This document shows positions 1 through 64,000 of a DNA stretch of 64,000 nucleotides, piece by piece; position 1 is the stretch's first letter; each line of letters starts with the position of its first letter. The notes under the pieces are model-generated. The model was not told where the DNA came from, did not search any database, and saw only the letters and a program-made list of their open reading frames with translations. The translations under genes were made by a program, and so were the position numbers. Origin of the DNA: Amycolatopsis sp. EV170708-02-1 (GTDB lineage: Bacteria; Actinomycetota; Actinomycetes; Mycobacteriales; Pseudonocardiaceae); NCBI RefSeq assembly GCF_022479115.1, contig NZ_CP092497.1:1736001-1800000 (forward strand), read 5' to 3'.

Positions 1-372
1 CCGTTGCGTGCGAACGGCGGAACGGTCGGGCATGGCTTTCAGATACGGCTCGGCCGCGGCGGGTTCGGTCATCGCCACGACCAGCTGGCCACTGTCCTGG
101 TCGAGCCACATGCCGCCGTACTCGGCGCCGCGGTCGCGCCGCAGCAGTTCGTCCAGCTTGCCGCTGTCGGTCTGCAATTCCAGGCGGCGCAACGCCTCCT
201 GTTCGCTCACTCGGTAGTTCTCGACGAGATAGCGCACCGACTCCCGGACCGAAGCGGGGTCGAGCGAGGTGTGGAACGACTGCACGGTGTCGGCCGACGC
301 CGAGCCGCCCAGTGCCGTGGTCGCTGCCAGCACCGAAACGGCCAGGGCCCCCAGTCTTCTAGCTCTCCGCAC
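1..372 (-). CDS. Secreted S1-family peptidase, N-terminal part (cut by window edge)
   Basis: The gene starts at a GTG at 372 behind GAGGAG with 7-nt spacing, and its 124 codons run off the left edge. Residues 1-26 are a signal peptide: two Arg pairs, a hydrophobic core, then a GGSASA-D cleavage-like site. The mature start has YRVSEQEALRRLELQ followed by EYGGMWLDQDSGQLVV. This pattern is the pro-region of streptogrisin/alpha-lytic-type serine proteases, which folds the enzyme and is later cut off. The catalytic domain should lie beyond the edge. The protease assignment rests on the pro-region alone. Confidence 0.75.
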   Translation of the reverse strand, partial: MRRARRLGALAVSVLAATTALGGSASADTVQSFHTSLDPASVRESVRYLVENYRVSEQEALRRLELQTDSGKLDELLRRDRGAEYGGMWLDQDSGQLVVAMTEPAAAEPYLKAMPDRSAVRTQR

Positions 373-495
373 GAGATCTCCTCACATGTCGGGACTTCGC
401 GATCATTTAACCGGAGGACACCGAACGGGCGTGGGGATTTTCCGACATTGCGGCGCCCCGTGCCCGCGCTGCGGCGGGCACGGGGCGGAATTCGG

Positions 496-897
496 CTACA
501 GACTCGGCTCTCGCCGCTGTTTACCTTGCCGGGCCTTGACAATCCAGGCGCAGAAGAGAGTGAGGAGACCGACGCTGGTCCCCGCCGACACACCGACTTC
601 CGGAGTGCTGATCTGGACGACGCCGACGACGACCCCGCCGCCGATGGTCAGCAGAAGGCACATCCGCAATGTCGGGGCCCAGCCGGCGAGCACCGCCATC
701 GCCAGGCAGAGCCAGCTGTCGCGGGTCTGCACTTTGCGATGGCGGCCCGGCGTCCTCAGCAGCGGCCGCGCCGCGCGGATCATCTCCGCTGACGTCGCCA
801 CCCGCCGAGCCGGCTTTTCGACGTGCTCGATGACGATTTTGACCCGTTGGGGCGGTCCGTTGTCTGGTGTCTTCGCGTTATCAGGCTGTATGGTCAC
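496..897 (-). CDS. Small membrane protein of unknown function
   Basis: This 133-aa protein starts at a GTG behind a weak AGGAC. Its N-terminal ~55 residues are polar and basic and contain VKIVIEHVEKPARR. Two or three hydrophobic segments follow: about 60-75, 80-97 (LLLTIGGGVVVGVV) and 105-120 (GLLTLFCAWIV). The tail is basic (KARQGKQRRE), which suggests a cytosolic C-terminus. I recognise no family. Third-position GC is high, which supports real coding. It lies 123 bp upstream of the protease gene on the same strand, so the two could be co-transcribed. Confidence 0.6.
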   Translation of the reverse strand: MTIQPDNAKTPDNGPPQRVKIVIEHVEKPARRVATSAEMIRAARPLLRTPGRHRKVQTRDSWLCLAMAVLAGWAPTLRMCLLLTIGGGVVVGVVQISTPEVGVSAGTSVGLLTLFCAWIVKARQGKQRREPSL

Positions 898-1613
898 GAC
901 CGTCCTGTCCTTGTTCTAGCGAGCTTGCGAATGGACATCCGCGTGGCCTCCTGTGACAGCAGGGGGCCACGCGTGCGTTACCGGTTCTTGACCGGTGCGG
1001 CTGAGGACATCTTGGCGAAAGCGGACTGTGACCGTTCAGTCGTACAGCGTGTGTCGCGCTGAACGGTATGCACGCGTCGCTCAACGGTCTGGGTGACCCC
1101 GAGAACTACTAAAAGTAGCGGGTGCGACCGAACGGCCCAGCGCCGCCGAAGGCCCGGAAACTTGCCTTTCCGGCGTTGGGCCAGGTCGGCGCGGAACGTC
1201 CGCCGTCGATTCCCTCCGCAGGTGGGAACCGGCTTTCTCTTGTCGGTGCGCGGTTTTTGGGCGCGATGCGAAATGCTGATCGCAACTGCCGAGTACGGTC
1301 GAATATCGGGCAAGCTCGACGACATTCGAGCAGTCGTCCTCACGTTGCGTTCACTCGATCAGGCGTTTGGTCGCCCGTTGTCGGCCCGCTCGGCTTACCA
1401 ACAGCGAGTGACTGGTCTGATCGGGTGGACAGCTCAGCTGAGCAGAAGGAGCGCGTAGTAGGCGAGGAAGTGGGAATTGGGACGTTGAGTGTTCCCGATC
1501 CTTCGTTGATCAAGGTCCGGGGCCGACTGGGGAGGATTCTGGACACTCAACGTCCGAAATCCTCCCCGCTCGACATCGGCCGCACCACTCGCGAGATCAT
1601 CTACGATGCGGAC
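898..1613. other. Gene-poor stretch with inverted repeats
   Basis: About 700 bp lie between the membrane protein and the methyltransferase with no gene I can support. Open frames exist on both strands but lack ribosome sites and family-like residues. ACCGTTCAG (1031-1039) and CTGAACGGT (1059-1067) form a 9-bp inverted repeat with a 19-nt spacer. A larger stem-loop lies at 1480-1555 and is listed separately. No tRNA-like fold was seen. Confidence 0.5.
1480..1555. repeat. Long stem-loop just upstream of the methyltransferase
   Basis: GGACGTTGAGTGTTCC (1480-1495) pairs with GGACACTCAACGTCC (1541-1555) with one mismatch or bulge. Pairing can continue inwards through GATCCT and AGGAT. It resembles the other intergenic hairpins of this window in length and stability. 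Because it interrupts the open frame leading into the methyltransferase, it argues that translation starts after 1555. Confidence 0.6.
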
Positions 1614-2297
1614 GTGGACGAACGACCGATCACCACGGCGCAGCGCAACTTCCGGCGGGTCGCGGACGAGCTGGAAAGCATGGGGACCCAGGATCGTTTC
1701 ACCTACATCTTCCGCTCCCGATTGTGGAGTTCCTCGTCGGTCTCCGGGCCTGGCTCCGAGTCCGTCCAGACGCGGGAGCTGAGCGACCGGCTCCCGGCCC
1801 TCCTCGATCGCTTCGGGGTTCGGACGCTACTCGATCTTCCATGCGGTGATTACGGCTGGCTCAGCGAGGTGGAGCTCGATCTCGACCGGTACATCGGTGC
1901 GGATATCGTTCCCGATCTGATCGAGCTGAACGCCGAGCGGTTCCGGGACGATCCGGTCCACGAGTTCCGGGTGCTCGATCTGACCGCCGATCCGCTACCG
2001 TCGGCCGATCTCGTGCTGTGCCGGGATTGTCTGGTGCATCTGAGTTTCGCCGACATCGAGCGGGCGCTGCGCAACCTCCGACGGAGCGGTTCCCGGTACC
2101 TGCTGACTACGACTTTCACCGAATTGGGCACCAATGCCGACATCGTGACCGGCGACTGGCGGCCGCTGAACCTGTGCCGGGAGCCGTTCGGGTTCCCCGA
2201 GCCGCTGGCGGTGCTGGTCGAAGGATGCACGGAAGAGGGCGGCGCCTACGCCGACAAGTCCTTGGGGCTGTGGGAGATCTCCGCGATCGTGGACTAG
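1614..2297 (+). CDS. Class I SAM-dependent methyltransferase
   Basis: A Rossmann-type methyltransferase of about 227 aa. The glycine-rich SAM motif is [14 protein letters not shown]. An acidic strand end follows in YIGADIV, and a motif IV-like segment reads [17 protein letters not shown]. The N-terminal [10 protein letters not shown] and SVSGPGSE match small actinobacterial methyltransferases of unknown substrate. The start is uncertain. GTG at 1614 is preferred because coding-like codons precede the ATG at 1680, while a long hairpin ends at 1555. The ATG at 1680 would give 205 aa. The last 4 bp overlap the convergent DUF1348 gene. The substrate cannot be inferred. Confidence 0.75.
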
Positions 2298-2755
2298 CGG
2301 AGCGGGAATTCGATGCCGTGCTCCTCCTGCGGGCGCGGGCCGAAGATGCGTCGCTCGGCCTCGGGGATGGCAACGTCGTTGATGCTCGCCTCGCGACGGC
2401 TCATCAGGCCGTGCTCGTCGAACTCCCAGAGCTCGTTGCCGTAGCTGCGCCACCATTGTCCGGCCTGGTCGTGCCATTCGTACTGGAACCGGACGGCGAT
2501 CCGGTTCCCGGTGAACGTCCAGAGGTTCTTGCGCAGCGCGTACTCCAGCTCTCGCTCCCACTTCGCGGTCAGGAACGTGACGATCTCCTCCCGGCCTCGG
2601 ACGAAGGTCTCGCGGTTCCGCCAGACGGAGTCGGGCGTGTACGCCGACGACACCTTCCGGGGATCGCGGGTGTTCCAGGCGTCCTCTGCAGCTTGGACCT
2701 TCCGCAACGCCGTCTCTCTGGTGAACGGCGGGTAGGGCGGGCGATCTTCCGTCAT
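2294..2755 (-). CDS. DUF1348 (SnoaL/NTF2-like) family protein
   Basis: A complete 153-aa protein of the nuclear-transport-factor-2 fold. The family pattern is clear: [70 protein letters not shown] and [16 protein letters not shown]. Such proteins bind or turn over small hydrophobic ligands, but DUF1348 members have no agreed reaction. It is transcribed away from a TetR gene across an 88-bp spacer holding two matching palindromes, so it is very probably that repressor's target. Confidence 0.85.
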
Positions 2756-2774
2756 GTCGAACCTCCTCGTGTCG

Positions 2775-2790
2775 AGAACGTGCGTTCTCT
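2775..2790. promoter_or_regulatory. TetR operator candidate 1
   Basis: GAGAACGTGCGTTCTC has perfect 7-bp arms around a 2-bp centre. It lies 20 bp upstream of the DUF1348 start and 36 bp (centre to centre) from a near-identical second copy. Confidence 0.65.
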
Positions 2791-2810
2791 ACGTCTGGCG
2801 CCTACGATAG

Positions 2811-2826
2811 GGAACGACCGTTCTCA
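2811..2826. promoter_or_regulatory. TetR operator candidate 2
   Basis: GGGAACGACCGTTCTC is the second copy of the palindrome, with 6 of 7 arm positions matching. It lies 18 bp before the tetR ATG. The position suggests autoregulation as well as control of the divergent gene. Confidence 0.65.
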
Positions 2827-2843
2827 ACGTCAAGGGAGTACCG

Positions 2844-3407
2844 ATGCCGGCCGCCGTCACCGACGAGCAGAACCGTGTGGATCGCGAAGCCCTGCTCGAT
2901 TCCGCCGAGAAGCTCTTCTACGAGAACGGCATCCAGGCGGTCGGGATGGATCAGGTCCGCGCGGCGTCCGGCCTCTCGCTCAAGCGGATCTACCGGTTCT
3001 TCGAAGCCAAGGAAGACCTCGTGGTGGCGATGCTCAAACGCCGCGATCAGCGTTGGCGAGGCAGCCTGGCCGCCCATGTCGAACAGGTCCAGGATCCCCG
3101 GGAGCGCGTGCTCTCGATCTTCGATTGGCTCGCCGAGTGGTTCGCCGAACCCGGCTTCCGGGGCTGCGCCTGGATCAACGCTTACGGCGAATTCGGCCCG
3201 TCGTCCGCGGCGGTGCTGGCCGAAGTGCGGACGCACAAACAGGCGTTCCACGAGCAGATCGAAAACTGGGTGCGGGCCACCGGGCGACCGGTGACGGAGC
3301 CGGTCTACCTGCTCGCCGAAGGGGCCATCGTGACAGCGGGTATCTCCGGCGATCCTGCGCCGGCCTTGCAGGCGCGCGAGGCCGTCAAGGCGCTGCTCAC
3401 CAGTTGA
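2844..3407 (+). CDS. TetR/AcrR family regulator
   Basis: A 187-aa repressor-type protein. The N-terminal helix-turn-helix covers residues ~12-58: REALLDSAEKLFYENG, then VGMDQVRAASGLSLKRIYRFFEAKEDLV. The ligand domain follows (FDWLAEWFAEPGFRGCAWINAYGEFG), a pattern of TetR proteins with a C-terminal domain close to the YcdC/AcrR type. AAGGGAG precedes the ATG. It faces the DUF1348 gene across two GAGAACG palindromes, which it probably binds. Its last 11 bp overlap the convergent acyltransferase gene. The inducer is unknown. Confidence 0.88.
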   Translation: MPAAVTDEQNRVDREALLDSAEKLFYENGIQAVGMDQVRAASGLSLKRIYRFFEAKEDLVVAMLKRRDQRWRGSLAAHVEQVQDPRERVLSIFDWLAEWFAEPGFRGCAWINAYGEFGPSSAAVLAEVRTHKQAFHEQIENWVRATGRPVTEPVYLLAEGAIVTAGISGDPAPALQAREAVKALLTS

Positions 3408-5406
3408 GCGCGCTGATCATGCCTCGTTCCAGCACCGGGGAGAGGGTGGTCATGAAGCTGGCGGTGACGTGGTTGTCATCCATGTACACCAGCACGTTCC
3501 CCACGACCGGACGGCAGAGTCCCCGCCCGCAGAAGTAGTCGCTGAAGTCGAGGAAGGACACGTTCTCGGGGATGTCCTTCAGTTTCGCGTAAGGCGGCTC
3601 GGTGAGCAGTTTGTTCCGCGGCACGGCGCATTCGGGTGCTTTGATCCCATGCGCGTCGATACAGCTGGGCGGGGAGAAACCGGGGCGGGGACTGTCGCGG
3701 ATCGCCACGACCGGGATCCCCGCGCGGTCGAGGACCTTCCACTGGTCGACGAACCCTTGCGGAGTCTTCTCGGTGGGGCCGACCCGGACGTCGCGAGTGG
3801 ACAGTGCCACGACGGCGTCGGGGCGCATCGCCAGGATTTCCTTCTGTGCCGCGGAATTCCACGCGAGACAGCCCGGGTCGCCCGGCATCACGTCCGACGT
3901 CGTGGAGAACGGGCACGCTCCCTTGAGCATGAAGGTGACCTGGTAGCCGTTCTTCTCCGCCATCGGTTTGATCGCGGCCAGGTATTGCTGCATATGCGAG
4001 TCGCCGACGGCGACGATCGTCTTCGCCGGGACGCCCTCCGGCCGGGAGGTGCAGACTTCGAGGATCTGGTCGAACCGGGACGGCGTGCACCGCGCGTCGG
4101 GGATACCGCCCCAGTCGTTCGGGACGGCGATCAACGGCGGTAGCGCCTCTTTGCCGGGGACGGTCTTCTTCGGCGCTTCCGGGTCGCGGGCCATCGCGCC
4201 GGGATGATGGTGGTCGTCGAGCGCGATGGTGAAGTCGGCCTTCTTGGTGCTCACCACCTGCCAGGTTCCGGCGACCAGGAGCACCGGCAGCAGGGTGAGC
4301 ACGGCGAACCGATACGCACCCCAGGGTGTCCGCTCGCCGATCGAAGACTTCCGCACCGGTTCTTCGACGAACCGGTAGGTGACGGCCGCCAAGACCAGGG
4401 ACACACCGATCACCACCGCCCCGCCGAGTGGCCCGACGGCCTCGCGATGCCGGGCGACCAGGTAGAACAGCAGCACCGGCCAGTGCCACAGGTACAGCGC
4501 GTAGCTGAGGTTGCCCAGGTGCACCAGCGGCCGCGAAGACAGGATCCGGTCCGCGCCCGCGCGGCTGCCGGTCGCGCCCGCGATGATCACGAGCGCTGCC
4601 GAGACGGTCGGCCACAAGGCCGCCCAGCCGGGGAAGACCTCGCCCACGTCCAGGACCATCCCGCAGGTCACCAGCCCGGCCACGCCGAGCCAGCCGAGCA
4701 GGATCCGGGCGAGCCGAGGCAGGACGAACCGGTCGACGGCCAGTGCGAGCAGCCCGCCGAGGGCGAACTCCCAGAGCCGCGTGAGGGAGTGGAAGTAGGC
4801 CAGTGGCTGGTTCGTCGCGGTCAGCCGGATGGAGAACGCCAGCGACACGGCGAACAGCACACCGAGAGTGATCGTGACCGACCCGGTCAGGGAACGGCGC
4901 AGCCGGGTGGCGGCGAAGGCCACGAGCCCGATCAGCAGCGGCCACACGAGATAGAACTGCCCCTGAATGGACAGCGACCAGTAGTGCTGGACGACACTCG
5001 CCGTGTTGTGCTGGGCGAAGTAGTCGACCGAGTCGGCCGCGAGCCGCCAGTTCTCGACGTAGAGCGCGGCGGCGAAGACCTCCTTGATGGTCTGGAACCA
5101 TCGATCCTGCGGCAGCAGCCACATCCCCAGCACGAGCACCGCGAACAGGACGGTCAATGCGGCGGGGAACAACCGCTTGAGCATCCGGCCCCACAGCGGG
5201 CGGAAGTCGATCCGTCCGCGGCCGGCGGCCCGGACCAGCCGGCCGGTGATCAGGAACCCGGAGATCAGGAAGAAGACGTCGACGCCGCCGGAGATCCGGC
5301 CCAGCCACACGTGGTAGACCACGACCAGTAGCGCCGCGAGGGCGCGCAGCCCCTGCAACTCTGGCCGATAGCGGCGGCGCGTCACCGCTGCCTCGGCGGC
5401 TGGCAT
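3397..5406 (-). CDS. Acyltransferase-3 family membrane protein with SGNH domain
   Basis: A 669-aa OafA-type protein. Residues ~12-360 hold the acyltransferase-3 domain with about ten membrane segments, opening with RPELQGLRALAALLVVVYHV, including the usual catalytic His, and GGVDVFFLISGFLIT. Residues ~420-665 are an extracytoplasmic SGNH hydrolase-like domain with the nucleophile motif VAVGDSHMQQY and a late DDNHVT as the DxxH element. This architecture O-acylates cell-envelope glycans or secreted glycosides. The acceptor here is unknown. GAGGAA lies 7 nt before the ATG. It is monocistronic, convergent with tetR. Confidence 0.9.
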   Translation of the reverse strand: MPAAEAAVTRRRYRPELQGLRALAALLVVVYHVWLGRISGGVDVFFLISGFLITGRLVRAAGRGRIDFRPLWGRMLKRLFPAALTVLFAVLVLGMWLLPQDRWFQTIKEVFAAALYVENWRLAADSVDYFAQHNTASVVQHYWSLSIQGQFYLVWPLLIGLVAFAATRLRRSLTGSVTITLGVLFAVSLAFSIRLTATNQPLAYFHSLTRLWEFALGGLLALAVDRFVLPRLARILLGWLGVAGLVTCGMVLDVGEVFPGWAALWPTVSAALVIIAGATGSRAGADRILSSRPLVHLGNLSYALYLWHWPVLLFYLVARHREAVGPLGGAVVIGVSLVLAAVTYRFVEEPVRKSSIGERTPWGAYRFAVLTLLPVLLVAGTWQVVSTKKADFTIALDDHHHPGAMARDPEAPKKTVPGKEALPPLIAVPNDWGGIPDARCTPSRFDQILEVCTSRPEGVPAKTIVAVGDSHMQQYLAAIKPMAEKNGYQVTFMLKGACPFSTTSDVMPGDPGCLAWNSAAQKEILAMRPDAVVALSTRDVRVGPTEKTPQGFVDQWKVLDRAGIPVVAIRDSPRPGFSPPSCIDAHGIKAPECAVPRNKLLTEPPYAKLKDIPENVSFLDFSDYFCGRGLCRPVVGNVLVYMDDNHVTASFMTTLSPVLERGMISALNW

Positions 5407-5521
5407 ACGCGATTCCTCACTGACGGTCGGACGTCCTGGCAGCCTAGGTGGTCACTCAGGGTGATCTCGTTCCCGTTGTCAGAGGGTGTCGCGAAAGCCA
5501 GCCGCGCCAGGCATCCGGCTT

Positions 5522-6520
5522 CTACACAGCGCGCGCGATCGCGATCGAGCCGTCCAGCCGCGCACCGGCTTCGTAGAACATGTACTCCTTGCCGTTCATC
5601 GTCCCGAACGAAGGAGCCGCGCAGCGCCCGTTGTCCGGTGCGCCCGGCAGCGGCGCGTGGAAGACGCCGAGGTGCCTGCGCTTACTGAAGTCGTTCCCGA
5701 CCTCGGTGATGAGCATGTTGCCGCCGGCTTCGATGTTCTCGTGGTAGATGACGTACGTCGAGGTGCCGCGTTGGGCGATGGTCGGGGCGCCGATGTTGCT
5801 CGCGCCGACCTCTTCCGGACGGATCAGCGGGGTCTGCGAGAACGTCCAGTTCCGCCCGTCGGCGGACCAGCCCCAGCCGATCGAACGATGATTGCTCTTG
5901 TCGTTGATCATGAAGACCATCACGTACTTCGCGCCACGCGACGGCAGGCTGTGCCGGAACACCCGCGCATAGGAGGTCTCCGTGGTGCCCGCGGGAAGCA
6001 TCGAGGTCGAGAGCACCACCTTGTCGTAGGTGAAGTGGATCCCGTCCTTGGACCGCGCGAGACGGGTCGTGGTGTTCTCGCCGTGGAAGTACAGCCACAG
6101 CTCGCGCGCGTCTTCGTTCCACAGCACGTGCGACGACGAGACGTGGGAGACGCTGTAGTGCGGATTCCAGGTCCTCTTGACGATCGGGTTGCCCGGATAC
6201 TCGATGAAGGGGCCTTCGAGGCTGTCGGCGTAGGAAAGGCAGATCCCGCCCGGCGCGTCGTGCGGGGCGTAGTAGAGGTAGTAGCGGCCCAGCGGGTTCG
6301 CGATCCGGCCGGCGACACCGCGGATGCACGGGAAGATCAGTTCGCCGGTCGGGTTGTACTTCAGCTTGCTCTTGTCGAACGCGGTGCGCAGGAACCGGTA
6401 CTCCGGGAATCCGGCCGGCGCCGCGGCCGCGGACCCGGCACCCAGGACGGGCATCGCGGCCAGGCCGAGGCCTACTCCGGCGGCTCCGCGCAGAGCCGCG
6501 CGTCGGGACAGCTCGGTCAT
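5522..6520 (-). CDS. Tat-exported five-bladed beta-propeller glycosidase-like protein
   Basis: A 332-aa secreted protein from the ATG at 6520, behind AAGGGAG. A twin-arginine signal (SRRAALRGAAG plus a hydrophobic stretch ending AGSAAAA) covers residues 1-34. The rest reads as propeller blades of the GH43/GH32/GH117 superfamily: YYLYYAPHD, GICLSYADSLEGPF, SSSHVLWNEDARELWLYFHG and GWGWSADGRNW. Catalytic acids cannot be assigned by eye, so the exact family is open. It is divergent from a LacI regulator across a spacer with two LacI-type operators, so it should be induced with the downstream catabolic operon. It probably acts on an extracellular glycan or glycoside. Confidence 0.72.
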   Translation of the reverse strand: MTELSRRAALRGAAGVGLGLAAMPVLGAGSAAAAPAGFPEYRFLRTAFDKSKLKYNPTGELIFPCIRGVAGRIANPLGRYYLYYAPHDAPGGICLSYADSLEGPFIEYPGNPIVKRTWNPHYSVSHVSSSHVLWNEDARELWLYFHGENTTTRLARSKDGIHFTYDKVVLSTSMLPAGTTETSYARVFRHSLPSRGAKYVMVFMINDKSNHRSIGWGWSADGRNWTFSQTPLIRPEEVGASNIGAPTIAQRGTSTYVIYHENIEAGGNMLITEVGNDFSKRRHLGVFHAPLPGAPDNGRCAAPSFGTMNGKEYMFYEAGARLDGSIAIARAV

Positions 6521-6594
6521 GCGGACACTCCCTTTCGTCGGCGTTGACGTGCTCCGTCCAACCATTCGGACCGCCGCCGCGGACCGTCAAGGAG

Positions 6595-6608
6595 CTAATA
6601 CGTATTAG
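6595..6608. promoter_or_regulatory. LacI-type operator, copy 1
   Basis: CTAATACGTATTAG is a perfect 14-bp palindrome with the central CG typical of LacI/GalR sites. It lies about 75 bp upstream of the propeller protein start. Confidence 0.7.
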
Positions 6609-6680
6609 TCCTGCTCAGCCGCGGTATCGGACAGGATGAGCCGGTTTCCTTGATTTCGGCGCATGCCGCACAGATGCTCG

Positions 6681-6696
6681 GCTAAACCGCATTAGC
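6681..6696. promoter_or_regulatory. LacI-type operator, copy 2
   Basis: GCTAAACCGCATTAGC is a 16-bp imperfect palindrome with the same GCTAA...TTAGC half-sites as copy 1. It lies 18 bp before the lacI ATG, just before the ribosome site, so it should autoregulate lacI and the genes after it. Confidence 0.7.
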
Positions 6697-6714
6697 GCCC
6701 TTCAAGGAGACGGA

Positions 6715-7716
6715 ATGGCATCTGGTCGGCGGCCGCCCCGGCAGGCGGACATCGCCCGCATCGCCGGGGTTTCGCAGGCGACCGTTTCCGTGGTGCTCGG
6801 CGGGAACCGGTCGGTGCGGATGGCCGAATCGACCCGGCGGCGAGTGATGGAAGTGGCGCAGGATCTCGGCTACGTCCCGCATCCGGTCGCGACCCGGCTC
6901 GCTCGGTCGCGGTCGAATCTGCTCGGGCTCTACACCTTCCGCAGCGCCTTCCCGACCGACGAGGCGGACACCTACCACCCGATTCTGTCCGGTGTGGAGG
7001 AAGAAGCGGCCAAACTCGGCCAGGACCTCATCCTGTTCACCGGCACCAGCGGACCCGGTGCCCGGCAGGAGGCCGCGATCCGCCGGACCCGGCTGGCCGA
7101 CGGCTGCCTGTTCTTCGGCAGGCACGTACCGGAGGGGCCGGTGTCGCGGCTCGTCGACGACGGCTTCCCCTTGGTCTACATCGGACGGCGGCCCGAGCTC
7201 GGCGGACGGATCCCGTACGTCGGCGCGGATTACGTGACGGCGTCCGCGTTGGTGCTGCGACGCCTGCTCGATCTCGGTCACCGCGAGATCCGGTATGTCC
7301 GCGAGGCGGACGAGGCGCCGTCCTCGGAGGATCGGCAACGCGGAGTGGTACGCGCGGCCCCCCACACCGGCGTCGTCCGGTTGCAGGGCGCGAACCTGAC
7401 CGCGACGACCGTTCGTGGCTGGGTCGACGGCGGGGTGACCGCCGTCGTGGTGGAGGGCACCGACACCGGGACGGCGTACCGGGCGGTCCGGCAGGCCGTC
7501 GACGCCGCCGGACTGTCCACTCCGGACGATCTCTCGCTGGCGGTGCTCGGCGGCCCGCCGGGGGTGAGCGGTTTCGAGGTTCCCATGCGGGAGATGGGCA
7601 GACGCGCCGTGCGCCTGCTGGTCGACCTCGTGACCGAACGGACGACCGCGCCGCAGCAGCTGTTGCGGTGCCCACAGGTGGACGGCGCCCAAGTCGGCCC
7701 ACCGCGATCCCGATAG
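6715..7716 (+). CDS. LacI family transcriptional regulator
   Basis: 333 aa with AAGGAGA before the ATG. The LacI helix-turn-helix (residues ~9-56) reads ADIARIAGVSQATVSVVLGG and continues to the hinge helix YVPHPVATRLARSRSNLLGLY. A periplasmic-binding-protein-like sugar domain follows (residues ~65-320). Part of the middle (about 200-240) is shorter than in typical members. Two matching palindromes flank its own start and the divergent secreted propeller gene. The FAD oxidoreductase start lies 8 bp after its stop, so it probably heads and controls a six-gene operon. The inducer is unknown but may be a glycan-derived sugar or acid. Confidence 0.9.
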   Translation: MASGRRPPRQADIARIAGVSQATVSVVLGGNRSVRMAESTRRRVMEVAQDLGYVPHPVATRLARSRSNLLGLYTFRSAFPTDEADTYHPILSGVEEEAAKLGQDLILFTGTSGPGARQEAAIRRTRLADGCLFFGRHVPEGPVSRLVDDGFPLVYIGRRPELGGRIPYVGADYVTASALVLRRLLDLGHREIRYVREADEAPSSEDRQRGVVRAAPHTGVVRLQGANLTATTVRGWVDGGVTAVVVEGTDTGTAYRAVRQAVDAAGLSTPDDLSLAVLGGPPGVSGFEVPMREMGRRAVRLLVDLVTERTTAPQQLLRCPQVDGAQVGPPRSR

Positions 7717-7724
7717 GACGGAAC

Positions 7725-9347
7725 ATGGCTGAACTCGGCACCGAGATCCTCGTCGCGGGCGGTGGGGTGGGTGGCGTCGCCGCCGCGCTCGCCGCCGCGT
7801 CGGCGGGGCATCACGTCGTGCTGACCGAGGAGACCGACTGGCTCGGCGGTCAGTTCACCGCACAGGCGGTCCCCCCGGACGAGAACCCGTGGATCGAGCG
7901 TTTCGGCGGCACGGCCACCTATCGCGCCTTCCGTGAAGGCGTACGTGACTACTACCGGCGGAATTACCCGCTGCGCGCCGAAGCGGCGGCGTTGACCGAC
8001 CTCAACCCGGGCGCGGGCAGGGTGAGCAAGCTGTGTCACGAGCCGCGTGTCGCGCTCGCCGTGCTGGAGTCGATGCTGGCGCCGCACCGGGCCGCCGGAC
8101 GGCTGACCGTGCTGGCGCGTCACCGGCCGGTCGCCGCGGACGTGAGCGGCGATCGCGTCGACGCCGTCACGTTCGAAGGACCCGGCGGGGAACGCGTCAC
8201 GGTGCGTGCGGAGTATGTGCTCGACGCGACCGAGAACGGCGACCTGCTGCCGTTGACGGGCACCGAGTTCGCGATCGGCGCCGAAGCGCAGTCCGATCAC
8301 GGCGAACCGCACGCTCCGGAGCAGGCCGATCCCGGCAACCTCCAGGGGATCACCTACTGCTTCGCGCTCTCGCACCACGCGGGCGAGGACCACACGATCG
8401 ACCGGCCGGAGATGTACGGCTTCTGGCGCGAGTACCAGCCCGATTTCTGGCCGGGACCGCTGCTCGGTTTCCTCGCCCCGGATCCGCGTTCGCTGGCCCC
8501 GGTCGGCCGCACCTTCGACCCGAACCCCGGCACCGATCCGCTGGCGGTGAGCGCGGACCAGAGCGCCGACGCCGGGGACAAGGAGCTGTGGGGCTTCCGC
8601 CGGATCCTCGCGCGCAAGCTGCACCGGCCGGGCGCCTTCGACTCGGACATCACGCTGGTGAACTGGCCGCTCAACGACTACTGGCTCCGGCCGGCGGTGG
8701 AGATCGACGGTGTGAGCACCGCCGAGGACGTCGCGCTGGCCCATCACGAGGCCAAACAGCTCTCGTTGTCGGTGCTGTACTGGTTGCAGACGGAGGCACC
8801 GAGGCTCGACGGCGGCACCGGCTTCCCCGGGTTGAAACTGCGTCGCGACGTCGTCGACACGGACGACGGTCTGGCCAAATCCGCGTATGTGCGCGAAGCA
8901 CGCCGGATCCGGGCCGTGACGACGATCGTCGAGCAGGACGTTTCGCTGGACGTACTCGGCCCGACCGGACGCAAACGCCGCGAGGACTCCGTCGGCGTCG
9001 GCAGCTACCGGATCGATCTGCATCCCTCGACGGCGGGCGACACCTACGTCGACGTCCCGAGTGTGCCGTTCGAGCTGCCTCTGGGCGCGTTGCTGCCCCA
9101 GCGGATGCGGAACCTGTTGCCCGCGGGGAAGAACATCGGCACGACCCACATCACCAACGGCTGTCACCGGCTGCACCCCGTGGAGTGGAACGTCGGCGAG
9201 GTCGCCGGCCACCTCGCCGGATTCGCGCTGCGCGGCGGCGGCGAGCCGCACGCCGTCCGGGACGACCCGGCGCGGTTCGAGGAGTTCGCCCGAGTGCTGG
9301 ACCGGGCAGGCGTCGAACGGCGCTGGCCCGAGGTCCGCGGTTACTGA
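7725..9347 (+). CDS. FAD-dependent oxidoreductase
   Basis: 540 aa from the ATG at 7725, 8 bp after lacI. The N-terminal dinucleotide site is ILVAGGGVGGVAAALAAASAGHHVVLTEE followed by DWLGGQFTAQ, the pattern of the FAD-dependent oxidoreductase family PF12831. The end carries a second FAD-contact pattern, LPAGKNIGTTHITNGCHRLHPVEWNVGE, with a conserved Cys. The substrate is not evident. In this operon it would oxidise an intermediate imported by the permease and feed the ATP-dependent hydantoinase-type enzyme. No transmembrane segments were seen, so it should be cytosolic. Confidence 0.85.
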   Translation: MAELGTEILVAGGGVGGVAAALAAASAGHHVVLTEETDWLGGQFTAQAVPPDENPWIERFGGTATYRAFREGVRDYYRRNYPLRAEAAALTDLNPGAGRVSKLCHEPRVALAVLESMLAPHRAAGRLTVLARHRPVAADVSGDRVDAVTFEGPGGERVTVRAEYVLDATENGDLLPLTGTEFAIGAEAQSDHGEPHAPEQADPGNLQGITYCFALSHHAGEDHTIDRPEMYGFWREYQPDFWPGPLLGFLAPDPRSLAPVGRTFDPNPGTDPLAVSADQSADAGDKELWGFRRILARKLHRPGAFDSDITLVNWPLNDYWLRPAVEIDGVSTAEDVALAHHEAKQLSLSVLYWLQTEAPRLDGGTGFPGLKLRRDVVDTDDGLAKSAYVREARRIRAVTTIVEQDVSLDVLGPTGRKRREDSVGVGSYRIDLHPSTAGDTYVDVPSVPFELPLGALLPQRMRNLLPAGKNIGTTHITNGCHRLHPVEWNVGEVAGHLAGFALRGGGEPHAVRDDPARFEEFARVLDRAGVERRWPEVRGY

Positions 9348-9371
9348 CCCCATTCCCCCAGGAGGTGGACG

Positions 9372-11510
9372 ATGACGTCCGAACCCACTCCGGTACGCAT
9401 CGGCATCGACGTCGGTGGCACGTTCACCGACGCCGTCGCCGTCGACGCGCGCACGTTCGCGCTGCTCGGCCAGGTCAAGGTCCCGACCAGCCACGACCAC
9501 GAAGACGGTGTCGCACACGGGATCCTCGAGGCGCTGGAGAAGCTCCGTGCCGAGGTCGGCATCGGCGCCGAGGACGTGTCGTTCCTCGCGCACGGCACCA
9601 CCCAGGCGACCAACGCGTTGCTGGAAGGCGACGTGGCGACGGTCGGGATCGCCGGGGTGGGCACCGGGTTCGACGCTTTCGCCACCCGGCGGCTCGGGGC
9701 GTTCGCGAAGATGGAGCTGGCACCCGGACGGAAACTCCCGGTGCGGTTCGCGCCGGTGCGTGAGCTCGCCGAAGCGGGCGAGGCCGTCGAGGATCTGGTC
9801 CGCCAAGGGGCGGAGGTGATCGTCGCCGTCGAACCGTTCAGTGTGGACGATCCGGAGGGGGAGCGGGCGGTGGCGGCCGCCGCTCGGGAGCGGGACGTGC
9901 TCGCCACGGCCACGCACGAGATCACCGGTCTGTACGGGCTCACGAAGCGGGCGCGCACCGCGGTGCTGAACGCGGGGATCATGCCGCGCATGGTGTCGAC
10001 CGCCGACCTGGTCGAGGCGAGTGTGCGCCGGGCGGGGGTGACCGCGCCGTTGATGGTGGTGCGTGGTGACGGCGGCGTCATGTCGTTGCCGGAGATGCGG
10101 CGGCGGCCGCTGCTGACGGCGCTGTCCGGGCCCGCCGCGGGAGTCGCGGGCGCGTTGATGGGGGAGAAGCTCAGCGAAGGGCTGTTCCTCGAGACCGGCG
10201 GCACGTCCACCGACATCAGCGTGGTCCGCCGTGGCCGGGTGCTGGTGCGCCACGCGCACCTCGGCGGGCACGAGACCTATCTGCCCGCACTCGACGTCCG
10301 CACGATCGGCGTCGGCGGCGGCTCGTTGATCCGGTTCTCCGGACGTGCGGTGACCGACGTCGGGCCACGCAGCGCGCATATCGCGGGCCTGCCCTACGCC
10401 TGTTTCGCGCCCGCGTCGGCGCTGGAAGGGGCGAAACTGGTGACCGTTTCCCCTCGGCCGGACGATCCGAGCGACTACGTCGCGCTGGAAGCGCCCGACG
10501 GCAAGCGATACGCGCTCACTCTGACGTGTGCCGCGAACGCGCTCGGCGTCGTGCCCGGTGATTCGTACGCACATTCCGAGGCGGAGTCCGCGCGGCTGGC
10601 GCTGGCACCGCTCGCGGAGGCGATGGGGACTTCGGTGGAGGAGGCCGCGCGGGCGGTGTCGCGCCAGGCGGTGAAGCCGGTGCGCGCGGTCGTCGACGAG
10701 CTGGTCCGGGAATACCGGCTTGATCGACCGACCCTGGTCGGCGGCGGAGGCGGAGCGGCAGCGGTCACCCCGTTCCTCGGCGAGGATTCCGGGCACGACT
10801 GGCGGATCGCCGCACACGCCGAGGTCATCAGCCCGCTCGGCGCCGCGCTGGCCTTGGTCCGGGAGTCGGTCGAGCGGATCGTGCCCAGTCCGTCCAACGC
10901 CGATGTCCTCGCCGTGCGGTCCGAAGCCGAGGCCGCCGTCGTCGCGCAGGGCGCCGATCCGGCCGGTGTCGAGGTCGATGTCACGGTCGACCCGCAACGC
11001 AACCTGGTGCGCGCGGTCGCCACCGGCGCCACCGAACTGCGCACCAAGGACCGAGCGTCCACAGTGGACGAGGAAGCGATCGGCGCGGCGGTCGCGCGCA
11101 GCATCGGTGTCGGTCCCGACCGGCTGCGGCGCGTCGCGGCCACCGCGCATCACCGGGTCTTCAGCGCGCCGGCCCGGCGGCAGGGCGTGTTCGGCCGGTT
11201 CACGAAGCCGGTGCGGCATGTGCGGGTAGTTGACGGCGAAGGCGTGATCCGGCTGCACGGCGCGGGCGCGGTCGTCGAGACCTCCGACGCGGGTTCCGCC
11301 CCGACGCGGCTGGCCACGCTCACCGACCAGCACACCCGCTACGGCGACGGCGGCTCCCGCGCGCCGGCCGTCTGGTTGCTGGTGGGGCCCAAGATCGCGG
11401 ATCTGTCCGGTGTACTCGACAGGGACCAGCTGCTCGCGCTGGCCGGGGCCGAGCTGAAGACCCGTGCGAGTGACGAGCCGGTCGTCGTGATCCTCCAGGA
11501 CCGCCGATGA
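9372..11510 (+). CDS. Hydantoinase/oxoprolinase family protein (HyuA-like, ATP-dependent)
   Basis: 712 aa behind AGGAGG. The N-terminal ATPase signature is RIGIDVGGTFTDAV, with HGTTQATNALLEG next. A second sugar-kinase-fold motif is LFLETGGTSTDISVVRRGR, followed by RTIGVGGGSLIRF. Family members open lactams such as hydantoins or 5-oxoproline, or carboxylate ketones, using ATP. They often need a separate HyuB subunit, which is absent here. Residues beyond ~540 form a longer C-terminal extension than in minimal HyuA proteins, which may replace a partner. It shares 4 bp with the next gene, implying translational coupling. Confidence 0.88.
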   Translation: MTSEPTPVRIGIDVGGTFTDAVAVDARTFALLGQVKVPTSHDHEDGVAHGILEALEKLRAEVGIGAEDVSFLAHGTTQATNALLEGDVATVGIAGVGTGFDAFATRRLGAFAKMELAPGRKLPVRFAPVRELAEAGEAVEDLVRQGAEVIVAVEPFSVDDPEGERAVAAAARERDVLATATHEITGLYGLTKRARTAVLNAGIMPRMVSTADLVEASVRRAGVTAPLMVVRGDGGVMSLPEMRRRPLLTALSGPAAGVAGALMGEKLSEGLFLETGGTSTDISVVRRGRVLVRHAHLGGHETYLPALDVRTIGVGGGSLIRFSGRAVTDVGPRSAHIAGLPYACFAPASALEGAKLVTVSPRPDDPSDYVALEAPDGKRYALTLTCAANALGVVPGDSYAHSEAESARLALAPLAEAMGTSVEEAARAVSRQAVKPVRAVVDELVREYRLDRPTLVGGGGGAAAVTPFLGEDSGHDWRIAAHAEVISPLGAALALVRESVERIVPSPSNADVLAVRSEAEAAVVAQGADPAGVEVDVTVDPQRNLVRAVATGATELRTKDRASTVDEEAIGAAVARSIGVGPDRLRRVAATAHHRVFSAPARRQGVFGRFTKPVRHVRVVDGEGVIRLHGAGAVVETSDAGSAPTRLATLTDQHTRYGDGGSRAPAVWLLVGPKIADLSGVLDRDQLLALAGAELKTRASDEPVVVILQDRR
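11058..11068. repeat. TCCACAGTGGA palindrome
   Basis: One of four copies of TCCAC(A/T)GTGGA in the window. This one lies inside the hydantoinase/oxoprolinase gene. Confidence 0.7.
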
Positions 11511-12019
11511 GCGACCTCGATCTGGCCGTCGAACTCCTGCGGGCGACGCCCACGCACGAGAACCGCACCGACGGACAACTGCGGGCTTGGGCGGAGATCG
11601 CGTTGGCCTACGGCGACGAGCTGGCCACCGGAACCGACTCCGACGACGTCCAGGTCGTGGAGCGCGAAGGCGGCGTCAGCGACGGTGAGCTGCTGCTCGC
11701 CGAGTACCAGCGCGGCATGGTCGTCGTGTACACCGAGGCGCTGCAACGGGTCGAGGAACTGGCGCGTGCACGAGGATGGCCGGTCACCCGCGAAGCGCTG
11801 CGCCGGGCGGCGGTGGCACACGAACTCGCGCACCACCGGCTCGACGTGCGCGAGCTGAACCGCCGGCTCGGGCATACCGCGTTCCGGCTCGGGCCGCTGC
11901 GCCTGCGCGGCCATGTCGCGGGCGCTGAGGAGATCTCCGCGCACCGCTTCGCCCATCTTCGCAGCGGTCTGGCCGTCAGCCCGCTGCTGATCACCACCGC
12001 GCTCACGGGAGGGAAGTGA
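11507..12019 (+). CDS. Small HExxH protein in the LacI operon, function unknown
   Basis: 170 aa, starting inside the hydantoinase stop (ATGA). Residues 105-109 read HELAH followed by HRLD, a zinc-peptidase-type HExxH in a predicted helix (REALRRAAVAHELAHHRL). There is no obvious third ligand, though His123, His135 and the final AEEISAHRFAH region are candidates. No signal peptide or membrane segment is visible. I know no named family. Its tight position between the ATP-dependent lactamase-like enzyme and the permease suggests a role in the same pathway, perhaps as a metallohydrolase or as a metal-binding accessory subunit. Confidence 0.7.
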   Translation: MSDLDLAVELLRATPTHENRTDGQLRAWAEIALAYGDELATGTDSDDVQVVEREGGVSDGELLLAEYQRGMVVVYTEALQRVEELARARGWPVTREALRRAAVAHELAHHRLDVRELNRRLGHTAFRLGPLRLRGHVAGAEEISAHRFAHLRSGLAVSPLLITTALTGGK

Positions 12020-12021
12020 CC

Positions 12022-13293
12022 ATGGGAATCGCGATTCTCGTCCTGATGGCGGTGGGTGTGGTGCTGATGCTCACCCGTGTGCTGCCCACGGCGTTCGCCC
12101 TCGTGCTGCTCGCACTCGGCATCGCCGTACTCGCCGGAGCACCCCTGACGGGTGCGAAGGACAGCATCCTGACCGGAGTGCTCCAGACCGGCTCCGCGAC
12201 GCTCGCGTCCACGATGATCGCCGTCCTGCTCGGCTCGTGGCTCGGCACCCTCATGGACGAGACCGGCATCGCCGGCACCCTCGTGCGCAAGATCGTCGAG
12301 TTCGGCGGGGAGCGGCCGTCGGTCGTCGCGCTCGGCGTGTTCGGCGTGTCGATCCTGTGCGGCAGCATCACCGGCTCGGCCCCGGCCGCCATGCTCGCCG
12401 GTGTGGTCGGCATCCCGGCGATGATCGCGGTCGGCGTCAGTCCCGTCGCGGCGGGCGGTACCGTGCTGATGGGCATCTCGGCGGGCTCGCCGCTGGAACT
12501 GGCCGTGTGGCAGTTCCTGTCCGACGCGCTGGGCGCGCCGGTTTCCGACGTCAAGTCGATCATGATCAAACTGTTCCCGATGGCGCTCGTCGTGGGCATC
12601 GCCTACGTCCTCGTCCAGACGCGGCGCGGTGCCCGGCACACGTGGGCGGTGAAACTGGCTCGGCCGAAGGCGCGCGTCCGTCGTGGAGACGCCCCTTGGT
12701 ACGCGCTGCTTTCGCCGTTGCTGCCGATCGTCCTCGCGCTCGGCTTCGCGGTGCCGATCGTGCCGTCCCTGCTGGCCGGTGTGGTCTACGCGCTCGTGAC
12801 GACGACGAAATGGGGTGAGCTCAGCGGACGTGGCCTGCGTTCGTTGTACAAGGCGTTCGACGTCGCGGCGCCGCCGATCGTGCTGTTCGTGGCGATCGGG
12901 ATGCTGCTGGCCGCGGTGAAACTCCCCGGCGCGAAGGGCGCGCTGACGCCGATCGTGGCGTCCATCAGCCCGGCCGGTGCGGTGTGGTTCGTCGTGGTCT
13001 TCGCCGCGCTGGTCCCGTTGTGCCTGTTCCGCGGCCCGCTGAACGTGTTCGGCCTCGGAGCCGGTGTCGCGGGCGTGCTGGTCACCGGTGGCATCTACCC
13101 GCTTCCCGCCGTCGTCGGGCTGATGGCGTCCTACAACCAGGTGTTCAGCGTCTCCGACCCGACCAGCACGCAGACCGTGTGGGCGTCCCAGTACGCCGGG
13201 GTGCGCCCGGAACGGGCGATGGTCTCGACGCTGCCGTACACCTGGCTGGTCGGTCTGGGCGGCATGGTGCTCACCGCGGTGCTGTACCTGTGA
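12022..13293 (+). CDS. Permease of the ion-transporter/DctM-like superfamily
   Basis: 423 aa, almost entirely hydrophobic, with about eleven membrane segments. The ATG at 12022 is preferred because GGGAGGGA lies 8-9 nt upstream. A GTG at 12016 overlapping the previous stop is the alternative. Repeated Gly-Ser hairpin patterns such as GSITGSAPAAML and GTVLMGISAGSPLEL, plus SVSDPTSTQTVW near the end, resemble carboxylate transporters of the CitMHS/DctM type. It probably imports the organic-acid or lactam substrate of the operon. It ends overlapping the hydrolase start. Confidence 0.8.
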   Translation: MGIAILVLMAVGVVLMLTRVLPTAFALVLLALGIAVLAGAPLTGAKDSILTGVLQTGSATLASTMIAVLLGSWLGTLMDETGIAGTLVRKIVEFGGERPSVVALGVFGVSILCGSITGSAPAAMLAGVVGIPAMIAVGVSPVAAGGTVLMGISAGSPLELAVWQFLSDALGAPVSDVKSIMIKLFPMALVVGIAYVLVQTRRGARHTWAVKLARPKARVRRGDAPWYALLSPLLPIVLALGFAVPIVPSLLAGVVYALVTTTKWGELSGRGLRSLYKAFDVAAPPIVLFVAIGMLLAAVKLPGAKGALTPIVASISPAGAVWFVVVFAALVPLCLFRGPLNVFGLGAGVAGVLVTGGIYPLPAVVGLMASYNQVFSVSDPTSTQTVWASQYAGVRPERAMVSTLPYTWLVGLGGMVLTAVLYL

Positions 13294-14078
13294 TCACGAC
13301 GTCCGACGGGCTCCGGCTCGACAGCGTCCGGCACCGGGGCGGCCCGGAGACGGTGGTGCTCGTCCACGGCATCACCGCGGATCTCGACGAGAACGGCCTG
13401 TTCAGCGCGCTCGCGCCGAGGCTCACCGCCGCGGGTTTCACCGTGCTGCGGTTCTCCTTTCGCGGGCACGGCCGCAGTGATGGGCGGCCGAGGGACATGA
13501 CCATCGCGGGCGAACTGCTGGACCTGCGTGCCGCGGTGGGCTCGGTGGACGGGCCCGTGTCGGTGGTGGCATCGAGCTTCGGCGCGGTGAGCGCGACCCT
13601 GTCGCTGGCGTCGCTCCCCGTGCGGCGGGTCGTGCTCTGGCAGCCGGTGCTCGACTTGCGGCGGACGTTCCTGGAACCGGAGCTGCCCCGAGGGCTCGCC
13701 CTGTACTCGGATCGGACTTCGTTGACGCACAAGGGGTTTCTGGATATCGAAGGCCGGTTTCAGCTGGGGGCCGCGCTGTTCGACGAGTTCGCCCACCTGG
13801 ATCCGCGCGGCGCTTTCCTTTCGTCCGCGATACCCGGGCTCGTCGTCCACGGTTCGGAGGACGAGCACGTATCCCATGCGATCGCGCAGGAGGCCGCCCT
13901 CGCGCGGCCGGATACGAGCTGGCACTCGCTCGCCGGTGCGGGGCACGGGTTCGGAGACTCGGCGGAGGAAGCGCTGGATGTCACGGTGCGGTGGCTTTCG
14001 CGCGTCACGACCAGCGGCGGTTCCAGCGCGCCCGTTGCGGCGCACCGCTCCGGTCCACCTCAGGCCGGTCGATCATGA
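13290..14078 (+). CDS. Alpha/beta hydrolase
   Basis: 262 aa from a GTG at 13290 that overlaps the permease stop (GTGA). The fold is clear: VVLVHGITADL oxyanion region, FRGHGRSDG, nucleophile elbow VVASSFGAVS (Ser in SSFGA), acid in VVHGSEDEHV, and catalytic His in GAGHGFGD. It is close to serine aminopeptidase/esterase types. It would hydrolyse an ester or amide in the operon's pathway. The final 74 bp overlap the convergent gene, so one of the two C-termini may be over-long, although both frames look coding. Confidence 0.85.
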   Translation: MITTSDGLRLDSVRHRGGPETVVLVHGITADLDENGLFSALAPRLTAAGFTVLRFSFRGHGRSDGRPRDMTIAGELLDLRAAVGSVDGPVSVVASSFGAVSATLSLASLPVRRVVLWQPVLDLRRTFLEPELPRGLALYSDRTSLTHKGFLDIEGRFQLGAALFDEFAHLDPRGAFLSSAIPGLVVHGSEDEHVSHAIAQEAALARPDTSWHSLAGAGHGFGDSAEEALDVTVRWLSRVTTSGGSSAPVAAHRSGPPQAGRS

Positions 14079-14475
14079 TGGACGTGTCGTCGAAGTACGT
14101 ATCGTCGGTGGTCTCGGCGTCCCCGACCGCGGTGTCGGCAGGCTCCGTCTGCTCGACGATCTGACGTTCCCACTCGGACAGCCCTTCGACCAGGTCGTCG
14201 AGGCGCTGTTCCACGGTACGCACGTCGTCGCCGCCCTCGACCGGGCCCAGCTCACGCAGCGCCCCCAAGGCTTTGCCCGCACCCTCGGCGAACGTGTCGT
14301 GGTACGCGGAACTGGCCGCCGCCTCCCGCAGGGTCAGCCGGCCGGCACGCACTTCCCTGGCGATCTCGGCGAGAACCGGGTTCCCGCTCTTCGCCGCGGC
14401 GTGGAGGGTGAGGGCATGGACCTTCTCAAGTTGCGCTGTCGGGAGTGGCTGCTTGGTGATCATCTCGTCCGGCAC
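14005..14475 (-). CDS. Conserved hypothetical protein paired with a WXG100-like gene
   Basis: About 156 aa. GTG at 14475 is chosen over ATG at 14481 because GGAGG lies 8 nt before it and only 2 nt before the ATG. The first 70 residues are helical with EIAREVRAGRLTLREAAASSAYHDTF. The middle (TVEQRLDDLVEGLSEWERQIV) looks like a coiled coil. The tail is acidic (DTYFDDTSIMIDR) and ends in a basic RWNRRW. No family is recognised. It starts 25 bp after the WXG-like gene, so it may be a chaperone or cognate partner for that substrate. Confidence 0.6.
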   Translation of the reverse strand: MPDEMITKQPLPTAQLEKVHALTLHAAAKSGNPVLAEIAREVRAGRLTLREAAASSAYHDTFAEGAGKALGALRELGPVEGGDDVRTVEQRLDDLVEGLSEWERQIVEQTEPADTAVGDAETTDDTYFDDTSIMIDRPEVDRSGAPQRARWNRRWS

Positions 14476-14500
14476 TGTCATCGCCTCCTGCACATTCGGC

Positions 14501-15592
14501 TCACACGGCCTCGGCAGGGTGGTCGTACAGTCGACTCTTCCCTGCACCGGGGAGTTTCCGCAACTCGCACTTCGGGGCATCGTCCATACTCATCGCCTGG
14601 ATGATCGTTTCCGCCATCTTCACCGTTTGTATGATGACGATGCCCAGCGTGAGAACGGCTCCGACAAGATCCCTGACCAAAGCCGCCGGAGCGGCCATTC
14701 CGCCGGTCATGCAGATCACGATGAAGTCGATCGCCAAATCGAGAATCGTGTTCACGAAGTCGCTCACATACGTTTGGACTTCATAGGCCAGTTCGGCGCA
14801 CAGCTTGTACGACTCATACAGATGCTTGAACGTCTCGGCTTCCACGTCCATCGCTTCCTTCAGCTTCGAGAAGTACTCGAGTGCGGCATCGGCGGCGTTG
14901 CCCTGCCAGTCCTCCTGAAGTTTGGCGAGAGCCGAGTCGAACTGGCCGGCCATCTTGTGGATCACCCACGAGCATCCTCGCCACTGCAGAGCGCACTCCG
15001 CCCACGCCCGCCAGTCACCGCTCAGCGTCTGGACGAGAAACGAGACGGGATCACCGTTGGTCTCTTCGAACAACCCGACGGACGAGCAGATGCCGGACAG
15101 CAGTTCCCGGGCGTAATACATGTAGCTGCCCCGATCCGAAACGAATCGCAAGCCGTTTTCCAGCCAACCGGCTTTCGGCTCCAGTCCGTCGACGTCCTCT
15201 TTCGCGACATCCAGGCCTTCCGAGGCCTCCTTGTAGTCGAAACTGGTCTTCGACGGAGGGTCCTTGAACATGAACGTTCCGTCCCCGGAGTCGCCCTGGT
15301 ACCCCTTGTCCAGCCGGGCCGCGTCTTCCTGGTCCTCTTTGTCGTAGCTGTCCGCGGCGAACTCGATTTCGGTACCGGCTTCGTCTCCGATCATGGACAG
15401 CAGACTCACCCGGCGGGTCATGCTCTCCACGACATCGGCGTGATAGCCCGACAGCCCGAAGAGCAGGCCCTCACCGTGGTCCGTCATGTCGAGAGAGTTC
15501 ATCGACAACTCCAGCGACCACGCGTCCCGGCCGAAGTCCTCGAGAAAGCCCGAGAACTTCCGCAATGAATCCGTATCGACTTCGAAAGACAC
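14501..15592 (-). CDS. WXG100-like type VII secretion substrate candidate
   Basis: 363 aa from a GTG at 15592 behind GGGGGAA. Residues ~215-260 contain a helix-turn-helix pair around the WxG motif (KLQEDWQGNAADAALEYFSKL), the hallmark of ESX substrates. The C-terminal part is hydrophobic: FVNTILDLAIDFIVICMTGG and LVGAVLTLGIVIIQTV. The first ~170 residues (SFEVDTDSLRKFSGFLEDFGRD, then an acidic DSYDKEDQEDAARLD stretch) show no known toxin motif. It probably interacts with a type VII secretion system encoded elsewhere. A membrane-inserting rather than enzymatic role is possible. Confidence 0.7.
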   Translation of the reverse strand: MSFEVDTDSLRKFSGFLEDFGRDAWSLELSMNSLDMTDHGEGLLFGLSGYHADVVESMTRRVSLLSMIGDEAGTEIEFAADSYDKEDQEDAARLDKGYQGDSGDGTFMFKDPPSKTSFDYKEASEGLDVAKEDVDGLEPKAGWLENGLRFVSDRGSYMYYARELLSGICSSVGLFEETNGDPVSFLVQTLSGDWRAWAECALQWRGCSWVIHKMAGQFDSALAKLQEDWQGNAADAALEYFSKLKEAMDVEAETFKHLYESYKLCAELAYEVQTYVSDFVNTILDLAIDFIVICMTGGMAAPAALVRDLVGAVLTLGIVIIQTVKMAETIIQAMSMDDAPKCELRKLPGAGKSRLYDHPAEAV

Positions 15593-15783
15593 GTGCTTCC
15601 CCCTTGATCCGACCTCGACCTTCCGCGGTGGACCAAGCCTTGTCGGCCCTCGAGCGGCCGGGCAACCGTTCCGGGCGGAGATGGGACAGCGGGATGACAC
15701 AGGATCCCTGACCTGCGGAGACGAGTGCTCCTGGAATGCGCCATGAGAGATGAGACGGCCCCGCGTCTGGTCGCCCCGGGGTC

Positions 15784-16494
15784 TCAAAGCCGGGCCGGAA
15801 GCCCCCAGGCTTCAGCCACGCGCTCCGGAGTCAGCACCGAAGCGGGCGCGCCTTCGCCGACAAGACGGCCGTCCTGCAGCAGCAGGCAGTGATCGGCCCG
15901 GCCCGCCACTTCGAGGTCGTGCGTGACCCGCAGAACCGTCGTGCCCTCGGCGAGCGCGGCGCGCAGTGCGTCGTCGATCAAACGGCGGGCGTGCAGGTCG
16001 AGACCGGCCGACGGCTCGTCGAGCAGCAGTAGCCCCGCTCGCTGGGCGAGCCCCTGGGCGACCAGCGCTCGTTGCCGCTGTCCGCCGGACAGCGTACCGA
16101 TCAACCGGTCGGCGATCGAGGTGATCTCCAGCAGTTCAAGGCATTCCCCGACGATCTTGCGGTCGGCCTTGGACAGGCGCCGCCAAGGACCCCGGTGTGC
16201 CCAGCGGCCCATCGTGACGGTGGCGCGCACGGTGATCGGCAGCGACCGCGACACCTCGCTCTGCTGGGTCACGTAGGCGACGCGACCCGGATCCCGGCGG
16301 GTCACCGAGCCGGTGGTCGGCGGGAGCACGCCCGCGACGAGGTTCAGCAGCGACGACTTGCCCGCGCCGTTCGCTCCGGCGACCGCGGTGACCCGCGACG
16401 ACGGGACCTGAGCGGTGATCCCGCGCAGCACTTCGCGGGAGCCGTAATGGGCGTGCGCGCGGTCGATCGTGAGCGCCGTTGTGTCCGGGGTCAT
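15784..16494 (-). CDS. aztA: Zinc ABC transporter ATP-binding protein AztA
   Basis: 236 aa from the ATG at 16494, behind GAAAGAGGT. Walker A is GANGAGKSS, the ABC signature is LSGGQRQRALVAQGLAQ, and Walker B is AGLLLLDEPSAGLD with the following His-loop in RVTHDLEV. It is the motor of the zinc importer whose permease gene is divergent, 47 bp away, with a Zur-type box in between. It acts at the inner face of the membrane. The ATPase is read separately from aztB, which allows one Zur site to control both directions. Confidence 0.9.
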   Translation of the reverse strand: MTPDTTALTIDRAHAHYGSREVLRGITAQVPSSRVTAVAGANGAGKSSLLNLVAGVLPPTTGSVTRRDPGRVAYVTQQSEVSRSLPITVRATVTMGRWAHRGPWRRLSKADRKIVGECLELLEITSIADRLIGTLSGGQRQRALVAQGLAQRAGLLLLDEPSAGLDLHARRLIDDALRAALAEGTTVLRVTHDLEVAGRADHCLLLQDGRLVGEGAPASVLTPERVAEAWGLPARL

Positions 16495-16512
16495 CGCACC
16501 TCTTTCAGATAA

Positions 16513-16527
16513 TGACAATCATTCCCA
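16513..16527. promoter_or_regulatory. Zur box
   Basis: TGACAATCATTCCCA fits the actinobacterial zinc-uptake-regulator pattern TG-N2-AAT-N-ATT-N2-CA. It lies between divergent aztA and aztB and directly abuts the aztB -10, so bound Zur-zinc would block that promoter and probably aztA too. Confidence 0.78.
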
Positions 16528-16528
16528 C

Positions 16529-16534
16529 TATAGT
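16529..16534 (+). promoter_or_regulatory. -10 element of a probable leaderless aztB promoter
   Basis: TATAGT ends 7 nt before the aztB GTG at 16542. Transcription would start at or next to the start codon. No ribosome site precedes the GTG, consistent with a leaderless message. Confidence 0.6.
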
Positions 16535-16541
16535 GTGACGC

Positions 16542-17393
16542 GTGGAATGGTTGCTGATCCCCTTCGAGGTGTCGTTCGTGCAGCGTGCGCTGCTGGCGGG
16601 CGTGCTCGTTTCGGCGGTGTGCGCGGTCGTGGGCACCTGGGTGGTGTTGCGCGGCATGGCGTTCATCGGCGACGCGATGTCGCACGGCATGTTGCCCGGC
16701 GTGGCGATCGCCTCGCTGACCGGCGTGAACCTGCTGATCGGTGCGGCGATCAGCGCCGGCGTGATGGCGCTCGGCGTGACGGCACTCGGGCGTTCGCGAC
16801 GGCTTTCCGAGGACACCACGATCGGATTGCTGTTCGTCGGCATGCTCGCGACCGGCGTGATCATCGTGTCCCACTCGCGGTCGTTCGCCGTCGATCTCAC
16901 CGGATTCCTGTTCGGTGACGTGCTCGCCGTCGGATCCGGCGATCTGATGGGCCTCGCGATCACCCTGCTCGTCGTGGGGGCGGTCGCGCTGATGGGACAT
17001 CGCTCGTTCACCGCGCTCACCTTCGACGTCCGCAAAGCGCACACCCTGGGGCTGCGGCCACGTCTCGCGAACGCGGTGCTGCTCGGGCTGGTCACGCTGA
17101 CGATCGTCGCGTCGTTCCGCGTCGTGGGGACCCTGCTCGTGTTCGGCCTGCTCATCGCCCCCGCCGCGGCGGCCCTCTTCTGGTCTCGGCGGATCACCAC
17201 GATCATGCTCGTCGCGGCGCTGCTCGGCGTCGCCGCGACGGTCGGCGGCCTGCTCGTGTCCTGGTATTGGGGCACCGCGGCGGGCGCGACCATCGCCGCC
17301 GGCGCGGTCCTCCTGTTCTTCCTTTCCGCGTTCCTGTCCTTCGTACGACAGCGATTCCGTTCCCTGACACCGGAGATCGAGTGCTCACGATGA
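16542..17393 (+). CDS. aztB: Zinc ABC transporter permease AztB
   Basis: 283 aa of the ABC-3 metal permease family with about eight membrane segments. Typical elements are RALLAGVLVSAVCAVVGTWVVL, GMAFIGDAMSHGMLPGVA (conserved DAMSH loop) and LLVFGLLIAPAAAALF near the end. It starts at a GTG with no ribosome site but a -10 element 7 nt upstream. It is the first gene of an aztB-aztD-aztC-aztD run whose first three genes are joined by 4-bp ATGA overlaps. It moves Zn(II) across the cytoplasmic membrane, powered by AztA. Confidence 0.9.
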   Translation: MEWLLIPFEVSFVQRALLAGVLVSAVCAVVGTWVVLRGMAFIGDAMSHGMLPGVAIASLTGVNLLIGAAISAGVMALGVTALGRSRRLSEDTTIGLLFVGMLATGVIIVSHSRSFAVDLTGFLFGDVLAVGSGDLMGLAITLLVVGAVALMGHRSFTALTFDVRKAHTLGLRPRLANAVLLGLVTLTIVASFRVVGTLLVFGLLIAPAAAALFWSRRITTIMLVAALLGVAATVGGLLVSWYWGTAAGATIAAGAVLLFFLSAFLSFVRQRFRSLTPEIECSR

Positions 17394-18586
17394 AACTGAA
17401 AGCAGTGACGGCGGTCGTCGCGGCGCTGACCTTGGCGGCGTGCGGTGGCGAGCAGCCGAAGGAGGTGACCGCGGAAGTCCCGCATGGCTACGTCGAAGGT
17501 GCGGAAGAGGCGGCCGAGGCGCAGTCCCGGCTGATCGTCGCCGACTCGGAAACGGGTGCGGTGCGGGTCGTGGACCTCATCACCGAGGAGGTCCACGAAG
17601 TCGGCCGCGTCGACGGTGTGCGGGCCGTGACCGGCGATGGCCGTTTCGGCTACCTCACCGCCGGCGACGGGACGATCCGGGTGATCGACAGCGGATCCTG
17701 GATGGTCGACCACGGTGACCACGTCCACTACTACCGGGCGAAGGTCCGTGATGTCGGGGTTGCGCCGGGCAAACAGCTTTTGGCTGCTTACAGCGATCCC
17801 ACCGTCTCGACACTGTCCTTTTCGGACGGGACAACGACACTGCTCGACCGGACGGCCCTGGACAAGGGGACCGTCGCCGAACTGGGGAAGATCACGCGCG
17901 AACCGCATGCCGGAGCCGCTATCCCTTACCGCGAGCACATCATCGCCACGGTGGCGGACGCCGGAAAACCGCTCGCCCGCGGCGTGCGCGTCCACGACCG
18001 CCAGGGCAAGCCCGTCGCCGAGATCGACCAGCCGTGTCCGGAACTGCGAGGCCAGGCGGTGACCCGGCGCGGTGTCGTCTTCGGATGCGCGGACGGTGCC
18101 TTGCTGGTGACCGAAAAGGACGGTGCGTTCGCCGGGGTGAAGATCCCGTATCCGCGCAGTGTCACCGCGCAGGAACGCGCCACCGCCTTCTTCCATCGGC
18201 CGGGCGGAGCCACCCTGGCCGCCAGGGCGGGCGAGTCCGCCGTATGGGCACTGGACGTCGCGCGCCGCAGCTGGCAGCACGTCGAGACCGGTCCGGTCGC
18301 CGCGGTGAACGCCGTCGGTGAGGGCGGACCGCTGCTGGCCCTCACCCGGGACGGGAAGCTGCGCTCTTTCGACGGCACCGGAAAGGAACAGACGTCGATC
18401 CCGCTCCTGACCCCGGAGGCGACCGCCGCCGGCGCCGCCTCGATCCAGATCGATTCCACCCGCGCCTATCTCAACAACCCGCTGTCCGCGGAGGTGTACG
18501 AAATCGATTACAACGACAACCTCCGGCGTGCCAGGACCCTGAAGGTCGGCGGCAAGGCGGGCCACATCGTGGAGACCGGCCGATGA
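17390..18586 (+). CDS. aztD: AztD-like zinc metallochaperone lipoprotein, first copy
   Basis: 398 aa from the ATG at 17390, which overlaps the aztB stop. A lipobox ends the signal peptide (LTLAACGG, Cys at about 20). The mature part reads as propeller blades: ADSETGAVRVVDLITEEV, GDGRFGYLTAGDGTIRVIDSG and a His-rich loop VDHGDHVHYYRAKV that could bind zinc. AztD proteins pass zinc to the binding protein AztC outside the membrane. It is placed between aztB and aztC, and a second diverged AztD gene follows aztC. Which of the two is the main chaperone cannot be said from sequence. Confidence 0.82.
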   Translation: MKLKAVTAVVAALTLAACGGEQPKEVTAEVPHGYVEGAEEAAEAQSRLIVADSETGAVRVVDLITEEVHEVGRVDGVRAVTGDGRFGYLTAGDGTIRVIDSGSWMVDHGDHVHYYRAKVRDVGVAPGKQLLAAYSDPTVSTLSFSDGTTTLLDRTALDKGTVAELGKITREPHAGAAIPYREHIIATVADAGKPLARGVRVHDRQGKPVAEIDQPCPELRGQAVTRRGVVFGCADGALLVTEKDGAFAGVKIPYPRSVTAQERATAFFHRPGGATLAARAGESAVWALDVARRSWQHVETGPVAAVNAVGEGGPLLALTRDGKLRSFDGTGKEQTSIPLLTPEATAAGAASIQIDSTRAYLNNPLSAEVYEIDYNDNLRRARTLKVGGKAGHIVETGR

Positions 18587-19482
18587 AGCGCCGGGTACTC
18601 GCCCTGTTCGTGGTGGCGCTGCTGGCGGTGGCGGGGTGCTCCGGCAGCGGCGGTGGCGGCAAGTCGGTCGTCGTCACGACGAACATCCTCGGCGACATCA
18701 CCCGCGCCATTGTCGGCGATCAGGCCGAAGTGACCGTGTTGATGAAGCCGAACGCCGACCCGCATTCCTTCGGTATCTCCGCCCAGCAGGCCGCGCAGGT
18801 CGAGAGGGCGGGCCTGATCGTCTACAACGGACTCGGGCTCGAAGAAGGCATGCTGCGCACCGTCCGCACGGCCGAGGAGAACGGTGTACCGGCCCTGCCC
18901 GCCGGGGAGCGGGTGAACCCGATCAGTTACGCCGACAACAAGCCGGACCCGCATTTCTGGACGGATCCGGCCCGGGTGCGCGACGCGGTGAAGACGATCG
19001 CGGACGAGGTCGTCGCGCATGTCGGCGGCGTCGACGAAGCGGTCATCCGCGCCAACGCCGAACGCTATCGCGGGGAGATCGAAGCGCTCGACCGCATGAT
19101 GACCGAGAAGTTCGGCGGGATCCCTCGTGAGCGCCGGAAGCTGGTGACGAATCACCACGTGTTCGGCTACCTGGCCCAGCGGTACGGGTTCGAGGTCGTC
19201 GGCGCGGTGATCCCCGGCGGAACGACGCTCGCGTCGCCCAGTTCCTCGGATCTGAAGGCACTCGCCGACACCGTCCGCGCGGCGGGAGTGCCGGTGATCT
19301 TCGCGGACTCCTCCCAGCCGGACCGGCTCGCGCGGGTACTGGCCGAGCAGGCGGGGCTGCACGTCCAGGTGGCCCCGTTGTTCTCCGAGTCGCTCAGCGA
19401 ACCAGGCCAGGGCGCGGCCACCTATCTGGAAATGATGCGCGCCAACACCGAATCGATCACCACCGGTTTGACCCGTTCCTGA
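18583..19482 (+). CDS. aztC: Zinc ABC transporter substrate-binding lipoprotein AztC
   Basis: 299 aa, start overlapping the aztD-like stop. The lipobox is LLAVAGC (Cys19). The cluster A-I fold is evident from VVVTTNILGDITRAIVGD and NADPHSFGISAQQ. Probable zinc ligands are His61, His124 (DPHFW), His191 or 192 (NHHVFGY) and Asp242 (FADSS). It lacks the long His/Asp loop of ZnuA, which fits AztC-type proteins that take zinc from AztD. It is anchored outside the membrane and delivers zinc to AztB. Confidence 0.9.
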   Translation: MKRRVLALFVVALLAVAGCSGSGGGGKSVVVTTNILGDITRAIVGDQAEVTVLMKPNADPHSFGISAQQAAQVERAGLIVYNGLGLEEGMLRTVRTAEENGVPALPAGERVNPISYADNKPDPHFWTDPARVRDAVKTIADEVVAHVGGVDEAVIRANAERYRGEIEALDRMMTEKFGGIPRERRKLVTNHHVFGYLAQRYGFEVVGAVIPGGTTLASPSSSDLKALADTVRAAGVPVIFADSSQPDRLARVLAEQAGLHVQVAPLFSESLSEPGQGAATYLEMMRANTESITTGLTRS

Positions 19483-19508
19483 TCGGAACAGACGAAAGGC
19501 ACAGTGAA

Positions 19509-20681
19509 ATGGCACGGAAGACCCGATATCTCGCGCTGATGGCGACGACGGCGAGCACCCTCGCGCTCGCCGCCTGCGCGACCGAACAGCCGGCGGCGGA
19601 ACCCGGAAAGGACGCGGCTCCGGCTCCGGTCGTCGCGAATCCGGTGGCCGTCACCTACGACGGCGGAATCGTCCTGCTCGACGGGAAGTCCCTGCAGGTC
19701 GCGAAGAACATCCCGCTGGAAGGCTTCAACCGGCTCAACCCGGCCGGGAACGACCGCCACCTCATGGTCTCGACCTCCACCGGGTTCCGCGTCCTCGACG
19801 CCGTCGGCGCCGTGCTGACGGACAACGAGGTGAAGGCGGCCAAGCCGGGGCACGTCGTCCGCCACGCCGGCAAGACGGTGCTGTTCGCCGACGGGACCGG
19901 CGAGGTGACCGTCTTCGACCCGAAGACGATCGGCACCGCCGCCCTCCCCGCGCCGAAGCACAAGACGCCGGAGGCGCACCATGGCGTCGCCGTCGAACTC
20001 GAGAACGGCGAATTGGTGACCACCGTCGGGAACGAGGACAAGCGGTCCGGGATCGTGGTGCTGGACAAGGACAAGAAGGAGATCGCGCGCAACGAGCAAT
20101 GCCCCGGCGTGCACGGTGAAGCGGCCGCGCGCGGCGAGGCGATCGTGGTCGGCTGCCAGACCGGCGTGCTGATCTACCGGAACGGCGTGATCACCAAGGT
20201 GACCAGCCCGGACGCCTACGGGCGCATCGGCAATCAGGCGGGTTCGGACGCGTCGCCGATCACCTTGGGCGACTACAAGGTCGATGAGGCTGCCGAGCTT
20301 GAACGCCCGACCCGGATTTCCCTCATCGACACCGAGAAGGCCACGCTCAAGCACGTCGACATCGGGACCAGCTACACGTTCCGCTCGCTGGCCCGCGGCC
20401 CGCAGGGCGAGGCGCTGGTGCTGGGCACCGACGGCCAGATCCACGTGATCGACTCGGTGAGCGGTGCGGTGACGAAGAAGATCGCCGTGATCGGTTCCTG
20501 GCAGGAGCCGATCGAGTGGCAGCAGCCGCGTCCGGCGATCTTCGTCCGGGGTGGGACCGCCTACGTGACCGATCCCGGCAAGAAGGAGATCCACTCGGTC
20601 GACCTCGCCACCGGCGCGAAGACCGCCACCGGCACGATCCCAGGAACGCCGAACGAGGTCAGCGGCGTGCTCGCAGGTTGA
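19509..20681 (+). CDS. aztD: AztD-like zinc metallochaperone lipoprotein, second copy
   Basis: 390 aa, 26 bp after aztC with GAAAGG upstream. The signal ends in a LALAAC lipobox (Cys23), followed by a Pro/Ala/Lys linker. Propeller-type repeats follow (YDGGIVLLDGKSLQVAKNI, GFRVLDAVGAVL). Candidate metal sites are His-containing turns in GHVVRHAG, EAHHGVAV and CPGVHGEAAA. It resembles the first copy in layout but is clearly diverged, so this is not a recent duplication. It is the last gene before a strong terminator. Confidence 0.8.
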   Translation: MARKTRYLALMATTASTLALAACATEQPAAEPGKDAAPAPVVANPVAVTYDGGIVLLDGKSLQVAKNIPLEGFNRLNPAGNDRHLMVSTSTGFRVLDAVGAVLTDNEVKAAKPGHVVRHAGKTVLFADGTGEVTVFDPKTIGTAALPAPKHKTPEAHHGVAVELENGELVTTVGNEDKRSGIVVLDKDKKEIARNEQCPGVHGEAAARGEAIVVGCQTGVLIYRNGVITKVTSPDAYGRIGNQAGSDASPITLGDYKVDEAAELERPTRISLIDTEKATLKHVDIGTSYTFRSLARGPQGEALVLGTDGQIHVIDSVSGAVTKKIAVIGSWQEPIEWQQPRPAIFVRGGTAYVTDPGKKEIHSVDLATGAKTATGTIPGTPNEVSGVLAG

Positions 20682-20685
20682 TCGA

Positions 20686-20731
20686 CTCGTGAGTGTTCGG
20701 GACGGTTCTAACCGTCCCGAACACTCACGAG
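20686..20731. terminator. Bidirectional hairpin terminator
   Basis: A perfect inverted repeat: 22-nt arms at 20686-20707 and 20710-20731 around a 2-nt centre. It fills the gap between the convergent aztD and response-regulator genes, 4 bp from each stop. There is no U-tract, as is usual in high-GC actinobacteria. Confidence 0.8.
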
Positions 20732-20735
20732 GGCG

Positions 20736-21371
20736 TCAACGGCGGATGAGGCCTAGATCGGTCGCGGTGGCGACGGCGGCCGTGCGCGAGTCGACGCCGA
20801 GTTTGGTGTAGCTGCGGGCGAGGTGGGATTTCACGGTGCCTTCGGTCAGGTGGAGCCGTTCGGCGATGGCCCGGTTGGACAGGCCGTCGGCGACCAGGAC
20901 CAGGACTTCGATCTCGCGCAGCGTCAGCGCGGCGGTGGGCATCCGCATCCGGTGCATCAACCGGTCGGCGACGGTCGGGGCGAGGGTGGTGCGTCCGGCG
21001 GCTGCCGTGCGCACCGCCGCCGCCAGTTCCTCGGGAGGAGCGTCCTTGAGGAGATAGCCGGTGGCGCCCGCTTCGATGGCGGGCAGCGTGTCGGCGTCGG
21101 TGTCGTAGGTGGTGACGATCAGCACGCGCGGAGCGTCCGGCCGCGCCGTGATCAGCGCGGTGGCTTCGGCGCCGGTCATACCGGGGCCGAAACGCAGATC
21201 CATCAGCACGACGTCGATGTCGCCTTCCGCGGCTCGGGTGACCGCTTCCTCCGCGGTCGCGGCTTCATCGGAGACGACGAGTCCGGGTTCGGTTTCCAGC
21301 AAGGCACGCAGGCCCGCCCGGACGATCGGGTGATCGTCGGCGAGAAGGAGCCGGATCGGGGGTTCGGTCAC
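20736..21371 (-). CDS. NarL/LuxR family response regulator
   Basis: 211 aa from a GTG that overlaps the expected kinase stop. The receiver domain has the acidic pair ADDHP (residues 11-14), the phospho-acceptor Asp58 (DVVLMDLRFG), Thr in VTTYDTD and Lys in YLLKDAPPEEL. The C-terminal LuxR helix-turn-helix is LTLREIEVLVLVADGLSNRAIAERL then TEGTVKSHLARSYTKLGV. It probably activates the divergent ABC exporter operon at 22714 in response to the adjacent sensor kinase, the usual arrangement for such triads. Confidence 0.92.
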   Translation of the reverse strand: MTEPPIRLLLADDHPIVRAGLRALLETEPGLVVSDEAATAEEAVTRAAEGDIDVVLMDLRFGPGMTGAEATALITARPDAPRVLIVTTYDTDADTLPAIEAGATGYLLKDAPPEELAAAVRTAAAGRTTLAPTVADRLMHRMRMPTAALTLREIEVLVLVADGLSNRAIAERLHLTEGTVKSHLARSYTKLGVDSRTAAVATATDLGLIRR

Positions 21372-22542
21372 GGACGTTCCTTGAGTTCGACGGGCAGCCG
21401 CACGGACAGCTCGGTGCCGTGGCCGGGGAGGACTCGACGGCGAGGGTCCCGTCCAGGGCTTCGGCGCGGGTGCGCATCGCGGTCAGACCGAAACCGGTGT
21501 GTTCCGGGTCGAAGCCGACACCGTCGTCGACGACGTCGAGGGTGACGTGCCCGTCGAGGTAGCACAAGGTGACGTCGGCGGTGGACGCGCCGGCGTGGCG
21601 GACGGTGTTCGCCAGGGCGGCCTGGCCGATGCGCAGCAGGGCGACCTCGTATGCGGTCGGCAGGGGAGCGGGAGTACCGGTGAACCGGAAACGCGCGACG
21701 ATCCGGTGCCGGGCGGTGGTGGTGGCGCACAGCCGTTCCAGCGCGTCGGTGAGGGTGGTGTCGTCGAGCGCCGGCGGGGACAGCGCGACGACGAAGCGGC
21801 GAGCTTCGGCCAGGTTGTCGGCGGCCGCTTGCCGAGCCTGCTCGACGTAGCGGGCTGCGTTCCCCGCGGTGTCGGGCAGGGTTCTTTCCGCGGCACGCAA
21901 CAGAAGTTGAATACTCGACAGCCCTTGGGCGAGGGTGTCGTGGATCTCGTGGGCCAGCCGTTCACGCTCGGCGAGCACCCCTGCCGCATGCTGGGCTTCG
22001 GCGAGGTCGGCGCGGGTGGCGGTGAGCTCCTCGATCAGGTTCCGGCGGCGTTCGCTTTCGCGGTACAGCGCCTGGTATCCCCAGACGACGGCGACCGCGA
22101 CGGCGGCGCCCAGCGCCGGGCCGATCGCCGCCGCCGGGACGAAGGAGCCCTGGTGGGCGGCGAACGCGGTGATCGCCGCCAGCGCGGTCGCGATCACCGC
22201 GAGCAGGCCTTGGCGGCGCGGCAGCAGATGCAACTGCAGGAAGTACAGCGGGAAGGCGACCCAGACGCCGTCCGCGGTCAGCACCAACAGGACCAGCCAC
22301 ACGAGGCCCACCGCGATCAGCCACCACAGTGCGGCCCGCCGAGACGTCCTGACACGCGGCAGGAGCGGGCCTGCCGCGTACACGACAGCGCACGTCAGCG
22401 CCGCCGCGACGACCGCTCCCGCGCCGGGCGAGCCGTCCGCCACCGCACGGACGGCCGCGAGTGCGAGCAGGGCGACGAGCAGCAGGTGCAGACACCAGGT
22501 CAGCACCCGGCTGGTCGGGGTCAAAGGGGGCGAGGTGGTCAC
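21265..22542 (-). CDS. Sensor histidine kinase with apparent C-terminal frameshift
   Basis: As written the frame gives 425 aa. Six hydrophobic segments fill residues 15-160. The HisKA_3 helix is ERERLAHEIHDTLAQGLSSIQ with phospho-acceptor His201. The ATPase part has NTVRHAGAST and DDGVGFDPEHTGFGLTAM. After ESSP (about 21430) the frame turns into a Pro/Arg-rich tail that runs 107 bp into the response-regulator gene. The -1 frame instead continues GHGTELSVRLPVELKERP, the normal family ending, and stops at 21368 in a GTGA overlap. One C missing from the run at 21425-21428 would explain this, as a sequencing error or a real mutation. Most of the ATP-binding domain is intact. Confidence 0.75.
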   Translation of the reverse strand: MTTSPPLTPTSRVLTWCLHLLLVALLALAAVRAVADGSPGAGAVVAAALTCAVVYAAGPLLPRVRTSRRAALWWLIAVGLVWLVLLVLTADGVWVAFPLYFLQLHLLPRRQGLLAVIATALAAITAFAAHQGSFVPAAAIGPALGAAVAVAVVWGYQALYRESERRRNLIEELTATRADLAEAQHAAGVLAERERLAHEIHDTLAQGLSSIQLLLRAAERTLPDTAGNAARYVEQARQAAADNLAEARRFVVALSPPALDDTTLTDALERLCATTTARHRIVARFRFTGTPAPLPTAYEVALLRIGQAALANTVRHAGASTADVTLCYLDGHVTLDVVDDGVGFDPEHTGFGLTAMRTRAEALDGTLAVESSPATAPSCPCGCPSNSRNVRDRTPDPAPSRRRSPDRPGGPACLAGNRTRTRRLR

Positions 22543-22713
22543 AGTGCGTCCAGATTACGGAGCGGGACCGGCGGGCGCCTCTATCCAAAGGTAGAAGCGG
22601 CGCGCCGTCTTCCGGCGGGCGAAATGCCATCTCCGGCCAGATGCCGTCGCGGTCGGCGGCGGCGATCGTGGAGAGGTAACCAGCCCACCCGCCGGAGAGG
22701 ACAGACCGGAACC

Positions 22714-23796
22714 GTGTTCGTCGCCTGGAGAGATCTGAGATTCGCCAAAGGGCGGTTCGCCCTGATGGGGGCCGTGGTCGTGTTGATCACCCTGCTGGTC
22801 GGCCTGTTGTCCGGGCTCACCGCGGGGCTGGGTGAGCAGAACATCTCCGGGATCACCGGCCTGCCCGCCGACAAGATCGTCTTCACCGCTCCTGGTGACG
22901 GGCAGAGCCTGTCCTATGCCAACTCGGCGATCACCGAGACGCAGCGGCGGCAATGGGCCGAAGCGCAGGGCGTCACCGGTGCCGAGCCGCTGGGCATCGC
23001 CACCACCAAGGCCGGTGCGGGGAGCCGCAGCGCCGGGATCACCGTCTTCGGCGTCCGGCCCGGATCGGCACTCGCCCCGGACGGCGGGAACTTCACCGGT
23101 GACTCGGTGGTGTTGTCGACGTCCGCCGCCGAAGAGCTGGGCGTCCGGAGCGGAGACACCGTCACCGTGGCGGGGCGCCCACTGAGGGTCGCCGCCGTGA
23201 CGGGGGATGCCTGGTTCAGCCACACCCCCGTGGTGTGGGCCGGTCTCGACGTCTGGGCGAAGACCGCGCCACCCACGGGAGGCGTGCCGAGCGCGACGGT
23301 GCTCGCACTGACCACCACGGCCGGCGCCGATCTCGCGGCCACTGATCTCGCCGCGGGCACGAAGACGGTTTCGAAGAGCGACTCGCTGTCCGCGATCGGC
23401 TCCTACACCTCGGAAAACGGTTCGCTGCAACTGATGCGAGGCTTCCTGTTCGCCATCTCCGCACTCGTGATCGGCGCCTTCTTCACCGTCTGGACGATCC
23501 AGCGCAGCGGCGACATCGCCGTCCTCAAGGCGTTGGGGGCGAGCACACCCTTCCTGCTGAAGGACGCGCTCGGCCAGGCTGTCGTCCTGCTGGTCGGCGG
23601 CACCGCCGTCGGCACCGGGCTGGCCGTCGGCCTCGGCGCGGTCGTCGCCGGATCCGCGGTGCCCTTCCTGCTGACGCCGGCCACCGTGCTGGTCCCGGCC
23701 GCGGTGATCATCCTGCTCGGCGCACTCGGGGCAGCGCTTTCCGTCCGCCGCATCACTTCCGTCGACCCGTTGACCGCATTGGGGAGTGCCCGATGA
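22714..23796 (+). CDS. FtsX-type ABC transporter permease
   Basis: 360 aa from a GTG at 22714. The layout is MacB/FtsX-like: one N-terminal membrane helix (FALMGAVVVLITLLVGLLSGLTAGL), a large external domain (about 45-225), then three C-terminal helices. The latter include LMRGFLFAISALVIGAFFTVWTIQRSGDIAVLKALGAST, the family signature, and a final SVRRITSVDPLTALGSAR. It is paired with the following ATPase by an ATGA overlap. It is divergent from a two-component system, which points to export of an antimicrobial or lipid in response to envelope stress. Confidence 0.88.
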   Translation: MFVAWRDLRFAKGRFALMGAVVVLITLLVGLLSGLTAGLGEQNISGITGLPADKIVFTAPGDGQSLSYANSAITETQRRQWAEAQGVTGAEPLGIATTKAGAGSRSAGITVFGVRPGSALAPDGGNFTGDSVVLSTSAAEELGVRSGDTVTVAGRPLRVAAVTGDAWFSHTPVVWAGLDVWAKTAPPTGGVPSATVLALTTTAGADLAATDLAAGTKTVSKSDSLSAIGSYTSENGSLQLMRGFLFAISALVIGAFFTVWTIQRSGDIAVLKALGASTPFLLKDALGQAVVLLVGGTAVGTGLAVGLGAVVAGSAVPFLLTPATVLVPAAVIILLGALGAALSVRRITSVDPLTALGSAR

Positions 23797-24488
23797 GCCT
23801 GAACCTGACCGGTGTCACCCTCACCTATCCTGACGGCGACTCCCGCCTCACAGCGCTCGACGACGTCACACTGGACGTCCCGCCGGGCACGATCACCGCT
23901 GTCGCCGGGCCTTCCGGCTCGGGCAAGTCCAGCCTGCTCGCGGTCGCCGCCACGCTCATCACCCCGGACCACGGGACCGTCACCATCGACGGCACCGAGA
24001 CCACCGGGCTGACCCGCGGCGAACTCACCGGACTGCGCCGCCGCAAGATCGGGATCGTCTTCCAGCAACCCAATCTGCTGCCCTCCCTCACCGCCGCCGA
24101 ACAACTCCAGGTCATGGCCCGGATCGACGGCCGCTCCGCGACCGAGGCACGTGGCGTTGCCATGGACCTGCTCGACGCCGTCGGGCTCGGGCCGCAGGCC
24201 GGCCGTCGCCCGCACCAGCTTTCCGGCGGCCAGCGGCAACGGGTGAACATCGCTCGCGCACTCATGAACGAGCCGACCGTGCTGCTGATCGACGAGCCGA
24301 CGAGCGCCCTCGATCACGACCGCGGCGCCGCGGTCATCGACCTGATCACCCGCCTGACCCACCAGCGGGCCACCGCCACCGTGCTGGTCACGCATGACCG
24401 CGCCCATCTCGCCGAGGTCGACCGGATCGTCGAAGTCCACGATGGACGGTTGGGCACCCCGGAACCGGCCCGTCTTCGGTCCGGTTAG
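23793..24488 (+). CDS. ABC transporter ATP-binding protein (MacB/LolD type)
   Basis: 231 aa. Walker A GPSGSGKSSLL, Q-loop FQQPNLLPSLTAAEQL, signature LSGGQRQRVNIARAL, Walker B VLLIDEPTSALD and His-loop LVTHDRAHL are all intact. The type pairs with four-helix FtsX-like permeases and performs mechanotransmission rather than classical transport. It overlaps the permease by 4 bp and is followed after 6 bp by a strong hairpin, so the operon has two genes. Confidence 0.92.
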   Translation: MSLNLTGVTLTYPDGDSRLTALDDVTLDVPPGTITAVAGPSGSGKSSLLAVAATLITPDHGTVTIDGTETTGLTRGELTGLRRRKIGIVFQQPNLLPSLTAAEQLQVMARIDGRSATEARGVAMDLLDAVGLGPQAGRRPHQLSGGQRQRVNIARALMNEPTVLLIDEPTSALDHDRGAAVIDLITRLTHQRATATVLVTHDRAHLAEVDRIVEVHDGRLGTPEPARLRSG

Positions 24489-24494
24489 CGAACC

Positions 24495-24554
24495 GATGTA
24501 CATGTAGGCCCCTGCCTTGCGCCTATCGCAAGGCAGGGGGCCTACATGTACATC
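24495..24554. terminator. Long hairpin terminator with GTAC-rich ends
   Basis: Arms 24495-24521 and 24527-24554 pair over about 27 bp with one bulge and a 5-nt loop. Both ends read GATGTACATGTAGGCC on their strands. It follows the ABC operon directly and separates it from the next cluster. The outer sequence resembles the hairpin at 44895. Confidence 0.75.
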
Positions 24555-24703
24555 GGGCTTTTCGGGCAGGTAAAAGGATCTCGTAACTTCCGGCGAGCGG
24601 GTAAATTCGTTCCGTTTTGTCATGCCGTCGTTCTCGCGAATTTCGAAATCGCTGCGAATGCGTCATTCTTCTGACCTAATTCCATCGAACTCGGCTGTTT
24701 GCC

Positions 24704-24737
24704 GCCATAACCTTGCGCACTGTCGTCGGGTTATGGC
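24704..24737. promoter_or_regulatory. Inverted repeat upstream of the polycation cluster
   Basis: GCCATAACC (24704-24712) and GGTTATGGC (24729-24737) are perfect 9-bp arms 16 nt apart, 46 bp before the first small ORF. The surrounding 24590-24700 is clearly more AT-rich than the genes and probably holds the promoter. The repeat could be an operator or an RNA hairpin. Confidence 0.45.
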
Positions 24738-24782
24738 CTGCGAGAAACGGCTGCACGATCTTTCGTACTTACGGAGGTACCC

Positions 24783-24905
24783 GTGGAAAGCCGCCAGCAC
24801 TACTTTCCAAGCCTGTCATCTCCGCCAGGACACCTTGTCCGGCAGGCACTTCCGAACTCTGTCGTATACCCCGTCGCGAATGCGGCCACTGTGGCGACCT
24901 GTTAA
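24783..24905 (+). CDS. 40-aa small ORF heading the aspartate kinase operon
   Basis: A GTG start with CGGAGG at 6-nt spacing, the strongest ribosome site in this area. Forty codons end in TAA at 24903-24905, and the aspartate kinase GTG follows 8 nt later. The peptide begins MESRQHYFPSLSSPPGHL and ends ANAATVATC. It shows no run of Lys, Thr, Met or Asp codons, so a classical attenuator is not obvious. It may be a leader peptide that couples translation into the kinase, or a genuine small product with a C-terminal Cys. I recognise no family. Confidence 0.4.
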   Translation: MESRQHYFPSLSSPPGHLVRQALPNSVVYPVANAATVATC

Positions 24906-24913
24906 GGAAAAAG

Positions 24914-26179
24914 GTGAATTCTTCCCCGAAACTCGACCTCAGCCCGGATCCGCCCTTGCCGAAGACGCGAAGCGAAGGACTGGTCATACGAAAATACGGT
25001 GGCTCGTCGCTGGCCACACCGGAAATGGTGAACGAGGTGGCCGCGGATGTGGCCGCGATCGCCGAAACCGGAGATCGGGTGGTCCTGGTCGTGTCGGCCA
25101 TGGGGGACAGCACCGACCGGCTGATCGCCTTGGCCGGGGAGTTCGCCGAACCGCCCGCTCCCCGGGAGCTCGACCAGTTGATGGCGACCGGTGAACAGGT
25201 GTCCGCGTCGGTGCTCGCCATGGCGCTGGCCGAGCGCGGAGTCGAGGCCGTCTCGTTGTCCGGTGACCAGGCGGGGATCGAGGTCGCCGGCGAACCGGGC
25301 GCGGGAACCATCGTGCGGGTCGATCCCGGCAGGATCCTCGCCCGGCTGCGTGACGCGCGGGTCATCGTGGTCGCCGGGTTCCAGGGGCGGGACGCCGACG
25401 GCGAACTGCTGACCTTGGGCCGAGGCGGCTCCGACACCACCGCGGTGGCGCTCGCGGCCGCGCTCGGCGGTTCCGAATGCGAGATCCGGACCGACGTGCA
25501 CGGAGTTCGCACGGCCGATCCCCGGATAGTGCGGGACACCCGGGTGGTCCGCACGATCTCGTACGACGCCATGGTCGAGCTCGCCGGGCTCGACGCCCGG
25601 GTCCTGCACCCCAGATCCGTCGAGCTCGCGCGCCGTCACGGGGTGGCGGTGCGGGTGACGCACGCGTCGGACCCCGGCCCGTCGACCGTTGTGACAGCGG
25701 GAGAACCGTCGCTGGAAGGCACTCCCAGCGTCATCGGCATCGCGCACGAACGCGACGTGCGGCTGGTCCGGGTCGAGGTTTCGGCCACCGGCCCGGACCA
25801 TTACGCGCACGTCCTCACGACACTGGCGGGTTGTGGGGTGCGGCCGGACAACCTGAGCTGGCCCGATCCCGGCGAGCTGCGGTTCACCGTGCGAGGGACG
25901 GAGCCGCTCGGCCTGCCGATCACCCGGCTCGCGATGGAGCTGGAGGCACGTTCGACGGTCTGCGACGACTTCGGCTCGGTTTCCGTGATCGGCACCGCGC
26001 TGCTCGATTCGCCCGGGTTCGTTCCCGAGATGCTGCGGGTCCTCGCCGATCACCGGGTCACGGTGCCCGCGATGACGACCTCGCAGTCGCGCCTCACCGC
26101 CGTGATCCCCGCCGACGGCGTGGACACGACCGTCCGCGCCCTGCACGACGCGTACGGCTTGGCGGTGGACAGGACATGA
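24914..26179 (+). CDS. Aspartate kinase, biosynthetic-cluster copy
   Basis: 421 aa from the GTG at 24914 behind AAGGA. It phosphorylates L-aspartate, the first step to aspartate semialdehyde. The kinase signature is IRKYGGSSLATPEMVNEVA, a variant of the usual KFGGTS. LVVSAMGDSTDRL, LGRGGSDTTAVALAAAL and ARVLHPRSVELAR follow. Two ACT-like regions fill residues ~270-415. The substituted signature and its place before a Pls-type synthetase and a Dab aminotransferase indicate a dedicated copy, possibly with altered feedback control by Lys or Thr. That last point is inference. It overlaps the synthetase start by 4 bp. Confidence 0.9.
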   Translation: MNSSPKLDLSPDPPLPKTRSEGLVIRKYGGSSLATPEMVNEVAADVAAIAETGDRVVLVVSAMGDSTDRLIALAGEFAEPPAPRELDQLMATGEQVSASVLAMALAERGVEAVSLSGDQAGIEVAGEPGAGTIVRVDPGRILARLRDARVIVVAGFQGRDADGELLTLGRGGSDTTAVALAAALGGSECEIRTDVHGVRTADPRIVRDTRVVRTISYDAMVELAGLDARVLHPRSVELARRHGVAVRVTHASDPGPSTVVTAGEPSLEGTPSVIGIAHERDVRLVRVEVSATGPDHYAHVLTTLAGCGVRPDNLSWPDPGELRFTVRGTEPLGLPITRLAMELEARSTVCDDFGSVSVIGTALLDSPGFVPEMLRVLADHRVTVPAMTTSQSRLTAVIPADGVDTTVRALHDAYGLAVDRT

Positions 26180-29100
26180 GCCCCTACGGACTGCCGTCCG
26201 GCCAATTCACCGACGATGGCCTGGTCCTCACCTGCGACGGCCACGACCAGCGGGTCCGGTGGCGGGCCGGCGATCGGCTGGAAGAGTTGTACGAGCGGCT
26301 CTGCGACAGGCTGCGAGCCGACGGCCACGGCGATCGCCTCGCGGTGGACGCCGAGGGCGAGAAGCTCACGTTCGACGGCTTGGACCAGCAGGCCAACCGG
26401 CTCGCCCGGCACCTCCGAGCACGCGGGGTGCGGCCCGGCGACCGGATCGGGTTGCTGTTCGGCGAACCGGTGCACCCCTATGTCGCGATGCTCGCGGTGC
26501 TCAAGGTCAATGCGGCGTATGTGCCACTGGACGCGGGGTTTCCGGACGACCGCCTGGCCTACATCGTCCAGGACGCCGGCGTCCGGCTCGTGGTGTCGAC
26601 CGCCGCCCTGCGGGACCGGTTCGAGCCGGGCAGCGTCGAACTCGTCTGTCTCGACGAGGACTCGGATCGCATCGCCGGGCAGCCGGGCGAGCGGCTCACC
26701 GCGACCGAGAAAGGCACTCCGGCCGGCGAACTCTGTTACGTCGTCTACACGTCGGGCTCGACCGGGCGGCCGAAGGGCGTGACGATCGACCACGCCTCGA
26801 TCTGCAATTTCGTCCAGGTCGCCGCCGAGGTCTACGGCATCCACGCCACCGATCGGGTCTACCAGGGCATGACGATCGCGTTCGATTTCTCGGTCGAGGA
26901 GATCTGGGTGCCGTTGCTGAGCGGCGCGACGCTCGTGCCGAAACCCGGCGGCGCCGCCCTCGTCGGCCACGACCTCCTCGAATTCCTGCGGGAGAACAAG
27001 GTCACCGCGCTGTGCTGTGTCCCGACCCTGCTGGCCAGCCTCGACGAGGACCTGCCGCTGCTCAGGTTCCTCCTGGTGTCCGGTGAAGCGTGTCCCGAAG
27101 ACCTCGTGCGCCGCTGGTATCGCCCGGACAGACGGTTCCTCAACGTCTACGGCCCGACAGAGGCCACCGTCACCGCGACGTGGTCGGTGCTGCGGCCGGA
27201 TCGGCCGGTGACCATCGGGGTGCCCCTGCCCACCTATTCGGTCGTCATCCTCGACCCGGACGAGCCGAGGGCCTTGGCCGCGGGCGAACTCGGCGAGATC
27301 GGCATCGCCGGGATCGGGCTCGCCGGCGGCTACCTCAACCGGCCCGATCTGACCGGTCGCGCGTTCATCCCGGATTTCCTCGGCATCGGGCACAATCCGT
27401 CCCGGCGCATCTACCGCACCGGTGACCTGGGCCGGATCACCCCGGACGGGGAGATCGAGTACCACGGCCGTGCCGATACCCAGGTGAAGATCCGGGGCTA
27501 CCGCGTCGAGCTCACCGAGATCGAATCGGTCCTCCTGCAGATCCCCGGAATCGCCCAGGCGGTGGTCGAAACCCACCGACCGGGGCCGGGCACCATCGAG
27601 CTGGTCGCCTACTACAGCCTGCGCCGCGACCAGGCGGACGTCGATCCCGGAGAACTCCGTCGTCGTCTGGCGGAACTGCTGCCGGGCTACATGGTGCCCG
27701 CCTATCTCGAAAAGCTCGATCACATCCCGCTGACCCCGGCGGGCAAGGCCGATCGCAAACATCTCCCGGCGCCCACCGGTCCACGGAGAGCGGGAAACGA
27801 CGTCGGCTACGTGGCGCCGGCCACCGAGACCGAAATCCAACTGGCGGACGCCTTGGGCGGCGTCCTCGGGATCGAGCGGATCTCGGCGACGGGGCATTTC
27901 TTCGACGACTACGGGGCCGACTCCTTGCTGCTGGCCAAGTTCTGCGCCGTGATCCGGGAGCGCGGAGACCTCGCGCCGATATCGGCCAAAGACGTGTACC
28001 TCAACCCGACCGTTCGCGGTCTCGCCGAGTCGGCCACCGCCGCGGCCCACGTCACGGCCGCTCGCGCCGAAGAGCCGCACCGGGCGTCGACCGTGTCGTA
28101 TGTCCTTTGTGGCGTTTTCCAGCTCTTGGCCTTCCTGACCTATGCGGCTGGTTCGGGCTGGATCCTGGACACGGGATTCGCCTGGATCTCCGCCGCGACG
28201 GGGTTCGCCGAGGGCTACGCACGCGCAGCAGGGCTGGGGCTCGTCGTCTTCGTCATCCTGTCGGTGGTGCCGATCCTGGCGAAGTGGGCGATCGTCGGCC
28301 GGTGGAAGCCGGGGGAGATCCCGCTGTGGAGCGTCGGCTACCTGCGCTTCTGGACGGTCAGGACGTTGATCAGGTTCAGTCCGCTGATGCTGTTCATCGG
28401 TACGCCGCTGTACTCGTGGTACCTGCGGGCGCTCGGCGCGGACATCGGCAAGGGCGCCGTGATCCTCTCGCGGAACCCGCCGGTCTGCACCGATCTGTTC
28501 CGGGCCGGCGCCGGGGCGGTCATCCGGAAGGACGCGTACTTCTCGTGCTACCGCGCGAGGGCGGGGCGAATCCAGACCGGTCGGGTCACGCTGGGGGACA
28601 ACGCCTTCGTCGGCGAAATGACCGTGCTCGACATCGGCACGGCACTCGGCCACGACGCGCAGCTCGGCCACTCGTCGTCGTTGAACGCCGGACAGTCCGT
28701 CCCCGATGGCGAGAGCTGGCACGGATCACCCGCTCGTCCATCCACTGTGGACTACCGAGCGCTGGGAACGGTCCCGCGCGGCAGGCTCAGGCCGATCGTC
28801 TTCTGCGCGTCCAGCCTCCTGCTCCTGCTTTCCGTGACGCTGCCCGTGACGTTGGGCGGAGCGGACGTCTTCGTCGACCGCTGGCTCACCACGACGACGG
28901 ACTTCACGAGCTGGGCCTTCTATCGAGGCCGGATCATCGACTCGGCGCTGCTGTACTTCGGGACGTTGCTCGCCGGGCTCGCGGTCGTCCTCACGATCCC
29001 GCGCCTGCTCGGCCGGTTCCTCCGGCCGGACCGCGTCTATCCGCTCTACGGCAGGCATTTCGCCGTCCAGCGGTTGATCGCGCGGCTTACCAACATGCGT

Positions 29101-30240
29101 GCGTACACGTATCTGTTCGGGGACAGCAGCTATATCGTGTACTACCTCCGCGCGCTGGGGTACGACCTGTCGAAGGTGCGGCAGACCGGATCCAACTTCG
29201 GGGTCGAGGTCAAGCACGAGACGCCGTTCCTCAGCACGGTCGGCACCGGGACGATGGTCTCGGACGGCCTCTCGATGCTCAACGCCGACTTCTCCGCGTC
29301 CTCGTTCCGCCTGCGCGAGACGTCCATCGCGCCGGAGGCGTTCCTGGGCAACGAGATCGCCTTTCCGCCGGACGCCAGGGTCGGCCGGAACTGCCTGCTG
29401 GCCACCAAGGTCCTCGTTCCGCTGGACGGGCCGGTCAAGGAGAACGTCGGCCTGCTGGGGTCGCCCGCGTTCGAGATCCCCCGGAGCGTCCGCCGCGACA
29501 CCGGATTCGAGCACCTCGGCACCGGAGACGCGCTGCGCCGGGGGCTGCGGGCGAAGAACCGCCACAACACCGCCACCATCGCCGTCTACCTGCTCGTGCA
29601 CTGGCTGCACCTGCTGGGAATCCTGCTGATCGGCACGGCGGCCGGTGCCCTGCACGAGCGGGTCGGTCCGCTCGCGGTCGGCGGCGGCATCGTGGCGACG
29701 CTGATGTTCTCGGTCGTGTTCCTCATGCTCGCGGAACTCGCCGTACAGGGATTTCGGGCGCTACGGCCGAGGTTCTGCTCGATCTACGATCCGATCTTCT
29801 GGCGGCACGAGCGGTTCTGGAAGCTGAGTCCCGCGCGCTATCTCGCGCTGTTCGACGGGACGGCGTTCAAACCCTTCCTGCTGCGTCGTCTCGGTGTCCG
29901 GATCGGGCGCCGCGTCTTCGACGATGGCTGCGCGATCCCGGAACGGTCGTTGGTGCACATCGGCGACGACTGTGTGCTCAACCTGCACACCGTCGTGCAA
30001 GGACATTCGCTCGAGGACGGCACGTTCAAATCCGACTACATCGACATCGGTGCGGGGTGCACCCTCAGCACCGGCTCCTTCGTCCACTATGGAGTGACGA
30101 TGGCGGACGGGGCGATCGCCGAAGCGGACGCCTTCCTGATGAAGGGCACCACGGCCCCCGCTCGGACCCGCTGGCACGCCAATCCGGCTGTCGAACTCGA
30201 CACGGCGGAAGAGATCACCGCGGCAAGGAGGCTGCCATGA
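26176..30240 (+). CDS. Pls/PosA-type membrane nonribosomal peptide synthetase (polycation synthetase)
   Basis: 1354 aa. The adenylation domain (~30-520) has YTSGSTGRPKGVTID, NVYGPTEATV, GELGEIGIAG and YRTGDLGR. A carrier domain follows, with the phosphopantetheine Ser583 in DDYGADSLL. After that come six membrane helices in three pairs (near 640 and 690, 870 and 920, 1135 and 1170), each followed by a hexapeptide-repeat-like soluble domain. There is no condensation or thioesterase domain. This is the architecture of epsilon-poly-lysine synthetase, which links one amino acid into a homopolymer. In the A4 region FDFSVEEIW, Glu241 sits where Phe-activating GrsA has Trp239, which fits a basic substrate. 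The neighbours supply diaminobutyrate. Confidence 0.9.
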   Translation: MSPYGLPSGQFTDDGLVLTCDGHDQRVRWRAGDRLEELYERLCDRLRADGHGDRLAVDAEGEKLTFDGLDQQANRLARHLRARGVRPGDRIGLLFGEPVHPYVAMLAVLKVNAAYVPLDAGFPDDRLAYIVQDAGVRLVVSTAALRDRFEPGSVELVCLDEDSDRIAGQPGERLTATEKGTPAGELCYVVYTSGSTGRPKGVTIDHASICNFVQVAAEVYGIHATDRVYQGMTIAFDFSVEEIWVPLLSGATLVPKPGGAALVGHDLLEFLRENKVTALCCVPTLLASLDEDLPLLRFLLVSGEACPEDLVRRWYRPDRRFLNVYGPTEATVTATWSVLRPDRPVTIGVPLPTYSVVILDPDEPRALAAGELGEIGIAGIGLAGGYLNRPDLTGRAFIPDFLGIGHNPSRRIYRTGDLGRITPDGEIEYHGRADTQVKIRGYRVELTEIESVLLQIPGIAQAVVETHRPGPGTIELVAYYSLRRDQADVDPGELRRRLAELLPGYMVPAYLEKLDHIPLTPAGKADRKHLPAPTGPRRAGNDVGYVAPATETEIQLADALGGVLGIERISATGHFFDDYGADSLLLAKFCAVIRERGDLAPISAKDVYLNPTVRGLAESATAAAHVTAARAEEPHRASTVSYVLCGVFQLLAFLTYAAGSGWILDTGFAWISAATGFAEGYARAAGLGLVVFVILSVVPILAKWAIVGRWKPGEIPLWSVGYLRFWTVRTLIRFSPLMLFIGTPLYSWYLRALGADIGKGAVILSRNPPVCTDLFRAGAGAVIRKDAYFSCYRARAGRIQTGRVTLGDNAFVGEMTVLDIGTALGHDAQLGHSSSLNAGQSVPDGESWHGSPARPSTVDYRALGTVPRGRLRPIVFCASSLLLLLSVTLPVTLGGADVFVDRWLTTTTDFTSWAFYRGRIIDSALLYFGTLLAGLAVVLTIPRLLGRFLRPDRVYPLYGRHFAVQRLIARLTNMRAYTYLFGDSSYIVYYLRALGYDLSKVRQTGSNFGVEVKHETPFLSTVGTGTMVSDGLSMLNADFSASSFRLRETSIAPEAFLGNEIAFPPDARVGRNCLLATKVLVPLDGPVKENVGLLGSPAFEIPRSVRRDTGFEHLGTGDALRRGLRAKNRHNTATIAVYLLVHWLHLLGILLIGTAAGALHERVGPLAVGGGIVATLMFSVVFLMLAELAVQGFRALRPRFCSIYDPIFWRHERFWKLSPARYLALFDGTAFKPFLLRRLGVRIGRRVFDDGCAIPERSLVHIGDDCVLNLHTVVQGHSLEDGTFKSDYIDIGAGCTLSTGSFVHYGVTMADGAIAEADAFLMKGTTAPARTRWHANPAVELDTAEEITAARRLP
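28741..28751. repeat. TCCACTGTGGA palindrome
   Basis: Second copy, inside the synthetase gene between the first external domain and the third membrane helix. Confidence 0.7.
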
Positions 30241-31601
30241 CCCACACCCCGACGGCTCGAACGGCGCCTCGTGTTGAGGGCGCGCTGCCCGGCCCTCGCT
30301 CGGCCGAGTTCCTCGAACACCAGCGACAGTGGGAATCCAGCGCGCGGGCGTACCCACGGCATCTGCCGATCGCGATCGCGGGCGGCGCGGGCAGCTACCT
30401 GCGCGACATGGACGGGAACGTCTTCCTCGACTTCCTGGCGGGCGCGGGTGTGCTCTCCCTCGGCCACAACCATCCCGAACTGGTGCACGCGGCCACCGAA
30501 CAGATGCACGTGCTCACCCACGGCCTGGACTTCCCGACCCCGGCGAAACGCGAGTTCGTCGACGCCCAGCTGTCCATGCTGCCGCCGGACCTGCGCTCGC
30601 GGATGCGGGTGCACTTCTGCGGCCCCGGCGGCGCCAACGCCGTGGACGCCGCGATCAAACTGTGCAAGACCGCGACCGGGCGCGGTGACCTGGTGTCCTT
30701 CCAGGGCGGGTTCCACGGCTCGAGCCACGCCGCGATGGCGTTGACTGGGCTCGTCGCCCAGAAACGCCCGATCGCCAACGGCGTGCCCGGCGTGCACTTC
30801 TTCCCGTACTCCTACTGCGCTCGGTGCCCCGTGGGGCTTTCACCGGACACCTGCGCGACCAACTGCGTCGGCCTGTTGGAACGGTCGCTGCGGGATCCGA
30901 ACGGCGGCATTCCGCTTCCCGCCGCGGTGATCCTGGAAATGGTGCAGGGTGAAGGCGGGATCATCCCGGCGGACCGCGACTTCGTGCGACGCGTCCGTGC
31001 ACTGACCGCGGAGCTGGACATCCCGCTCGTCGTCGACGAGGTGCAGACCGGTTGCGGCCGCACCGGGACGTGGTTCGCGTTCGAGCACTACGACATCGAG
31101 CCCGACGTGATCGTCGCCTCGAAGGCCTTGAGCGGGATGGGACTCCCGGTGGCGGTGATCTTCTACGACCGGCGGCTGGACGGCTGGGCACCAGGGGCGC
31201 ACACCGGCACGTTCCGAGGCAACCAGGCCGCGTTCGCCGCCGGTGCGGCGGCGGTCCGCATCGTCCGGCGTGACGACGTGCTGGGCAACGTCCGGCAACG
31301 CGGGCGGCAGCTCGCGGAACGGCTCGGCACCCTGCACGACGACGTCTGGGTCCGCGAGGTGCGCGGCCTCGGCCTGATGTGGGGGATCGAACTGGCCGAT
31401 CCGCGCGATGGCCGCCCGGCGGGCGGATACGCCCGCGCCGTGCAGGCACACGCGTTGCAGCACGGTCTGATCGTCGAACTCGGCGGCCGCGACGACAGCG
31501 TGATCCGTCTGATGCCGCCGCTGACCGTGACCACGGAGGAGATCGAGCTCGCCTGCGCGATCCTGCTGGACGCGATCGAGCGCTGTGGTCCGCCGCGGTA
31601 A
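30237..31601 (+). CDS. Diaminobutyrate--2-oxoglutarate aminotransferase-like protein
   Basis: 454 aa, class III PLP aminotransferase, start overlapping the synthetase stop behind AAGGAGG. Family features are [65 protein letters not shown] and the PLP lysine in ASKALSG. A Cys-rich insert, [18 protein letters not shown], is typical of diaminobutyrate aminotransferases near EctB/RhbA. It converts aspartate semialdehyde plus glutamate to L-2,4-diaminobutyrate. The ectoine genes ectA and ectC are absent, so the product should go to the adjacent polymer synthetase. Confidence 0.88.
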
Positions 31602-31669
31602 CGAATCCGCAGGTGGGCGTTCTGGCGAAGCCGCCTGATCTCGCCGGGGCGAGTACCAAAACTCCGGAT

Positions 31670-31695
31670 ACGGCCCGTGATCGAAACCGGGCCGT
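31670..31695. terminator. Hairpin after the aminotransferase gene
   Basis: ACGGCCCG (31670-31677) pairs with CGGGCCGT (31688-31695) over 8 bp with a 10-nt loop. It sits between the aminotransferase stop and the next small ORF. It may terminate the cluster or act as an operator for the small ORF, whose promoter should lie close by (TAGAGT at 31696-31701 is a possible -10). Confidence 0.45.
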
Positions 31696-31742
31696 TAGAG
31701 TGAACAGTCGCTGTAGCCATCACCCTTGAGGAGTAGCAGTCC

Positions 31743-31892
31743 ATGATCGCCGAGAGCGCGAACCAGCAGAGCGTGACCTTCCCGCAGGAAGCTACGCCGA
31801 TCTTCGACCTGGTCGCGAAGATGGTGGCGCGGACGCAGACCGAAGACGAGCACGACTTCGATCGCGAAGCCGGCCTCGCGACCTCGGTGTAG
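31743..31892 (+). CDS. 49-aa small ORF after the polycation cluster
   Basis: ATG at 31743 behind GAGGAG, TAG at 31890-31892. The peptide starts MIAESANQQSVTFPQEATP, has an amphipathic middle FDLVAKMVARTQ and ends in acidic EDEHDFDREAGLATSV. There are no Cys and few Ser/Thr. The leader-like helix and small C-terminal residues recall RiPP precursors, but no recognisable modifying enzyme is adjacent. It could equally be a small regulator or a protein acting with the polycation genes. I do not recognise the family. Confidence 0.5.
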   Translation: MIAESANQQSVTFPQEATPIFDLVAKMVARTQTEDEHDFDREAGLATSV

Positions 31893-31921
31893 CTTCCTGC
31901 GCGGCGAACCGCCGCGAGAGG

Positions 31922-32572
31922 TCATTCAGGCGGCGTACCGGTGTGGCCTCGGAGTTCCGCGGCAGTGCGGCGGGCGTGGGCCAGGCCGTCGAGGATCCAT
32001 TGCGGGGGCTGCCGGTCGTTTGTGGCGATCCGCTCATAGGCGGCGACGAGCCGTTCCGCGATCTTCAGCCGGGCGTCCGTGGCCGCCGGTTCGGGGTCGC
32101 CCTGTTCGGCCGGGATCGTGACCAGGGCGAGGTGTCCGGACGGCGCGCGAGTCGTTCCCGTCCCAGACTCGGCGGGGGTTTCGGATCGCGGTGCCGGAGT
32201 GGGCAGCCGTCGAAGCCGGAAGGCCGTCCGGTCGGTGTGTCCCGGCACACCCTCGTAACTGGTGCCCTGCGCGGGAAAGGGGTCTGCCCGGAACCGTGCG
32301 ACCGAGGGCCAGTACCGGGATCGCGCGGACTTCGGTGTCTCCCCGTCGAGCCCGCAGGCGATCTCCTGCCAGGTCTTTCCGTCGAGCCGTGCGGCGACGA
32401 CCGCCGCTTCGACGATCTGCTGCGCCATCCCGATCAGGCCGGAGTGGTCCGGCGGAGAGCCGGCGTCCACCCTGGCGGCGTTGGCCGCGAGATCGGCCAG
32501 TTCCGCCGCGTGCGCGGCGAGGACCAGATGGGCCCGGGTGGCCGTGGCGGGGATGGTGTGGCGTGTGGTCAC
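31922..32572 (-). CDS. Hypothetical protein with a helix-turn-helix-like segment
   Basis: 216 aa from a GTG at 32572 with GAGGAG 7 nt upstream. Residues ~10-60 are Ala-rich and helical (HLVLAAHAAELADLAANAARVD). Residues ~60-95 read VVAARLDGKTWQEIACGLDGETPKSARSRYW, the pattern of an actinobacterial DNA-binding or sigma-like helix-turn-helix. The central part is Pro/Thr/Arg-rich. The C-terminus (RLKIAERLVAAYERI, PQWILDGLAHARRTAAELRG) is again helical. It is divergent from an ArsR regulator across an AT-rich spacer with a palindrome. It is possibly a small DNA-binding protein. Confidence 0.6.
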   Translation of the reverse strand: MTTRHTIPATATRAHLVLAAHAAELADLAANAARVDAGSPPDHSGLIGMAQQIVEAAVVAARLDGKTWQEIACGLDGETPKSARSRYWPSVARFRADPFPAQGTSYEGVPGHTDRTAFRLRRLPTPAPRSETPAESGTGTTRAPSGHLALVTIPAEQGDPEPAATDARLKIAERLVAAYERIATNDRQPPQWILDGLAHARRTAAELRGHTGTPPE

Positions 32573-32670
32573 CGCCCGCTCCTCGTGGCAGGCCGGTGGC
32601 TCGACAAGAGGCTCGCGGAATCCCGCATGCCGTGACTCACAGGTGTTCTCACCTTCTCTGATATGCAGAC

Positions 32671-32686
32671 TTGCATAAATATGCAA
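32671..32686. promoter_or_regulatory. AT-rich palindrome, operator candidate
   Basis: TTGCATAAATATGCAA has perfect 7-bp arms around AA, in an unusually AT-rich island (32660-32695) about 100 bp upstream of the leftward hypothetical gene and 149 bp before arsR. It is a likely operator for ArsR or a promoter core for the divergent pair. Confidence 0.5.
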
Positions 32687-32834
32687 TTTATGGATGTTCG
32701 ATGGCGTCGAAGAACCGGGTGTTGTGCCCTGATCGGGTGTGGTCGCGACCGTTCTGTGTGAGGTGACGTTCGGACGCCCTTGTCGTCGGGCACGATCAGG
32801 GAGGTGCGGACGGCTCTGCGGGGAAGGGATGCCG

Positions 32835-33179
32835 ATGAACAGTCCCCTGTATCAGGCGACGGCGGAGTTCTTCAAGACGCTGGGGCACCCCGTCCGGATC
32901 CGTGTGCTGGAACTGCTCAGCGAGCGGGATCATCACGTCTCGGAGCTGCTCGCCGACCTCGGTATCGAGCCTGCCAACCTGTCCCAGCAGCTCGCGGTCC
33001 TGCGCCGGGCCAACCTGGTGGTGCCGCGCAAAGAGGGCACGACCGTCTCCTACTCCCTGACCAGTCCGTCGGTCGCCGAACTGCTCGCCGTCGCGCGCGG
33101 GATTCTGACCGGGGTCATCACCGGCCAGTTGGGACTGCTCGACGATCTACAGAATTCCGCCGGTGCGGATTCCGGATGA
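32835..33179 (+). CDS. ArsR-family winged-helix regulator
   Basis: 114 aa from the ATG at 32835, with GGAAGGG 6 nt upstream. The domain is complete: TAEFFKTLGHPVRIRVLELL, HHVSELLADLGIEPANLSQQLAVLRRANLVVPRKEGTTVSYSL. The metal-binding ELCVCDL motif of ArsR/SmtB is replaced by HHVSELLADL and no Cys is present, so it is probably not a metal sensor in the classical way. It may control the divergent gene through the palindrome at 32671. Confidence 0.85.
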   Translation: MNSPLYQATAEFFKTLGHPVRIRVLELLSERDHHVSELLADLGIEPANLSQQLAVLRRANLVVPRKEGTTVSYSLTSPSVAELLAVARGILTGVITGQLGLLDDLQNSAGADSG

Positions 33180-33227
33180 AAAGCGTCGGCCGGGTCATTT
33201 CGGATATTCATGACCTCGCGCCGCTCG

Positions 33228-33458
33228 TCATTTGTTTTCCTTGCCGGAATCGGTGTGCTGCTCGCTCAATTCGGAATGGTCTTCGCCGTCCCGGGGGAGC
33301 GTGCCATTCCCGCCGGCCGCCCTCCGAGTCTCCTCGACCAGAGAGTCGAAGATGGGGGTTCCGCACAGCTCCACATGGTCCTCCGTCGCGCCGGTCGTCG
33401 TGCCCGGCCATCTTGCCCCGGAACGGCTTCTTCGATCCAGTTCCGCCGGGCAATGCAC
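33228..33458 (-). CDS. Small Arg-rich hypothetical protein (tentative)
   Basis: 76 codons from a GTG at 33458 with only a distant GAGGGTGA upstream. From residue ~25 the codons look genuine (high third-position GC) and the sequence EDHVELCGTPIFDSLVEETRR resembles short conserved actinobacterial proteins that carry a CGTPIFD-type motif. The first 25 residues are basic and may not be translated. It is the only gene-like signal in the 400-bp gap 33180-33585. Confidence 0.35.
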   Translation of the reverse strand: MHCPAELDRRSRSGARWPGTTTGATEDHVELCGTPIFDSLVEETRRAAGGNGTLPRDGEDHSELSEQHTDSGKENK

Positions 33459-33585
33459 TCGATTGAGCTCACCCTCGGGGGTGACCTATTCATCAAGGTG
33501 AAAAGCAAGTGCGGGACAAGGCGCTTTGATTCCACTTTTCCTTCGCGGGCGAGAGAAAAGGATTGCTCACTCGTCCCGTTGCTGG

Positions 33586-34542
33586 TCAGCGCCGGGCGGA
33601 GAACTCGATCCGGTAGCGGGTCGGTGTCGTGCCCAGTGCGGTGGCGAAGTGCTCGCGAAGCCGGGCCGGCGTGCCGAAGCCGGATTGGGCCGCGACGGTG
33701 TCGACTCCGAGCGCGGTCGTTTCGAGAAGGTGCCGCGCCCGCGCGAGACGTTGCGCGACCAGCCAGTTGTGGACGGTGGTCCCGGTGCGGGCGCGGAACG
33801 AGCGGGTGAACGTACTGCGGCTCATATGCGCTCGGGCGGCGAGGCCGTCGATGCTGTGCTGCGCGCCCAAATGGGCCCGAGCCCAGCTCATCACCTCGGC
33901 GAGCGGATCCTCGTCCGCGGCGGGGACCGGAAGCTCGATGAACTGGGCCTGGCCGCCGGAGCGGTGCGGCGCCGCGACGATCCGGCGGGCGACGCGGTTG
34001 GCGACGACCTGACCTGCGGTGCGGGCCAGCAGATGAAGGCAGGTGTCGATCCCGGCGGTCGCACCGGCGCCGGTCACGACGTCGCCTTCGTCGACGTACA
34101 GCTCCTCGGGGCGCAGCTCGACCGCGGGGAAGCGTCTCCGGAACGTCTCGATCCATTTCCAGTGCGTCGTCGCGGCGCGACCGTCGAGGATGCCGGCGTC
34201 CGCGAGGGCGAAGACCCCCAGGCAGAGCCCGACGACAAGGGCTCCGCGTTCGTGCGCGGACCGCAATGCGGCGGACACGGGCGCGGGCGTCGAGGTTTCG
34301 GGGTCGGACCACCACGGAACGACGACGATGTCGGCTTCCGCGAGGGCGCCGAGCCCCGCGGCGACGTCGATCGTGTATCCGGCGCTCGTGGTGAGCCTGC
34401 CCGGCTCGACGGCGACCACCGTGAGCGGCCACGGCTCGATGTCACCCGCCGGGGATTCCGGGCCCCAGACGAGCGATGGCACGGCGAGATGGAACGGGCT
34501 GATCCCCTCGAACGCCAGGACGGCCACCTTCGGAGCGCTCAT
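33586..34542 (-). CDS. GlxA-type AraC family regulator with DJ-1/PfpI domain
   Basis: 318 aa from the ATG at 34542, behind GGAAGAGGG. Residues 1-180 form a DJ-1/PfpI domain (KVAVLAFEGISPFHLAVPSLVWG; nucleophile-elbow-like VVGLCLGVFALADAG). Residues ~215-315 are the AraC helix-turn-helix pair, with DGLAARAHMSRSTFTRSFRARTGTT and TTALGVDTVAAQSGFGTPARLREHF, ending GTTPTRYR. Such regulators usually control amidase or nitrile pathways. The divergent isochorismatase-type hydrolase is the likely target, with a 12-bp inverted repeat between them. Confidence 0.88.
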   Translation of the reverse strand: MSAPKVAVLAFEGISPFHLAVPSLVWGPESPAGDIEPWPLTVVAVEPGRLTTSAGYTIDVAAGLGALAEADIVVVPWWSDPETSTPAPVSAALRSAHERGALVVGLCLGVFALADAGILDGRAATTHWKWIETFRRRFPAVELRPEELYVDEGDVVTGAGATAGIDTCLHLLARTAGQVVANRVARRIVAAPHRSGGQAQFIELPVPAADEDPLAEVMSWARAHLGAQHSIDGLAARAHMSRSTFTRSFRARTGTTVHNWLVAQRLARARHLLETTALGVDTVAAQSGFGTPARLREHFATALGTTPTRYRIEFSARR

Positions 34543-34580
34543 CGATCCCTCTTCCCGCGGATGTCGGCCGATCCCGACCA

Positions 34581-34624
34581 TGGCTGACCCGAATCCGTAT
34601 CTCACTCTCGAATCGGGTCAGCCA
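34581..34624. promoter_or_regulatory. Inverted repeat between glxA-type regulator and hydrolase
   Basis: TGGCTGACCCGA (34581-34592) and TCGGGTCAGCCA (34613-34624) are perfect 12-bp arms with a 20-nt spacer. It lies between divergent genes and fits two half-sites for a dimeric AraC-type regulator. Confidence 0.6.
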
Positions 34625-34662
34625 AGATGGTAGCCGTACCGACGGAAAGCGAAGGAAACACG

Positions 34663-35253
34663 ATGACCAGCACCACTCTCCGCGAAATCAGCACCCTGCC
34701 GACGGCCCCGGCGGCGCTCTCGGACGCGACGGTGATCCTCGTCGACTACCAGAACACCTACACCCGCGGCGTGATGGAACTCGACGGCTGGGAAGCCGCG
34801 CTCGACGAGGCGGCCACGTTGCTGGCACGCGCCAGGGCCGCGGGTGCGACGGTCATCCACGTCATGCACGACGGGGGCGAGGGCAGCCCGTACGACCTCC
34901 AGCAGGACATCGGCCGGATCCACGAGCGTGTCGCCCCCGCCCCGGGCGAGGAGGTCGTGGTGAAGACCGCGCCGAACTCGTTCGTCGGGACCCGGCTGGG
35001 GGAGCTGGTCGACGCCGCCGGGCACCGGGACGTCGTCGTGGCCGGGTTCATGACCCATATGTGCGTCACGTTCACCGCGGAAGGCGCGTTCCTGCGCGGG
35101 AACGCCCCGACCGTGGTGGCCGCCGCCTGCGCCACGCGCCCGCTTCCGTCCGTCGACGGCCCGGTGACCGCCGCCGAACAGCACCGCGCGGCGCTAGCCA
35201 CCATCGGTGATCTCTACGCGGTCGTTGTCGGTTCCTCGGCCGAGCTCGGCTAG
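34663..35253 (+). CDS. Isochorismatase-family cysteine hydrolase
   Basis: 196 aa from the ATG at 34663, behind GAAGGAA. The catalytic triad is visible: Asp28 (ILVDYQNTY), Lys in VVKTAPNSF and Cys in FMTHMCVTFTAEGAF, which is preceded by the cis-peptide pattern VVVAGFMTHM. Members hydrolyse isochorismate, nicotinamide, N-carbamoyl compounds or other amides. The regulator next door favours an amide or carbamoyl substrate. It is cytosolic and probably monocistronic, since the next gene has its own ribosome site 70 bp on. Confidence 0.86.
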   Translation: MTSTTLREISTLPTAPAALSDATVILVDYQNTYTRGVMELDGWEAALDEAATLLARARAAGATVIHVMHDGGEGSPYDLQQDIGRIHERVAPAPGEEVVVKTAPNSFVGTRLGELVDAAGHRDVVVAGFMTHMCVTFTAEGAFLRGNAPTVVAAACATRPLPSVDGPVTAAEQHRAALATIGDLYAVVVGSSAELG

Positions 35254-35323
35254 GGCCTGCGAGCCCGCGCTCGCACGTGGATCATGAAGGTGTTCCCGCC
35301 GCCGAAGCATCGAAGGGGTCCTG

Positions 35324-37063
35324 ATGGCCAAGCCCAACGTCGCCGAACAGTTCGTCCAAGTCCTGGTCCAGGCCGGGGTGGAGCGGATCTACGGCGTGGT
35401 CGGAGACAGCCTCAACCCCATCGTCGACGCCATCCGCCGGACGCCGGGTATCGAATGGGTGCACGTGCGCAACGAGGAGGCCGGCGCGTTCGCGGCGGCG
35501 GCCGAGGCCCAGCTGACCGGACGGCTCGCGGTGTGCGCCGGTAGCTGCGGTCCCGGCAACACCCATCTGGTGCAAGGACTTTACGACGCGCACCGCACGG
35601 GAGCCCCGGTTCTCGCGCTCGCCTCGCATATCCCGTCCGGTCAGATCGGGACCGGGTTCTTCCAGGAGACCCATCCGGAGCGGCTGTTCGTCGACTGCAG
35701 TGGCTATTGCGAGCAGATCAGCAGGCCGGCCCAGATGCCGAGGGTGCTGCGGATCGCCATGCAGCACGCGTTGTCCCGCGGCGAGGTTTCGGTGCTGGTG
35801 CTGCCGGGGGACGTCGCGCACCTCGACGCCGTCGCGCCCACCGGGAACGGGGCGCCGGTCACCGAACACGGGACGGTCGTGCCACCCGAGTCGCAGGTGG
35901 CCAGGCTCGCCGAGTTGATCAACGACGCCGAGACCGTCACCGTGTTCGCCGGCGCCGGGGTGCGCGGCGCGCACGCCGAGGTGATGGAACTGGCCGGGAC
36001 CGTGCAGGCGCCGGTCGGCCACAGCCTGCGCGGCAAGGAATGGATCCAGTACGACAATCCGTTCGACGTCGGAATGAGCGGCCTGCTCGGTTACGGCGCC
36101 TGCTACCGGGCCATGAACGACGCGGATCTGCTGATCCTGCTCGGCACCGATTTCCCTTATGACTCCTTCCTTCCCCAGGCGCGGACCGTGCAGGTCGATC
36201 ACGACGCGACCCGGCTGGGCCGACGGACCCCGCTGGAACTGGCGGTGCACGGCGACGTGCGGGAAACCCTGCGTGCCGTGTTGCCGCTCCTGCGCCGCAA
36301 GTCCGACCGCACGTTCCTGGACCGAATGCTGCGTGACCACTGCAAAACGCTGGAACAGGTCGTCGACGCCTACACCCGCAACGTCGAACGGCACGTCCCC
36401 ATCCACCCGGAGTTCGCCGCGGACCTCCTCGACGAACTCGCCGCGGACGACGCGATCTTCACCGTCGACACCGGCATGTGCAACGTATGGGCGGCCCGGT
36501 ATCTCACGCCCAACGGGCGCCGCCGGGTCATCGGGTCGTTCCTGCACGGCACCATGGCCAACGCGCTGCCGCACGCCATCGGCGCGCAGTTCGCCTATCC
36601 GGGACGCCAGGTCGTGTCGATGTCCGGCGACGGGGGACTGGGCATGCTGCTCGGCGAACTGCTCACCGTGGCGTTGCACGATCTGCCGGTCAAGATCGTG
36701 ACGTTCAACAACTCTTCGCTCGGCATGGTGAAGCTGGAGATGCTGGTGGACGGCCTCCCCGACTATCAGACCGACCACCGCCCGGTGGATTTCGCCGCGA
36801 TCGCCAGTGGCGCGGGACTGCGTGCCGAGCGGGTGACCGACCCGACGCGGCTGCGCGCGGCGCTCAAGGAAGCACTGAGCCACGACGGCCCCGCGTTGGT
36901 GGACGTCGTGACGGACGCGAACGCACTGTCCGTCCCACCGCACATCACCGCCGGTCAGCTCGGCGGATTCGCCTTGGCCGCGAGCAAGGTCGTGCTCGAA
37001 GGCGGGGTCGGCCGGATGATCGACCTCGCCCGAGCGAACCTCCGCAACATCCCGCGGCTGTGA
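35324..37063 (+). CDS. poxB: Thiamine-diphosphate enzyme, pyruvate oxidase/dehydrogenase (quinone) type
   Basis: 579 aa, the usual length of PoxB. The order is an N-terminal TPP-binding pyrimidine domain (QVLVQAGVERIYGVVGDSLNPIVDAI, with the catalytic Glu in VHVRNEEAGAFAAAAEAQ), a central FAD/nucleotide domain (ETVTVFAGAGVRGAH), then the PP domain with MSGDGGLGMLLGELLT ... IVTFNNSSLGMV. It oxidatively decarboxylates pyruvate to acetate, passing electrons to quinone at the membrane. The C-terminal helix (ASKVVLEGGVGRMIDLAR) resembles the lipid-activated tail of E. coli PoxB. AGGGG precedes the ATG. Confidence 0.88.
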   Translation: MAKPNVAEQFVQVLVQAGVERIYGVVGDSLNPIVDAIRRTPGIEWVHVRNEEAGAFAAAAEAQLTGRLAVCAGSCGPGNTHLVQGLYDAHRTGAPVLALASHIPSGQIGTGFFQETHPERLFVDCSGYCEQISRPAQMPRVLRIAMQHALSRGEVSVLVLPGDVAHLDAVAPTGNGAPVTEHGTVVPPESQVARLAELINDAETVTVFAGAGVRGAHAEVMELAGTVQAPVGHSLRGKEWIQYDNPFDVGMSGLLGYGACYRAMNDADLLILLGTDFPYDSFLPQARTVQVDHDATRLGRRTPLELAVHGDVRETLRAVLPLLRRKSDRTFLDRMLRDHCKTLEQVVDAYTRNVERHVPIHPEFAADLLDELAADDAIFTVDTGMCNVWAARYLTPNGRRRVIGSFLHGTMANALPHAIGAQFAYPGRQVVSMSGDGGLGMLLGELLTVALHDLPVKIVTFNNSSLGMVKLEMLVDGLPDYQTDHRPVDFAAIASGAGLRAERVTDPTRLRAALKEALSHDGPALVDVVTDANALSVPPHITAGQLGGFALAASKVVLEGGVGRMIDLARANLRNIPRL

Positions 37064-37073
37064 GACCGCCCGC

Positions 37074-38285
37074 TCAGCGCAGCGGGCGGAACGTGGCGCG
37101 CAGGTCTTCGATCCACGCTTCCGGATTTTCCCACGGCCCGAAATGGCCGCCCTTCCGATGGACGTTGACCTGCCGCACGTCGGCGTAGACGTCGCCGGCC
37201 GCTTCCTTGAAGGCAGCGACGCGGCGTTCACGGTCGTGGGCTCCCGGAGGGGCGGCGTCGCCGAGGTGGAAGGTGAACCCGGTCGGCGCCTCGACCGCCG
37301 GGGTCCGGTCGTGCGACGGCCGCCACGGGTGCCGGTTGACGTTCTTGTAGGCGCGGATCGACGACCCGATGGCCTGGTTGACCCAGTAGATCGTCGCGTT
37401 GGTGAGGATGTGGTCGACCGGATAGGAGTCTTCGAAGACCCCGTTCTGGTCGCTCCACTTCTTCCACCGCTTGAGGATCCACGCGAGCATCCCGATCGGT
37501 GAATCGTTCAGGCCGTGCGTGATCGTCTGCGCGTCGAGCATATGCGTCGCGACATGGGAAACGTAGGTGTCGACGAAGTTGACCATGTCGGCCCGCGGGC
37601 CGGCGGGCAGGTCGTCGATCGACGCACCGCCGGTGAGATCCCAGTGGCGCTCGCCCTGGAAGATCGTCAGTGGCATTTCGTTGCCGAGGTGGAGACCGTG
37701 GAGCGAGCCGGCGTACTTGTGGCCGAGCTGCGCCCCGACCAGCGCGCCGTAGTCGGCCGCGCCGACCCCGAAGCGCCGGTGGCCGAGCACCTCGGTCATC
37801 AGCGTGTGGAACCGGTCGGCCATGCTGACGAAGTTCTCCTTGCCGTTCGTCAGCGGAGTGGAGAACGCGAAGCCGGGCAGCGAAGGGACGATGACGTCGA
37901 AGGCGTCCGCGGGGTCGCCGCCGTGCGCGCCAGGATCGGCGAGCGGGCGGATGACCTTGCTCCAGTCCCAGAAGGTCCACGGCCAGCCGTGCATGAGCAG
38001 CAACGGAATAGGCGCGGGGCCCTTCCCCGGCTCACGGATGAAGTGCACCGGCGTGCCGCCGACGTCGACGCGATGGTGCGAGTACTCGTTCAGCCGGGCT
38101 TCGACGGCTCGCCAGTCGAAACCGTCGGCCCAATACTCCACGATCGGCTTGAGGTAGGCGGTACTCAGCCCGAAGGCCTCGTCTTCGTTGTCCAGGTCGG
38201 GTGCGAACCTGGTCGCTTTCAGCCGCCTCCGGAGGTCGTCGAGGACGTCCTGCTCGACGTCGATGACGAACGGTTCGAGGGTCAT
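37074..38285 (-). CDS. Epoxide hydrolase (EHN-type alpha/beta hydrolase)
   Basis: 403 aa. The N-terminal EHN lid domain (residues ~5-110: DVEQDVLDDLRRRLKATRFAPDL, YLKPIVEYWADGFDWRAVEARLN) is followed by the hydrolase core with LLLMHGWPWTFWDW oxyanion region, PSLPGFAFS and the nucleophile elbow GVGAADYGALVG (Asp in AADYG). The likely catalytic His lies near GGHFGPWE at the end. It opens epoxides to diols. Its start overlaps the upstream SnoaL gene stop by 4 bp. Both are read away from the large inverted repeat at 38782. Confidence 0.88.
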   Translation of the reverse strand: MTLEPFVIDVEQDVLDDLRRRLKATRFAPDLDNEDEAFGLSTAYLKPIVEYWADGFDWRAVEARLNEYSHHRVDVGGTPVHFIREPGKGPAPIPLLLMHGWPWTFWDWSKVIRPLADPGAHGGDPADAFDVIVPSLPGFAFSTPLTNGKENFVSMADRFHTLMTEVLGHRRFGVGAADYGALVGAQLGHKYAGSLHGLHLGNEMPLTIFQGERHWDLTGGASIDDLPAGPRADMVNFVDTYVSHVATHMLDAQTITHGLNDSPIGMLAWILKRWKKWSDQNGVFEDSYPVDHILTNATIYWVNQAIGSSIRAYKNVNRHPWRPSHDRTPAVEAPTGFTFHLGDAAPPGAHDRERRVAAFKEAAGDVYADVRQVNVHRKGGHFGPWENPEAWIEDLRATFRPLR

Positions 38286-38734
38286 GGTCGGTTCTCCTTG
38301 TCCGGGTGGGTCCAGTCCAGGCGGAGCCTGGTGATGCGAAGTTCGGCGATGAGCCAGCGGCCGTCCGACCGGGTGAAGCGCACCCGGTAATGGCCGTAGC
38401 CGTGCATTTCGCCGTCGTGCGGTGTGGTGACGATGTCCTCCATGGCCCAGACACCGGTCGCCGAATCCTGTGTTTCGAAGTCGATCTCGCTGGAGAACAG
38501 GTGGTGTACCAGCACGGAATCGGCTTGGTTGCGGGCCTTGAGCCGCTCGGCGATCTCGGCGCGGCCGGTCATCCGCGCCTGGATAGATCCGTCCACTGTG
38601 GAGGCGAGGAACGGCGCGTCAGGAGTGAACAGGGCGGCGAGGTCGTCCCAGCGATGGTGATCGGCGTTGTAGACGTAGCGAGCCATCACGCGTCGCACGT
38701 CCTCCACCGCCACCAGCCGGGTGAGGTCGTCCAT
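38282..38734 (-). CDS. SnoaL-like (NTF2 fold) protein
   Basis: 150 aa behind GAAGGAA. It has the N-terminal helix VEDVRRVMARYVYNADHHRWDDLAALFTPDA, a strand-rich body and GHYRVRFTRSDGRWLIAELRITRLR, typical of SnoaL_4-like proteins. Such folds act as cyclases, dehydratases or limonene-epoxide-type hydrolases. Pairing with a true epoxide hydrolase in one operon suggests a hydrophobic or terpenoid substrate. That is inference. Confidence 0.85.
   Translation of the reverse strand: MDDLTRLVAVEDVRRVMARYVYNADHHRWDDLAALFTPDAPFLASTVDGSIQARMTGRAEIAERLKARNQADSVLVHHLFSSEIDFETQDSATGVWAMEDIVTTPHDGEMHGYGHYRVRFTRSDGRWLIAELRITRLRLDWTHPDKENRP
38592..38602. repeat. TCCACTGTGGA palindrome
   Basis: Third copy, inside the SnoaL-like gene. 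Confidence 0.7.
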
Positions 38735-38781
38735 CGGCTTTCCTTCGTTCGGAATGGTTGACCCGGCCGAGAATGCCGACC

Positions 38782-38843
38782 AAAAAATGTACCGGCAAGT
38801 ACAGTCTGCTCGGATCTCTTCTGTACTTGCCGGTACATTTTTT
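38782..38843. promoter_or_regulatory. Large twin operator (perfect 23-bp inverted repeat)
   Basis: Perfect arms at 38782-38804 and 38821-38843 with a 16-nt spacer. Each arm contains TGTACCGGCAAGTACA, or its complement CTGTACTTGCCGGTACA, itself a quasi-palindrome. It lies midway between divergent SnoaL/epoxide-hydrolase and quinone-oxidoreductase genes. The likely binder is the TetR protein at 39883. A hairpin in RNA is also possible. Confidence 0.72.
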
Positions 38844-38861
38844 CGGACCTACGTTGGCCTC

Positions 38862-39824
38862 ATGCACGCGATCCACATCAGCGAATACGGCGGCCCGGAA
38901 GTCATGACCTGGACCGAATTCCCGGACCCGGAACCGAAGAACGGCGAGGTAGGCGTGCGGCTGGGCGTGGCGGGGGTCAACTTCATGGACACCGGCGCCC
39001 GCAAGATGCCGCTGCCGACCTGGTCGGTCCCCACCGTGCTGGGGGTCGAAGGAATGGGGGTCGTCACAGCGCTGGGGCCGGGCGTCGACGGTTTCGCCGT
39101 CGGCGACAGGGTCGCTTGGCGTTACCACAAGGGCAGCTACGCCGAACGGCTCGCCATCCCGGCACGGTCGCTGGTGCGGGTGCCCGGCGACATCGACGAC
39201 GAGACCGCGGCCGCCATCCTGATGCAGGGCCTGACCGCGAACCATTTCACGACGGAGACGTACGCGATCCGGCCGGGAGACACGGCCGTGGTGCACTCGG
39301 CCGCGGGCGGGGTCGGCATCATCCTGACCCAGCTGATCAAGGCACGCGGCGGCACCGTGATCGGGCTCGTGTCCCGTGAGGAGAAGGTCCCGGTGGCGAA
39401 GAACGCGGGTGCGGACCATGTGCTGGTGTCCGCCGGGGGCGGCTTCGAGCGACAGGTTCGAGAGCTGACCGATGGCGAAGGCGCGCACGTCGTGTACGAC
39501 GGTGGCGGCTCGGCGACGTTCCATTCGTCCCAGCTGTCGCTTCGCCGCCACGGCGTGCACGCCTACTACGGCGTGGTGAACGGCAACCCCTCGTTTCGTC
39601 CGGCGGATCTGCCGAACAGCATCCTGCTGTCCTACCCGTCCGTCGTCGACCACGTGCCGACCCGTGAGGCGCTGGTGCGGCGGGCGAACGAGCTGTTCGA
39701 GTTCATCCGGAAAGGTCAGGTGGCCCCGTATATCGGCGGCCGTTACGCCCTCGCCGACGCGGCACGGGCGCACCGCGACATCGAGTCCCGCCGCACCTCG
39801 GGGAAGCTTCTGCTGATGCCGTGA
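38862..39824 (+). CDS. Quinone oxidoreductase-like NADPH-dependent alcohol dehydrogenase family protein
   Basis: 320 aa from the ATG at 38862. It is a medium-chain reductase without the zinc ligands: N-terminal MHAIHISEYGGPEVMTW, GVNFMDTGARKM and VLGVEGMGVVTALG. The nucleotide fold follows, with DTAVVHSAAGGVGIILTQLIKARGGTVIG and a final SGKLLLM. It reduces quinones or enones with NADPH. The start lies 19 bp after the large inverted repeat and no clear ribosome site is visible. It is followed at 58 bp by the TetR gene and is presumably co-regulated with the divergent epoxide hydrolase. Confidence 0.85.
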   Translation: MHAIHISEYGGPEVMTWTEFPDPEPKNGEVGVRLGVAGVNFMDTGARKMPLPTWSVPTVLGVEGMGVVTALGPGVDGFAVGDRVAWRYHKGSYAERLAIPARSLVRVPGDIDDETAAAILMQGLTANHFTTETYAIRPGDTAVVHSAAGGVGIILTQLIKARGGTVIGLVSREEKVPVAKNAGADHVLVSAGGGFERQVRELTDGEGAHVVYDGGGSATFHSSQLSLRRHGVHAYYGVVNGNPSFRPADLPNSILLSYPSVVDHVPTREALVRRANELFEFIRKGQVAPYIGGRYALADAARAHRDIESRRTSGKLLLMP

Positions 39825-39882
39825 CCACCGAGCGGCGCGGACACGGGACAATCGAACGCCGAGTACATTCCGGGAGGTTTTC

Positions 39883-40482
39883 GTGCTCACGAAGAAGGGC
39901 GCCGCGACGCGGCAGCGGATCATCGAAGCCGCGGCGGACGAGATCCGTGAGCACGGCGTCGGGGCGGCGACCCTCGACGACATCTGCCGCCGCAGCGGAA
40001 CGGGCAAGAGCCAGCTGTTCCACTACTTCCCCGAGGGCAAGGAACAGCTTCTCCTCGCCGTGGCCGAATGGGAGGCCGGGCAGGTGATCGAGGATCAGCA
40101 GCCCTATCTCGGGCGGTTGACCTCGTGGGAGGCGTGGGGGAAGTGGCGTGACGTGGTGGTCCGGCGATACCGGCGGCAGGGGGTGCACTGCCCGCTCGGG
40201 GTGCTGATCACCGAGATCGGCAGGCATACCCCCGCCGCGCAGGCGGTCACGAAGCAACTGCTGGAGCAATGGCAGCGTCAGGTCCAGGCCGGTATCGAGG
40301 ACATGCGGGACAGCGGGGCCATCAGCCGTGACGTCGACTCGGTCCGCGCCGCGGCCGCGTTGATCGCCGCGATCCAGGGCGGGGTGACGATCCTGATGTC
40401 CACCGGATCCGCGGATCACCTCGAAGCGGCGCTCGACCTGTACTTGGACTACTTGCGCGGCGGCGCGCCGGTGCCCGGCTGA
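39883..40482 (+). CDS. TetR/AcrR regulator of the epoxide-hydrolase locus
   Basis: 199 aa from a GTG with GGGAGG 6 nt upstream. The helix-turn-helix is TRQRIIEAAADEIREHGVGAATLDDICRRSGTGKSQLFHYFPEGKEQLL. The rest matches TetR_C_6-like regulators of detoxifying reductases (WRDVVVRRYRRQGVHCPLGVLITEIG). A half-site-like GAGTACATTCC occurs just before its start, in addition to the full operator at 38782. It probably represses the locus until a reactive ligand binds. Confidence 0.88.
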   Translation: MLTKKGAATRQRIIEAAADEIREHGVGAATLDDICRRSGTGKSQLFHYFPEGKEQLLLAVAEWEAGQVIEDQQPYLGRLTSWEAWGKWRDVVVRRYRRQGVHCPLGVLITEIGRHTPAAQAVTKQLLEQWQRQVQAGIEDMRDSGAISRDVDSVRAAAALIAAIQGGVTILMSTGSADHLEAALDLYLDYLRGGAPVPG

Positions 40483-40487
40483 TGCCG

Positions 40488-40498
40488 TCCACTGTGGA
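40488..40498. repeat. TCCACTGTGGA palindrome
   Basis: Fourth copy, in the 19-bp gap between the convergent tetR genes ending at 40482 and 40502, where it could add to termination. Confidence 0.7.
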
Positions 40499-40501
40499 TG
40501 G

Positions 40502-41077
40502 TCAGGCCCGGTCGGTGCCCATCCCTCGCCAGAGCAGGTCGAGCAGGTTCGCGACGTCGCGCCGCCATTCGCCTTTCGGGTCGAGGTAGAGCAGGCCGCC
40601 AAGGCCGCGCAGAACGGTCTCAGGTGCCAGGTCCGCGCGGACGATGCCGGCGTCGACGTTGGCCTGCAACAAGGTGGAGACCGCGCGGACCATGTCCTGG
40701 TAGGCCCCCGCCGGCAGTTCTCCGCGTGAGGCTCCCGCGGCGCGCAAGGCGTCGGCCAGGCCGCGTTTGGTCATCATGTAGTGCGCCAGGTGATCGGTCG
40801 TCCACACGCGGAACGCCTGTTCCGGCGGGTACTTCTCGAGCAGGCTGGGCACGATCTCGACGAGCTGGCGCACCTCGCGCCGGTACACCGCCAGGATGAG
40901 GGCTTCGGGAGTGGGGAAGTGCCGGTACACCGTGCCGACGCCGACCTCGGCCTGCTTCGCGATGGCATTGAACGAGACCTCGCCGGAACAGGCCAGTGAC
41001 TTCGCCGCGGTGGCGAGGATGCGCTCGTGGTTGCGCCGGGTGTCCGCACGCCGGGGATTGACCGAACCCGTCGTCAT
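40502..41077 (-). CDS. TetR/AcrR family regulator divergent from aldehyde oxidoreductase
   Basis: 191 aa from the ATG at 41077, behind AGGAGGG. The helix-turn-helix is RRNHERILATAAKSLACSGEVSFNAIAKQAEVGVGTVYRHFPTPEALILAVYRREV. The C-terminal ligand domain ends YLDPKGEWRRDVANLLDLLWRGM, as in the TetR_C_33/SbtR-like group. It is divergent from the PaoABC-like operon, with a 24-bp palindrome at 41201 in between, so it is probably that operon's repressor. Confidence 0.88.
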   Translation of the reverse strand: MTTGSVNPRRADTRRNHERILATAAKSLACSGEVSFNAIAKQAEVGVGTVYRHFPTPEALILAVYRREVRQLVEIVPSLLEKYPPEQAFRVWTTDHLAHYMMTKRGLADALRAAGASRGELPAGAYQDMVRAVSTLLQANVDAGIVRADLAPETVLRGLGGLLYLDPKGEWRRDVANLLDLLWRGMGTDRA

Positions 41078-41200
41078 CTTCCCTCCTGTCCGCCGATCCC
41101 GTCCTCCGGTGAATGTAGCCGAGGGAACCGGGAAACCTGGAGCGGCTCCAGGAGTGGGCATCGACCTTGCCGGTCGGATCGTGATCCGCTAACTTGAAAA

Positions 41201-41224
41201 CGAAGCGGATGAATATCCGTTTCG
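41201..41224. promoter_or_regulatory. TetR operator candidate before the aldehyde oxidoreductase operon
   Basis: CGAAGCGGAT (41201-41210) and ATCCGTTTCG (41215-41224) match at 9 of 10 positions around GAAT. An overlapping ATCCGCT lies at 41184-41190. The site is 77 bp before the first structural gene and 124 bp from the divergent tetR start. Confidence 0.6.
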
Positions 41225-41300
41225 ATTCACGAACGGACTCCCACCACCTCAACCTACGCCGTCCGGGCCACGGTCCGGGCGATCTGCGGAAAGAGTTTCA

Positions 41301-41753
41301 GTGGACATCTCACTCGAAGTCAATGGCAGGACGGAACACCTGAGTGTCGATCCCGGGGTGACCCTGCTGGACACGCTGCGAGAGCGGCTGGCCGTCACCG
41401 GGCCGAAGAAAGGCTGTGACAGGGGGCAGTGCGGCGCCTGCACGGTGCACGTCGGCGGACGGCCGGTGCTGTCCTGTCTCACCCTGGCCGCCACCGTGAA
41501 GCAGCCGGTGACCACGGTCGAAGCACTGTCCACTGAGGACGGTCTGCATCCGGTCCAGCAGGCGTTCGTCGACCAGGACGCCCTCCAGTGCGGATTCTGC
41601 ACCTCCGGGCAGATCATGTCGGCGGTCGCCGCCGTCGAGCAGGACGTCGAGGACGTCCGCGAGTTCATGTCCGGCAACCTCTGCCGGTGCGCGGCGTACC
41701 CGAACATCGTCGCGGCGGTCGAGCAGGCGAGGAGGGCCGATGCGTCCCTTTGA
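41301..41753 (+). CDS. 2Fe-2S subunit of a molybdenum aldehyde oxidoreductase (PaoA-like)
   Basis: 150 aa from a GTG at 41301. Two iron-sulfur centres are complete: the plant-type N-terminal [21 protein letters not shown], and the C-terminal [13 protein letters not shown] with [12 protein letters not shown]. It passes electrons from the molybdenum centre to FAD. Unlike E. coli PaoA no Tat signal is present, so the complex should be cytosolic. It overlaps the next gene by 14 bp. Confidence 0.9.
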
Positions 41754-42702
41754 GCTGCTCGCGCCCGAGACCGTCGAAGACGCGGTCGCTTCGCCCGGCA
41801 CCTTCCTCGCGGGCGGCACCACTCTCGTCGACCTGATGAAACTGAACGTCCTGACACCGCGACACGTCCTCGACATCAACGCGGTACCGCTGCGGGGCAT
41901 CGACACCACCGACGGCCTGCGCTTCGGCGCGCTGGAGCGGATGGGCGACATCGCCGGACACGCAGGCGTGTACCCGGTGATCTCCCGTGCCCTGCTGCTC
42001 AGTGCGTCCCAGCAGATCCGGAACATGGCCAGCATCGGCGGAAACCTCATGCAGCGCACGCGCTGCTCGTACTTCCGTGACGTCGCCATGCCGTGCAACC
42101 GGCGGGTCCCCGGCAGCGGCTGCCCGGCGCTCTCGGGCGCGAACCGGATGCACGCGGTGCTGGGCACGAGCGATTCGTGCGTGGCGACCCACGCCAGCGA
42201 CGTCGCCGTCGCCCTGGTCGCCCTCGACGCGCGCCTCCGGCTGGTCAGCGCGGCCGGGTCCCGCACCGTCGAGCTGGCGTCGTTCTACCGGCAGCCCGGG
42301 GACACCCCCGAGGTCGAGACCGATCTGCGGGACGGCGAACTGATCGCCGAGGTGGTGGTCCCTCGGCTGGACTGGGCGTCGAACTCCACCTACGTCAAGG
42401 TGCGTGACAGGCAGTCCTACGAGTTCGCCCTGTGTTCCGCGGCGGTCGCGCTGCGGGTGGAGGACTCGCGCATCGTCGACGCCCGGGTCGCGGCGGGCGG
42501 TGTGGCGACCGTGCCGTGGCGGCTGCCCGCCGTCGAGGAGGCTCTGCGAGGAGCGCCCGCGACCGTCACCGCGTTCGAAGAGGCTGCCTCGCTGGCCGCC
42601 GAGGGTGCGCGCCCGCTGGCCGCGAACGCGTTCAAGCCGTCGTTGCTGCGGCGGACCATCGTCCGCGCGCTGCTCGAACTGACCGAAGGGAACCGCTCAT
42701 GA
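41740..42702 (+). CDS. FAD subunit of the aldehyde oxidoreductase (PaoB-like, probable extra 4Fe-4S cluster)
   Basis: 320 aa. The FAD-binding patterns are [15 protein letters not shown] and [15 protein letters not shown]. It is distinguished from ordinary xanthine dehydrogenase subunits by the cysteine series [20 protein letters not shown] and a further Cys in [10 protein letters not shown]. This matches PaoB, which carries a [4Fe-4S] cluster. The C-terminal CO-dehydrogenase flavoprotein domain ([21 protein letters not shown]) completes it. ATGA overlap with the catalytic subunit. Confidence 0.9.
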
Positions 42703-44873
42703 CCAGCAGGGTGGACGGGCCGCTGAAGGTCACCGGCCGGGCCGAGTACGGGGCGGACCACACCTTTCCCGGGCTGGTCCACGGTTACGTCGTGCTGAGC
42801 ACGATCGCTCACGGCGAGATCGACACGATGGACGTCACGGCGGCGAAGGGCGCTCCGGGGGTGATCGGTGTGTACACGCCGTTCGACCCGCTGCAGTTGC
42901 ACACCCCCTCCACGCCGTTCATGGGGGAGACCTGGGTTCCTTTGCAGGACAAGGAAGTCACCTACTACGGGCAGCCGATCGGCTTCGTGGTCGCCGAGAC
43001 GTACGAGCAGGCGCGCGACGCCGCGATGCTGGTCGAGGTCTCCTACCTGCCCCGGCCCGCCCTGACTTCGCTGCAGGACGGCCTCGCCTCGGCCGAAGAA
43101 GCGCCTGAAGGGCGGGGTGGTCCGTCGTCCCTCGCGATCCTCGCCGACGGTGTCGAGTCGATCGAAGACGCGCTCGCGGAGAGCCCGGTGGTCGTCGAGG
43201 CCACGTACACCACCGCGACGCAGAACCATGCCGCGATGGAACCGCATTCCGCCGTCGCGGCATGGGGCCCCGACGGTCTCACGATCCACAGCGGCAACCA
43301 GGGATCCGATCTCCAAGCGGCGGAGCTGGCGATGGCGCTGGGCACGGAGCCGTCCGAGGTACACGCGGTGAACCCCTTCGTGGGCGGCGCGTTCGGCGGC
43401 AAGGGCCACACGTCCACCCCGGCGTTCCTGGCCGCGGCGGCGGCGAGGGCGCTGGGCAGGCCGGTGAAGGCCGTGCTGAGCCGGGAACAGGTCTTCACCG
43501 CGACCGCGGGACGCGCCGCGACGGTGCAGAAGATCTCCCTCGGCGCGGAACACGACGGCACGCTCAACGCGCTCCGGCACGACTCGTGGTGCAGCACGCC
43601 CATGGACCGGTCGTTCGTCGAGCCGACCTCGCACGGCACTTCGCGCGAGTGGTACGCCACCCGCAACCTGGCCATCAGCCAGAAGATCGTGCCGCTGAAC
43701 ATCCCGCCGACGACGTTCATGCGGGCACCGGGGGAAGCACCGGGGTCTTTCGCGTTGGAAAGCGCGATCGACGAACTCGCGATCGCGCTCCGCATGGACC
43801 CGATCGAATTGCGGCAGCGGAACAACTCGACCGCACCGCCCGGCAAGGACCTGCAATGGTCGAGCAAGCACCTCGACGAATGCTTCCGGGTGGGCGCGGC
43901 GCGGTTCGGCTGGGCGGATCGCTCACCCGAAGGACGGACCGACGGCGACTGGCTCGTGGGTATGGGCACGGCCACCGCCATGTTCCCCGCACTGCGATTC
44001 CCGGCCACGGTCGAGATCACCCTGCTGCCCGACGACACGGCCGCCGTCGCGACGAGTGGCGCCGACCCGGGAACCGGCCTGCTGACCGTGCTTTCCCTGG
44101 TCGGTGGGGAGTCGCTCGACATCTCGCCGGATCGGGTCAAGCCGAGGCTCGGCGACTCGCGCCTGCCGTCCGGCGGCATGTCCGGAGGTTCGACGGCGAC
44201 CGCGAGCGCCGGGACGGCCATCATGATCGCCGCGGCCAAGGCGATCGACGAACTGCTGGCACTGGCGTCCGCTCCGGGCGCGCCGTTCGAAGGCATGGAG
44301 GCCGCCTACGCGGACGGTCGCGTGCAGGCCGGGGAACGGACGATGACCTTCGGCGAGCTGTTGCGGGCCCTGGACCGGCCGTCCCTTTCCGTGACCGGTT
44401 CTTCGGCACCCGGCGAGGAGCTGACGAAGCATTCGTTCAGCTCGTTCGGCGCGCAGTTCTGCGAAGTCCGCGTGCACAAGTGGACACGCGAGATCCGGGT
44501 TTCCCGCCTGCTCGGGGTGTTCGACGCCGGGCGGATCATCAACCCGACGGCGGCTCGGAGCCAGATCGTCGGCGGCATGATCTGGGGTGTCTCGGCAGCT
44601 CTGCACGAGGGGCTGGAGATCGAGGAGAACGGGCGATTCGCCAACGGGGATTTCGCGAGCTACCTGATCCCGGTGAACGCGGACATCCCCGAGGTCGACG
44701 TGCATTTCGTGGAGTACCCGGACACGTTGCACAACTCGGTCGGCGCGAAGGGGCTCGGCGAGATCGGCACCGTCGGGATGGCGGCGGCGGTCGCGAACGC
44801 CGTCCACAACGCGACCGGTATCCGGGTGCGGCATATCCCCATCCTGATCGAGGATCTCCTCGACGAGTCCTAG
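42699..44873 (+). CDS. Molybdopterin-binding catalytic subunit of aldehyde oxidoreductase (PaoC-like)
   Basis: 724 aa from the ATG at 42699. The N-terminal a/b hammerhead domain starts RVDGPLKVTGRAEYGAD. Cofactor loops include NPFVGGAFGGKGH, FMRAPGEAPGSFALES and GMSGGSTATASAGTAI. The catalytic Glu lies in GAKGLGEIGTVG near the end. The enzyme oxidises aldehydes, often aromatic, to acids with water as oxygen donor. It needs molybdopterin cytosine dinucleotide, whose maturation genes are not in this window. A strong hairpin follows 21 bp after the stop. Confidence 0.9.
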   Translation: MTSRVDGPLKVTGRAEYGADHTFPGLVHGYVVLSTIAHGEIDTMDVTAAKGAPGVIGVYTPFDPLQLHTPSTPFMGETWVPLQDKEVTYYGQPIGFVVAETYEQARDAAMLVEVSYLPRPALTSLQDGLASAEEAPEGRGGPSSLAILADGVESIEDALAESPVVVEATYTTATQNHAAMEPHSAVAAWGPDGLTIHSGNQGSDLQAAELAMALGTEPSEVHAVNPFVGGAFGGKGHTSTPAFLAAAAARALGRPVKAVLSREQVFTATAGRAATVQKISLGAEHDGTLNALRHDSWCSTPMDRSFVEPTSHGTSREWYATRNLAISQKIVPLNIPPTTFMRAPGEAPGSFALESAIDELAIALRMDPIELRQRNNSTAPPGKDLQWSSKHLDECFRVGAARFGWADRSPEGRTDGDWLVGMGTATAMFPALRFPATVEITLLPDDTAAVATSGADPGTGLLTVLSLVGGESLDISPDRVKPRLGDSRLPSGGMSGGSTATASAGTAIMIAAAKAIDELLALASAPGAPFEGMEAAYADGRVQAGERTMTFGELLRALDRPSLSVTGSSAPGEELTKHSFSSFGAQFCEVRVHKWTREIRVSRLLGVFDAGRIINPTAARSQIVGGMIWGVSAALHEGLEIEENGRFANGDFASYLIPVNADIPEVDVHFVEYPDTLHNSVGAKGLGEIGTVGMAAAVANAVHNATGIRVRHIPILIEDLLDES

Positions 44874-44894
44874 GCGAGGTCGGCTGTCCCCGTA

Positions 44895-44949
44895 GTACGT
44901 GAAGGCCCCCTTCATTGCGCTTGGCGCGGTGAAGGGGGCCTTCACGTAC
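44895..44949. terminator. Long hairpin terminator with GTAC ends
   Basis: Perfect 20-bp arms at 44895-44914 and 44930-44949 (outer part GTACGTGAAGGCCCCC) around a 15-nt loop that can pair further through GCGC. It closes the aldehyde oxidoreductase operon. The outer sequence is related to the hairpin at 24495. Confidence 0.8.
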
Positions 44950-45146
44950 AGCGGAGTCCGGGTATCGAAGGGGTTGCCTCCGGTCGCGCTCCGCCACCGG
45001 ATCCGGGTCCGGTCTGGGCAGATTCGGGCCCACCACGGCGATCCCGCACCCCCGGACGGTGGATTCGGCCGACACCGGCTGGTCTTCACCTCGGTCGCGG
45101 ACCACAATCGTCCCCCTGTGCGTGCACTGACGGTGGGGAGGATCGG

Positions 45147-47450
45147 ATGTCGCGCCCGCAGGCAGCCGTTGCCGCGTCGATCGTCATCCTGCTCGCCGTC
45201 GCCCTACCGGCGTCGGCGCAACAGGACGCCATCCCCACGCAGGTTCACCCTGGCTCCGCTCACGAGATCGTCAAGTACGGTGTCGCTGCGGACGACGGCT
45301 GCCTGCTCTACTTCGGCGGGGAACCCAGTGGCCCGTGCTCAGGTGCGAGCCGGGGGCCGCTCCGTGGCAGGCTCACGATCGACGCCGGGCAGCCGCCGGG
45401 GCCTACCGAACTTCATTGTCAGCCGTGCCACCGTGTGGGCGCCTCCTCGACTTCGACCCGGAAGCCGCCCACCACCTCGACCGGGCCGGTGACCACGAGC
45501 GAATCCCCGACCACGAGCGCGCCCACCACGTTCACGAGCCCGTCCGTCGAAGAATCGTCACCGAAACCGCCGGCCGGGTACGCGCGCCGGCCGGCGGGCA
45601 CTCGGCTCAAGCTCGCGACCGTCACCGTGCTGGCCGCACCCGCGCCGCCGCCTGCCCAGCCGGCCGTGGAGAACACCGAACTTCTCGATCTTCCACCGCG
45701 GACATGGCTCGCGATCCTCGCGGGTCTGGTGCTTGCCGCGGCCGCCCTCGCCGGGCTGCGCTTCGTCCGTCGCCGCGGCGGCAAGCCGCCGCCCCTTCAG
45801 CCGCCGACCGGGCTACCGGAACCCGGAATCCGGCCGGTCCGGGTTGGGATCTCCGACCTCGCCGGAAGTCCCGCGCCGTCGGCCATTCCCTTGACCCCGG
45901 ACATCGGATACGTGCTGTGGGTGGACATCGGTGAGCTGTCGGGCGCGGACACGAGCCGAGAGGTGCCTCTCGACGTAGTGGCCTTCGACAGCACCCCGGC
46001 CGGGCTACGGCCGATGGTCATGGGGACGTCGGCCCGGCGCGTGGGGCTCACCGCCGGGGACACCGGACGCGTCGTGTTCGACCTCCGCACCCCGGCGCGG
46101 TCAGCGCGGCGGCGGCTGCGGGTCGGGCTGTATTGCCGCGGCGTCCTTTGGCAGTCGTTCGCCGTCGAAGCGGACGTCGGCTGGCCGGAGGAAGGCGGCG
46201 GCTGGCGAGCAGAGCGGGACTATGTGGCCGCATACGGGCTCGATCCGTCCCTTTTGGACACTGCGGCCCCACATGCACTGAGCATCATGGTCAATCACAA
46301 CACCGCCGACGAGCACGGGATCCACGTCTTCTTCGCCGACGGCGCGGTGCCGATGGCCGCGGGCATACCGGCGGCGCATCTGCACCGGCTGCAGGCCCGC
46401 GCCCGTGACCTGTACCGGCGGCTGGAAGCGGCGCCGGGATCGATCGACGCCGCGCTCGGGGCTCTGGCGTTGCACGGCCGGAACGTCTACACCGCGATCC
46501 GGCCGCGGATCGACCCGGCGCTCGTGCGTGCCGGGCTGGATCCCGTGCCGTTGTGGCAGCGGCTTCGGGACCGGGTCCGCGTGCAGGTGATCTGGCCGGA
46601 CGGGTGCGCTCAGCCCCTTCCCGCCGCGATCGTCTACGACTTTCCCTTGGCAGAGGTCGGTTCGGCCGAGCTGCGTGCCTGCCGCGCGTTCTTCGACGAT
46701 CTGATCGCCCGTGTGGAGCCGCGCTGTTTCGGCGGGCGTTGTCTCTCGGACTCGGACACGGTGGTGTGCCCGGCCGGTTTCTGGGGTTTCCGGCTGCTCC
46801 TGGGCAGCCCGCCGTCGCTGGCTACGGATCGGCCGGTACCGGATCGGCCCGTGGAATCCGCGGATCCGCCCGCCCTCGTGCTGGGCAAGGCCATGGATCC
46901 CGCTTTCGTCCTGCGGGACAGGCATTTGCGTCGGCTTCGGGAGCTGCTGCCGGGAGTCGCGTGGTACGAGGAGAACCGGCGCGCCGGGTTGCTCGCCCGG
47001 CTGCGGGCCGTCCAGCCCAGCCTGATCTATCTGTACTGCCACGGCGGCGTCGACGAAGAGCAGGGCATCGGCTGGGTGGAAATCGGCGACGGCGAGCGGT
47101 TGTCCGCGCGCGGGCTGCCCGACGACCTCTACCGGTCGTGGCGCTCCCGGCCACTGGTCCTGCTCAACGGTTGCAGTACCGCCGCGCTGGGGAACGATCA
47201 GCCGAATCCGTTGACGCAGCGGCTGTTGTGGGCGGGCGCGGGCGGGATCGTCGGTACCGAGATCGACGTGGGGGAGACGACGGCGTGCCGGTTCGCCGAT
47301 CATCTCGTGCCGCTCGTGCTCGGCGCGAACCGGGAACTCGGCGATGCGGTCCGGATGAGCCGTCTCGAACTCCTCCGGACCGGCAGCGTGGCGGGGCTGA
47401 GCTACCTCGCGCTGGCGTGTCCGGATCTCCGTCTGACGGTCGAGGAATGA
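45147..47450 (+). CDS. Membrane-anchored CHAT-domain (caspase-like) protein
   Basis: 767 aa behind GGGGAGG. It has a signal-like segment (residues 5-25), an exported Thr/Ser/Pro-rich region (~85-175), one membrane helix at ~188-208 (WLAILAGLVLAAAALAGLRFV) and a basic stop RRRGGK. A cytosolic part of about 555 residues follows. Its end is a CHAT protease fold: His632 in IYLYCHGGVDEEQG and Cys676 in VLLNGCSTAAL, with WAGAGGIVGTE after it. The middle (residues 225-560) has no recognised repeats, so the usual TPR sensor is missing. CHAT proteins are caspase relatives in bacterial defence and signalling. The target may be the small membrane protein encoded 4 bp downstream. Confidence 0.8.
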   Translation: MSRPQAAVAASIVILLAVALPASAQQDAIPTQVHPGSAHEIVKYGVAADDGCLLYFGGEPSGPCSGASRGPLRGRLTIDAGQPPGPTELHCQPCHRVGASSTSTRKPPTTSTGPVTTSESPTTSAPTTFTSPSVEESSPKPPAGYARRPAGTRLKLATVTVLAAPAPPPAQPAVENTELLDLPPRTWLAILAGLVLAAAALAGLRFVRRRGGKPPPLQPPTGLPEPGIRPVRVGISDLAGSPAPSAIPLTPDIGYVLWVDIGELSGADTSREVPLDVVAFDSTPAGLRPMVMGTSARRVGLTAGDTGRVVFDLRTPARSARRRLRVGLYCRGVLWQSFAVEADVGWPEEGGGWRAERDYVAAYGLDPSLLDTAAPHALSIMVNHNTADEHGIHVFFADGAVPMAAGIPAAHLHRLQARARDLYRRLEAAPGSIDAALGALALHGRNVYTAIRPRIDPALVRAGLDPVPLWQRLRDRVRVQVIWPDGCAQPLPAAIVYDFPLAEVGSAELRACRAFFDDLIARVEPRCFGGRCLSDSDTVVCPAGFWGFRLLLGSPPSLATDRPVPDRPVESADPPALVLGKAMDPAFVLRDRHLRRLRELLPGVAWYEENRRAGLLARLRAVQPSLIYLYCHGGVDEEQGIGWVEIGDGERLSARGLPDDLYRSWRSRPLVLLNGCSTAALGNDQPNPLTQRLLWAGAGGIVGTEIDVGETTACRFADHLVPLVLGANRELGDAVRMSRLELLRTGSVAGLSYLALACPDLRLTVEE

Positions 47451-47454
47451 GGAA

Positions 47455-47835
47455 ATGGCGATGTGGGAGTTGATCGGTGCCGGCGCTTTCGGCTTCGTGC
47501 TCGGCTGGAACCTGTACTTCGTGAACAGGTATAGAACCGGCGAGATCGGCTTGTCCGATCTCGCCGCGCTGCTCGGTGCCGTCGGCGGTGGGGCGGTACT
47601 CGCCCTGTTCCCGGCCGGGAGCAGGCTGTTCGGCGCGTACGGCATCGGGCTCGCGGCGGGCTTCTTCGCCTATCTGATCGTGCTGCTGATCATGGTCGCC
47701 CGTTCCGACGATTTCGGCGTCGAGTGGTTCCTGGACGGGCGCCGCCGGAAACCCGCGGACGAAGAGCACATCCCCGCCGAGACGCGAGCCTCCGGCGCGC
47801 CGATGTCCCGCGAAGACTCCCGGTTGCCGAGCTGA
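47455..47835 (+). CDS. Small three-helix membrane protein beside the CHAT gene
   Basis: 126 aa, 4 bp after the CHAT stop, behind GAGGA. An ATG at 47461 is an alternative start. Hydrophobic segments are residues ~3-22 (ELIGAGAFGFVLGWNLYFV), ~36-52 (LAALLGAVGGGAVLALF) and ~60-82 (GIGLAAGFFAYLIVLLIMVA). A ~44-residue polar tail (DGRRRKPADEEHIPAETRAS) follows, probably cytosolic. The coupling and the exposed tail make it a candidate partner or proteolytic substrate of the CHAT protein. No family is known to me. Confidence 0.7.
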   Translation: MAMWELIGAGAFGFVLGWNLYFVNRYRTGEIGLSDLAALLGAVGGGAVLALFPAGSRLFGAYGIGLAAGFFAYLIVLLIMVARSDDFGVEWFLDGRRRKPADEEHIPAETRASGAPMSREDSRLPS

Positions 47836-47879
47836 CGAACGCGGCAGCCGAGAGCTGTCGCCGCCGACGACCTGCCCGC

Positions 47880-48806
47880 CTACTTCGTCCGGTCGAAGCA
47901 GATTCGAGCGAGAAGACCGGCGATCGCCCAGTCCTGTATGGCCACCCCGACGGACTTGAAGACCGTACGGCCTCGTCGCTTCGTGACTCCCTCGGCCAGC
48001 GCGGTCCCCAGTTCGGTGAGGTCGTCCTCCGTGATCGTCCCCGCCGCGAGGGCGTGGATGATCTCCCCAGACTCCTCGAGGATCGCTTCCCGTTCGTCGA
48101 TGACCACGGTCGCGGCCGCGAGCAGCTCGTCCGGCAGTTCTCGCATGGTGGGACGGAAGGCGCCGACGGCGTTGACGTGAGCGTGTCCAGCCAGCGATTC
48201 GAGTGAGAACAGGGGCTTGGTGGACGTCGTCGCGCAGCAGACGATGTCCACGTCCCGGACGGCCTCGTCGGCATCGGTGAGAACGACGGCGGTGAGGTCC
48301 AGCTCCGCGCCGAGCGACTTGCCGAGCGCTTCGGCACGTTCGAGCCCGCGACTGACGATCCTGAGTTCGGTCAACGGCCGGACGGCGTGCACGGCCCGGA
48401 CCTGGTCGGCCGCCTGCGCGCCCGCACCGATGAGGGTGCATGTCTTCGCTTCCGGCGGAGCCAGCAGATCGGTCGCGATACCGGTGACGGCGCCGGTGCG
48501 GATGCGGGTCACCTCGGTGGCGTCGGCGACGAGCTGGCGGCTGTGGCCGAGTTCGCTCCAGACGACGGTGCCGGCGATGGCCGGGACACGGTCGAAATCG
48601 AGGCTCAAGGTCTTGATCATCGCCGACGCGGTCGGCCGGTGGTGCGTCGACATCACGAGGAATCCGCCGTCGCGCAACACGGTTCGCGTCGGCATTTCGA
48701 ACTCGCCGCGGTGCAGGGCGAGAAAACCGTTCCGTACCGTGGCGATCGCGGCGGACATGGACACGGCGGACCGGATCTCGTCCGGGCCGAGGGTCACGAC
48801 GTCCAC
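47880..48806 (-). CDS. Ornithine cyclodeaminase/mu-crystallin family protein
   Basis: 308 aa. The NAD(P)-binding site is CTLIGAGAQAADQVRAVHAV. Family landmarks include MIKTLSLDF (Lys of the active site), RTGAVTGIATDLLA, ATTSTKPLF and HVNAVGAFRPTMRELP. Members include ornithine cyclodeaminase and pyrroline-2-carboxylate (or similar imine) reductases. It lies 12 bp after a proline racemase/hydroxyproline epimerase homologue under a GntR regulator, so reduction of a cyclic imine in hydroxyproline or proline breakdown is more likely than ornithine cyclisation. Confidence 0.85.
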   Translation of the reverse strand: MDVVTLGPDEIRSAVSMSAAIATVRNGFLALHRGEFEMPTRTVLRDGGFLVMSTHHRPTASAMIKTLSLDFDRVPAIAGTVVWSELGHSRQLVADATEVTRIRTGAVTGIATDLLAPPEAKTCTLIGAGAQAADQVRAVHAVRPLTELRIVSRGLERAEALGKSLGAELDLTAVVLTDADEAVRDVDIVCCATTSTKPLFSLESLAGHAHVNAVGAFRPTMRELPDELLAAATVVIDEREAILEESGEIIHALAAGTITEDDLTELGTALAEGVTKRRGRTVFKSVGVAIQDWAIAGLLARICFDRTK

Positions 48807-48818
48807 GAATCCTCCTTG

Positions 48819-49853
48819 TCAGCGCAATACGAAGCCCGGGACCAGATCGTCGTCGGGATCCACGACGAACCGATGGTGACCGGTGCGGAACGCACGGCCG
48901 GTCACCACGGGCAGGACCGCGTTCCGGCCGGCGACCACGGTCGTGTCCGCGATCCGGGCGGACCACGTCGAACCGACGATCGAGGAGTGGACGAGAGAGC
49001 CGTCCGTCGCCAGCCGTCCGGACGCGTGCAGCGCCGCGACGCGGGAGGCGGTCCCCGAACCGCAAGGCGACCTGTCCACCTGCCCGTCGGCGAAGACGGT
49101 CACATTGCGCTGGCGGACGTCTCTGTCATCCTCGCCACCGAGTTCGTCGAAGAAGATCACGCCGTAGACGCCGCTGAGACGCGGATCGAGCGGGTGCTCG
49201 GCGTAGGCGCTCGCGTCGAGCTTGTTCTTGATCTCCCGTCCCAGCTCGATCAATCCGGGAAGCGAGGCCTTGTCGACGGAGAGGCCGAAGGCCGCCGCCG
49301 GTACGTGGGCGTAGATCGCGCCGCCGAAGGCGACCGTGCAGGAGGCGGCGCCGCGCGAGGTTTCCACGACGACCTCGTCATGGAGGAGATAGGCGGCGAC
49401 ACTCACGAAGTCGACCGCGGTGACCTTCGGCCCGGATGTGGTGACCCGTGCGGTCACCCGTCCGGACGGCACGTCGATCACCACGTCGGTGACGCCGCCG
49501 GGATCGACGGGCACCAGTCCGGTCTGGACCGCCCAAGTGCCAAGGCACATGGTGCCGTGGCCGCACGCCGCGGAGAAGCCGTCCTTGTGCCAGAAGAGAA
49601 CACCGAGATGGGCGCCCGGATCGTCCGGCGCCACGACGAAACCGCCGTACATGTCGGCGTGCCCGCGTGGCTCGGAGCAGAGCAGCCGCCGCAATCCGTC
49701 GACCTCGGGGTCGACGGCGGCCGCGACCCGCTTTTCCGCGACCGTCGCTCCGGCCGGTCCCGCCGTCGTGGTGACGATCCTGAACGGTTCGCCACCACAG
49801 TGGTAATCCACCGCGTCGATCCCGTCGCCTGTCATGGTGAACGAACGTAACAT
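48819..49853 (-). CDS. Proline racemase family protein (4-hydroxyproline 2-epimerase type)
   Basis: 344 aa from the ATG at 49853, chosen because a TACAAT -10 ends 5 nt before it (leaderless). An ATG at 49835 is the alternative. Both catalytic positions are cysteine: SAACGHGTMCLG and DRSPCGSGTASRVA. Cys/Cys members are proline racemases or hydroxyproline epimerases, while Thr-substituted ones are dehydratases. EPRGHADMYGG and the early AVDYHCGGEPFRIV are family signatures. It converts an L-(hydroxy)proline to its D form for oxidation. A D-amino-acid dehydrogenase-like gene lies near 56 kb. Confidence 0.87.
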   Translation of the reverse strand: MLRSFTMTGDGIDAVDYHCGGEPFRIVTTTAGPAGATVAEKRVAAAVDPEVDGLRRLLCSEPRGHADMYGGFVVAPDDPGAHLGVLFWHKDGFSAACGHGTMCLGTWAVQTGLVPVDPGGVTDVVIDVPSGRVTARVTTSGPKVTAVDFVSVAAYLLHDEVVVETSRGAASCTVAFGGAIYAHVPAAAFGLSVDKASLPGLIELGREIKNKLDASAYAEHPLDPRLSGVYGVIFFDELGGEDDRDVRQRNVTVFADGQVDRSPCGSGTASRVAALHASGRLATDGSLVHSSIVGSTWSARIADTTVVAGRNAVLPVVTGRAFRTGHHRFVVDPDDDLVPGFVLR

Positions 49854-49857
49854 GTGA

Positions 49858-49875
49858 CATTGTACTGAGACAATG
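49858..49875. promoter_or_regulatory. GntR operator overlapping the racemase -10 element
   Basis: CATTGTACTGAGACAATG has perfect 6-bp arms CATTGT/ACAATG with a 6-bp centre. Its left half contains the leftward -10 TACAAT (49864-49859). A GntR protein bound here would shut the leaderless racemase promoter and sit 19 bp before its own start. Confidence 0.62.
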
Positions 49876-49893
49876 CCTGGTGAAGGGGCGATC

Positions 49894-50568
49894 ATGGCTG
49901 TGGGCGCGATCAAGGGGCTGTCCTCGATCGGTGGCCGTCGCAACCTGCGCGACGAGGTCATCGAGAACCTTCGCGGTGCCGTGATCTCGGGCGAGATGCG
50001 CCCCGGTGTCGTCTACTCCGCGCCGACGCTGGCCGAACAGTTCGGCGTGTCCGCGACACCGGTGCGGGAGGCGATGCTCGACCTCGTCAAGGAAGGGCTC
50101 ATGGAGACCGTGCGCAACAAGGGTTTCCGGGTCACCGAGCCATCCGAACGCGAACTCGACGACGTCACCGAGCTACGCGCCCTGATCGAGGTGCCCACCG
50201 TGCGCCGCGTCGCCGAGACCGGCGCCGACGCCGACGCGCTGAAGCGGCTCCGCGAGCTCGCGGCCGAGATCGAACGCGCTGCCGTCGAGCAGGACCTCAT
50301 CGGACACGTCAGGTTCGACATGGAGTTCCATCTCTCGCTGCTCGGCCTGGCCGGTAACGAACACCTCGTCGAAGTCGTCCGGTCGTTGCGCGTCCGAGCG
50401 CGGATCTACGGCCTCAAGGTCCTCGCCGAACGCGGGCAACTCGCCTCGTCAGCGCGCGAGCACGCTCAACTCGTCGACCTCGTCGAGGCTCGTGACGCCG
50501 ACGGCGCCGAGGCGCTCATGCGGCGTCACATCGGGCATGTCCGCGGTATCTGGGCGGCCGAGCCGTAG
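49894..50568 (+). CDS. GntR family (FadR-type) regulator
   Basis: 224 aa from the ATG at 49894, behind AAGGGG. An upstream ATG at 49873 overlaps the operator and has no ribosome site. The winged helix is RDEVIENLRGAVISGEMRPGVVYSAPTLAEQFGVSATPVREAMLDLVKEGLMETVRNKGFRV. The FCD ligand domain (residues ~90-215) has the metal-binding pattern D-N3-H in FDMEFHLSLL and later His residues. It is divergent from the racemase/OCD genes, which it probably represses until a proline-like ligand is present. Confidence 0.88.
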   Translation: MAVGAIKGLSSIGGRRNLRDEVIENLRGAVISGEMRPGVVYSAPTLAEQFGVSATPVREAMLDLVKEGLMETVRNKGFRVTEPSERELDDVTELRALIEVPTVRRVAETGADADALKRLRELAAEIERAAVEQDLIGHVRFDMEFHLSLLGLAGNEHLVEVVRSLRVRARIYGLKVLAERGQLASSAREHAQLVDLVEARDADGAEALMRRHIGHVRGIWAAEP

Positions 50569-50969
50569 CCGTCCGGGGACGACACCTCCACCGGAACCGA
50601 CGGCGTCCGATCGAACGTCCGGGTCCAGACCGAGTCGAGCCAGTCGACGACCGTGTCCACGATGAGGTCCGCCGAGAGGCCCCGTGGGAGCGGCGGAACA
50701 TCCGGTTCCCAGCCGGTTTCCTCGTGGACGACGCCGAACAGGTGGCGGTGCTCGTCGATGGGTTTGTTGAGGACGTAGGAATCCGGGCCGTCGAACCGCG
50801 CCCAGATGTCGAAGGTGCCCTCACCGTCCTGGTCGGGGAAGACCTCGATCTGCACGCTTTCGACGGTGTCGCCGATCGCCTCGACGATCACCCTCAGCCG
50901 CGTGGCGACGTCGTCGGAATGCGCGTCGAGGACGCGGCGAAGTCGGCGGCGGTACTCGTCTTGGTCCAC
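50526..50969 (-). CDS. Conserved hypothetical protein, probably leaderless
   Basis: 147 aa from a GTG at 50969. There is no ribosome site, but TAGATT lies 7 nt upstream, a -10-like element for a leaderless message. The sequence is acidic and regular, with EYRRRLRRVLDAHSDDVATRL, VQIEVFPDQDGEGTFDIWARFDG and LIVDTVVDWLDSVWTRTF. The DQDGEG turn might bind a cation. I cannot name the family. It lies 23 bp downstream of the HTH-deformylase gene on the same strand. Its last 43 bp overlap the convergent gntR. Confidence 0.65.
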   Translation of the reverse strand: MDQDEYRRRLRRVLDAHSDDVATRLRVIVEAIGDTVESVQIEVFPDQDGEGTFDIWARFDGPDSYVLNKPIDEHRHLFGVVHEETGWEPDVPPLPRGLSADLIVDTVVDWLDSVWTRTFDRTPSVPVEVSSPDGYGSAAQIPRTCPM

Positions 50970-50992
50970 ACAGGACAATCTAGCGGGCGGCG

Positions 50993-52510
50993 TCAGTACT
51001 TCCAGGCTGATCCGGTGCCGCGGTACTGCTCGACCGGGATCGGGACGACACCCTGGCGCATACGGTCGACGTAGAGGCGTCCGTGGAGGTGGTCGACCTC
51101 GTGGGCGACGAGCCGGGCGACGCCGCGCTCGAACACGGTGATCTTGGTGTAGCCGTCGATGGTGGTGTGTTCGACGTGGATGACATGCGGGCGTGGAACT
51201 TGGCCGCGAACGTCGAAGAAGCTCAGGCACCCTTCATATTGCTCGTCCGTGTCACCGCTTTCCTCGATGATCGTGGGATTGAAGAGCGTGATGCCTTCTC
51301 CGTCCGGGGTGCGAACGATCGCGGCGGCGCGATCGACCCCGATCTGCGGGGCCGCGATTCCCATGCCCTTCCCGAAGGTATGCGCCTGGGCCACCCGCTC
51401 ACATGCGGCGTTGAGCTCCGCGACGACTCGGCGTGCGTCCTCGGCCTCAGCGGGTAGATCGAAGCGCCGGGCGACACGACGAAGCGCCGGCGCGGGGTCC
51501 TGGACGATGCCCAGTGCGGCCATGGTCGTGCTCGGCTGGGGCGGCGGCCCATCCGCGTGGGTCGGGTGAGAACGAAAGTCCCACTCGAGTCGGTATCGGG
51601 CATGCAGGGGCGGGTCTTCGCATGCCCAGGAGAAGGTGCTGCGGCCGTCTGTGTCGTTCCGGCTGATGGCGGTCGCGAAAGGCATGGCCTGTGCGGTCAT
51701 GGAGGTGTGCAGGCCCCAGACGGCGGGGGAGAGGTCGGAGGGGAAGTCCAGGCACACCGACAGAGTGCGGGTGGGGAGCCGGACAGCACGCTGGAACCAG
51801 TTCCCCCAGTGGTGCTCACTGACGGTGTATTCGTAGTCGATCCAGCAGGATTCCCCAGGATAAAGAGGAAAGTGCCCGCGGTCGCCCGCGAAAAGCAGCC
51901 AGACCTCCTTGAACGCGGCACGGTCGTGATGGACGGTCCACGTCATCGATGTCGCGCGAGAACGGCCATGCCAAGCGTGAAGGTCGATCTCGTCCCAGGT
52001 CAGTGGGTCTTCGCCGTACAGCTGATTGGAACGTTCCGGATCGCCGGGGAAACGGTCGACGGAGATGCGGATCAGGTAGCGGGTGATCGGTTCGACGCCG
52101 CGGTTGACCAGATGGCGGCGCTGGGTGAGCCGGTAGATGCCGTTCTCGTAGCGCAGGGTCGCGTCGTCATGCTCGACCACCAGCCCACCGGTCGCCGTGG
52201 GTGAGTCGGCGTGCGAAGGGGCCGAGGGCCGGGTACGGGTTGGACGATTGACTTCGAAGTCTCGGAAAGCGGCCTGGAGGGCGCCTCCGGCGCGCAGTGC
52301 GGCTTCCGCTTGGGCGGCGAAGGATTCCGAGGGGCGTTCGGTACCGGAGAGCACCTTCGACACATACGAGCGGTCGTAGCCCATCGCCTTGGCCAGCGAG
52401 GCGCGGGAGTATCCGCGTACGTCGCGCCACCGTTCCAGCTCGGCGGCGAACACGTTCGCCGCCGCCTCCGACTCCTTGGCGGCCGCGCTGTCTGGCACGC
52501 CCGTTGTCAT
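50993..52510 (-). CDS. XRE-type HTH regulator fused to a peptide deformylase domain
   Basis: 505 aa behind GGAGG. Residues ~20-80 are an XRE helix-turn-helix (LERWRDVRGYSRASLAKAMGYDRSYVSKVLSGTERPS). Residues ~105-335 form an unrecognised strand-rich domain. Residues ~345-500 are a full peptide deformylase: motif I GMGIAAPQIG at ~382, motif II EGCLSF at ~425 with the metal Cys, and motif III HEVDHLHG with His470 and His474. All metal and catalytic residues are kept, so the domain should be active. It is divergent from the graspetide precursor gene across a 123-bp spacer with a palindrome. It may sense formyl-Met peptides or tailor the precursor N-terminus while controlling the cluster. Confidence 0.85.
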   Translation of the reverse strand: MTTGVPDSAAAKESEAAANVFAAELERWRDVRGYSRASLAKAMGYDRSYVSKVLSGTERPSESFAAQAEAALRAGGALQAAFRDFEVNRPTRTRPSAPSHADSPTATGGLVVEHDDATLRYENGIYRLTQRRHLVNRGVEPITRYLIRISVDRFPGDPERSNQLYGEDPLTWDEIDLHAWHGRSRATSMTWTVHHDRAAFKEVWLLFAGDRGHFPLYPGESCWIDYEYTVSEHHWGNWFQRAVRLPTRTLSVCLDFPSDLSPAVWGLHTSMTAQAMPFATAISRNDTDGRSTFSWACEDPPLHARYRLEWDFRSHPTHADGPPPQPSTTMAALGIVQDPAPALRRVARRFDLPAEAEDARRVVAELNAACERVAQAHTFGKGMGIAAPQIGVDRAAAIVRTPDGEGITLFNPTIIEESGDTDEQYEGCLSFFDVRGQVPRPHVIHVEHTTIDGYTKITVFERGVARLVAHEVDHLHGRLYVDRMRQGVVPIPVEQYRGTGSAWKY

Positions 52511-52540
52511 TCCGCCTCCACCGATCCGAACACCGTGAGT

Positions 52541-52554
52541 GTGCGTGAACGCAC
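52541..52554. promoter_or_regulatory. Palindrome between HTH-deformylase and graspetide genes
   Basis: GTGCGTGAACGCAC has perfect 6-bp arms. It is flanked by direct repeats CACCGTGAG at 52531-52539 and 52552-52560. A single XRE dimer site in the divergent promoter region would allow control of both directions. Confidence 0.55.
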
Positions 52555-52633
52555 CGTGAGTCGTCGCTCAGCCTAGTGGCACATGGCCGATTCGCGGTGT
52601 CCTTCTTCCAAGGCCACGAAGAAAGGACGTCAC

Positions 52634-52894
52634 ATGTCTGCATCGAACCCCTTCGCCCCGGTCAGCGCCCAGTTCGCATTGGACGGGGCGAGCTTCACAC
52701 CTCGGCACGATGATGTTCCCTCGCCCGTGGGCGTGCGGACGTCATGGAGCTATGACCCAGTGCGCCAGGTGGCGGTCGATGCCGGAGGGCGGGCGGTGAT
52801 CGAGTCCCCGATGATGACGGACCCGTCGGCGGAAACGACCTCGACTGTCGACGGCGAAGACGGCCCCAGCTCCGAAGACTGGGACAACGACTGA
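52634..52894 (+). CDS. tgmA: Graspetide (ATP-grasp-modified RiPP) precursor peptide
   Basis: 86 aa from the ATG at 52634, behind GAAAGGA. The leader has NPFAPVSAQF and the family-typical SYDPVRQVAVDAGGRAVIESP. The core (about 62-86) is rich in acceptors and donors: Thr62, then TTST (68-71), then DGEDGPSSEDWDND, a Thr/Ser block followed by Asp/Glu. ATP-grasp ligases link such side chains as esters or amides. The two DG pairs (73-74, 76-77) are sites where the adjacent isoaspartate-methyltransferase homologue could form an aspartimide. The stop shares one base with the maturase start. Confidence 0.85.
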   Translation: MSASNPFAPVSAQFALDGASFTPRHDDVPSPVGVRTSWSYDPVRQVAVDAGGRAVIESPMMTDPSAETTSTVDGEDGPSSEDWDND

Positions 52895-53850
52895 TGACGG
52901 TCCTCATCCTCGCACCCGAACGGGACTTCACCGCCGACCGGGTGGTCGTGGCGTTGGAGCGACGCGGCACGCCGGTCGCACGTGTCGACACCGCGTGGTT
53001 CCCGCGGCATACCGAGATCGATGCGCGGTTACGGAACGGCCGATGGGTGGGGACCTTGTCCGCTCACGGACGGACGATCTCACTCGAGGGATTGCGGTCG
53101 GTGTGGTATCGCAATCCCTCGGCGTTCGCTTTCCCCGCCGAGCTTTCGGCGACCGAGCGGAGCTGGGCCATGAGCGAGAGCAAACTCGGCCTCGGTGGCG
53201 TGCTCGCCTCGCTGCCCGTGCGGTGGATCAACCACCCATCGCGCAATGCCGACGCCGCCTACAAGCCCGTCCAGCTCGTCACCGCCGCCCGCTGCGGGCT
53301 CATCGTGGCCGACACCCTCGTCACCACCATCCACGCCTCGGTCAGCGACTTCGTCGACGGCGGCGAGACGATCACCAAGGCATTCGGCGCGGCCTCGATC
53401 ATCGAGGATGGCGGCCGCAAGACCATCTTCACCGAAAGAGTCAGCAGCGAGAACGTGGCCGACCTGCGTGGTCTGGCGACCGCCCCGCACCAGTTTCAAC
53501 GCTGGATCCCCAAAGCCCACGAAGCAAGGGTCATCGTGGTCGGTGAGCACATCTTCGCCGCTGGGATCCATGCCCGAACCCCGGAGACCTATCTGGACTA
53601 CCGCAACGGCTATCCGAACCTGAGCTACTGCCGGCTGGAACCGCCCGACACGGTCGCGAGTGGAGTGCTGCGTTACTGCAGAGACCTCGGGCTCGTATAC
53701 GGGGCTTTCGACTTCGTCATCCGTCCGGACGGGGAATGGGTCTTCCTGGAGTGCAATGCGGGCGGCCAGTATGGGTGGATCGAAAACGCCATCGCCGCAC
53801 CGATCACCGACACCATCGCCGACCAGCTCGCCGAAGGAGGGACGCCATGA
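52894..53850 (+). CDS. tgmB: ATP-grasp graspetide maturase
   Basis: 318 aa. The N-terminal MTVLILAPERDFTADRVVVAL and SVWYRNPSAFAF are typical of the TgmB/MvdC-D group. The ATP-grasp core has QRWIPKAHEARVIVVGEHIFAAGI. The metal and phosphate residues lie in GAFDFVIRPDGEWVFLECNAGGQYGWIE. It activates Asp/Glu carboxylates of the precursor core as acyl phosphates and closes ester or amide links to Thr/Ser/Lys. It is joined by start-stop overlaps to both precursor and methyltransferase, giving a three-gene operon. It acts in the cytosol. Confidence 0.9.
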   Translation: MTVLILAPERDFTADRVVVALERRGTPVARVDTAWFPRHTEIDARLRNGRWVGTLSAHGRTISLEGLRSVWYRNPSAFAFPAELSATERSWAMSESKLGLGGVLASLPVRWINHPSRNADAAYKPVQLVTAARCGLIVADTLVTTIHASVSDFVDGGETITKAFGAASIIEDGGRKTIFTERVSSENVADLRGLATAPHQFQRWIPKAHEARVIVVGEHIFAAGIHARTPETYLDYRNGYPNLSYCRLEPPDTVASGVLRYCRDLGLVYGAFDFVIRPDGEWVFLECNAGGQYGWIENAIAAPITDTIADQLAEGGTP

Positions 53851-55004
53851 CTGCCGTCACGACACCATGGCGTGAGCGGGCGCGCCGGCTTGCCGACGAA
53901 CTCGCGGCGGAAGGGGTATTACGGGCACCAGAGTGGCGTGCCGCCATCGAGGCTGTGCCAAGGCACGCCTTCGTGCCGCGCTTCCACACCCAGCAGCCAG
54001 ACGGCAAGTGGAGCGAGACCGGCGCGGACTCACCTGACTGGCTCGACCAGGTTTACCGTAACCAGCCGCTGATCACCGCGCTCGCGTCGACCCCTCGCGG
54101 TAGCCAGGTCACGGTGTCCTCGTCGACCAAGCCCGGCTTGATGATCCGCATGCTCGAAGCACTCCGAATCGACGGCACTCACCGGGTTCTCGAAATCGGG
54201 ACCGGGACCGGATACAACGCCGGGCTGCTCACTCACCGTCTCGGTGACGACCAAGTCTGTTCGGTGGACATCGCCGCCGAGCAGGTCGCCGCGGCCAGGG
54301 CCCGTCTGCACGAACTCGACCTGCGTCCGACGCTCGCCGTCGGACACGGCGGCGCCGGTCTACCCGGCGAGGCGCCCTTCGATCGCATCATCGCGACCTG
54401 TTCGGTTTCGGCCGTCCCTTCGTCGTGGGTGGAACAGGTCCGTGACGGCGGCCTCGTCCTGGTCGACCTCAAACGCACCGTGCACGCCGGCAATCTCGTC
54501 CTCCTCACCCGTCACGGCGACCGGCTCGAAGGCAGGTTCCTGCCCCGATGGGCCGGTTTCATGGCCATGCGGGAGAGCGGCGGGGCACCGCCCGACCAGT
54601 CCGTCGACATCACCGTCGAGGTCGGTGACCGCTCCACCACCGGGCTGCCGCCGCACCCTTGGGATTCCTTGATTCCCTGGCTGCTGGCCCAATCCTCCCT
54701 GCCGTCGGGACTGACGTTCGGCTATCGCGGTACGGGCGCCCACCGGTGGGCCGTGTTCACCGCGAACGAAGGCTCCTGGTGCGCGGTCGCGGTGAACTCC
54801 TCCGGCGGGCGCCGTGAGGTCCGCCAACACGGTGAGGTGCGGATCTGGGACGAGTTCGAGAAGGCTCACGATCAATGGCGGCACCTCGCCGAGCCGGGCT
54901 GGGGTCGCTTCGGCCTGACCGTGACCGCTGATGGAGGTCATCGGATCTGGCTCGACGATCCTGACGGCGCACACTCCTGGCCCTTGGCGCCGATTCGTCA
55001 GTGA
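53847..55004 (+). CDS. Protein-L-isoaspartate O-methyltransferase homologue of the graspetide cluster
   Basis: 385 aa from the ATG at 53847, overlapping the maturase stop, behind GAAGGAGG. Residues ~85-235 are the PCMT domain: VSSSTKPGLMIRMLEALRI, SAM motif VLEIGTGTGYNAGLLTHRLG, FDRIIATCSV, SSWVEQVRDGGLVLV. A ~150-residue C-terminal domain (RWAGFMAMRESGG, WDSLIPWLLAQSSLP, RFGLTVTADG) is absent from repair PIMTs. Homologues in graspetide clusters methylate a ring Asp to make a stable aspartimide. The same is inferred here. The last 7 bp overlap the convergent greA-like gene. Confidence 0.88.
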   Translation: MTAVTTPWRERARRLADELAAEGVLRAPEWRAAIEAVPRHAFVPRFHTQQPDGKWSETGADSPDWLDQVYRNQPLITALASTPRGSQVTVSSSTKPGLMIRMLEALRIDGTHRVLEIGTGTGYNAGLLTHRLGDDQVCSVDIAAEQVAAARARLHELDLRPTLAVGHGGAGLPGEAPFDRIIATCSVSAVPSSWVEQVRDGGLVLVDLKRTVHAGNLVLLTRHGDRLEGRFLPRWAGFMAMRESGGAPPDQSVDITVEVGDRSTTGLPPHPWDSLIPWLLAQSSLPSGLTFGYRGTGAHRWAVFTANEGSWCAVAVNSSGGRREVRQHGEVRIWDEFEKAHDQWRHLAEPGWGRFGLTVTADGGHRIWLDDPDGAHSWPLAPIRQ

Positions 55005-55447
55005 GCGGCCTCCCGATGCCGTCCGTACGGCTTGGCGTCCAGCAGGGTCACGTGGACGGCCCCGCCGCTCGGCACCCGATATTCCCGCCGGTCGCCCGGT
55101 TTCGCGCCGTGCAGCGCCCGGCCGAGCGGGGAATCGGGGGAGTAGACCTCGAGTTCGCCATGTCCTGCCTCGTCGCGGATGCCGAGCAGGAAGGTCTCGG
55201 TGTCGCCGTCGTCGTACCGGACGGTGAGCACCATGCCGGGCTCGGCGATCCCGTCGTCGGGCGGATCCTGTCCGACGACGGCGCCGCGCAGAATGTCCTC
55301 GATCTGCCGGATCCGGGCCTGCCGGTGCGTGTTGTGCGTGATCTCGTCGTCGTCGCCGTACCGGTCGTCGGTGCCGGGGCGCCGCAACGTCGCGAGCTCG
55401 CGCACCAGTCGTGTGTGCGCTTCCTCGGTCAGCCAAGGACCTGACAT
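54998..55447 (-). CDS. GreA/GreB-family transcription elongation factor-like protein
   Basis: 149 aa. The N-terminal coiled coil is LTEEAHTRLVRELATLRRPGTDDRYGDDDEITHNTHRQARIRQIEDILRGA, with the GDDDE-like acidic tip that supports RNA cleavage by polymerase. The C-terminal FKBP-like domain has VLTVRYDDGDTETFLLG and SPDSPLGRALHGAKPGD. It is probably a paralogue of the housekeeping GreA. It stands alone and its stop region overlaps the methyltransferase gene. Confidence 0.85.
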   Translation of the reverse strand: MSGPWLTEEAHTRLVRELATLRRPGTDDRYGDDDEITHNTHRQARIRQIEDILRGAVVGQDPPDDGIAEPGMVLTVRYDDGDTETFLLGIRDEAGHGELEVYSPDSPLGRALHGAKPGDRREYRVPSGGAVHVTLLDAKPYGRHREAAH

Positions 55448-55537
55448 GGTGGTGATCGCCTTTCGATGGATACGTCCGTGAGGGCCGGGCGCGGAAAGGA
55501 CCCGGCCCCCACAGACCTTCGGTGAGTCCCGCGTCGG

Positions 55538-55708
55538 TCAGCGGGTCTCTGGTTCACGGGGCCGCCGCTGGAAGGCGCCCGCGTCGGTGGCGAACCCGAT
55601 CGCGGCCTTCAGCAGAAGGTCCTTTTCGGTGCGCAGCAGGGCGTTCTCGGCGCGGAGCCGGTCCACTTCGGACTGTTCGTCGGATGGGGTTTCGTGGTCC
55701 GGCGTCAT
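55538..55708 (-). CDS. 56-aa coiled-coil protein resembling an IS3 OrfA tail
   Basis: The ATG at 55708 overlaps the stop of the upstream dehydrogenase gene (ATGA). The peptide is mostly one heptad-patterned helix, VDRLRAENALLRTEKDLLLK followed by AAIGFATDAGAF. The same order (leucine zipper, then KKAAAFFA-type end) closes IS3-family transposase OrfA proteins. No OrfB, inverted repeat or upstream helix-turn-helix is present, so this is either a domesticated remnant or chance similarity. Translational coupling suggests it is expressed with the dehydrogenase. Confidence 0.55.
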   Translation of the reverse strand: MTPDHETPSDEQSEVDRLRAENALLRTEKDLLLKAAIGFATDAGAFQRRPREPETR

Positions 55709-56970
55709 CGGCGAAGGGGGTCGAAGGGACGCAATGCCTCGGGCTGTTTGCCCGTGGTGATGTGCTCGGCCAGCAGGCGGCCGGTGATCGGGCCGTGGGT
55801 CAGTCCCCACATGCCGTGGCCGCCCGCGACGTAGAGTCCGGGTGTGCTCGTCGCGCCGATCACGTGCCGTCCGTCGGTGGTGACGGGGCGGGAACCGACC
55901 CACTCGTCAGTGCGCCCGTCCCAGTCCAGGCCGGTGAGGAAAGGCCGCGCCGAGGCGATGATCGCGGCGATCCGGGCCGGATCCAGCCGCGCGTCCGGTT
56001 TCCGGAACTCCATCGTCCCGGCCACGCGGAGCCCTTCGCGGTACGGCGTGCACGCCACGCGGATGTCCGGCAGGTAGAGCGGTCCGGGCACCGGGCGGTC
56101 GGTCGGCACGGTGAAGGAGTAGCCGCGTCCGGCCCGCACGGGGGCCTTGACGCCCCACTTGCGGCCGAGGTCTCCGAGCCAGGCCCCGGTCGCCAGCACG
56201 ACCGCGTTGGCGTTCACCGTCTGTCCTGTCTTCGAGCGCACGCTCAGCGCGTGACGGTACGCGCGCAGGGAAGCGACCTCGAATTTGTGACGGATCGTGC
56301 CGCCCCGGCTCACCACCGACCGTGCCAGCGACTCGACGAACCGGCCCGGGTCGACGTAGCGCTGCCCGTCGATCCGGACACCGGCGCCGAGCCTGGCCGT
56401 GGCCTGGGGGAACCGCTCGGCGAGCTCGGCCGCGGTGAGGCGGGTCCAGGAGATGCCCTGTCCCGCTTCTTCGATACGCCGCAGTTCGCTGATCAGCCCG
56501 GCGGCCTGGTCCGCCGTCCCGAACGCCGCGGTGATCGGCGCTTCGATGGTCGGCGCGTCCACCCCGTTCGCGGTGAGGACGTCGAAGGCTTCCAGGCATT
56601 CCTCGTTCAGCGGTGCGTTCGCCTCGACCGCGCGGGTCCACGACCGGCTCGTGCAGTTCGCGGCGAACCGGGCGAGGAACGACCACAGCCGCGGATCGGG
56701 TGACGGCGGAACGTGCAGCGGGGCCTGCCGGTCCAGCAGCGTCCGCAGCCCGTAGCGCAGGACGCCGGGTTCGTTGAGCGGGATCGAGAGCCCGGGGGAG
56801 AGCCAGCCGGCGTTGCCCCACGACGCTCCCGCCGCGATGCCCGCGCGGTCCACCACGGTGACGTTGACGCCGCGTTCCTGCAAGAACCACGCGGTCGACA
56901 GGCCGACCACGCCGGCCCCGATCACGATCGCCGAACGCGGGCCGCCGTCGATCCGGTCGAGCTCGCCCAT
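55705..56970 (-). CDS. FAD-dependent D-amino-acid dehydrogenase-like oxidoreductase
   Basis: 421 aa from the ATG at 56970, behind GGAGGAA. The DAO fold is clear: AIVIGAGVVGLSTAWFLQERGVNVTVVDRAGIAAGASWGNAGWLSPGL, the DadA-type opening, with VVLATGAWLGDLGR and a final TPGLYVAGGHGMWGLTHGPITGRLLAE. It oxidises D-amino acids to 2-oxo acids, passing electrons to the respiratory chain. It is read after a PucR activator. It may act on D-hydroxyproline or D-proline made by the racemase at 48.8 kb, although that gene is in a different operon. Confidence 0.87.
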   Translation of the reverse strand: MGELDRIDGGPRSAIVIGAGVVGLSTAWFLQERGVNVTVVDRAGIAAGASWGNAGWLSPGLSIPLNEPGVLRYGLRTLLDRQAPLHVPPSPDPRLWSFLARFAANCTSRSWTRAVEANAPLNEECLEAFDVLTANGVDAPTIEAPITAAFGTADQAAGLISELRRIEEAGQGISWTRLTAAELAERFPQATARLGAGVRIDGQRYVDPGRFVESLARSVVSRGGTIRHKFEVASLRAYRHALSVRSKTGQTVNANAVVLATGAWLGDLGRKWGVKAPVRAGRGYSFTVPTDRPVPGPLYLPDIRVACTPYREGLRVAGTMEFRKPDARLDPARIAAIIASARPFLTGLDWDGRTDEWVGSRPVTTDGRHVIGATSTPGLYVAGGHGMWGLTHGPITGRLLAEHITTGKQPEALRPFDPLRR

Positions 56971-57079
56971 GAATTCCTCCGCTGCACAAGTGGTGCTGTC
57001 GCGGTCAGGATGACTCGGATCCGGGCGGCGTCGATTGTCCGGATCTGACAATCCGGGCGGATCGTTTTGGCCGGAGCGG

Positions 57080-58615
57080 TCAAGGGGCGGGGTCGGACAC
57101 GGCCAGCTCGATGATCATCGCCAGCCGTTTCGCGGGCTGGTCGAGGCGCAGTTCGGTCACTTCGGCCATCTTCCGCAGCCGGTAGCGGATCGTGTTGGGG
57201 TGCACCTCCAGCCGCTCGGCCGCCTCGGCGAGATCCCCCTGCGCCTCGAGCCAGGCGCGCAGCGTCGCGACGTAACTGGTGGCGTTCGCGCTGTCGTGCC
57301 GCCGCAGCTCGGTGATCGGGCCGCGGGCCGGTGCCCGGCCGGACGCCGCGGCCGCCCGCAGCCGTTGCACCAGGATGTCGTCCCAGGCCTCGTCGTAGGC
57401 GATCGCGGAGCTCGTGCCGGGACGCACGCTGTGCAGCGCGAGACATTCGTCGGCTTCCAGCCTGCTGGCGGGCAGCTCCGCCGACGCCGCGCCGGCCCCG
57501 ATGCCTGCCAGCATCGTCACCTGCCGTGGCAGTGCCTCGCGGATCGAAGCGACCCACGCCCTGGCCGCCTCGACGTCGTCCCCGGGCAGAACGGTGTAGA
57601 CGGTGTTGCTGAACAACGTGCTACGGCCCGGGCGTGACCAGCCGAAACCGGTGGTCGCCCGCTCGAACGCGAGCAGCAGCGCGGCATGACGCTCGTCGCC
57701 GATATGGGCCTGCAGCGCGATCACCCGGAACCGGCCGGGCGGCAGGCCGAGCCTGCTGAGCACGGCCGCCGCGTCCGGTGTGCCCTCCACCAGCCGGATG
57801 ACCAGATCCGATTCGACCTGGCGCTCCAGATCCGCGCTCGCCCGTGAGCGCAGCAGGTGCAGGCCGACCGTGCGCGAGCTGTCCCGCAGGACCGCGCGCC
57901 GGGCGTCGGTCAGCGGCCGGTCGCATTCCACCCAGATCGAGCCCAGCAGCTCCCGGCCCGCGCGGACCGCGACGACCATGCGTCCGGTCAGCCCGTGGTC
58001 GGGATCGGCCTCGACGAACAGCGGCTCGTCGGAGCCGGCGAGATGCGCGAACACGCCCCGCCGCTCGAACAGTTCGCGCACCGGCTCCGGGACGAGCCTG
58101 CCCAGGATCGTCTCCAGCCGGGCCCGGTCGGCCAGATGCTGACGGCTGGAGTAGGCGAGGACGCGGGACAGCCGGTCCTCGATGGTCACCGCGCTGCCGA
58201 GCGCGTCCGCCAGGCTGTCGGCCAGTGCGAACAGGTCGGTCGGCCCGCGGCCCGACTCGGTCTCGCGGCCCTCCAGCACGAGTCCGTAGACCACGCCGGC
58301 GAGCTGCCCCCAGGACACGTCCGGTTCCACCAGCAGCACCGCGACACCGCCGCGTTCCGCCCGCTCGGCGGCCGCGGTGTCCGGCGCCGATCCGCGGACC
58401 AGGACGACCGACGCGTGCGCCGCCACGGCCAGGTCGACGGCGGCCGCGACGGAGTCCGTCCCGACGGCGAGGTACACGTCCCCGCGCAGGTCACGCGGGT
58501 CGGCGGCGTCGTGCATCACCACGTCACGCAGCGCCACCTCGCGCGATACGGGACAGCACCACAACCGCGCCCCGTATCCACCGAGGACGTTCACGAGCCG
58601 ATCCAGCGTCACCAT
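57080..58615 (-). CDS. PucR family transcriptional regulator
   Basis: 511 aa from the ATG at 58615. The N-terminal purine-catabolism-type sensor (residues ~1-130) begins VTLDRLVNVLGGYGARLW. A GAF-like middle follows (DRLSRVLAYSSRQHLAD). The CdaR GGDEF-like region is next. The PucR helix-turn-helix at the end reads LEAQGDLAEAAERLEVHPNTIRYRLRKMAEVTEL. Such activators control amino-acid, purine or allantoin breakdown. It lies 109 bp upstream of the D-amino-acid dehydrogenase on the same strand, its likely target. Confidence 0.9.
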   Translation of the reverse strand: MVTLDRLVNVLGGYGARLWCCPVSREVALRDVVMHDAADPRDLRGDVYLAVGTDSVAAAVDLAVAAHASVVLVRGSAPDTAAAERAERGGVAVLLVEPDVSWGQLAGVVYGLVLEGRETESGRGPTDLFALADSLADALGSAVTIEDRLSRVLAYSSRQHLADRARLETILGRLVPEPVRELFERRGVFAHLAGSDEPLFVEADPDHGLTGRMVVAVRAGRELLGSIWVECDRPLTDARRAVLRDSSRTVGLHLLRSRASADLERQVESDLVIRLVEGTPDAAAVLSRLGLPPGRFRVIALQAHIGDERHAALLLAFERATTGFGWSRPGRSTLFSNTVYTVLPGDDVEAARAWVASIREALPRQVTMLAGIGAGAASAELPASRLEADECLALHSVRPGTSSAIAYDEAWDDILVQRLRAAAASGRAPARGPITELRRHDSANATSYVATLRAWLEAQGDLAEAAERLEVHPNTIRYRLRKMAEVTELRLDQPAKRLAMIIELAVSDPAP

Positions 58616-58663
58616 GGCCGCGACCCTGCCATCAAATGGTGCCGGGCACAGCGCGTTCACCCG

Positions 58664-58718
58664 TTGACTGTGAGTTTAAGAACCTTTTACACTGCGATCG
58701 TTAGGAAACTTACTTAAC
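58664..58718 (+). promoter_or_regulatory. Promoter and GTTAGGAAA palindrome before the phosphoesterase genes
   Basis: TTGACT (58664-58669) and TACACT (58688-58693) with an 18-nt spacer look like a sigma-70 promoter. Just downstream, GTTAGGAAACTTACTTAAC (58700-58718) is an imperfect palindrome, 7 of 9 arm positions matching. Similar GTTAGGAAA motifs recur upstream of secreted hydrolases in actinobacteria, to my recollection. The binder is unknown. Confidence 0.5.
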
Positions 58719-58787
58719 TAAGCGACTCCGGCTGAAGTCGCCGCCCACCGCCGGTACTCGCCGACTCCGCAACGTCGAGGAGTTCGC

Positions 58788-60356
58788 ATGAAACGGAGAA
58801 CACCCCTGGCCGGTGTCGCGGTGGCGACCCTGGCCCTGCTGGGGCAGACATTGATCTCTTCGGGTACCACCGCGCAGGCGGAATCCCTGCTGTCGGCGGG
58901 CAAACCGACCACCACGTCGTCGGTCGAGACCGCCGAGTTCGCCGGTGGCAACGCGGTCGACGGCAGCACCACGACCAGATGGGCCAGCGAGGAAGGGGTC
59001 GATCCGCAATGGATCGCCGTCGACCTCGGTGGGCCATCGACCGTCACCAAGGTCAGGCTGAACTGGGAAGTCGCCTACGCCAAGACCTACAAGATCCAGG
59101 GCTCGGCCGACGGCAGGACCTGGACCGACATCAAGTCGGTCACCGACGGGAACGGCGCCACCGACGAACACCTTGGCCTCAACGCGTCCGCCCGCCACAT
59201 CCGAATCCACGGCACGGCCAGGGGGACGTCGTACGGCTATTCGCTGTGGGAGCTGGAAGTCTACGGTGACCGCTCCGGTAGCGGGGACACGCAGGCACCG
59301 ACGGCGCCGACCGGTCTCGCCACGACGGGCAGCACCACGAACAGTGTCTCGCTCGGCTGGACCGCGTCCACCGACAACGTCGGGGTCACCGAGTACGAGG
59401 TGCTTCGCGACGGGAACGTCGTCGGGACCACGGCGACGACCACCTACACCGACTCCGGGCTGGCGTCCGGAGTGGAGTTCGGCTATTCCGTGCGGGCACG
59501 GGACGCGGCGGGCAACGTCTCCGCGGCGAGCGCGGTGGTCAGGGCGGCGACCCAGCCCGGCGGAACCGGTCCCATCACCATCGCGGTCGGGGGCGACATC
59601 GCCAACCCCGAGCTCTTCTCGACGCATCAGGCGACCGCGAACCAGGTTGCCAGGATGAACCCGCAGTACGTGCTGACCGTCGGGGACAACCAGTACCACA
59701 AGGGCACCATTTCCGAGTACCGCGCCCATTACGACAAGACGTGGGGCAAGTTCAAGAGCATCACCAAACCCACGACGGGCAACCACGAATGGGACGACCA
59801 GCTCAGGGGGTACAAGGAGTACTTCGGCGCGATCGCGTACCCGAAGGGCTTGCCGTACTACAGCTACGACATCGGCGACTTCCACTTCGTCGCGATGGAC
59901 TCGAATCCGATCTACGGCGGCGGCGGTTCCGAGCAGGTGGCCTGGCTGCGCGACGACCTGGCGAAGAACACCAAGGCCTGTGTCATCGGGTACTGGCACC
60001 ATCCGCGGTTCAACTCGGGGGAATACGGCGACAAGAAGCAGATCGCGCCGTTGTGGAACGAGCTGGCCAAGGTGAAGGCGGACATGGTGATGTCCGGGCA
60101 CGACCATCACTACGAGCGGACGAAGCCGCTGGACGTCAACGGGCACGTCGACGAGGCCAACGGCGTGCGTTCGGTCATCACCGGCATCGGCGGGGACTAC
60201 CTCTACACGAACTACAAGGAGCGTGAAGGGGTGGAGAAGATCTTCGCCAAGCACGGGGTGATGAAGCTGATGCTGAACGGGAAGTCCTACTCCTGGGAGA
60301 TCTACGACACCAACGGGAACGTACTCGACAAGGCGGGTCCGTACACCTGCCGCTGA
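58788..60356 (+). CDS. Secreted metallophosphoesterase with discoidin and FN3 domains, copy 1
   Basis: 522 aa behind GAGGAG. It has a signal peptide (1-31, ends TTAQAES), an F5/8 type C carbohydrate-binding domain (~32-160; NAVDGSTTTRWASEEG, WIAVDLGGPSTVTKVRL), a fibronectin III domain (~168-255; LGWTASTDNVGVTEYEVLRDGN) and a metallophosphoesterase (~260-505). Its metal sites are GGDIAN, GDNQY, TGNHEWD, YWHHPRF and SGHDHHYERT. It likely releases phosphate from a surface polymer or sugar phosphate outside the cell. A closely similar gene follows. Confidence 0.9.
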   Translation: MKRRTPLAGVAVATLALLGQTLISSGTTAQAESLLSAGKPTTTSSVETAEFAGGNAVDGSTTTRWASEEGVDPQWIAVDLGGPSTVTKVRLNWEVAYAKTYKIQGSADGRTWTDIKSVTDGNGATDEHLGLNASARHIRIHGTARGTSYGYSLWELEVYGDRSGSGDTQAPTAPTGLATTGSTTNSVSLGWTASTDNVGVTEYEVLRDGNVVGTTATTTYTDSGLASGVEFGYSVRARDAAGNVSAASAVVRAATQPGGTGPITIAVGGDIANPELFSTHQATANQVARMNPQYVLTVGDNQYHKGTISEYRAHYDKTWGKFKSITKPTTGNHEWDDQLRGYKEYFGAIAYPKGLPYYSYDIGDFHFVAMDSNPIYGGGGSEQVAWLRDDLAKNTKACVIGYWHHPRFNSGEYGDKKQIAPLWNELAKVKADMVMSGHDHHYERTKPLDVNGHVDEANGVRSVITGIGGDYLYTNYKEREGVEKIFAKHGVMKLMLNGKSYSWEIYDTNGNVLDKAGPYTCR

Positions 60357-60434
60357 CGGCCGAGGTCCGGTGCCGCCCGCGGCACCGGACCCGGTCCCTG
60401 TTCCATGACGACGTAGGCCCGACCAGGAGTACAG

Positions 60435-62003
60435 GTGAATCGAATGGTGAAGCCGGGCACCGCCGCGATCGCGGCGATCGTCCTGCTCGCTCAGCCCGTG
60501 ATCGCTTCCAGCGCCGCGGCCGGACCGGTGGAAGCACTGCTGTCGGTCAACAAACGGACCACGACGTCCACCGTCGAGAACGAGAGCTTCAGCGGTGCTC
60601 TCGCCGTCGACGGCGATTCGACGACCCGGTGGGCGAGCCTGGAGGGCGATCCACAGTGGATCGCGGTCGACCTCGGCGGCCCGGCGGATATCAGCCGGAT
60701 CAAGGTCTTCTGGGAATCGGCCCACGCGAAGGACTACCAGGTCCAGGCGTCCGACGACGGCCAGAACTGGCGCGACGTGAAAACCGTGGCCGGTAGCGAC
60801 GGTGGCCTCGACGAGTTCACCGGGCTGAACACCTCCGCCCGGCACGTCCGGATCTTCGGTACGGCTCGGGCGACCGTGTACGGATACTCGCTGTGGGAGC
60901 TGGAGGTCTATGGCGTCCGGACCGGCGACGGCGACATCCAGCCGCCGTCGGTGCCGTCCGGGCTCCGGCAGTCGTCGTCCACCACCGAGAGCATCACGCT
61001 CGGCTGGAACCCGGCGAACGACAACGTCGGGGTCGTCGAGTACGAGATCCTGCGCAACGGCAACGTCATCGGCAGGTCCGCGACGACGTCCTACACCGAC
61101 ACGTCGCTGGCGTCGGGCTTCGACTTCCAGTACGCGGTGCGGGCGCGGGACGCGGCCGGGAACCTGTCCGGGTCGACCACGCCGGTGAAAGCGGCCACCC
61201 GGCCGACACCGTCCGACGGCATCGTCATCGCGCTCGCCGGCGACATCGCCAAACCCGAGCTGCCGTCGGAGCACTCCCGGACGGCGGAACTCGTCGCCAA
61301 GATCAAGCCCCGGTACGTGCTGACGGTCGGGGACAACCAATACGTCGACGGCACCATCGAGGAATTCCGGTCCTACTACGACAAGACCTGGGGCAAGTTC
61401 AAGAAGATCACCAAACCCACTCCGGGCAACCACGAGTGGAACAACGAGCTGGCCGGATACAAGCAGTACTTCGGCAAGATCGCGACGCCGAAGGGGAAGC
61501 CGTACTACAGCTTCGACGTCGGCGCCTTCCATTTCGTCGCCCTCGATTCGGACCCGGTGTACAACGGCGGCGGCGCCGAGCAGGTGGCGTGGCTGCGCAA
61601 GGACCTCGCGAAGACGAAGAAGTCCTGTATCGCCGGCTACTGGCACCATCCGCGCTTCAACTCCGGGAACTCCGGTGACGCGAAGAGCGTGGCGCCGTTG
61701 TGGAACGAGCTGGCCAGGGCCAAGGCGGACGTCGTGTTCGCCGGGCACGATCACCATTACGAGCGGACGAAGCCGCTGAACGTCGACGGGCACGTCGACG
61801 AGGCCGACGGCGTGCGTTCGGTCATCGCCGGGATCGGCGGCGACAGCCTGTACCTCGACTACAAAGCCCGTGAGGGCGTCGAGAAGATCCTGGGCAAGCA
61901 CGGAGTGATGAAGCTGGTCCTCAAGGGGAAGACCTATTCCTGGGAAATCATCGGAACGAACGGCGAACTGCTCGACAAAGCAGGCCCGTACAGCTGCCGG
62001 TGA
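60435..62003 (+). CDS. Secreted metallophosphoesterase with discoidin and FN3 domains, copy 2
   Basis: 522 aa from a GTG with AGGAG 5 nt upstream. It has the same order as copy 1 and the same length: signal (1-33), F5/8C (WASLEGDPQWIAVDLGGPADISRI), FN3 (LGWNPANDNVGVVEYEILRNGN) and phosphoesterase (AGDIAKPEL, GDNQY, PGNHEWN, YWHHPRF, AGHDHHYERT). Most phosphoesterase motifs are identical to copy 1 while the signal and F5/8C parts differ more. That indicates tandem duplication followed by divergence in targeting. 78 bp separate the copies, so they probably share a transcript. Confidence 0.9.
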   Translation: MNRMVKPGTAAIAAIVLLAQPVIASSAAAGPVEALLSVNKRTTTSTVENESFSGALAVDGDSTTRWASLEGDPQWIAVDLGGPADISRIKVFWESAHAKDYQVQASDDGQNWRDVKTVAGSDGGLDEFTGLNTSARHVRIFGTARATVYGYSLWELEVYGVRTGDGDIQPPSVPSGLRQSSSTTESITLGWNPANDNVGVVEYEILRNGNVIGRSATTSYTDTSLASGFDFQYAVRARDAAGNLSGSTTPVKAATRPTPSDGIVIALAGDIAKPELPSEHSRTAELVAKIKPRYVLTVGDNQYVDGTIEEFRSYYDKTWGKFKKITKPTPGNHEWNNELAGYKQYFGKIATPKGKPYYSFDVGAFHFVALDSDPVYNGGGAEQVAWLRKDLAKTKKSCIAGYWHHPRFNSGNSGDAKSVAPLWNELARAKADVVFAGHDHHYERTKPLNVDGHVDEADGVRSVIAGIGGDSLYLDYKAREGVEKILGKHGVMKLVLKGKTYSWEIIGTNGELLDKAGPYSCR

Positions 62004-62018
62004 CGGGGAAGGAGACGG

Positions 62019-63443
62019 GTGAAGCTTCCGATGAAGTTCGTCGTGGCGCTGGCGGGTGTCGCCGCACTCGCCGCCGCTTCGGTGGTGTACGTGGTGCAGG
62101 CCAAGGCGAAGAGCCCCGAACGGCAGGCGGACGCGACGGTCGCGGTGGATTCCTCGGGGCAGGTCGTGCTGGGGGAGCAGGGAAGGCTGCTGTTCCGCAA
62201 CGGCGCGTCGGGGCCCGGTTACGGCAATGTCGCGTCGGTCCCCGTGTCCGATCCTGCGGGGCCGCGACGGATCAGTTCGCTCACTTGCGAACGGTTCTAC
62301 ACCGCGGCGAACGGCGGCCTGTGCCTGGCGAAGGAGGCCACGCCGATGGCCGGCGCGGTCGCCCGGTTCGTCGATGCCGCGCTCGGCGACGTGAAGCGGG
62401 TCGATGTGCCGGGAATCCCCAACCGCGCGAAGCTCTCACCCGGTGGCCGGATGGGCAGCTGGACCACCTTCGTCACCGGTGACTCCTACTCGACGCCCGG
62501 CACCTTCTCGACGCGTACGGCCATCAACGACCGAGACGCGGAAGACGCGGCTCAAAGGGCGGTCGAGAATGTGCTGAAACGGCCGCCTGGCAAGAACGTC
62601 GACAATCTGCGTGCCTGGCTGCGCAGGGTCGCGATCAACTCGGCCAAGGACCTGGCCCGGGAGCTCACGGCTCGTCGTGAAGTCCTGGACGAGGGAAATC
62701 AGGAGAACACGGATCCGCGCGCGGACACCCGCGGTTCCGTCCAACTGCGGATGGACACGCTGCAGTTGCTCGACCGGACCTGGAGCTTCCTCGACAAGCC
62801 CTCCCAGGAGAACGCCACCCTGTACCTGGAAGTGACCTTCGGACACCACAAAGAAGCGGAGCTGGCCGAGCGGTTGGGCGTCCAGCCGAGCGAGGTGCGG
62901 AACCGGCGCTGGCGAGGCAAGAGGGCGCTCGGCGAGGCGGGCGCGGCCGCGGTCCTCGTCACCGACCCTGGCGAAGGAGCGAACCGGTGCCTGATCCCGA
63001 GCAGCCTCGTCGGCACCAGGACGGGCTCGCCGGAGCTGCTCGACAAGGTCCGGACACATGTCAAGGCCTGCGAGAAGTGCCGGAGGCGTCGCGACGACCG
63101 GAAAGGCCTGCTGAGGTTCGTCTTGGCCGTTCCGGGGCTGGCGTTCGCCGGAGACCTGCTCCACCGCCTGCTGCCGACGGCCAAGCACAAGGTCGCGGCC
63201 GCGAGTTTCGTGACGCTGGTGGCGGTCGCGGCCCCGTACGTCCCGATTCCCGGCTGGAACGACGCGTCGCCGTCCAGCCCGGCCACTTCGGCACCCTCGA
63301 CTCCGACTCTGGGGCCGCCCGCCCCGCTCCCGCCGGCGGTCGCGCCACCGCCGGCGCCGACGAATGCCGAGCCGACACCCGGTGCCCCGGCGCCCACCTC
63401 CGATTTCGAGGCTGGTTCCGGACCTCCCGAACGGCGGGGATGA
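62019..63443 (+). CDS. Chimeric gene: truncated secreted propeller fused to ECF-like sigma factor with zinc finger
   Basis: 474 aa. Residues 1-169 look like the start of a secreted TolB-like propeller: signal or anchor helix at 6-26, then PVSDPAGPRRISSLTCERFYTAANGGLCLAKE and GDSYSTPGTFSTRTAI. At ~170 (about 62526) the sequence changes to sigma factor: NDRDAEDAAQRAVENVLKRP (late region 2), NLRAWLRRVAINSAKDLARE, and region 4 ATLYLEVTFGHHKEAELAERLGV. A zinc finger HVKACEKCRRRR, a membrane helix near 390-410 and a Pro-rich tail follow. The sigma part lacks its first ~40 residues. A signal-led sigma factor makes no topological sense, so this is probably a deletion fusion and neither half is likely to work normally. 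Confidence 0.7.
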   Translation: MKLPMKFVVALAGVAALAAASVVYVVQAKAKSPERQADATVAVDSSGQVVLGEQGRLLFRNGASGPGYGNVASVPVSDPAGPRRISSLTCERFYTAANGGLCLAKEATPMAGAVARFVDAALGDVKRVDVPGIPNRAKLSPGGRMGSWTTFVTGDSYSTPGTFSTRTAINDRDAEDAAQRAVENVLKRPPGKNVDNLRAWLRRVAINSAKDLARELTARREVLDEGNQENTDPRADTRGSVQLRMDTLQLLDRTWSFLDKPSQENATLYLEVTFGHHKEAELAERLGVQPSEVRNRRWRGKRALGEAGAAAVLVTDPGEGANRCLIPSSLVGTRTGSPELLDKVRTHVKACEKCRRRRDDRKGLLRFVLAVPGLAFAGDLLHRLLPTAKHKVAAASFVTLVAVAAPYVPIPGWNDASPSSPATSAPSTPTLGPPAPLPPAVAPPPAPTNAEPTPGAPAPTSDFEAGSGPPERRG

Positions 63444-63488
63444 CGGGTGACCGGTCCGATCATCCAACGCCCGGAAACCAGGGCGGGC

Positions 63489-64000
63489 TCAGCCGAGGTG
63501 GACGACGGTACCGAGCCCCTCCGCCCGGGCCTGAGTGGAGATCGCCGCGTACAGCGCGACGTCGAGGACTCCCATGCCGAACGGGTTCAGCACCACATAC
63601 GGCGACGCGACCCCGTGCGCGCGGTGCCGTCCCGTCAGGACACCGCCCAAGGTGCCGTCGAGGGAGCGTGCCGACCCGGCAGCACCGGGACGCCCGAACA
63701 CGCCTTCCGCCATCAGACGGCCCAGCGGCCGGCGCGGGTTGTCGGCCACCAGGTCCACGTCGTCGACGTAGACCGCCGCCGCGTCGCGGAACGTCGCGTC
63801 CGTCAGATCACCGAGGGAGACATTGATCAGCAACGCGCCCGGCGCGGCCCAGTCCGGCTCGGCGTACCCCTCGTCCATCGTGGTCGTGAACACGGCGATC
63901 TCGGCCTCGGACACCGCTTCCCGCGCCGTCGAGCAGACCTGTACCGCAAGGCCGGGCAGCATGGCGGCCAGTGCCCGCGCGGCCTCCGGGGACCGGTCGT
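63489..64000 (-). CDS. Ornithine cyclodeaminase family, SbnB-like dehydrogenase (C-terminal part, cut by window edge)
   Basis: The C-terminal ~170 residues; the frame continues beyond 64000 (DRSPEAARALAAMLPGLAVQ at the edge). Visible landmarks are VFTTTMDEGYAEPDW, ALLINVSLGDLTDATF, YVDDVDLV and YVVLNPFGMGVLDVALYAAI. The VDDVD and NPFG-G-LD patterns match SbnB-type enzymes, which oxidise N-(2-amino-2-carboxyethyl)-glutamate to give 2,3-diaminopropionate. It may be the edge of a diaminopropionate-using cluster to the right. The exact reaction is uncertain without the N-terminus. Confidence 0.7.
   Translation of the reverse strand, partial: DRSPEAARALAAMLPGLAVQVCSTAREAVSEAEIAVFTTTMDEGYAEPDWAAPGALLINVSLGDLTDATFRDAAAVYVDDVDLVADNPRRPLGRLMAEGVFGRPGAAGSARSLDGTLGGVLTGRHRAHGVASPYVVLNPFGMGVLDVALYAAISTQARAEGLGTVVHLG

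Follow-up and report, generated by a model that had tools for sequence, protein, structure and literature searches.

Organization of the locus

The window (the whole 64,000-nucleotide stretch of Amycolatopsis sp. EV170708-02-1 DNA analyzed here) belongs to a 9.66 Mb single-contig genome, and the nearest named homologues are from Amycolatopsis. As listed in Table 1, three intact ORFs on the same strand encode, in this order, an aspartate kinase, a Pls/PosA-type synthetase, and a diaminobutyrate (Dab) transaminase. The stop codon of the kinase and the start codon of the synthetase share an ATGA at 26176-26179, and the stop codon of the synthetase and the start codon of the transaminase share another at 30237-30240. 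The three-enzyme cluster is thus present as a sequence-only reading had described it. The start proposed there (24783) belongs to an out-of-frame small ORF. The kinase start is most likely GTG 24914, because an AAGGAAA ribosome-binding site precedes it and the start region is conserved in all five other Amycolatopsis loci aligned. Those five loci have an ATG one codon before, where the window has AAG.

Table 1. Features in and around the kinase-synthetase-transaminase cluster (window coordinates)
Feature	Position	Strand	Description and evidence
Near-perfect palindromic hairpin	24500..24549	.	Between upstream ABC ATPase gene and kinase; -42.7 kcal/mol
40-codon ORF	24783..24905	+	GTG start, retained by 1 of the 5 other Amycolatopsis loci; out of frame with kinase
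Pathway aspartate kinase	24914..26179	+	421 aa, GTG start; TIGR00657, AA_kinase and ACT domains, ribosome-binding site, conservation
Pls/PosA-type synthetase	26176..30240	+	1354 aa; TIGR02353, AMP-binding, PP-binding
Adenylation (A) domain, residues 47-524	26314..27747	+	Pfam; code residues
Carrier (T) domain, residues 556-618	27841..28029	+	PF00550; GADSL motif; phosphopantetheine Ser583
Membrane polymerization domain, residues 645-1338	28108..30189	+	TIGR02353; hydropathy; AlphaFold2
Diaminobutyrate--2-oxoglutarate transaminase (dat)	30237..31601	+	454 aa; TIGR00709; PDB match 6rl5

The end of an ABC ATPase gene lies 425 bases upstream, and a plus-strand frame at 21499-23796 adjoins it. The hairpin after this gene (z -7.88; none of 200 shuffles equally stable) is a probable terminator or boundary outside the pathway. 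The upstream ABC transporter and two-component genes were considered as exporter and regulator and were excluded, because, of 19 genus loci, 5 (L119-L123) have orthologues of these genes beside the cluster and a strong hairpin precedes the kinase. Short DNA stretches are conserved around the small ORF across Amycolatopsis loci. This ORF was rejected as a leader peptide on the loss of its GTG in most of the aligned loci (Table 1). An Rfam search over 24300-25100 gave three weak matches, none of which reached the gathering score. As had been stated, the trio contains no semialdehyde dehydrogenase, hydrolase, or exporter (flank annotation covered eight window ORFs). The sole asd_B match in the genome lies elsewhere, at 9.598 Mb, beside a separate housekeeping lysC.

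The three enzymes

The kinase, scored as a 488-aa open frame, reached 281.7 bits against a TIGR00657 cut-off of 208.7, and no narrower equivalog model was passed among the matches listed. It shares 116 of 241 positions with the housekeeping LysC of the same genome in the catalytic part and 34 of 154 in the ACT region. Judging from this comparison, the catalytic core is kept and the ACT region is eroded, and the erosion predicts a loss of feedback control.

The polymerization domain of the synthetase scored 680.2 bits against TIGR02353 (cut-off 423.1). The Pfam AMP-binding match covers residues 47-387, and neither a condensation nor a thioesterase domain was found among the Pfam matches. Hydropathy revealed six hydrophobic segments, arranged as three pairs that separate three soluble domains. 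The AMP-binding, PP-binding, and TIGR02353 matches and the hydropathy therefore bear out the A-T-membrane-triple-soluble-domain order that had been proposed. AlphaFold2 modeling of residues 630-1354 (pLDDT 88.8, pTM 0.89) predicted six transmembrane helices and three beta-helix-type soluble domains, and in a check of the architecture against solved structures the best matches were hexapeptide acetyltransferases. A three beta-helix model is already described for PosA (PMC10522769), and no novelty is claimed for this architecture. The closest named relatives of the synthetase, among the matches listed, stand at 94%.

The A-domain code was DFECLSVVTK (D237, F238, E241, C280, L300, S302, V324, V332, T333, and K524). 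The register was fixed by a constant offset of 20 to eight PosA residues named in PMC10522769. According to the same source, code position 2 is Phe in the synthetases for poly-diaminopropionate (poly-Dap) and poly-Dab, Met in PosA, and Ala in Pls. Glu241, which had been said to fit a basic side chain, is indeed present; it indicates just a basic residue and leaves the substrate unspecified. In the full code, Phe238 argues against Lys and Orn as the substrate. Dab and Dap are left undivided by the code because Phe is shared by both kinds of synthetase. Thus, the choice of Dab over Dap rests mainly on the gene context.

The transaminase scored 414.6 bits against TIGR00709 (cut-off 401.6), and no narrower equivalog model was passed among the matches listed. 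The entry 6rl5, its best PDB match, is named diaminobutyrate--2-oxoglutarate transaminase. A second TIGR00709 gene above the cut-off exists elsewhere in the genome, so the clustered transaminase is not the sole possible source of Dab.

The genome also has a second synthetase with the code DAESIGTVVK, whose A domain gave 684.6 bits against 7wew. By these signs, it is of the epsilon-poly-lysine type. Epsilon-poly-lysine is used as a food preservative, and the polymer proposed for the trio would be related to it.

Distribution and linkage of the genes

I surveyed 82 loci, namely the best 80 matches listed, the window, and the second synthetase of the same genome; this set leans to close relatives. 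The exact code was found in 55 loci, window included. A Dab transaminase lies in the flank covered at 45 of these 55 (30 dat-type and 15 EctB-type; in 3 cases it is encoded on the opposite strand). A kinase lies in the flank of 30, each of which also has the transaminase. Among the other 27 loci, whose codes differ, a transaminase was found at 8 and a kinase at none. When only loci with at least 5 kb of flank on both sides were counted, the transaminase was present at 37 of 45 with the exact code versus 4 of 18 others. Ten neighboring transaminases were scanned, and all passed a Dab-transaminase model; five were EctB, four of which adjoin a synthetase with the exact code, and five matched TIGR00709 but not EctB. 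The code alone was rejected as proof of Dab, because neither supply gene lies in the flank covered at 10 of the 55 same-code loci. The same holds for two same-code family loci, L152 and L153.

Fused versions of these genes also exist. Within the 82 loci, the claim of a synthetase-transaminase fusion is confined to L040 and L061, both checked by Pfam. Precomputed domains indicate two further fusions of this kind, P0207 and P0232, and P0103 is a synthetase-kinase fusion. Of 89 loci whose match was sufficiently long, 30 were aligned with the window, starting from a choice of every second locus. Loci fetched from whole genomes, five others, L056 (stop in frame), and L020 and L078 (as a precaution) were left out. 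A tree from a quick search was taken as no more than a hint that recruitment took place repeatedly.

Of 60 genus genomes sampled, 20 have the synthetase, own genome included. The kinase adjoins it in all 19 other genus loci, and the transaminase in 17, one of which is split in two frames. In the remaining two, L121 has transaminase remnants and L122 has none. Synthetase identity is 83-94% in 16 of the 19. With the synthetase in 19 of 59 other genomes and the kinase beside it in 19 of 19, the cluster is conserved more than by chance. Outside the genus, 18 of 19 places in the family were taken in, which makes 37 loci together with the genus loci; L154, whose code was misaligned, was left out of the statements on the code. 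The 37-locus and 82-locus sets overlap (L119/L014, L128/L047, L130/L019, L131/L012, L133/L015, L139/L013, L140/L017, L146/L023, L148/L061, and L150/L063), and they are reported apart and not summed.

Comparison with known systems

The pddA-D cluster of Streptoalloteichus hindustanus is reported to make gamma-poly-D-Dab by means of the same three enzymes and a racemase, PddB (PMC8225329). The trio has counterparts of the synthetase PddA, the Dab transaminase PddC, and the pathway aspartate kinase PddD as described there, but no DapF-like racemase is coupled to it. With such a published cluster of the same three genes and a racemase, the present one is not unusually minimal, contrary to the earlier claim. 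For the gamma-poly-L-Dab of Streptomyces celluloflavus, pldA, dat, and ask are named in the legend to Fig. 1C of PMC8117764, which I take to mean that the three belong together. By description, these are the same kinds of gene as in the trio. That species, of a different genus, is described as co-producing epsilon-poly-lysine, and the window's genome likewise encodes a second synthetase, of the epsilon-poly-lysine type. Its PldA (WP_110952768) is not among the named relatives in the matches listed. The gene order in the Streptomyces loci L033 and L034 is transaminase-kinase-synthetase, unlike that in the window. As far as gamma-poly-L-Dab systems are described, the trio shares their features: an A-T unit with a Pls/PosA terminal domain, six transmembrane segments and three soluble domains, Phe at position 2 with Asp and Glu, dat, and a pathway kinase.

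Pls of Streptomyces albulus (A domain 7wew) has the same A-T-membrane triple-domain architecture, while its code position 2 is Ala instead of Phe238. The pls-pldII clusters have a peptidase in the operon, whereas a kinase and a transaminase are coupled here. PosA, the delta-poly-L-ornithine synthetase of Acinetobacter baumannii (8g95-8g98), resembles the trio synthetase in architecture, in the pocket Asp and Glu, and in its three beta-helix model. It differs in Met at code position 2, and its operon is described as a single gene (PMC10522769).

Proposed product and alternatives

The trio is very probably a biosynthetic operon for gamma-poly-L-2,4-diaminobutyrate. I infer this from the gene order, the families and domain order, the code, the conserved linkage, the fusions, the single DapF-family gene of the genome, and the likeness to the pdd cluster, all of which agree with the poly-Dab product that the sequence-only reading had put forward. 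In the proposed pathway, the kinase would phosphorylate aspartate, the housekeeping Asd would form aspartate semialdehyde, and the transaminase would convert it to L-Dab with glutamate as the amino donor. The A domain would adenylate L-Dab and load it onto the carrier Ser583. The membrane domain, with three acyltransferase-like beta-helix domains in a single chain, may then move the Dab acyl group off the carrier, again and again, onto a side-chain amine, whether that of free Dab or that of the growing chain. The eroded ACT region should release the kinase from Lys/Thr feedback. These activities, the chain length, and secretion are all putative, and the regiochemistry is taken from known homologues.

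It is quite improbable that the synthetase makes poly-L-2,3-diaminopropionate and adjoins the Dab genes by chance. On the opposite strand, some 32 kb from the trio, are an SbnA-like gene that exceeds its cut-off and an SbnB-like gene that does not, so the genome may also make Dap, and the poly-Dap A domain of S. albulus is reported to activate Dab weakly too (PMC4668381). However, the Dap route described there uses homologues of cysteine synthase and ornithine cyclodeaminase, not a kinase and a Dab transaminase, and such homologues do not accompany the trio synthetase: the nearest PF02423 match is 16 kb away (window 47883-48806), and no PF00291 match adjoins. The flanks covered at the 82 and the 37 loci contain no SbnB-like ORF (E 1e-8), and SbnA-like ORFs occur near L051 and L154 only. 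Both the kinase and the transaminase gene overlap that of the synthetase, and their linkage to it is conserved. Less probable still is a short oligo-Dab, a Dab-bearing conjugate, or a role in providing Dab to a different peptide synthetase in this genome, which is rich in NRPS genes (117 PF00501 matches, not all NRPS). The sequence cannot tell the chain length, but the gene for the synthetase itself overlaps those for Dab supply, and the enzyme shows none of the NRPS domains looked for above and belongs to a family whose published members are described as making homopolymers.

A PddA-type synthetase for poly-D-Dab ranks lower again. The three genes correspond to pddD, pddA, and pddC, and a pair of PddB and PddA homologues is reported in Amycolatopsis anabasis (PMC8225329). 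In the published cases described there, however, PddB is translationally coupled to pddA. In the whole genome the PF01678 search found a single DapF-family gene, which lies 0.6 Mb from the trio, and for this reason the L-polymer is favored over the D-polymer. Around the 37 loci from the genus and the family no DapF-like ORF was found (E 1e-3), and the best near the 82 loci had E 0.21; both scans are weak because PddB bears little similarity to DapF. The least probable of all is a silent or decaying cluster that makes nothing under most conditions. The transaminase is a remnant, absent, or split in three relatives, as mentioned above, but the three frames in the window are intact, and the synthetase is well conserved in most genus relatives.

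Implications

Comparable gene sets have been described from other actinobacteria, so the trio adds a well-founded but unsurprising case. In the literature, poly-Dab and related polymers are described as antimicrobial or antiviral isopeptides and are discussed as cell-penetrating carriers. A single-contig genome with synthetases of the poly-Dab and poly-Lys types offers a compact three-gene test system. The pathway kinase, seemingly deregulated by nature, is a candidate feedback-insensitive aspartate kinase, and the transaminase context offers a criterion for classifying synthetases where the code leaves Dab and Dap undivided. I give about even weight to a wider view, in which this Amycolatopsis clade would produce two polycations, gamma-poly-L-Dab with its own feedback-insensitive kinase and epsilon-poly-lysine via the housekeeping pathway, and the poly-Dab supply module would have been assembled more than once in bacteria, with a dat-type or an EctB-type transaminase and sometimes fused to the synthetase.

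Gene organization and protein families

The genes of the pathway aspartate kinase, the 1354-aa Pls/PosA-type synthetase and the Dab transaminase (dat) lie in a row on the + strand, and the ATGA coupling claimed in the sequence-only reading was found at both junctions. The ATGA at the synthetase start recurs in 5/5 other Amycolatopsis loci inspected. The start of the stated range, 24783, is not that of the kinase; this position falls in an out-of-frame ORF of 40 codons. Two DNA stretches, GGAGGTACCCG and CACTACTTTCC, recur in the upstream regions of six Amycolatopsis loci, the window among them, while the start codon is not conserved. A near-perfect and very strong palindrome (-42.7 kcal/mol, z -7.88) separates the ABC ATPase gene from the kinase gene.

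Coordinates of the features (positions in the window unless a contig or locus is named; G000, own genome; C1, its single contig of 9,660,387 bases, on which the window spans 1736001-1800000)
Feature	Position	Strand	Remark
Palindrome	24500-24549		
Conserved upstream stretches	24773-24808		
Aspartate kinase	24914-26179	+	start best placed at GTG 24914
Synthetase	26176-30240	+	ATGA overlap at both junctions
Transaminase	30237-31601	+	ATGA junction with synthetase
Second synthetase (L011)	G000:C1:5178447-5180501	-	
Sole asd_B match	C1:9598087-9599103		adjoins housekeeping lysC
Second TIGR00709 match above cut-off	C1:2766564-2767814		
SbnA/SbnB-like gene set	L156:2493-6453	-	overlaps the window's right edge

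In NCBIfam, the kinase, scored as a 488-aa open frame, matches TIGR00657 (281.7; cut-off 208.7), the synthetase TIGR02353 (680.2; cut-off 423.1) and TIGR01733 (399.4; cut-off 317.4), and the transaminase TIGR00709 (414.6; cut-off 401.6); among the matches listed, neither the kinase nor the transaminase passes a narrower equivalog model. The synthetase has the Pfam domains AMP-binding, AMP-binding_C and PP-binding. The best solved matches are the aspartokinase 5yei for the kinase and 6rl5, named diaminobutyrate--2-oxoglutarate transaminase, for the transaminase. Among the matches listed, the synthetase has its nearest homologues in Amycolatopsis, with 94% to a record that carries the name A. 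japonica; among the best 80 loci, it is 94% to A. keratiniphila DSM 44409.

Substrate and stereochemistry

The A-domain code is D237 F238 E241 C280 L300 S302 V324 V332 T333 K524, and eight PosA positions (217, 218, 221, 260, 280, 304, 312 and 313), taken from PMC10522769, align with it at a constant offset of 20. In that paper, Phe at code position 2 corresponds to poly-Dap/poly-Dab; PosA has Met there, and Pls has Ala. Thus, by the residue comparison proposed with the sequence-only reading, Lys or Orn is an unlikely substrate (Phe238 versus Ala in Pls and Met in PosA), and the code does not by itself tell Dab from Dap. Taken with the families and the gene context, the prediction of a poly-Dab cluster is supported in substance.

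Is the polymer of the L or the D type? PMC8225329 gives pddA-D for poly-D-Dab as synthetase, racemase, Dab transaminase and pathway aspartate kinase; in the published clusters, the DapF-like racemase PddB is coupled to pddA, and PddB homologues are known, one in Amycolatopsis anabasis. A PF01678 profile search of the own genome found one gene, 0.6 Mb away. Using the own DapF as the phmmer query, no DapF-like ORF was found near 37 genus and family loci at E 1e-3, and the best E near 82 loci was 0.21; since the similarity between PddB and DapF is weak, the profile search carries more weight. In PMC8117764, the gene contexts of Fig. 1C include pldA (gamma-poly-L-Dab synthetase), dat, ask and pddA, and I read the listing as dat and ask flanking pldA.

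Distribution of the neighbouring genes

The exact code (DFECLSVVTK) was found in 55 of 82 loci, window included; the 82 comprise the best 80 of a longer list, plus the window and the second synthetase of the own genome. With a transaminase counted at >= 300 bits and some flanks ending at contig ends, the exact-code loci have a dat-type transaminase in 30 cases and an EctB-type in 15 (on the opposite strand in L037, L053 and L060), a kinase in 30, all 30 with a transaminase too, and neither gene in 10. The other 27 loci have one dat-type, seven EctB-type, no kinase, and neither gene in 19. Where both flanks are at least 5 kb, a transaminase is present in 37/45 exact-code versus 4/18 other loci, and a kinase in 26/45 versus 0/18. 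The EctB model was passed by five of ten scanned transaminases (L022, L032, L037, L059 and L075), which all lie beside the exact code except L075; the other five passed TIGR00709 and not EctB. On a quick tree, the five context labels required 20 changes, below all 200 shuffles (mean 45.5). The distribution on this tree is consistent with inheritance and repeated change, and the locus counts are therefore not independent events.

Within the genus, the synthetase was found in 20 of 60 genomes, own included (E <= 1e-300). The code is identical in 18 of the 19 other loci (L125 has Ala at position 4); the kinase is present in all 19 and the transaminase in 17, the L136 copy being split in two frames. 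The close relatives L121 and L122 keep the kinase and the synthetase, with transaminase remnants in L121 and none in L122. In the family sample, 26/200 genomes had a match. Outside the genus, 18 of 19 listed family places were analysed: a transaminase is present at 13 (dat-type at 12, including one fusion, and EctB-type at one), 8 of these 13 also have a kinase, and 5 have neither gene, including L152 and L153, which carry the exact code.

Some loci have fused genes. The synthetase frame runs on into an aminotransferase in L040 (Pseudonocardia N23) and L061 (P. dioxanivorans), PF00202 is among the precomputed domains of proteins P0207 and P0232, and P0103, from one contig, joins synthetase and aspartate kinase. 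In L018 (Blastococcus), the frame runs into a phosphopantetheinyl transferase domain (PF01648, 49.7; cut-off 25), and thus this synthetase may activate its own carrier; the corresponding domain in L029 is below its cut-off. Two Pseudonocardia loci have tandem synthetases. The two in L062 share the same code; in L051, a full and a partial frame are accompanied by a dat-type transaminase and two SbnA-like ORFs, which hints at mixed Dab/Dap products.

Precursor supply and the second synthetase

Aligned with the own LysC, the pathway kinase has identical residues at 116/241 positions in the catalytic part and 34/154 in the ACT part. The LysC stretch QNVSS...DITFT, which I take to be part of the Lys/Thr effector site, is replaced and shortened in it. 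The pathway kinase may be freed from feedback; this is a prediction, with the role of the stretch taken from C. glutamicum work. At the window's right edge, SbnA-like (401; cut-off 350), SbnB-like (195, below the cut-off of 327), ornithine-carbamoyltransferase-like and threonine-dehydratase-like genes are adjacent, perhaps a diaminopropionate or ureido-amino-acid set.

The second Pls-type synthetase of the own genome, L011, has the code DAESIGTVVK, its A domain scores 684.6 bits against the epsilon-poly-lysine synthase chain 7wew, and a peptidase M1 gene follows it. It is probably an epsilon-poly-lysine locus. PMC8117764 reports a peptidase gene together with pls. It also names the synthetase of S. 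celluloflavus and states that gamma-poly-L-Dab and epsilon-poly-lysine are co-produced. Two TIGR02353 matches (E <= 1e-120) occur in all eight genus genomes of the family sample with the window-type synthetase, own included; only the own second synthetase was typed by code.

A literature search, with most subscription papers outside it, did not turn up an L-type poly-Dab cluster described for Amycolatopsis, which is a weak negative. The trio is a further example of an already described kind of cluster; what adds moderate interest is the erosion of its kinase, the gene fusions, the occurrence of two kinds of transaminase and the presence of a second synthetase of the epsilon-poly-lysine type.
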